From contig OU612073.1 in assembly GCA_914767715.1 (NCBI GenBank), positions 9,796,001 to 9,860,000 of the forward strand: a stretch of 64,000 bases of DNA. Direction: 5' to 3'. This DNA comes from Membranipora membranacea (lineage: Eukaryota; Bryozoa; Gymnolaemata; Cheilostomatida; Membraniporidae). The notes below the pieces were generated by a model that was not told where the DNA came from, did not search any database, and was given only the letters and a program-made list of their open reading frames with translations. Both the position numbers and the translations under genes were made by a program. Shown here in pieces: positions 1-64,000 of the stretch (position 1 is the stretch's first letter; each line of letters begins with the position of its first letter).

Positions 1-79
1 ACCTATTAAATTCGAGGAGTTGACAAGAATACAATCTGGTAAAATAAACTGTCTGCAAAAAAGCTGAGCGGTGCAATAA

Positions 80-160
80 ATTTATTGGTTCTAATGATGA
101 TAATAATAATAACAATAATAATAAAAATGATTATAATAATGATAATAACAGTCCATGTGA
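80..160. repeat. AT-rich trinucleotide tract (ATA/ATG type)
   Basis: Imperfect run of TAATGATGATAATAATAATAA type between about 91 and 150. The rest of 1-1184 shows no gene that I can support. Confidence 0.7.
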
Positions 161-1184
161 GTTCTAAAAATAAGTAAACAGATAGAGCGCACCCCATTAA
201 AAGATTTGTTTGAGTGCAGTGAATAGTAAATTGGCAGTAGTATGTACACCTCACTTGCATCACACCAAAAAACTTAACGTTATTGACAACAACATGACAA
301 CAATGTGGGGGAGAGCTTATTTTGGCCCCTCAAACTCTTGACTCTCGACTGTTGAGAGAGGATGTTGAAGAATTATATCAATAAGTTTGCAGCACTGAAT
401 TCATTGACCAATGCCCATACAGGTGCTCCTGTTGGTTCAGTTTTGTAGGTTTGGGTCATATACAAGTACATATGTCAGGTAAGTCTCCTATTACTCCCTC
501 AAACATTTCAGGTCTATTTGGTGGATCCAGCATCTTGCCTTGTTTGCTACTCTCTGATACTTCCCACTGTTTATAAACAGCCCTCTTTGTCTGCTTTCCT
601 CTCCTTTGCTTCACAACCAAATCTAAATGATTAAAACTTGCGTATCAAGAAGCGCTCTCCGAATTAAGTAATTTTTGTTCGTCAACCTGACAGATTAATG
701 AAAATATTTTCATGATGTTGTGAGTTGTCCTTCAAATGTTAAATAGAGCACAACTCCCATTTAATTTTATTTGCAAATACTTCAGAAAAGTGGGCTACTG
801 TATGTGGTATTTATAATGAATCAGACATTTTTCTCAGAGACAAGGAACCTGCTATCAGCTATGACTTCACCACAAAAGCACTGAATATCATGTATACCTT
901 CTAATTCAGCTGTACAGCTAATGCAACTGAACTTGGAGACCCAAAATTTTCGGAACCCAATCATTTTGCTAATAATAATTTTAATATCGCTTTTAGGGTA
1001 TACCACTTTTTGCAACAGGCGTCTGACTTTTGCAATATCTCTCCACCACCAGATGGTTAAAGACTTGAATGGCAATGACACAATGTACACAACATTTTTA
1101 TAAATGAAATTCCTCATTCGGTAATACAATAATTTATTTTTCATAAATGTTTAACTTTATAATAATAACAATGATTTCTCTCTT

Positions 1185-1953
1185 TATGGTAATGTCAAAG
1201 ACCGATCCGAATATCAACATATCATATACCGTTGGAAAGCTGCCGAGCTACTGAAAATGAGTACCTGAACAAAAACTTGATTTGATGACGTTGTGTCATT
1301 TTAGAGAGAAAATGAGGCAGAAAACGCTGTTTTTGTCAATGCAGATGGAGGAGTCAAATTAATTTGCAAGAAATTTCAAAACAGGTGAAATGTATACTTA
1401 AAGATTGCGATCATCGTAAAATTTGATTTTCTTTGATATATGACTAGTCTAAATTGACTTTTTACATCACGCCATACAATGCATTTTTTTGTGAAGCCAT
1501 GAAAATATGTGAAATTTCAATCATTAATTCAGAACAGATCATAGGCTTGAAACAAAATTAATTATGATTTTCTCTTAGAGTACTCTTCAAATGTCATACG
1601 CATTGACTTTCAACAAATTAGCTTGCATATTGCAATGACAGTTAGACTGTCAAATACAGCTAATATTTTCGCCACCTTTGCATAACATCAAACACGCTGT
1701 GCAAATGACCATTATTGTGGCAAAACAAAGTTTTTGTGAAAGTTCTCACATGCGAAGCCGCTTTCATTAACCTTGGTGCACACAGGAAATGCCATAAAAA
1801 ATTTTCACTGCATCTTCAAGAGAATGACAAAAAAAAAAGAGTTTTTTTGTCATCGAATCAAGTTTTTGTTCGGGTATCCATTTTCAGTAGCTCGGAAGCT
1901 TTCCAACAGTATATGATATGTTGATATTCGGATCGGTCTTTGACATTACCTTA
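1185..1953. mobile_element. Non-autonomous DNA transposon-like element with ~90-bp terminal inverted repeats
   Basis: The stretch 1187-1280 (starting ATGGTAATGTCAAAGACC) is repeated in reverse complement at 1859-1953 (ending GGTCTTTGACATTACC) with a few mismatches. The ~580 bp between the arms has no transposase-like frame. The right end lies directly against the last coding exon of the Roco-caspase gene and is read into it. The flanks (TTTA and TTAA) could hold a degraded TTAA target site, but this is not certain. Confidence 0.8.
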
Positions 1954-3259
1954 AACAACATACCATGACACCATTTAATGCTGGTTGCATATTCTGCTGC
2001 TGGCAGCGTCAGCCTTGTAATTTCTTCAGGATGGTCGGCGGTATCTGTCATATTGAACCCTGGCTCCAAGTACAGCTTCCTCAGGTCAGTCAGCGTTGAG
2101 GTGATTCTGGGCATCTGTGCTGCGCATTGGCTCTTCTGCTGACTGTTAAGAGGCTTACTCTGCCTTTCAACAATCCTCTGAATGCTATGTCGGCTGACTG
2201 ACTCACGAATCTACAATTATTGGATCAAAGTTAGACCTCATTGAGATACAGTCACGTAGAGAAAAATGTGTCACGATCATAATGCTGAATGAGATAAATG
2301 TAAATACTCATCCAAGTCTCATTGTGACTTCAACAATTTTGATTTGATGAATCAAATTTCAGATGTGACAGAATACTGAAGACAGTGTACACCTTGTGGA
2401 ATTTCCTTTATTTTGGGCAAGACGGCGAGATGTGTCACAACTTGTTTTTGTGGAGAGGGTGCAATTGGCCGACCACAAAGCATTTTTGGCCACATCGGCC
2501 AATTGGCTGGAGGTTGGCTATGGTCATACATACTTCAGCTGTGATACATATAAATATGAAATAATCACAAAACGACAGAGAAGAACTTCACAATAGCAGC
2601 TATGCAGACATGGATTGTATGGCCTAATGCATTTTTGACTCAAATCACAAAGACAAGACTTGACTTACGATCTCAGCAAGTTGAGCTACATCAAGTCGGT
2701 GAGCAAATCTGTAGAAAGTCGTTACTAAGGCTCTGATAAATGGTGATCCTATACCCGAATTACGTGCAGATACAAATGCTACAATAATTACAATAATGGC
2801 GCAATTATAGCTGTGATAGGAAAATGAGATCCTGCTCTCAGACATAGCATGCAGAATTTACCAGCAAACTTGTCAAAGTTTGCTACAATTGCGGCATATA
2901 TTCATCAAAGCTGATGAAACGGATGGATGGTATTGGGCCTTTTCTCATGTTATTATATACAAGCAATTGACTGGGAATTCCAGGGTAAAGATGCATTGTA
3001 TATTTTTGTATCAGAATGTAATGCTTACATTCAAAACAGGATTGCATGATGAAGAAATCAGCCATATCAGATGACATTGTGCTTCCGTCAAGCCCGTCTA
3101 TATCATCAAACACATCCTCCATATTAGGAGTTGTCAACTCCTGTCCGTGATGTGAAGTCACGTGATCATTAATAATCTGAGTCACATGACCACCTTGAAC
3201 AGGATCAGCAGACAACAATGCAGGATTTGGGAGAGTTTCTGTTGGAGAATCCACATTTG
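1884..3259 (-). CDS. Caspase inter-subunit linker, small-subunit (p10-like) exons and C-terminus
   Basis: Exon 3029-3259 is a 60-residue linker rich in Asp (MEDVFDDIDGLDGS), then the p10 start SSDMADFFIMQSCFE. Exon 2669-2778 reads SARNSGIGSPFIRALVTTFY, with the Arg that binds substrate Asp in caspases. The last exon (1884-2210) reads QMPRITSTLTDLRKLYLEPG, the usual final caspase strand, then a 36-residue tail. The frame continues into a transposon terminal repeat and stops at 1884-1886 after 21 more residues (VMSKTDPNINISYTVGKL...). Alternatively, AAG|GTAATG at 1953/1952 is a splice donor to an unseen exon. The Asp-rich linker is where caspases are normally cut on activation. Confidence 0.85.
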
Positions 3260-6200
3260 CTAGAGAAATCAATGTTGACAAGTTTGTATAAAGTATGCAT
3301 GAAGACATGAGAAATCAGTATAAGGACACATACTTAGATGTAGGAAATCCCAATTCCACTGGCAAAGCAAACATGGTACTGGCTGGTAGTTTGGGAGGTC
3401 AGGTTTTGGCTAGGTGAAGGAAGTGAAAGGGTACTTTGAGGCGATTGTCTGTGTTGATGAAGTAGACGCCATTGAGCACCACTGAACATACGAGGACAAG
3501 CTAGACCTAACCAATCTATGGGCTCTGATTGACTGTGTTTGCACATTGGCTAGGTAGGTCCAAACGACTCAAATCTCACAAAACTAGTAACATTAATAAA
3601 CAGGATGGGTATTACTTTGTTGGACTGTGAGCCAGCATAAATTAGTACATTTTTAATTGAAATACCGCCTGATTACTTTAAAACAGTCAAGCAGGGTGGT
3701 ATGGCAATTAAAACTGCTAAATTCACTAGCTGATTGCTCTTTGATGAGACTAAATACATTTTGAGTGAATGATTTGGGAGCAAATTTGAAAGTTCAAATG
3801 AGCGATGATATTGAGCGTAGCCAGTGTTAGAATTTAGGGGGATGCAAGGGGATGGTGCACCCCTTCCTACTTTGTATAGGTGGATGGATCCCGCTATATA
3901 TCATAACTATAATGATGGCAATAAGCCGTGGATTTGCAGGCTTGAGCCCGTGATTTATTAATGGACCTGGACCCCAACTGGCTGGGCGGCCCCCTGGACC
4001 CCCAGCCTGGTTGGCATCCCCTATCTCATATCTTCCACTTCTATCACTGAGCGTAGCGTTAGTGATACATGTAGTTTGTATGACAAAACATGGTTCATTC
4101 TAATTGAAAGACCCGGCTCTTGTGCTGTGTGCCAGAAAAATTACGGTAGCATGCAACAATGCTTCTCTTCTTAGTTTTAGTGGAACCAACTTACTACTTT
4201 TTTCAAGCAATTTCATACTAGTGTGTTGAAGATGAAATTTGAAGATACATCGATATGATTAACTAGTACCATTACAATAACCATACCTGACGGTGAAAAT
4301 GGAAGGTCTCCTGCGCAGGCTTGAATTATCACCAGTTTAGGTTTTCCCTGCATAGCAGGAAAGTTTTTCGGCGATAATAGTTTATAGATATCAGTGAGCT
4401 TGACACGACGATGGTCTGATCCGATAATGCTCCCCTCTCCTCCATGGCTAGTCAACACTAGCACAAACATTCCCAAATCCTCATGAACAGATCTATGAGT
4501 ATGAGCACCTAGGTATTGGGTTTCCGTGTGAATGGTGGAGACAATCTCCTACAAGCGAGAACTTGAGATGGTCACATGACATATAAAACACTCATTGGCA
4601 TTAATGACTTGTACCGATTGTACAAATTCTAAGTATAGAATCTAATCGACGTTTTAGTTAAAAAAATGAGGACATTTGAGCCTTTTACAAGAAACTACCG
4701 TTGCCGTGTAATCCTTGTGATCCCCAACAGTGACAAATCCAAAGTCTTCGAACATCCGCTGTAAATTAGCATAATCATGTTCGGAACCAGGTCTTGTTGT
4801 GCCACATTTGTTCGAAATGATCAAGGCCCTTCCTCTGGTCTTGCTTAGTCTGTACTGTTTCTGGAATATAGCAATATAAACTGGGATCACTACAAAGGTT
4901 AAGCTGTAAATCCACTTTGAAGAATTTGGATGTAGAGAAAAGTAGACGATCAGGTGTCGCGCAAATTCTTTTGTGGTCATAAGGTCTACTAGCAGACTGA
5001 TAATCTCTATTAGCAAATTCATGTAAATTTAGTCAGAAATTAAAAAAAGTCAGATAGAGTTCAAATGCCAGCTGGCTCAATTCTACTGGACACAATCAAA
5101 GAAAAAATTTCAACTTGTTTTCAATTACCTAAGTAGCGAACATTTTAATGAGCGCGGGTCTGATGTACATAATATAGTATATATAATAACTTTATGGTCC
5201 TCACTCTTACCTCTCTATTCGGAATGGTACATTGTTCTGGTTTGAGGAATAATCTTGGCCTGCAAGCCTTCATCACTTCCACGATTTCTCCCACATATTG
5301 TCCCATCTCCTCTGACGTACATCCTTCAGGCTCTAAAATGTCAAAGGATTTGTTACTCATATTCCGATACTAGCCATAGCATAGCACTTTCAAGCCATTT
5401 TTTTGTTGTGAAAAGACGTTTGTTCATCGATTTGTATTCTATTCGCACATTATGATGACATGGATAATATAAATTGTATGCTGGTAATAGCTCTTAATTA
5501 GGTCTTATAAATGAAATTAGTGAATAGTGATACATATTAGTCATACAGTTTAAGTTTAAAGAGCCAGGCTGGCGCATGTAGTACACCAGCGGCTTGTTCT
5601 GAATCTTGAATCAGAGCATTTCGGGAGAAAATCCTTGGATTGAGGGTAGAAATAATTCTTTTATATAGCCTAGGACTCCTAGGTGATGGTTATCTGAAAA
5701 TCAGGTCAGCTACAATGTTACTATATGGTTGCTACAATCAGTAAAATTGAAATCATTCAGTTCAGGCAGTTGAGGAGCTAAACACAGCTCTCATCCTCAC
5801 AAAATGCTGTGGCTACTATTAGTCAATGATCAACTGGTTAGCTTTAATGAGTACCTCCCAATGCAGGCTGCCTTCTAGATCTTAGTCGCTCTAGATTAAC
5901 GACTAGAAATTTCTCAAGCCATTTTCTTTGCGCTGTCTTTATTGCTAGACCTGCAAATAGAGAATTATATGGTTCAGTGTAACATTCCATTTTGTGATTA
6001 TGGATAGGATAGTAATGTCTATTCCATATCAAATACTTGTAAATTTCATGAATGAATATCTTGCTTTGCTACAACCCATGACAAAAATCTACTCACATGG
6101 AAACTTCAACGGTCTCGGTACACTCTTTTGTGGATGGTTATTTCTACAACGAACAAGATCAATGCCCTCGAAATGCCTCAGTCGTTGCTTGAGAGTCCCA

Positions 6201-9200
6201 TTCTGTCCTGTGGGTAAAGTGTACCATTCTGGATTTGCTATGACATCAGGGGTCTCATCTCCCAAATAGATGCAATGAGCGCAGGAAAACTCTGCAATGG
6301 GATGAGCGGCTGCCCAGGTATTTGCGAGATTTAACAGGATGTACTCCAGCATTTCAAAAAGATATTTCCAACCACGGTCAAGATCATCGATAGGGCATTC
6401 TGTCTGTATGCTTATGCGGCTGGATTTGTAGTCATGGACTATGTGGCTGACATATTTTCCATGGCCAACAGTTGCGCCGTTTGAAGCTATACGTATTTGG
6501 GAGCTAGGGTCAATGAAAGATCGCAGGAAAAGGACAGTTGATATATTGTAAACGTATGTGGGTGGTGACAGACCAACAAAGTGAATGCTAGCTTGTAATG
6601 GAATGAGACAGGGACTGCAGCTGAAGAGCTTGATTGTTCTGTCTGAGAAGTAAGGCAGAATGAAATAATCTCTTCCTGATGTTCGTTTGATTGGACCGCA
6701 GACTACGGAGAACGACTTCAATACCAAAATGGCAATATCTACAGGTAGTGGTTGTTCTGCTAAAAGGTGGCACATAATCGCTTCGTCCAGGATTCCTGTC
6801 TTACGATAGGTTTCCACAAGAGATATGTATTCACCCCTCATAACCCTCTCGCAACCATACCTGAATGGATGAAAAGCTTGAATTCTCTGTTGCCACAAAT
6901 CTTTGATTCGGTGGTTGAATAGTGTAGTTATCATGTCAGTGATAACTGAAAGTCGATGGAAAATGAAAATCCCCAGTTCGTCACTGTTTTCAAACCACAA
7001 AATTCTACCGCTGTTGTGCATGAAACGAAGCACAACCACAATGTTTTTACCTGGGAACTCACTGCTTAACTCAGAGAAAAGAATATAGGAGACTTGTGAT
7101 TTTCCATCAATGTATTGGGCAACGAGCTCCCAAAACTGAGGTATGGTCTGCCTGACACCACGATGCTGAAGGTCTGATTTCAGTTTGGATATGCTGTCCG
7201 TATCCCCGAGGTCTTTGCTCAAGATGCATATATCGTCTACTTGGAATATGCTCTTGCTAATATTGTTGAGATGAGTTATCTGACGCCAACCATTGGTGTT
7301 GGTGTACTTGCCTTCCTCCTTAATGATATCACTGCGAAGCTCTTCCATATTCACAAGTAATTCAGATTTGTTGCAATCAAACTCGGAATCAGTGAAGCAA
7401 TCTTTATGGGTTAAGACAAGGATTGGTGGGCCCAAATCTGGGCATGCTAGATACAGTTGCGACAAGAAGCACATGCACAGTTGCCATGCAGCCTCCTTAG
7501 GACCGGAACGCTTAGCAATATCAGCATACTGCTGCATGCTGACTACGACTATTGGGATATAGTTCTCTCTTATGGCCAGCTGGTGGGTTATATGATAAAT
7601 CATGTCACCCCCAAAGTCAAACAGACTAATTTTCTCATCACCTACGGTTACTTCGTTTACTTTAAAAGCTTTCGTAGTTTCATCTTTGATGGCATCTTGC
7701 GCATTTCTGTAGGTAAGTTCACGTCTGTTTTTCTGCAGGCTCAAGATGAGGCTTGTTTTACCTGCCATTGTATTTCCAATCACTGCACCTGTGATGATGG
7801 GCAGTTTATTTACAACACCTTCTTCTAAATTGTCAAAATATGTCCTGATATCTTTGATTCCCTGTTTGCACACCTCATAAGGCGGTGTTTGTAGAGAGTA
7901 GCACCCATCGCAGTCTACTTGTTCTAAACTTGGTAGAACAAAAAGGTCTTTTTTTAATGAAGTGATGTGGGTAAGATGGTTCAATCTCAAATGTTGCAGA
8001 TTTCTCAGCGATGATAATCTTGTTGGAAGTTTCCTGAATTCATTTCCAGCGAGACTGAGCATAGATAACTGCTGCAAATTTGCGATCCTATAATAGAATT
8101 CAATTTGTTACAGTAAACAGTCTCATCCATGAATCAAGAGCCAGATATAATAATATACTCAATTTTACTACAGTGGTAAATAGGCCAGAAAATTAGCTTA
8201 CCCTTCATCAATCTCTACAAGACCACTTCCAGCTAAGAAGAGCTCACGAAGGTTTTTCAGCTGATAAACCACTGGTGGTAGTTTCCCTTCTACAAAGTAG
8301 TTCCCACCTATCACAAGCTTCTTGATACCTGTCAATTCAGCTAGCCTATAAGTCGGAAATAAAATGTATAATAACATCACAGAGTGTTGTTTCTCTAGTC
8401 TAGTAATTTCAATGGATATGACTAGTTTTATTCACCAGATTGGATACACAACGTCTGAGCAACCAATAGCTGTCACAGCCCCTCCAGCTCAACTCAACCT
8501 AAGCAATCGATTTGATCAAGTTGACGCATAAAATAGAAAAGTACCTTGGGTCTAAATCCTCTAGACCACATTTCCATAAACGTAGGTCCTTCAGATTCTT
8601 CAAACGGTGAACTACATCAGGAACGGTACCGCCACTAAATTCATTTTGTGAAAGATGTATGCGTGTCAGCAGGGAGAGCTCTGTCAATCTGGAAATCACA
8701 ATTATTATCTTGTCATGAAGAATCTATGATGCAAATGAACTACGAGCAGTCAGGATGGTGCATATGCTGTGCCAGACAGAGCTTTAGATCTAACAACAAC
8801 CGAAGAAATAATTTATTGGTATTAGTATTATTGGTATAAAGAAAAACAGTAAAGGCAAAACAAAACACTTTGGCCACACACTATTCCTCATATTTATGTA
8901 CCACTACCTACCTTCCATCCAGTACTTTGAGGCCACAATTTGAAATATTCAACACTTTTAGTGTCTTGAGATCGTATAGAGTCACTGGGAGTTCTCCTGT
9001 TGAAAAGATGTTATCACCAATGCTGAGGTTTTCCAGTTTTTCACACATAATCAACCTGTAACCAACAAGTAATATACGAAGCAGGTTGACTGATTATCAC
9101 AACAAAAATTTGTAGGCTAAACGGCAAGTGAACTTATTTGACGAAGGTAAGAAGGTTGTGTTCAATTGTTATGATTTCCGGCGGTCAGACAATGTGACTA

Positions 9201-10188
9201 GCACTCTGCAGCTAATAGAAGAACTGGAATGGAAAAATCTCAGTACCGGGAGAGAACGTCCGAGTAATTGACATTTCTGAGCCATACTTTTTGGTGATTT
9301 GGCAAATTACATCACATTTATCCACATCCTGGCAGTACTAGAAGGCATGACCTAATATCTCACTGCAATATTGACCTCCATAAAAAGAGCTTTTTTGTTG
9401 CCACCGCTTGAACTGTGGAATAACCTTTGAAGTGATTGTTTGATATTTTGTAGATCCTCCTCTGGCAAGGACTGATTACCAATAGATGAGCCTGAGACAT
9501 CGCTGGAACCTTCACAAGAACCAGAAGAAACAACGACCCTCCAAGTGAGTAATTTATGTTTAAAAATGGAAAAGATGAAGTTGTCCCTTATATTCAAGTG
9601 AACTTTCCAATGTAAATATCTGTCTTGTGTTTACCTCGCCATTTGTTGGTCAAGAGCTGGTATATCGTGCAGCTTCAGGACTCTAAGATGTGGGGCCACT
9701 CTATGCAGCCATTTGGGTATGTTTTTCTCTATCCACATGTGGGTTATATTATGGTGTTCGCCTATTTCCTTCCTTATATCGCTTAGGTTCATCTGCTTGG
9801 GGTAATAATATACTTTCATCTCAGGTATTTCATCCCTTGGTGGTTCTGGTTGACCTGTGTGTCTAAACCATACGCTGTACTTTTCTACGCAAAAAGAAAC
9901 AACCAAGGCTTGAGTTAAATTTTCCTAGTTTGCTGAGACTTAAATTACATGCAATTTTTTTGCTGTGCTAACTTGTTACCTCCGCTTGCTACGCCAAAGC
10001 TTTCGGCAGGGTAAGCATTCTTTTAGTGAAACCTCTCACACTTTTCAATACTAATTGTATGTTTACCACATGTTACACACACATTACACACACATACCTT
10101 CCTCATTCTCCTCACTATTGTTGGAATAGAGAGGACTGTGAAAGTATCCCCCATCTTCTTCCGCTGAGATCATAGCCTCTGAAGCCAT
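1884..10188 (-). CDS. LRR-Roc-COR-caspase fusion protein (whole gene, about 14 exons)
   Basis: Seen: a minus-strand gene whose exons join in phase. Exons, from the start: 10098-10188, 9635-9884, 9364-9538, (unresolved join), 8912-9055, 8545-8688, 8202-8345, 6097-8087, 5855-5950, 5211-5332, 4699-4860, 4287-4548, 3029-3259, 2669-2778, 1884-2210. The ATG at 10186-10188 opens MASEAMISAEEDGG. The product is about 1,416 residues: a novel N-terminus (1-172), leucine-rich repeats (about 172-400), a Roc GTPase (P-loop near 420), a COR-like region, then a caspase domain (about 1050-1360) and a short tail. Known: Roco proteins are GTPase scaffolds; caspases cleave after Asp in cell death and inflammation. 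Inferred: a sensor or switch protein that controls an attached protease. The join between 9364 and 9055 does not close in phase, so one small exon is missing or misplaced. Confidence 0.85.
4287..4860 (-). CDS. Caspase large-subunit (p20-like) exons
   Basis: Exon 4699-4860 reads KQYRLSKTRGRALIISN, then TRPGSEHDYANLQRMFEDFGF, the usual caspase opening; its TRPGS arginine matches a substrate-pocket Arg. Exon 4287-4548 carries the catalytic histidine in LVLTSHGGEGS and the catalytic cysteine in KPKLVIIQACAGD. Between them lies VKLTDIYKLLSPKNFPAMQGKPKL, which aligns with the family throughout. Two departures from the common form are SHGG (usually SHGE) and QACAG (usually QACRG or QACQG). Junctions close in phase (0, then 1). 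The conserved dyad supports an active cysteine protease, though substrate preference cannot be read from sequence. Confidence 0.92.
5211..5950 (-). CDS. Linker exons between COR region and caspase
   Basis: Exons 5855-5950 and 5211-5332. They encode a basic segment (KTAQRKWLEKFLVVNLERLRSRRQ) followed by an acidic helical stretch (EGCTSEEMGQYVGEIVEVMK) ending LKPEQCTIPNRE. Both junctions close in phase (G|AG CCT makes Glu). No recognised death-fold domain is visible here. The segment joins the COR end to the caspase core and may be a regulatory linker; that role is inference. Confidence 0.7.
6097..8087 (-). CDS. Large exon: last LRR, Roc GTPase and COR-like region
   Basis: A single 1,991-nt exon. 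It opens with two more leucine-rich repeats (LQQLSMLSLAGNEFRKLP), then a Roc-type Ras-like GTPase: P-loop GNTMAGKTSL, the DxxG motif in LFDFGGDMI, and the base-binding THKD. After the GTPase comes VRQTIPQFWELVAQYIDG, typical of the Roc-to-COR junction, then about 330 residues with the position and length of a COR domain (YILFSELSSEFPG, then IKRTSGRDYFILPYF). Known: in Roco proteins Roc binds and hydrolyses GTP and COR dimerises. All three nucleotide-binding motifs are intact, so GTP binding is expected. The donor CCAT|GTGAGT gives phase 1, matching the acceptor at 5950. Confidence 0.88.
8202..9055 (-). CDS. Three 144-nt leucine-rich-repeat exons of the Roco-caspase gene
   Basis: Exons 8912-9055, 8545-8688 and 8202-8345 are each exactly 144 nt (48 codons) and all join in the same phase (2 nt + 1 nt, usually rebuilding an Arg codon). 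Each encodes about two leucine-rich repeats with the same pattern: L..C..L..L.IG.N.F..G.LP..L..LK.L..L....CGL..LD. Known: such repeats form a curved ligand- or partner-binding surface, placed before the GTPase in Roco proteins. The equal lengths and phases indicate growth by exon duplication. The series continues into the start of the large exon at 8087. Confidence 0.85.
9247..9328 (-). CDS. Candidate small exon, junction unresolved
   Basis: An open segment after the acceptor CTGCCAG, reading DVDKCDVICQITKKYG and ending at CCCG|GTACTG. It starts in the phase left by the exon ending at 9364, but its own donor leaves phase 1 while the following leucine-rich exon needs phase 2. It may be a real exon with a different donor, or chance. 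Confidence 0.25.
9364..9884 (-). CDS. N-terminal exons 2 and 3 of the Roco-caspase gene
   Basis: Exon 2 (9635-9884) encodes KYSVWFRHTGQPEPP and ends in a segment reading WLHRVAPHLRVLKLHDIPAL, which looks like the first leucine-rich motif. Exon 3 (9364-9538) is serine-rich, then reads LPEEDLQNIKQSLQRLF and ends ALFMEVNIA before the donor GCA|GTGAGA. The exon 2 to 3 junction closes in phase (R-V-V-V). I do not recognise this ~140-residue region as a named domain. Exon 3 ends in phase 0 while the next leucine-rich exon needs phase 2, so something between 9056 and 9363 is unaccounted for. Confidence 0.6.
10098..10188 (-). CDS. First coding exon of the Roco-caspase gene
   Basis: Starts at ATG 10186-10188 and runs 91 nt to the donor AAG|GTATGT. 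It encodes an acidic, serine-rich leader (MASEAMISAEEDGG, then HSPLYSNNSEENEE) with no signal peptide or membrane segment, so the product should be cytosolic. An in-frame ATG five codons in could also serve. The phase (1) matches the acceptor at 9884, giving the junction E-K-Y-S-V. Confidence 0.7.
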
Positions 10189-11862
10189 TGCAGTAATATG
10201 TAAGTTGGTTTTGTTAGGGGTAAGCTTTAATCGTCAAAAGTGTCGCTGAAACGTTGCATTCTAGATTCTATCGCTTTCAGGTAACTTTTCAGAATAATAA
10301 GATTTGCCTTGTTTGCCGGCTGCTAGCAATAATGTAACTGTTTGGTGCAAAACTGACTCAATACAGCCTGTTCACAGTACTTGGTCATTGAATTATTGGT
10401 TCAAATCAAGCGAAACAAAGTATTCATTGATTATGGCAGCGGTTTGACAAATATAAGTTACTATATTTAGAATTGATTCTGTTTGCACAACTGCTTGCGC
10501 TTTTTTATTTTCTAAGCAAACTGCTGGCCTCAAGTTACAACATGAGAAAGCCATGTGAAGTTATAATTCAATGATTGATCAGAGCCTGAAAATTCCATAG
10601 CACTTGTTTCCGTCAATGTATGAGTTTGTTTTTGGACTTCTGAAATGGATATAGGCCGTAGTTGATTACCTTAGGGATTTGTACAGGGCAGACCAATGGT
10701 AAACTAGCGAATAAAACCAATTGCTTGACGTCCTATCTTCAAATATTGTAAGTTCGGAGCATATTGAAACAAATGTTAAGTCAATCAATGGCTCACCAAT
10801 GAGAAAAATATGTTATCAATATCGCGCAGCGCAATGCATCGGCTACTAATCTTAGGGAGAGGAGGTTATTGCTGTAATTGTCGTTATTGGGAAAAATGTG
10901 GAGATTTCTTCCCTTAACTTTGTTTTTCTTTGGGCAGAGTGTGTTGTGGGAGCTTTTGACAAGTTATTAAATCTTTTCATGTGCAAGAAAGAAGCGCATG
11001 CAAGGCCTGTCAAGTCGTGATGTAGGTAGATATATCATCAACTATAAGCCCCAATACGATGGTAATTCCATTTTCAACTAAATAAGAATGAGCATATGGT
11101 ATGTCACGGCTGGAAAGAAATGCTACGATTGTATCCCAAGCAAGAATAATAAGATCATTAATGTAGAATCTATTTCTTACAATGAAAAATTATATATAAA
11201 ATGGAATATATATATGCAGTCATATTAATATAGTTAATAGTGCACACAGACAACATGTTAAGTAGCAGAATAAAAATGGGAATATAACATTTAAAATTGA
11301 TGTATTCGGTATGGCATAATCATACTTAATTATGGTTGGTTAGTTTTCAAAAAGCAAGGTTGAAAATAAATGAGATGAAGCGTCTTACTCTATCAAAAAC
11401 AAAATTGGCATAATATTTACAACAGATTCTTCAGGAGATTATAACTGTTCACATCAATGCCCGTATTCATTTCTGCAAAGGACAGGCAATTCCAAAAATC
11501 AATTTTAGTGACTGGTTATCACAATCACAGTTAACTCAACATGAAAATTAAAATATAATTCATTACTACCTAACTAACGATGATGACTTTTGTATGTAAT
11601 TTACATGTGAATGTATGTCACAAAGACTTTCACAGTTTCATTTTATTTAACATGCAAAGCTAGGGGCAGCTCATATCCGTGTTACTAAATGATAATAACG
11701 AATAGCCTGTTCTGTAGTACAATAATAGTGCATTGCTGGATAAGTACAGATCGGCACAGGAGACTTACACGTCTAACTCATTGTAGTAACTGAAATATTT
11801 AAACAACTGTGTCGCCGGTAATGCCCATTTCAACACATCTAAGTTAAGAGCTTGCAAAACGA
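10189..11862. other. Intergenic region between the transporter 3' end and the Roco-caspase 5' end
   Basis: No exon-like frame is visible. It should contain the 3' UTR of the transporter on its right side and the promoter of the Roco-caspase gene on its left; no TATA box or other core element stands out. Confidence 0.5.
11642..11647 (-). terminator. Possible polyadenylation signal of the glutamate transporter
   Basis: AATAAA on the minus strand about 216 nt past the stop codon at 11863. Such hexamers occur often in AT-rich DNA, so this is only a candidate. Confidence 0.3.
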
Positions 11863-14800
11863 TTACATGTTGGAGTCGCCCTGCCCACGTGGTGGTTTTT
11901 CCATATTGTTGTCCTCATTTCCATTCTCTTCGACTTGGAGTTGTAATCTCATGTGTTCCTCATCCTCCTTCCTCAAGTCATCCCTGGACAGGTGGTGTAC
12001 GATTCCAGCACCGAACGCATCACCCAGTACATTCACTGAGGTACGGAAGCGATCCCTGTAATAGTAAAAGATAATAGATTGATTTCAACAGATGAGAGTT
12101 AGTGGAGTACCTCTTGCCACCCGTCATAGGAATAAACTCAAAGAATAAATTGCTGATTTATTGCACAAAGAGTAGGTGGGGATTACTTCTGCTGAGTAAA
12201 TAGCTCAGCCAAGGAGTGACAGGGGACAGCTATTACTACTCGGCACAGCTCACATATATAACCATTCAAGATGTCGGGAGTTCATTAGACAAACCAACCT
12301 TGTCTAATATTAAATTTCATGATTGGATTACAAATTATCTGGGCATATTATTTGTCTTCAAGTGATTTGTCTACAAACGATAAGAAAAATCTATAAAATG
12401 TCTAATATCAAACTCTGTACAAAAACTGTTTCCCAAACTTACAGTAGCCAGTCGACTGTTACAATGATGCTAATATCCTCAGGTGGAAGGTCGGCAGCAA
12501 TCAACACCATCACCATGGTAACCAGTCCGGCACTCGGTATACTAGCAGCTCCAATACTGGCTAGGGTTGCTGTCAAGCTGTCAAAGGAGCAAATTGAATA
12601 GAGAATTGGAAAACAAATTTAATGAGAAATTTCTTACTTCGTTCAAGACAATTGTTGGTCATTGCAGTCCGAATCACAATAGGAAAGGTACAGGAGTATA
12701 CATGTTGACTGAAGAGTCAACAAAAACTAACCTAAAATTCCATAACTCATGTCACCATTTATCATTGGTCAATAATTACAACAGACCCTGTAAATGCTGT
12801 TGGCTGACATCAAATATAACTAGTAAACAAATCATACCAGGTCAACAAGTTGTTTTTATTTCACTTTAAATATAAACTTTTAGAAAACCTTTATAAATAA
12901 ATAAATCTATATAAATATATATATATAAAGTAATATATGTAAATACCTTATGGTGCAGATTTGACCGAATGCAAGTTCTCTGCCATTGAGTTGTGCTATG
13001 AAGATTGCAGCGACAGCCTCATACAGGGCAGTACCATCCATGTTGACAGTGGCTCCGACTGGCAGCACAAACCTAGTCACTCTCTTATCAATGTGATTAT
13101 TCTCTTCCAAACATCTGAAGGTGACCGGCAGTGTGGCAGAACTGTGTGATTAAATAAATAGAAATTAAAAATCAGATGTCTTATCACAAGCCATATCCCG
13201 AAGCATGAGTGGCGAAATTTTGGTGCCTTAGTATCGAGGCCGCAATATCTGCGCCAGGTTGCTCTCTGTTCGCAGGCAGGTCAGAGTACACCTGGGGGCC
13301 AACCAAACCCCAGGAGTCGATGGACTGCAGTGGGATTCCAACGCACGGCCTTCAACATTTGCATGTTAAAGGACCGCTGCTCTAACCGACTGAGCCACCA
13401 CCTACTCCTACTGATATCGGAACAGACCAATATTGGAACTGGAAGCAGCAAAGCATTATACAGAGCAGTGGGCTCGATGATAGACCAAACAAAAATATGA
13501 TCACAGGGACAGGGACAAAACTAACAATATAGGATGTCAATAAACCTAAATTTGGGATCTAACTCCTTGATTGAAAGCAATCATGATTATCATGCAAAAT
13601 GATTCAAAAGCCAAGGAAAGCTTTTGGGATGAGAATGTAGTCTTCAAGAACGCATGTTGTGGCTACTACCTTTATAGCAAACGGATTTGTCTCATTTACC
13701 TGGATGCTGTTCCAAGAGCAGTTAGCCATGCCTGCAGCACACCTTTCATAAACTTGAAAGGATTCTTCCTTGTCACAGCAAAGTACAGCAGAGGTAGTAT
13801 AATAGCCGCATGGATGATAAGACCAGTCATAACTGTGACCATGTACATGCCTAATGTAGCAGCTACCGTTTCAAGTTTGCCTATACTAATGATGTTGCCC
13901 ATGATCAAGAACATAATACCGATCGGAGAGTACCTGTAGAAAAGTAGATAGAGCTTAGTCTGGAGACTAAGTCTCGTTTGATATGGTTCAAAGCCACACC
14001 CTTGCCGCTGCTCATTTATATGTCCTGGTGCCTTTTGGGAGGAAAGCGGGACAGCTGTCACTCTGGTCCCCGGACTATCTAGCTTGCTTTTATGCTATTT
14101 TTTTTCCATTACAAGGATTCTTTTAGCAGAATAATAGAGAAAAAACGTAGTCAAAGTTTTAGCCAACTACTCACCACATAATAATGTTGACTAGTGCCAT
14201 TACAATCTCACTGAGCTCAGTGAAAAACTGAATGAGAAGTTGTGCCCTCTCACCATATCTCGATAAAACGATTCCAAATCCAATGCAGAAAGTGATGATT
14301 CCTAAAGATTGAAAATGGTAATATGAGTTTTGAAAAACCTCAGATGAAATGATAAAAGAATTCTAAAATTTTAACAGGGCGGAAATGAACTGTAGTTTTG
14401 TCGGCCTGTTTGCATGCCATGTAATGTAGAAGGCCGACAAATGAGTGTCACACATAATTCCCTGGACATCCAGGACTTAGTTTTATCAGAGTTTTATAGT
14501 TGGACGCTATAACAATCGTGGCAACAAAACACTAATGTTCTAGAATAGAAAACACTTACCAAGAACATTGATTCCATCAACTTTAGTTAAAACTCTGTCA
14601 ACATTTTCAAACTCGGGGCCCATGGTAGTGGTCATGATCATTGTCGTCATGTTAGAAACCTCTGCAAGAATACAAAAGAGGATCAACATAACAAAACAAA
14701 GAAGGGACAACTCTTCACAACCGTTGCAAAAATTACAATTTATATCCTTGCAGATTATCACTAGCTGAATGTCCACGATAGAAAGAGATTTACACCAGGC

Positions 14801-17800
14801 CTGCCGTTGGTAATTTGACCTTTTAGATCTGTGCATGCCTCGAGGCTGTGAATAAAAATGCAGCAGCTGGATTAAAATATTCATGAAACATTCTAAATTT
14901 GGACAGCTTTATTGATTTTTTATTCTCATACTCAAGTGCCTGGCACTGGATGCCCTGCTTTAGACACAACAGCACTAACAAACATAGCCAAAATCCACCA
15001 ACGCCACCATTGTATAGACCAAAATAGTCTAGATTAACAACCGGCCATTGGGAGTCTGAGGGGCTCAGATTTACAACCGGCCAGTGCTAACCTGTTTATC
15101 AGACTATCTGTTAGAACCAAAAACCAAGTGAAGTCACAGACTAGCAACTGATATTAATTTGAGGCACTTTTTGGTCCATTTACCTGCATTTGGAGTTGCT
15201 CCCATTCCACTGGTCACGCGGTGTGACAAGTGGGAGCAACTTCGAATGCCGGCAAATTGACTTAACTTGGTCTAGCCATTGGCCGACTGAACGGAGAGCT
15301 GACTGACCAGCGAGTGTTAGCGAGGCTGCTGTAGTTGTTGTGATGTTTGTGCCATTCAGAGCTGGTGCCTCGGTCGTTTTGATGATTCTTTCTTTGTACT
15401 TTGTCTTTGTTTGTCGGAAGCAAGACTCTATCAGGTTATCAGGGAACATGTTTCTGCGTGAGAAGAAAAGAAGCCAGGTCATGCAAGTACCTCAAATGGA
15501 CGAGTTGATTGCCAGTTTTTCCCTAGCACAGAAAATAGTCACTGCTCTCCTCAAAACCCCTCGCAGAATGGCCAATGTGAACTTCATTGGAGGACCATCA
15601 TCGTTGTGTTATTGAGCGCAGCAACTCGCTTGATGACAATATCTCAATTCACAAAATCACCAAGAGTTGCCACGACGTTGTACGAAATAAAAATAGCCAA
15701 TGTGCAAGTTGGAACAATATGATACAGAAAGAGCATTTTGCCACAAATTCATTGCTATGAATGACAACTCAACAATTGAAATTTGGCTGCTTTTGCTCTG
15801 TGCATGTAATGCGTTAGATCCAAAAGCCTAATAAACATATTGGCTGCAAATCCCCAGTTGGGCCTCATAAAAAATGCATCGACCAAACTCATAAATGTAA
15901 CAAAGCGCATGCATTTAGAGACAAGTATTACTGTCAGTGCAGTGTGAATTTTTAAACGAATCGTTGATGATAAATGAGAATTTGAGAATTAAGGATCAAG
16001 GACGATTGCCTGGACATGAGCATGAGTAATGTGGTTGGCACAAAATCATTAATTTTTACAAGAGCTGTCAACTCGTTTGTAGTATTTTGATAATGTGAAA
16101 ACAAAAAACCTAAGTCCTTAGAGAACTCGTTGTAAATGTTCTTATTGATTTTTATGGATGGTTCAGAAATAAAATGTAATTTCCTTGACAGGAAGAATAC
16201 AGGAAGGAACAAACTTGAGTTACATTTATTATATAAAAAATATGTGCTTTGTAGACCGTAAAGTTTCCATCCTTGGAGAATATTCCATTAGTAAAACTAT
16301 TCCATTTGTCAGCAAGCGTAAATATTCTAGTTATAAAATTTACAGTTGCTGTTGAGTACGACTAATGAACTGGCAGAGATTCGCCACAATATTACATTGC
16401 AGATGGATGTTCGTGCTCAAATTAATCACTGCGTTTTTACCATTTATAAATATATGTGACTGGCTAAAATTTCTACTTCTCAATAATTTGTTAGCCTTGC
16501 CTTGTTCTCTTGGCTTAGCCTTGCCATGTGGCTACTACTACAAAAAAGTGGCAGTGTGACAAGGCTAAAATCTTTGGCTTTGGGTAAAACGTGTGGCCAT
16601 GGATTGATGCCTGACATATGGTATCACTGTTACACCCCACAGATAATAAAAAAATAAATACCCCATATAATCAATATAACTCTTGTCAGATTTCTATACC
16701 ATTGTAAAGTGAATTAAAAAAAACTGCATGGGTTATTTTTTTTGATGATGTTTTTGTCAGGTCAAGGTGAGGACAAGGTGATATCAAGGTCAGGTACTCA
16801 CCTGATGAGATCTAAGAAGGCATCTAGTGTAGAGATCTTAGCTCCCTCTACGTCTCTCTCCTCTCTATCTGCGTTACTCTTCAACTCTGGATTACCTACA
16901 TGAGAAGAAGATTACCAGGTAAAAATATAATCATCCTATTGAGGCCAATGCGAGTTACCAGGCTTACATGTGAGTGCCACTTGGCGCATGCGCACCAATC
17001 AATTCAGGTTGGTTATCTTTGCACAGTAGCTTTTGGGTTAACCCTAACTGACAAGTCACCCCAACCCCACCCGAACTGGTCGCTACGGTCCAGAGAGACT
17101 CATGTCATAGAGTCGATCTGCAAGCAGTTTGTCTGAGTGCACAGCTGCAGAAAAGAAACAAATATTGGAATAACGTTGCGTGATGGCGCATGTTACAAGA
17201 AATTTGTTTCATTAACACATCAACAAATGCTCTCCTCAGATAACTATTGAAGATGATCGGTCATGAGTGATTCCTCTTTTAATTGAGTCCTGGGTATTTG
17301 TTAATGATATGTTAAAGAGTTATTCTTCTTTCTCGCTTCCCTTAAATTCCCTGATCTCTCAGTCCTTAATTTCTTAGAGCCGGTACAGCCACACATCCGC
17401 CAGTAAACTAGTGATTTGGTGATTGGGAACGTGACGGAGTACATATCAGGCCAGGTAGTAAATTTTTGCTGAACACAAAAAACTAAGATGCATTCATAAC
17501 ATCGCAGGCAGCGCATTTTAAGTCAGCAGTACATGTAGAGACATTTTCTGACCATCAAACCAAAATTATTGCAACTGAAAACGACTAGGTCAAGGGGTCA
17601 CTCGTGAGATTAGTCTCTATCGCGTTTCACATAGGTGACACCCCTAAAAACAGCATCAACCCTAATAGCACTCGCCACATTATAAACAGGTTACATCAGA
17701 ATTGATATTATCTCTTGATAATATCACAGAGTAAGGATATATCCTTACTCTGTGATAATATTGGAATTGATATTATATAGCAGATTGGCGGTTCTTTGCC

Positions 17801-19296
17801 AAGTTTTGTACAAAAAGGTATTCAGTTCACAGAATGTGGTGCAGAGGTATCCTAGAACAAGTTTGTTCCCTTTGTGAATGAGGAGGAACACCCTAAATAC
17901 TGTGTATGTGTATCAAACAGCCGCACAGCGCCTTGATACAAGACTTTTGCTATAGCAATTCGCAACTGCAGAGGGAACAAACTTGGGGCCCCAATGACTC
18001 ATATGACGCTTATCTTACCTGGATGGATGCCAACTACAAGGCAGATACCGATAACAATAGCTATGAAAGTCGTGGTGAAATAATAGAGCAATGCCTTTGA
18101 GCCCATCTTTCCACATGACTTTGGGTTCAATTGCGCCAAACCTGTGAAAGAAAGAGTTATTTTGAGAGATGAGATATGCTGTATTAACATAATACCTGTC
18201 TTCAGTTGTCTCTCAGTGAAATATGATAGCTAATCTGTAGGATATTGGACCCAAATATAGGATTACTGTACTCTCTTGAGGCATTGCATGTGGAGTTAAT
18301 ATACTAAGTCTCAACTACTATGCACTGAGTGACGCCTGTCATCCAGTAACCCAATCAAACACTTGGGTAGCATTATCTTGATAGCAGCAGGGAGGGATAG
18401 CGGAATCATCGAAAATTGGGATTTTGGTTAAGAGTTGTCCCTTCAATGTACAAATGGTGGCTATGGTCCACATATAAAACAAAACTGAAACCTTTAGCTG
18501 CTTGTGTACCTGTTTCGTTTGCTACGTATATTGCTGTCCAACCGATCATGTTATAAAGATTTATCTAGCATGGTGTCTTCTACTTACCAGAAATCAGACT
18601 TGACACTATAAGAGGTATTATCAACATTTTCAGCATTCGAATCAAAAGATCTCCGGGGAAAATAATTAATAGTATTGCCGTCTCGCTAGGCTCAGCTAAT
18701 CGTATGCAGAAACCAAATAAGATACCGAGAAAAACTGCCACAATGGTAAGTATCAATAAAAGGTTGTCCTTGCTCCACTCCAGGCACTACAAGAGCGAAG
18801 AAGATATCAGGAACACAATAACCCAGAATGCAATTGCGTTAAGCGAGAGATGCCAGTTGATTGCAAATATTTCAGACTAGCTCCAAACCTTCATGTTTGT
18901 TTGAATTATTTACAAAGTTGTCAGGTTTCACAGATTTCCAGAATTTATGGTTTAGATTTGCTGTGACTAGGACTTTGATGTGATCCGTACGAAGGGTACG
19001 TGGATTTTAAATAATGGTTATGTCATCTCCGTCCTCGATACTCCCCATAATTTTTGAATCATGCCATCAGGTATGAATCATCCTTGACTTACTTGTAATG
19101 TAAACTGCCCAAGACAGGTCTGGGACCGCACCAATTACTGCAAACAAACATGGCTAGAGAAATTACTTCTTACCTTTTGGCCGATAGTCTTGTTCCGGTT
19201 TGCTGCGTCGTCATTGTATTTCTTGCCGTTTTCTCTGGCGCCATCCTCTAGCATAGGATCATCAGCGGAGGACATGTTATAGTCGTCCCGAGTCAT
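11863..19296 (-). CDS. Excitatory amino acid transporter (SLC1 family), complete, 11 exons
   Basis: Exons from the start: 19174-19296, 18588-18786, 18019-18141, 16802-16895, 15308-15453, 14560-14661, 14175-14301, 13700-13933, 12947-13141, 12443-12577, 11863-12055. Every junction closes in phase, giving 556 residues, normal for the family. Landmarks: [21 protein letters not shown] (TM2, near 86-106), [20 protein letters not shown], a glycosylatable loop with NGT, NIT and NMT, the serine-rich HP1 ([12 protein letters not shown], near 380), NMDGT in TM7, HP2 ([12 protein letters not shown]), and [12 protein letters not shown] in TM8. Known: these plasma-membrane proteins take up glutamate or aspartate with sodium, a proton and potassium counter-transport. 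The TM8 arginine before TSVNV is the one that selects acidic substrates over neutral ones. The C-terminus ends S-N-M, a possible PDZ ligand. Confidence 0.96.
12443..13141 (-). CDS. Transporter core exons 9 and 10 (TM7 and HP2)
   Basis: Exon 12947-13141 completes HP1 ([11 protein letters not shown]) and gives [20 protein letters not shown], the unwound TM7 segment that binds sodium and substrate. Exon 12443-12577 gives [20 protein letters not shown], the HP2 hairpin that acts as the extracellular gate. The motifs are close to the family form, so transport function is expected. Confidence 0.93.
13190..13405 (-). mobile_element. tRNA-derived SINE, copy 1
   Basis: On the minus strand the element starts with a tRNA-like head holding an A box (TGGCTCAGTCGG) and a B box-like GTTGGAATCCC. 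It is followed by a tRNA-unrelated body (CCAGGTGTACTCTGACCTGC, then AGAGCAACCTGGC). The same body occurs in the copy at about 36840-37024. It lies in the transporter intron between 13141 and 13700. Confidence 0.75.
14560..15453 (-). CDS. Transporter exons for the large extracellular loop (exons 5 and 6)
   Basis: Exon 15308-15453 runs [21 protein letters not shown] then [16 protein letters not shown]; exon 14560-14661 continues [19 protein letters not shown] and GINVLG. Three N-glycosylation sequons are visible, as expected for the variable loop between TM3 and TM4. The frame could run on through a palindromic repeat to a GTAAAT donor at about 15181, but that choice gives a stop in the next exon. 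The donor G|GTCAGT at 15308/15307 keeps phase and is preferred. Confidence 0.88.
15177..15276. mobile_element. Palindromic MITE, family P, copy 1
   Basis: Arms ACCTGCATTTGGAGTTGCTC and GAGCAACTTCGAATGCCGGC are near reverse complements around a short centre, ending in AACTTGGTCTAG. Shares sequence with copies near 31540, 39941 and 51606. Lies in the transporter intron about 30 bp past the donor of exon 5. Confidence 0.75.
17699..17776. repeat. 36-bp palindrome flanked by 13-bp direct repeats
   Basis: 17722-17757 is a perfect palindrome centred on AAGGATATATCCTT. It is flanked on both sides by the identical 13-mer GAATTGATATTAT (17699-17711 and 17764-17776), as if it had been inserted with a target-site duplication. 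Confidence 0.8.
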
Positions 19297-22200
19297 TGTT
19301 ATTGCCTGCTCAGACCTCTCAGTCTAATTAGATGGACCTTTGCTGCTCACTATAACCCTAGTAGCAGGCTGAGTAGAGTCTGTATGAAGTTTTAGTGGCG
19401 CTGTTGTTGCACTTATTATGACAAATGTTATGTTCAGCTGTCCGTAGGTTGGCCGAGGCTATGCATGAAAGGGCTCACCTGCAAAGAAACAAAAATAACC
19501 AATATTTCCATGAAAACCATGTCCGAATTAAATTTAATGCAAATATTTCAAGTCGATCAATATTAGAGTTTCCATACTCACTCATGCTACCCTGCTTTCA
19601 ATACATCCAAATGCTGACTGCAGTGTTAAAATAAAATCAAATTCATTCTTGCTCCAGTGAATGGCAGCAAATTATGACACTTTGGCTTTGGTCTGCTGCG
19701 GTAGCAGCGTTGACCTTTTAATGAAATGAGGGAGTACAAAGTGGTGTAGAATTGCATTTTACTGTCAGTTCCACCGCTAAGTGCAATCAATGGCCTTTAG
19801 AGCAAAATCATTCTGGTAGATTTGATACAAAAACATACAAAAGTCTGGAGTTGAGAATAGGAAACACTTTAGCTGACAAGTCCTATTCAACTTATACTTC
19901 TGTGCTGACGGCAACATTTACTAGAATAAATAAAAGCTCTTTTATATGCGGCATGCATACAAGGATTGAACTCATTGATACAAGTGTATGCAAAGGCGTA
20001 TGAAAGGTTCACAAACTGACCAATTGCAATTACCAACATAAGGATTTTGTTTCAATATTTTGCTCCTACAGTTTCATATTGATAATTATTTTAGCGGATA
20101 GATTAAAAGTATTAAACTGTGGGATATGACTGCCCTTTGAAATCCACACTGCTTCTGCAGGTGACAACAGTCCTTGGCATGGTGTCACTTCATTAAGCAT
20201 TAATCATAAAAATTATTGGAATACACCCCCGAAATATTACATAGGACATTTTTCGAGAACACACAAAGAAAATTAATGCTGACACCTTGTGATAGCTGCC
20301 AGGCAGGGTCGTTCAACCTACTTGGGGTTCAACCGAAGTAATTTTTGACAGCAGTGACACGATGACGACCAGCAAAATATAATAACACCCCTCAAGTAAT
20401 TTTCTTGGTTGACATGTTTACATTTTTGCCAGCGATTTTTCATCGATAACTCTAGCTGGATTTGATAATCAAGGGTGCTCATTGAGAATAATTAAAGCTT
20501 AATAAAGAGGATTACTCAGTTCACAATTGCCTCACTTTACCACTTGGATTGCTTTTACCAAACTCTAGAGACTAAAGTATATACAGTGATTTCATCTTAT
20601 CTCTGCTGGTATATAGATTTCCCACAATTTTATTTATAATGATTATTATGTCTACGAGTGTAACGCTGATGCCTAATTTGGGGGAAGGATTAAAAATGCA
20701 CATTGCTGTCCTAACTTATTGAGCGCAGAGAGATGTAGCCAATGTGTTGGCTAAGGGAGGTGTGACTGGCCAAAGATTAGTTTGTTAGAATGTCAAATGT
20801 AGTCCACCGTTAAACTTCGAAACTTCAAACATAATGGTTAGGTGAGAGTGAGAAATTTGTTGTACATCTGAGTGTCACGATATGAACTGCTAACAAGATT
20901 TTAACTGTGTAATTTGCTTGGAAATAATAGCTTATTTGTTGTCATGAGTATCAAAGCTTTGGATTATTGAAGTGAGAGAGTCAACTGACTGTTAACAATG
21001 GTTACAATTATTTATTTCCTTCGCTGAGTGCAAAGCCATTTTCAACTCAATAACCTGTAAATGATCTTACAAACTTTCAAGCATTGAACTCTCATTTATT
21101 GTTCAAACTCTGTGGAGTGAAACTGGAGTCAGCAATGTCTGTCTCTATTTCGTAATCAGGCGAGGCCGAAGTCCAAGCCATATGATTATAGAAGTCATAC
21201 CAATAGACCGAAGATAATTATGTATGGTCTCCGGCCCATTGATACGAGTTCTTGGATCAGTGGAAATTTTATACAGTATGGCTATTTGTAGAGATATACC
21301 ATCAGTGTATAACTTTGTGACAGTAATCAAGCTAAATATCTGGCAGCCTTTATGTTATGCATTGATTGACGGCCCAGTGACAACGTTCAAACACTCAGGC
21401 AAGCTGCTTGACAATGTTTTTAGAAAAATATATACCACTGGGTCATAACTAAACGGCTCAGAAAAGACAGAATTCTCCCATTATTAAATCGAACCTGATC
21501 TGATTCCTTGCTGCACTACACCAGCCATTTGAAATTGCTGTACTCTGAGTAATTAATCATTTCAGCAAACCAGTTAGTCTTTTGTTTGGATACTGCAATA
21601 AGCTAACCCTTTGGGAAACCACATCATACCTTTGGGTGATCTAGAGAAATGGAAACCCAAAATAGTAGAAAATTTTCAAATTCAGCAGACATATGGCCTC
21701 GCTGATACATGTAGATTATGACATAACCCTTTATCATGGCTCAAAAGGTTTGCCCATCAAGCCACACCAAAGGTACAAACATAATACTGGGTTGCAACAG
21801 CTTGTAAATTCACAACAGCCCACAGGTCCATCAATGATTTAAGGCATGCTTCACACAAGCTTTAAAAATATAACAGATCTGTTATGGTGTTAAACAGCTT
21901 TGGTTCATATGTGTCACAATGCAGGAAATAATTCCCAAGAGCTGCGCTTTTCAGTCGAAGTTTTTTGTTCGTCACATTTATAATTTATAACATGGCAGCA
22001 GCTGGCAGGCTTTAATACTACCTGTTTGGCCTTGAACTTTTTAGCTGCTTGATGCTATCATTCAAACGCTACCATTCAAACGAGAAAAGTTCACACCTTT
22101 TTACTGAAATCCCAGCCGAGCATATTTGAATACAAACTTTGACGTATAGAGTTCAATGGTTTGAAATCCCAATCATGCACTATTGTTTTGTTTTACTACC

Positions 22201-25200
22201 AGAGTAATTAAGCTCAGATTTTGTTTATAGCACTGCTGTATGCTGCAAGGTAGTTATGTTACATCACATGTTCAATATTTTTATTCGTGTGCGCACACAC
22301 AATGAAAAGGCTCATTAATGTGAAGCCTTATCCAGAATCAGAATCTCGCAGGATTTTATTTTGAGCCATATCAGCAGGTTGTCAATTTTGTGGTAGTGAA
22401 TAGCTTCAAATGCTGCCGGTGTTGCTGCTACCTTGTATGCCTTTACGCATACGCTTAACTCCTCACTCCTAAATCATTTCCCTGTAAGCATATGCTGTAT
22501 GGCAGAGAGAGGCACTTGCTAATCCTAGTCTGAGACCCCCCCGGACTCTTGCTCCCCGCCAAATTACCCCCCCCCCCCCCCCCGCCTTCAAAATGCAGAA
22601 ACGGCAGTAGTTATCTTGGTTTGATTGCTAAAGTACAACTATATAGTTGTTGTTACAGCCTAGATTGATTGGCAATGATATGTTTGTGATATTGGGAGAG
22701 GGGGTTTATGTTTGCAAGCATTTCTGAAAGGCTTTGTTTCAATAATATCCGTCATGAAATAATCAAGGTTAGAGTTATGAAAGGCTGTAACTTACTTCAG
22801 GTAAAAAAACAATACCTTTAGCTTTATTGGCTGCTAAGAGCTGCACAGCTATCAATTTTTATAGACCAGGTAAACTCACGACGAGGGGCGGCTTGATAGA
22901 GTGCCTTGTCAAAGCTCCCATTACCCAGAAGACGAGAAATTTATAAACTAAAAGAATCTTATTGTTTAACATCAATATCATCTGGTACACGACCAGTGTG
23001 ACAATCGCCTATTATCAGCTCAAAGTGTCAAAATCAACGACTAAGAGCTCTCCTTGGTCAAAGTAAAGCAATTTGCTGAGATTTTTGCAATTCTTGTTCC
23101 CCCTTTCCCCTAAGTTGTAACTCCGCCACTGCTCATCAGCAATATAAAAATGATCAAAGACGAAACAAATTGATGCAGCGATAACACAGGTAATTTATCT
23201 CATCCGCGTACCACATAGAATTATTACATTCCTCCTCAATAGTCAGCACAGGTTAATTCGTTCAGATCATGTTCCTCATCATAAACATAAACAACTTCCA
23301 TATAATATTCAATCAGGATGATGATCTTGATTAACATCAAAGAAATCAGTATATCGCTGCTGCCGCGCTAATTATCCTTGTGTAAAAGGAGAAAGCTTAA
23401 GAGAGATCATCACCTGGGCGTGTGCAGCGCAATGTCAGCATTGAGGATCAACTTCGACAGCTTAGGTACATGAGCACCAGTCAGCGGCGTGATATTTTTT
23501 TTGAAGATATTTTTGCCGCAACATCTCGAGTTAATGCTTGTGGCGTTCAGCCAATTTGTACATCGACATGATCACATCATTGGAGGTTATCAGTGCAGCG
23601 ATATTCAATCAAGGCCATGTTCTGGAGAAAATTAATTTGGTGAATTAAGCCATATCCCTTACTTAGTCAGGAAAGGGGATTGATTTTTTTCATTCAAACT
23701 TAGTTTTGGTGCTACTTTTTTTTAAAACTAACCCGTCATGTCTTGTAACATCTCTATATTATAGGGTTAATTTTGTTTGTAAATCTTAGATGCTTCGCCC
23801 AATTCAACATACTGACTTTAATTATCTTAGGATAGCAAAATGTATTAAATTCTCACCTTTATATAGATCCGGGTTGGTGTGCTCCACTGTTACAAAATGC
23901 TACTCCTCTTGTTGCAGTTATCCGTTCTTGTGGTAAATTAAAACAAGTACAATGTTTATTCATGAGGTGCTGCAGCCTGCATGCATGCACAAGCTCAATA
24001 TGTTCTATAATGATTCAATATCCAATAGGATTCAGAGGCTCAATAATAGTATATTATAGGAAAAGGACAGACAACTCATCAAGTAATCAAATAATTATTA
24101 GGTAGCTTGTTTTGCTGTCTATTCATGCTAAATGTTTGGTATACATGTCTGTATTGTGTCTAAAATGTAAAAGTGATTTGCCCTAAATTAGTGTGCTTCA
24201 AGCAAGACACATATGCTAATTGGAACGTGTGTAAACTTGCTGAAGAAGCCGAGCCGAACAGCTAACCAATTAAACTTGATACCCCTATGATGTAGTTGAT
24301 CAGACTGATGCAGGTATTTTCACCTTTGTAAACTGTTATAATCCACATATATAATATTTAATTTAAAGATTTATATGTTTTACTAAATGTTTTCATTAGG
24401 ATTAAATCAGTGGAAAGCACTCTAGTCAGGAAATTGTTATTAGTATTTGCCAGTGTTAGTAGTCAAAATAGCACAGGGGATCTGAATGATGTTTGGCAAA
24501 TATGAATGTCTAATCCAGCATGAAAGCTATGTTACATGTATTGAAAACACAGATATACTCTCCTTTGAAAAACCATCTGCAAAACACACAATATCGAAGT
24601 TGAGAAAAGAAAAATAAGAAAGAAACGTATAAATCAATTCAACAACTCCCAAAACTCATCATACATACATACCAGTATTTGGAATAAAATGGGGCGAGTC
24701 AACAAGAAACAAATTGTTTTATAAGATATTCTGGCCGATAGTCAATGGTGCTTACTTGAAAAATTTTGCAGAACCCTCAGCACTTTTTAAGTGTCCATTA
24801 GTGTGCTACTTGTGCCCAAGTTAACATCATGTCATCTCGGAACTGTCAACGATTTTCAATGTATGTCGGGTATCAGTTTTCTTATACAATACAAAGCAAT
24901 GTACGGGCACAGCTGTAAATTAGCAGCATTTTTGTGTTTATAGTCATTCAGCAGCAATATCTTGGCCAGTTCTTGAACTCTGTTGGCACCCCGAAATGCC
25001 TAAATCTGTACAAAATACGGCTACTTTCACACGATTTTTTTGCCGGTGTTCTTATGCATGTCAACCGCCCCACAATCATGCACTCGTGTCTACAGCAGCC
25101 CTAATATTGAAGATTAAGCTGAGGATCACGAGCTGCAGGTAAATAAAATCTGACATACTACTTAAGTATCTGTTGAGGGCTGTGAGAGGGTTGAAGTAGG

Positions 25201-26635
25201 CTCTGCGATGATTACTCGATGGTCGTCTTGTGGTCTTACGCTCCATTTTGATATTTATGTTTCTACCAGTGAAAGCATAGCCATAGTATCTATCATTTTT
25301 CTGGTTCAAATATTGTTGTGAAGTAAAGCAAACTATAAGCATTGTAATAAGGCGTTAACAATAAGAGAAGCCCAATGAAATCAAAAATTCCTAGCTAAGG
25401 ACGCATCAGATAAGGTGGGAGGGTGTCCCGATCTACCTAAGGGTGCATAACGAGATATAGCTGCGCATCATTAGGGTGGGTCTATCCTATTGATAAAGAG
25501 CATGTTAATTGTAGCTACTCAATCTTAGCGTGTATATTTCTTGATGCCAGTAAATATTTTGCTTGTCATGAGCTGAGGCATCATCTGACACGCAAAAACA
25601 TCCATTAATGCAGCTAGTTTGATCAATTATCATCTCTTCAATACAACAACATACAAGTAAATAGTTCCTTAAGCATGTTAATCTGCTAAACATACACCTA
25701 CGCTCATTTACAACCTCGCCTTAGATATTCAGGTCACTGGAAAACTTGCAAAAGGCCTTGTCAAAGATTCCTAGGATAAGTTTGGAATAACGCTCAAGAA
25801 ATGACAGCAAGGCTATCATTAGTCCGCATGAGAATAACCCTTGGAAACCACATGATCTGTGAGACTATCAAAAATCTGGGATGAATCTAGGGTTTGCAAT
25901 TGATTTTCTATACGTTTGATAAGGGCCCCAAATCACCACGATGTGCATGCACGTGTGTTTATACCGATTCGGCACAAATTTGATCCGGGTGGTCCTCAGT
26001 GACAGTCTATTGAACCACCACAACCAAAACTCATTCCTGAAACCTGCTTTGACTGACAAGCAGGTATATTAATCAATATCACTAGCATGGAATCAACAAG
26101 CTATGTTTAACAAATCACGCAATTGTATTTTTTAAATAAGATGGTTGAATAATGTATCAGATAAAATTAATTTTTCACTGATATTCAAGACAAAACAACA
26201 CCAGATGGGATTAGACAAAGATGATGAATTGGATTGAGCGTTGTGTAAAACTTATCATCAGAAAAAACATTTGACGCAAAAGTTGCAACTAAAATACAAT
26301 ATGAATATACATAAATAAAAAAACAACTCTGATTGGACGGTTGATTTGTAGGACGGATTAGGCAAAAACATGGCATAACAATATTGAAATATGTCATGAA
26401 GAAAAATACTAGGTTTGAAAAAAACTCTGAGACTGTGGCATTTATCAGTTAGTCTTCATAGAACCACATACATGTATGAAGCCCTAGTTATGAGGAAGGC
26501 CATCTGATTGGAAAATGTGGTATTCGGTTCCTGTAGCAGTCAAGTGCCGACTGCTCAGGAAATAGAAAACACAGACAAACATAATATTCAGGCTGTAATT
26601 GGGCAACTGTTTGCCTAGGGTAGAAGGGGCGTGGT
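19297..26635. other. Long intergenic region with no recognised gene
   Basis: About 7.3 kb between the transporter start and the dynein stop codon. The longest open frames (for example 25076-25342 minus) do not resemble known proteins and lack convincing splice context. It should hold the transporter promoter near 19300 and the dynein 3' UTR near 26600. The only striking local feature is a poly-C run. Confidence 0.5.
22567..22583. repeat. Poly-C homopolymer, 17 bp
   Basis: An uninterrupted run of 17 C within a C-rich stretch (about 22530-22590). Length is likely variable and prone to sequencing error. Confidence 0.9.

Positions 26636-64000
<37,365 letters not shown>

Follow-up and report, generated by a model that had tools for sequence, protein, structure and literature searches.

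Animal caspases are thought to couple to their sensors via adaptor domains. Does a locus of Membranipora membranacea instead encode leucine-rich repeats (LRRs), a Roc-COR GTPase and a caspase in one polypeptide? The locus lies in the stretch of 64,000 nucleotides analysed here (the window), where a sequence-only reading had placed such a gene at 1884..10188. These coordinates are correct, and the pieces on which that reading relied (the LRRs, GNTMAGKTSL, SHGG, QACAG and the p10) are all present on the minus strand and join in phase. Our predicted model has 14 exons between 10188 and 1884, all in phase, and encodes 1383 amino acids. From N- to C-terminus it contains LRRs, Roc, COR, a linker, the p20 and p10 of an animal-type caspase, and a tail. 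The coding score of the exons was too weak for a decision. At the two ends, residues 31-105, from the exon 2 region, match the relatives L130, L131 and L137 (E 1.7e-6 to 4.9e-10), and the C-terminal tail is also matched in L126, L127, L145 and L147.

Predicted exons of the window gene, with the intron at the COR-caspase junction
Feature	Position	Strand	Content
Exon 1	10098..10188	-	Putative start codon and N-terminus; open frame, GT donor
Exon 2	9635..9884	-	N-terminal region preceding the LRRs
Exon 3	9425..9502	-	Short; least certain exon, picked by phase and acceptor; coding score low
Exon 4	8912..9055	-	144 nt, phase 2, two LRRs
Exon 5	8545..8688	-	144 nt, phase 2, two LRRs
Exon 6	8202..8345	-	144 nt, phase 2, two LRRs
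Exon 7	6097..8087	-	Last LRRs, Roc (P-loop, DFGG, THKD), predicted COR-A and COR-B
Exon 8	5855..5950	-	COR-caspase linker, first half; counterpart in 17/17 fetched Roc-bearing relatives
Intron 8	5333..5854	-	522 nt, phase 1; doubtful junction; donor and acceptor phases agree
Exon 9	5211..5332	-	COR-caspase linker, second half
Exon 10	4699..4860	-	First part of caspase p20, with the arginine of TRPGSEHD
Exon 11	4287..4548	-	Caspase p20 with SHGG and QACAG; Pfam 8e-12 on this stretch alone
Exon 12	3029..3259	-	p20-p10 linker, Asp-rich (DDIDGLDG); putative cleavage region
Exon 13	2669..2778	-	Caspase p10 (SARNSGIGSPFI); aligned with CED-3 p10
Exon 14	1884..2210	-	C-terminal tail and stop at 1884

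A Pfam search of the joined protein, a check that the sequence-only reading had proposed, found Peptidase_C14 (5.1e-33), LRR_4 (1.4e-14) and Roc (3e-6). Roc was also detected in exon 7 alone (1.2e-6; 29.2 bits against a cut-off of 27), and its P-loop (residues 388-397), DFGG (441-444) and THKD motifs are in place. The gene is predicted from these features to encode a Roco-type Roc GTPase with P-loop and DxGG. The 144-nt LRR exons that precede it were scanned for in the relatives, where few were found, three of them in L137. Neither Pfam nor phmmer against the PDB identified a COR domain in the window gene alone, and a COR-only HMM placed its COR below five of 2000 shuffles. When the window gene was compared by hhalign with 84 prokaryotic Roc-COR proteins it gave 42.7, against 26.9 for the best of 120 shuffles, with the alignment limited to COR-A. 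A profile of 18 family members aligned with the same 84 proteins at a probability of 99.5 over 392 columns, through COR-B. Pfam also places COR-A in two relatives, L144 (3.4e-5) and L125 (1.5e-4), both below its cut-off. By these profile comparisons the window gene carries a COR domain directly after Roc. A single-sequence structure model of exon 7 was too poor for use (mean pLDDT 32.6), and tblastn of this exon against phage records gave no match.

In the PDB the joined caspase matches CED-3 best (1e-15), and the alignment of the two puts the start of the p10 at about residue 1226. SHGG (residues 1108-1111), QACAG (1150-1154) and the arginines of TRPGSEHD and SARN all align with CED-3; we take the two arginines to be S1-pocket residues. 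The predicted protein has the p20, the p10, the catalytic His and Cys and the S1-pocket residues of a C14A caspase. The Pfam list of the 1383-residue protein contains no CARD, DED, death or pyrin domain and no NACHT, and no protein kinase matched at E up to 1. A death-fold in the COR-caspase linker was considered and rejected, there being no Pfam match to such a domain. Asp is absent from residues 928-1048, which span the COR-caspase junction; an equally long run occurred in 318 of 5000 shuffles, and one crossing the junction in 33 of 5000. The idea of an uncleavable tether, suggested by this run, was dropped since relatives such as L132 carry Asp in exon 9.

The larger finding, beyond what the sequence-only reading could see, is that the window gene belongs to a family. 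Counting the window gene, the Membranipora membranacea genome (339 Mb, 18 contigs) has Roc-COR exons at no fewer than 162 loci, many of them in arrays. Among the matches listed, a caspase exon follows downstream in the same orientation, within 6 kb, at 124 of the 162. Retrieval from the Roc side, when no caspase was listed there, gave a caspase at all six loci concerned (L144, L145-L147, L148 and L149), including all three that were fetched of the 38 others. Starting from the caspase instead, 20 loci were fetched, and in 17 of them Roc-COR lies upstream in the same orientation; L133, L134 and L139 gave no Roc match. The identities of the Roc-COR and caspase parts covary (r 0.598, reached in 0 of 5000 permutations). 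On the other hand, no upstream Roc-COR is listed for 59 of the 184 caspase loci that remain after merging, and free caspases therefore exist too. Part of the Roc-COR family may be broken, because some of its exons hold stop codons.

The weak point of the model is the join between COR and caspase, where the window by itself also allows two genes. The locus could consist of two adjacent genes that duplicate together, one for an LRR-Roc-COR protein with ALGGTH at its end and one for a short-prodomain caspase starting with MSNK. Left unspliced, exon 8 runs into an in-frame TAA at 5846-5844, close to the start of intron 8. On the 5' side of exon 9 there is a stop in the same frame and, after it, an ATG at 5358. 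The intron 8 acceptor is the lowest of 13 under a matrix built from the window gene's other introns, and falls inside the range of those introns under a generic matrix. The only exon 8 donor scoring above 0 leaves in phase 1, which the acceptor at 5332 accepts; a rival phase-1 AG (exon start 5236) scores 1.72 against 1.49, and its use would delete most of exon 9. The caspase loci with no listed Roc-COR also speak for two genes. What tells against them comes from the relatives. In 5 of the 17 that were fetched, all chosen for carrying a caspase, the two halves of the linker are fused into one exon, albeit not five independent cases, as L135, L136 and L143 are recent copies. In the 12 with an intron at this point, the best phase-matched splice pair is phase 1 in 11, with none scored in the twelfth, and 11 of 12 lack an in-frame ATG 5' of the exon-9 core, although the core itself contains Met in several relatives and a start inside it is possible there. 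What is more, none of the 162 loci has a caspase upstream of Roc-COR or on the other strand. We therefore read the window locus as one gene, because its relatives and the genome-wide family show the joined order, and regard a pair of co-duplicating genes as improbable. The sequence-only claim of a single LRR-Roc-COR-caspase gene is thus supported at the genomic level, by the same order in 17 fetched relatives and by the one-exon linker in five of them.

The domains of the family evolve at different rates. Pooled over four separate recent pairs, dN/dS was 2.41 for the LRRs (60 codons per pair, inside the exon), 0.22 for Roc and 0.41 for COR. Within the LRR segment alone dN exceeded dS at p 0.02, and in the unpooled pair L124/L125 the LRR dN was below dS. 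Roc and COR are under purifying selection and the LRRs of the family change fast. The family might not be a death receptor: the single gene could carry a caspase that is mainly structural or regulatory, or many copies might be dead, as would fit the stops in some Roc-COR exons, the DCCSG of L149 and, among the 16 relatives in which exon 11 could be matched, departures from the usual motifs (QSCSG twice, THG twice, GHG once). However, all 16 of these relatives keep the catalytic His and Cys (the L143 sequence ends before exon 11), and the constraint on Roc and COR also argues against this view, to which we give little credence. A different role for the same single gene, allorecognition between individuals rather than microbial defence, would leave the anatomy unchanged and is a sub-case of our preferred explanation, with which its chances overlap. 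A large family with fast-changing recognition repeats fits it; the present observations serve defence equally well, and we hold allorecognition in particular to be a minority prospect.

Our preferred explanation, which we think probable, is a single intracellular receptor belonging to the family of at least 162 loci. We infer that in the window receptor the N-terminal LRRs would sense a ligand or partner, and that the Roc-COR module would act as a dimerisation switch under GTP control. A change in the switch would activate the C-terminal animal-type caspase by proximity through dimerisation, and the activated caspase would then probably be cleaved in the Asp-rich p20-p10 linker. The family would likely serve antimicrobial defence or non-self recognition. 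Switching of a caspase by LRR binding and GTP state with no adaptor, as the sequence-only reading envisaged, is consistent with the predicted anatomy. We also lean, with somewhat less assurance, towards a kind of animal innate receptor not described before, an inflammasome with LRRs, Roc-COR and caspase in a single protein, with more than 160 loci, many of them arrayed, and diversifying LRRs, that replaces NLRs and adaptors or acts beside them. A sensor, a GTP switch and a caspase in one chain would make the route from recognition to protease short and testable, and would be a natural system for asking how the GTP state of Roc-COR affects the output fused to it, which for LRRK2 is an open question.

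NLRs use NACHT where the window family uses Roc-COR, and in NLR systems the caspase is normally a separate protein recruited via CARD, PYD or death domains. The shared features, judging from the portions available of papers on NLRs, inflammasome caspases and sponge NLRs (PMC12909245, PMC11508797), are an LRR sensor, an NTPase switch, a caspase output and large species-specific expansions; an NLR figure legend in the former, available in part, includes CASc and COR among its domain abbreviations. The animal Roco proteins LRRK1/2, MFHAS1 and DAPK1, as excerpts of PMC6337361 and PMC4104024 present them, likewise have Roc-COR, preceded by LRRs except in DAPK1; unlike them, the window protein has a caspase after COR and no kinase or death domain that we found. 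The placozoan set of at least 17 Roco genes, whose further domains include CARD, death and TIR (PMC4104024, in part), is also an expanded animal Roco family fused to death or immune domains. There, in contrast to the window family, the CARD and death domains are adaptors, and the available part of the source does not name a caspase domain for the set. In brown-algal ROCO genes, to go by a partial text of PMC11378527, LRRs lie on phase-2 exons whose lengths are multiples of 72 nt, as here (72 in the algae, 144 in three exons of the window gene), but LRR-ROC-COR is the sole domain structure, with no caspase.

The sequence-only reading knew of no described family with this order. That stands for animals, in that no LRR-Roc-COR-caspase family was found in the published literature searched, and fails for bacteria. 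The order is not wholly new, because the C-terminal domains published for bacterial LRR-AP-GTPase(Roc)-COR proteins are of at least 24 kinds and include caspase (Burroughs and Aravind 2021, PMC8195603, available in part). Prokaryotic Roc loci that we fetched with a Roc motif gave 0 caspase motifs among at least 115 matches listed, many of the loci being partial and the motif representing one subgroup. For one bacterial Roco protein, GTP drives monomerisation, according to the part of PMC11052575 at hand. Like the bacterial proteins, the window gene combines LRR, Roc, COR and a C-terminal effector at the genomic level; unlike them, in so far as the same portion of PMC8195603 describes them, it is spliced in our 14-exon model, lies in a 339-Mb genome and ends in an animal-type caspase closest in the PDB to CED-3. 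That portion also reports several copies in a single genome, 11 in one bacterium, as in the window family. Effectors vary among the bacterial paralogs; caspase is the only one met so far here (at 124 of 162 loci among the matches listed, and at six of six from the Roc side). The family would be an animal counterpart of the bacterial Roco-effector proteins, with a bearing on the common origin of immunity in bacteria and animals.

The exons that the sequence-only reading had joined in phase on one strand, from leucine-rich repeats (LRRs) through the Roc P-loop to a caspase, assemble into a minus-strand model of 14 exons and 1383 amino acids in which every exon join is in phase; the start codon and exon 3 are where it is least secure. 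The predicted protein comprises an N-terminal region, LRRs, a Roc GTPase, COR, two short exons, a caspase and a tail. The LRRs are encoded partly by three 144-nt exons, every one in phase 2, and a single 1991-nt exon (exon 7) holds the last LRRs together with Roc and COR. The caspase consists of p20, with the motifs SHGG and QACAG, and p10. Compared with Pfam, the joined protein matched Peptidase_C14 (5.1e-33), LRR_4 (1.4e-14) and Roc (3e-6), in agreement with the domains first read. The top PDB match for the caspase was CED-3 (E 1e-15), with p10 also aligned.

Pfam reported no COR in this gene, phmmer found no relative of its post-Roc part in the PDB, and an HMM of COR alone, built on prokaryotic sequences, ranked it below five of 2000 shuffles. 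When hhalign was used against 84 prokaryotic Roc-COR proteins (drawn from 115 loci fetched by a Roc motif), COR-A was found in the right place at 42.7, the best of 120 shuffles reaching 26.9. With an 18-member family alignment as the query the probability was 99.5 over 392 columns, spanning COR-A and COR-B. Weak Pfam COR-A matches, under the curated cut-off, were seen in two relatives.

Features of the window (positions in the 64-kb window)
Feature	Position	Strand	Evidence
Predicted LRR-Roc-COR-caspase gene	1884-10188	-	Pfam Peptidase_C14, LRR_4, Roc
Inverted copy of that gene's 3' end, 107 nt, 93% identical	1183-1289, against 1849-1955	+	
Sodium:dicarboxylate symporter exons, adjoining the receptor gene	~12907-14094	-	Pfam SDF
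Axonemal dynein heavy chain exons	~29755-58483	-	Pfam DHC_N2, AAA_9, Dynein_heavy; MT below cut-off
tRNA gene, inside the dynein-exon stretch	33795-33866	+	Rfam
Tandem repeat, 14-nt unit, ~12 copies, 99% alike	53821-53986		

The inverted copy, ~0.6 kb off on the opposite strand, codes the last 24 residues and stop of the gene at 96% identity. For one dynein exon the top PDB match is labelled Dynein axonemal heavy chain 5, and the tRNA gene is the sole Rfam match at the gathering threshold within the window. Spliced genes, the animal-type caspase and the axonemal dynein are signs of an animal genome.

Taken alone, the window is ambiguous between one gene and two, since an unspliced exon 8 can reach a stop and an ATG is available as a start for exon 9. 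A generic splice matrix gives phase 1 for both the best exon 8 donor and its partner acceptor at 5332; by a matrix built from the gene's own introns, the intron 8 acceptor is the lowest of 13. A PF00656 family search of the window's own genome gave 145 matches (the best 140 of 515 candidates scored), and 20 caspase loci, a hand-picked and non-random sample of mainly p20 matches in arrays, were fetched with ~7-10 kb of upstream sequence. Roc and COR lie in one exon, on the same strand and upstream of the caspase, in 17 of the 20, with LRRs preceding that exon in most; no Roc match was found in the pieces fetched at L133, L134 and L139. At L133 an LRR match lies ~0.6 kb upstream of the caspase.

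Both linker halves (exons 8 and 9 of the window gene) are present between COR and p20 in all 17 relatives with Roc, and form one open frame in five (L131, L135, L136, L142 and L143), the members on contig C8 being recent copies. In 11 of the other 12 no ATG precedes the exon-9 core in frame, though several have a Met inside the core. Phase 1 gives the best phase-matched donor-acceptor pair in 11 of the 12 with a split linker, some pairs being weak and that of L130 below zero; L138 has an ATG and no scoring pair. Taken together, these relatives strongly favour one polypeptide over two across the family and, through homology, in the window gene as well. The single gene claimed across the COR-caspase junction is supported at the genomic level by the domain order of its relatives and, in five of them, by the open linker.

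Four Roc-COR searches, with exon 7 (best 66 of 257 candidates scored), PF08477 (150 of 372, counting only matches in long frames) and the Roc-COR exons of the relatives L125 (67 of 405) and L135 (65 of 293), gave a merged union of at least 162 Roc-COR loci, window gene included; in three the open frame is shorter than 600 amino acids (567, 490 and 396). Caspases were listed by joining the PF00656 search with a later caspase search. At least 124 of the 162 have a same-strand caspase exon within 6 kb downstream, at 502-2925 nt (median 1310), and among the caspase matches listed none lies upstream (0/162) or on the opposite strand (0/162). Chance adjacency was estimated at ~0.0012 per locus (134 caspase loci), tandem copies being non-independent. 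A listed Roc-COR lies upstream of 125 of the 184 merged caspase loci and is absent from the list for 59.

Thirty of the 38 Roc-COR loci without a listed caspase sit on contig C3, at 14-28 Mb. A caspase motif was found in all six loci that were fetched when no caspase was yet listed for them: L144 and L148 (C3), L145 (C11), L146 (C7), and L147 and L149 (C8; Cys motif of L149 DCCSG). L145-L147 gained a listed match in the later search; L144, L148 and L149 belong to the 38, the other 35 lying outside the fetched sample. The L144 caspase, also matched by Pfam (7e-11), is diverged. At L144 (1-2619) many near-identical LRRs of the SIGQLTNLTSL type share one long open frame with Roc-COR, whereas the window gene has 144-nt LRR exons. 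Several Roc-COR exons contain a stop, so some copies may be broken.

The catalytic His and Cys of exon 11 are kept in all 16 relatives with a match, the former as SHG (13), THG (L128, L142) or GHG (L131) and the latter as QACAG or QACSG (14) or QSCSG (L135, L136). Roc-COR and caspase identities correlate across 17 genes (r 0.598, 0/5000 permutations) and across 14 when recent copies are removed (r 0.407, 18/5000), as would be expected of one joining followed by joint inheritance. In a simple count over few codons, pooling four separate recent pairs and taking the 60 codons before Roc as the LRR part, amino-acid and silent changes numbered 47 and 6 in the LRRs (dN/dS 2.41), 27 and 34 in Roc (0.22) and 87 and 59 in COR (0.41); the LRR-Roc contrast gave p 5e-7, and dN above dS inside the LRRs p 0.02. 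Among unpooled pairs, L124/L125 had an LRR dN of 0.21, below its dS of 0.57, and two L143 pairs had zero silent LRR changes, with LRR and Roc dN of 0.058 and 0.064, and 0.066 and 0.066.

Initiator caspases are activated by proximity. Most likely, a ligand would be bound by the LRRs, the Roc-COR state would shift with GTP, and caspase domains from at least two chains would be brought together or released, whereupon the caspase would fire and cleave its own Asp-rich p20-p10 linker. A family of many copies, often in arrays, with fast-changing LRRs and single-phase LRR exons, is what would be expected of a receptor whose partners vary, whether microbes or non-self.

The sequence-only reading knew of no described family with this domain order. 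The order is not wholly new: bacterial LRR-AP-GTPase-COR proteins with a C-terminal caspase have been published as predicted conflict systems (PMC8195603). For animals, no LRR-Roc-COR-caspase family was found among the papers listed in the literature searched, which covers few subscription journals. In the available parts of the sources, a Roco review recognises three groups and its main text lacks the words caspase, protease and peptidase (PMC6337361), the placozoan Roco set carries CARD and death domains (PMC4104024), and a study of sponge NLRs includes CASc and COR in its NLR figure legend and gives an immune-domain table with neither Roc nor caspase (PMC12909245). LRR exons that share one phase are also seen in brown algal ROCO genes (PMC11378527).
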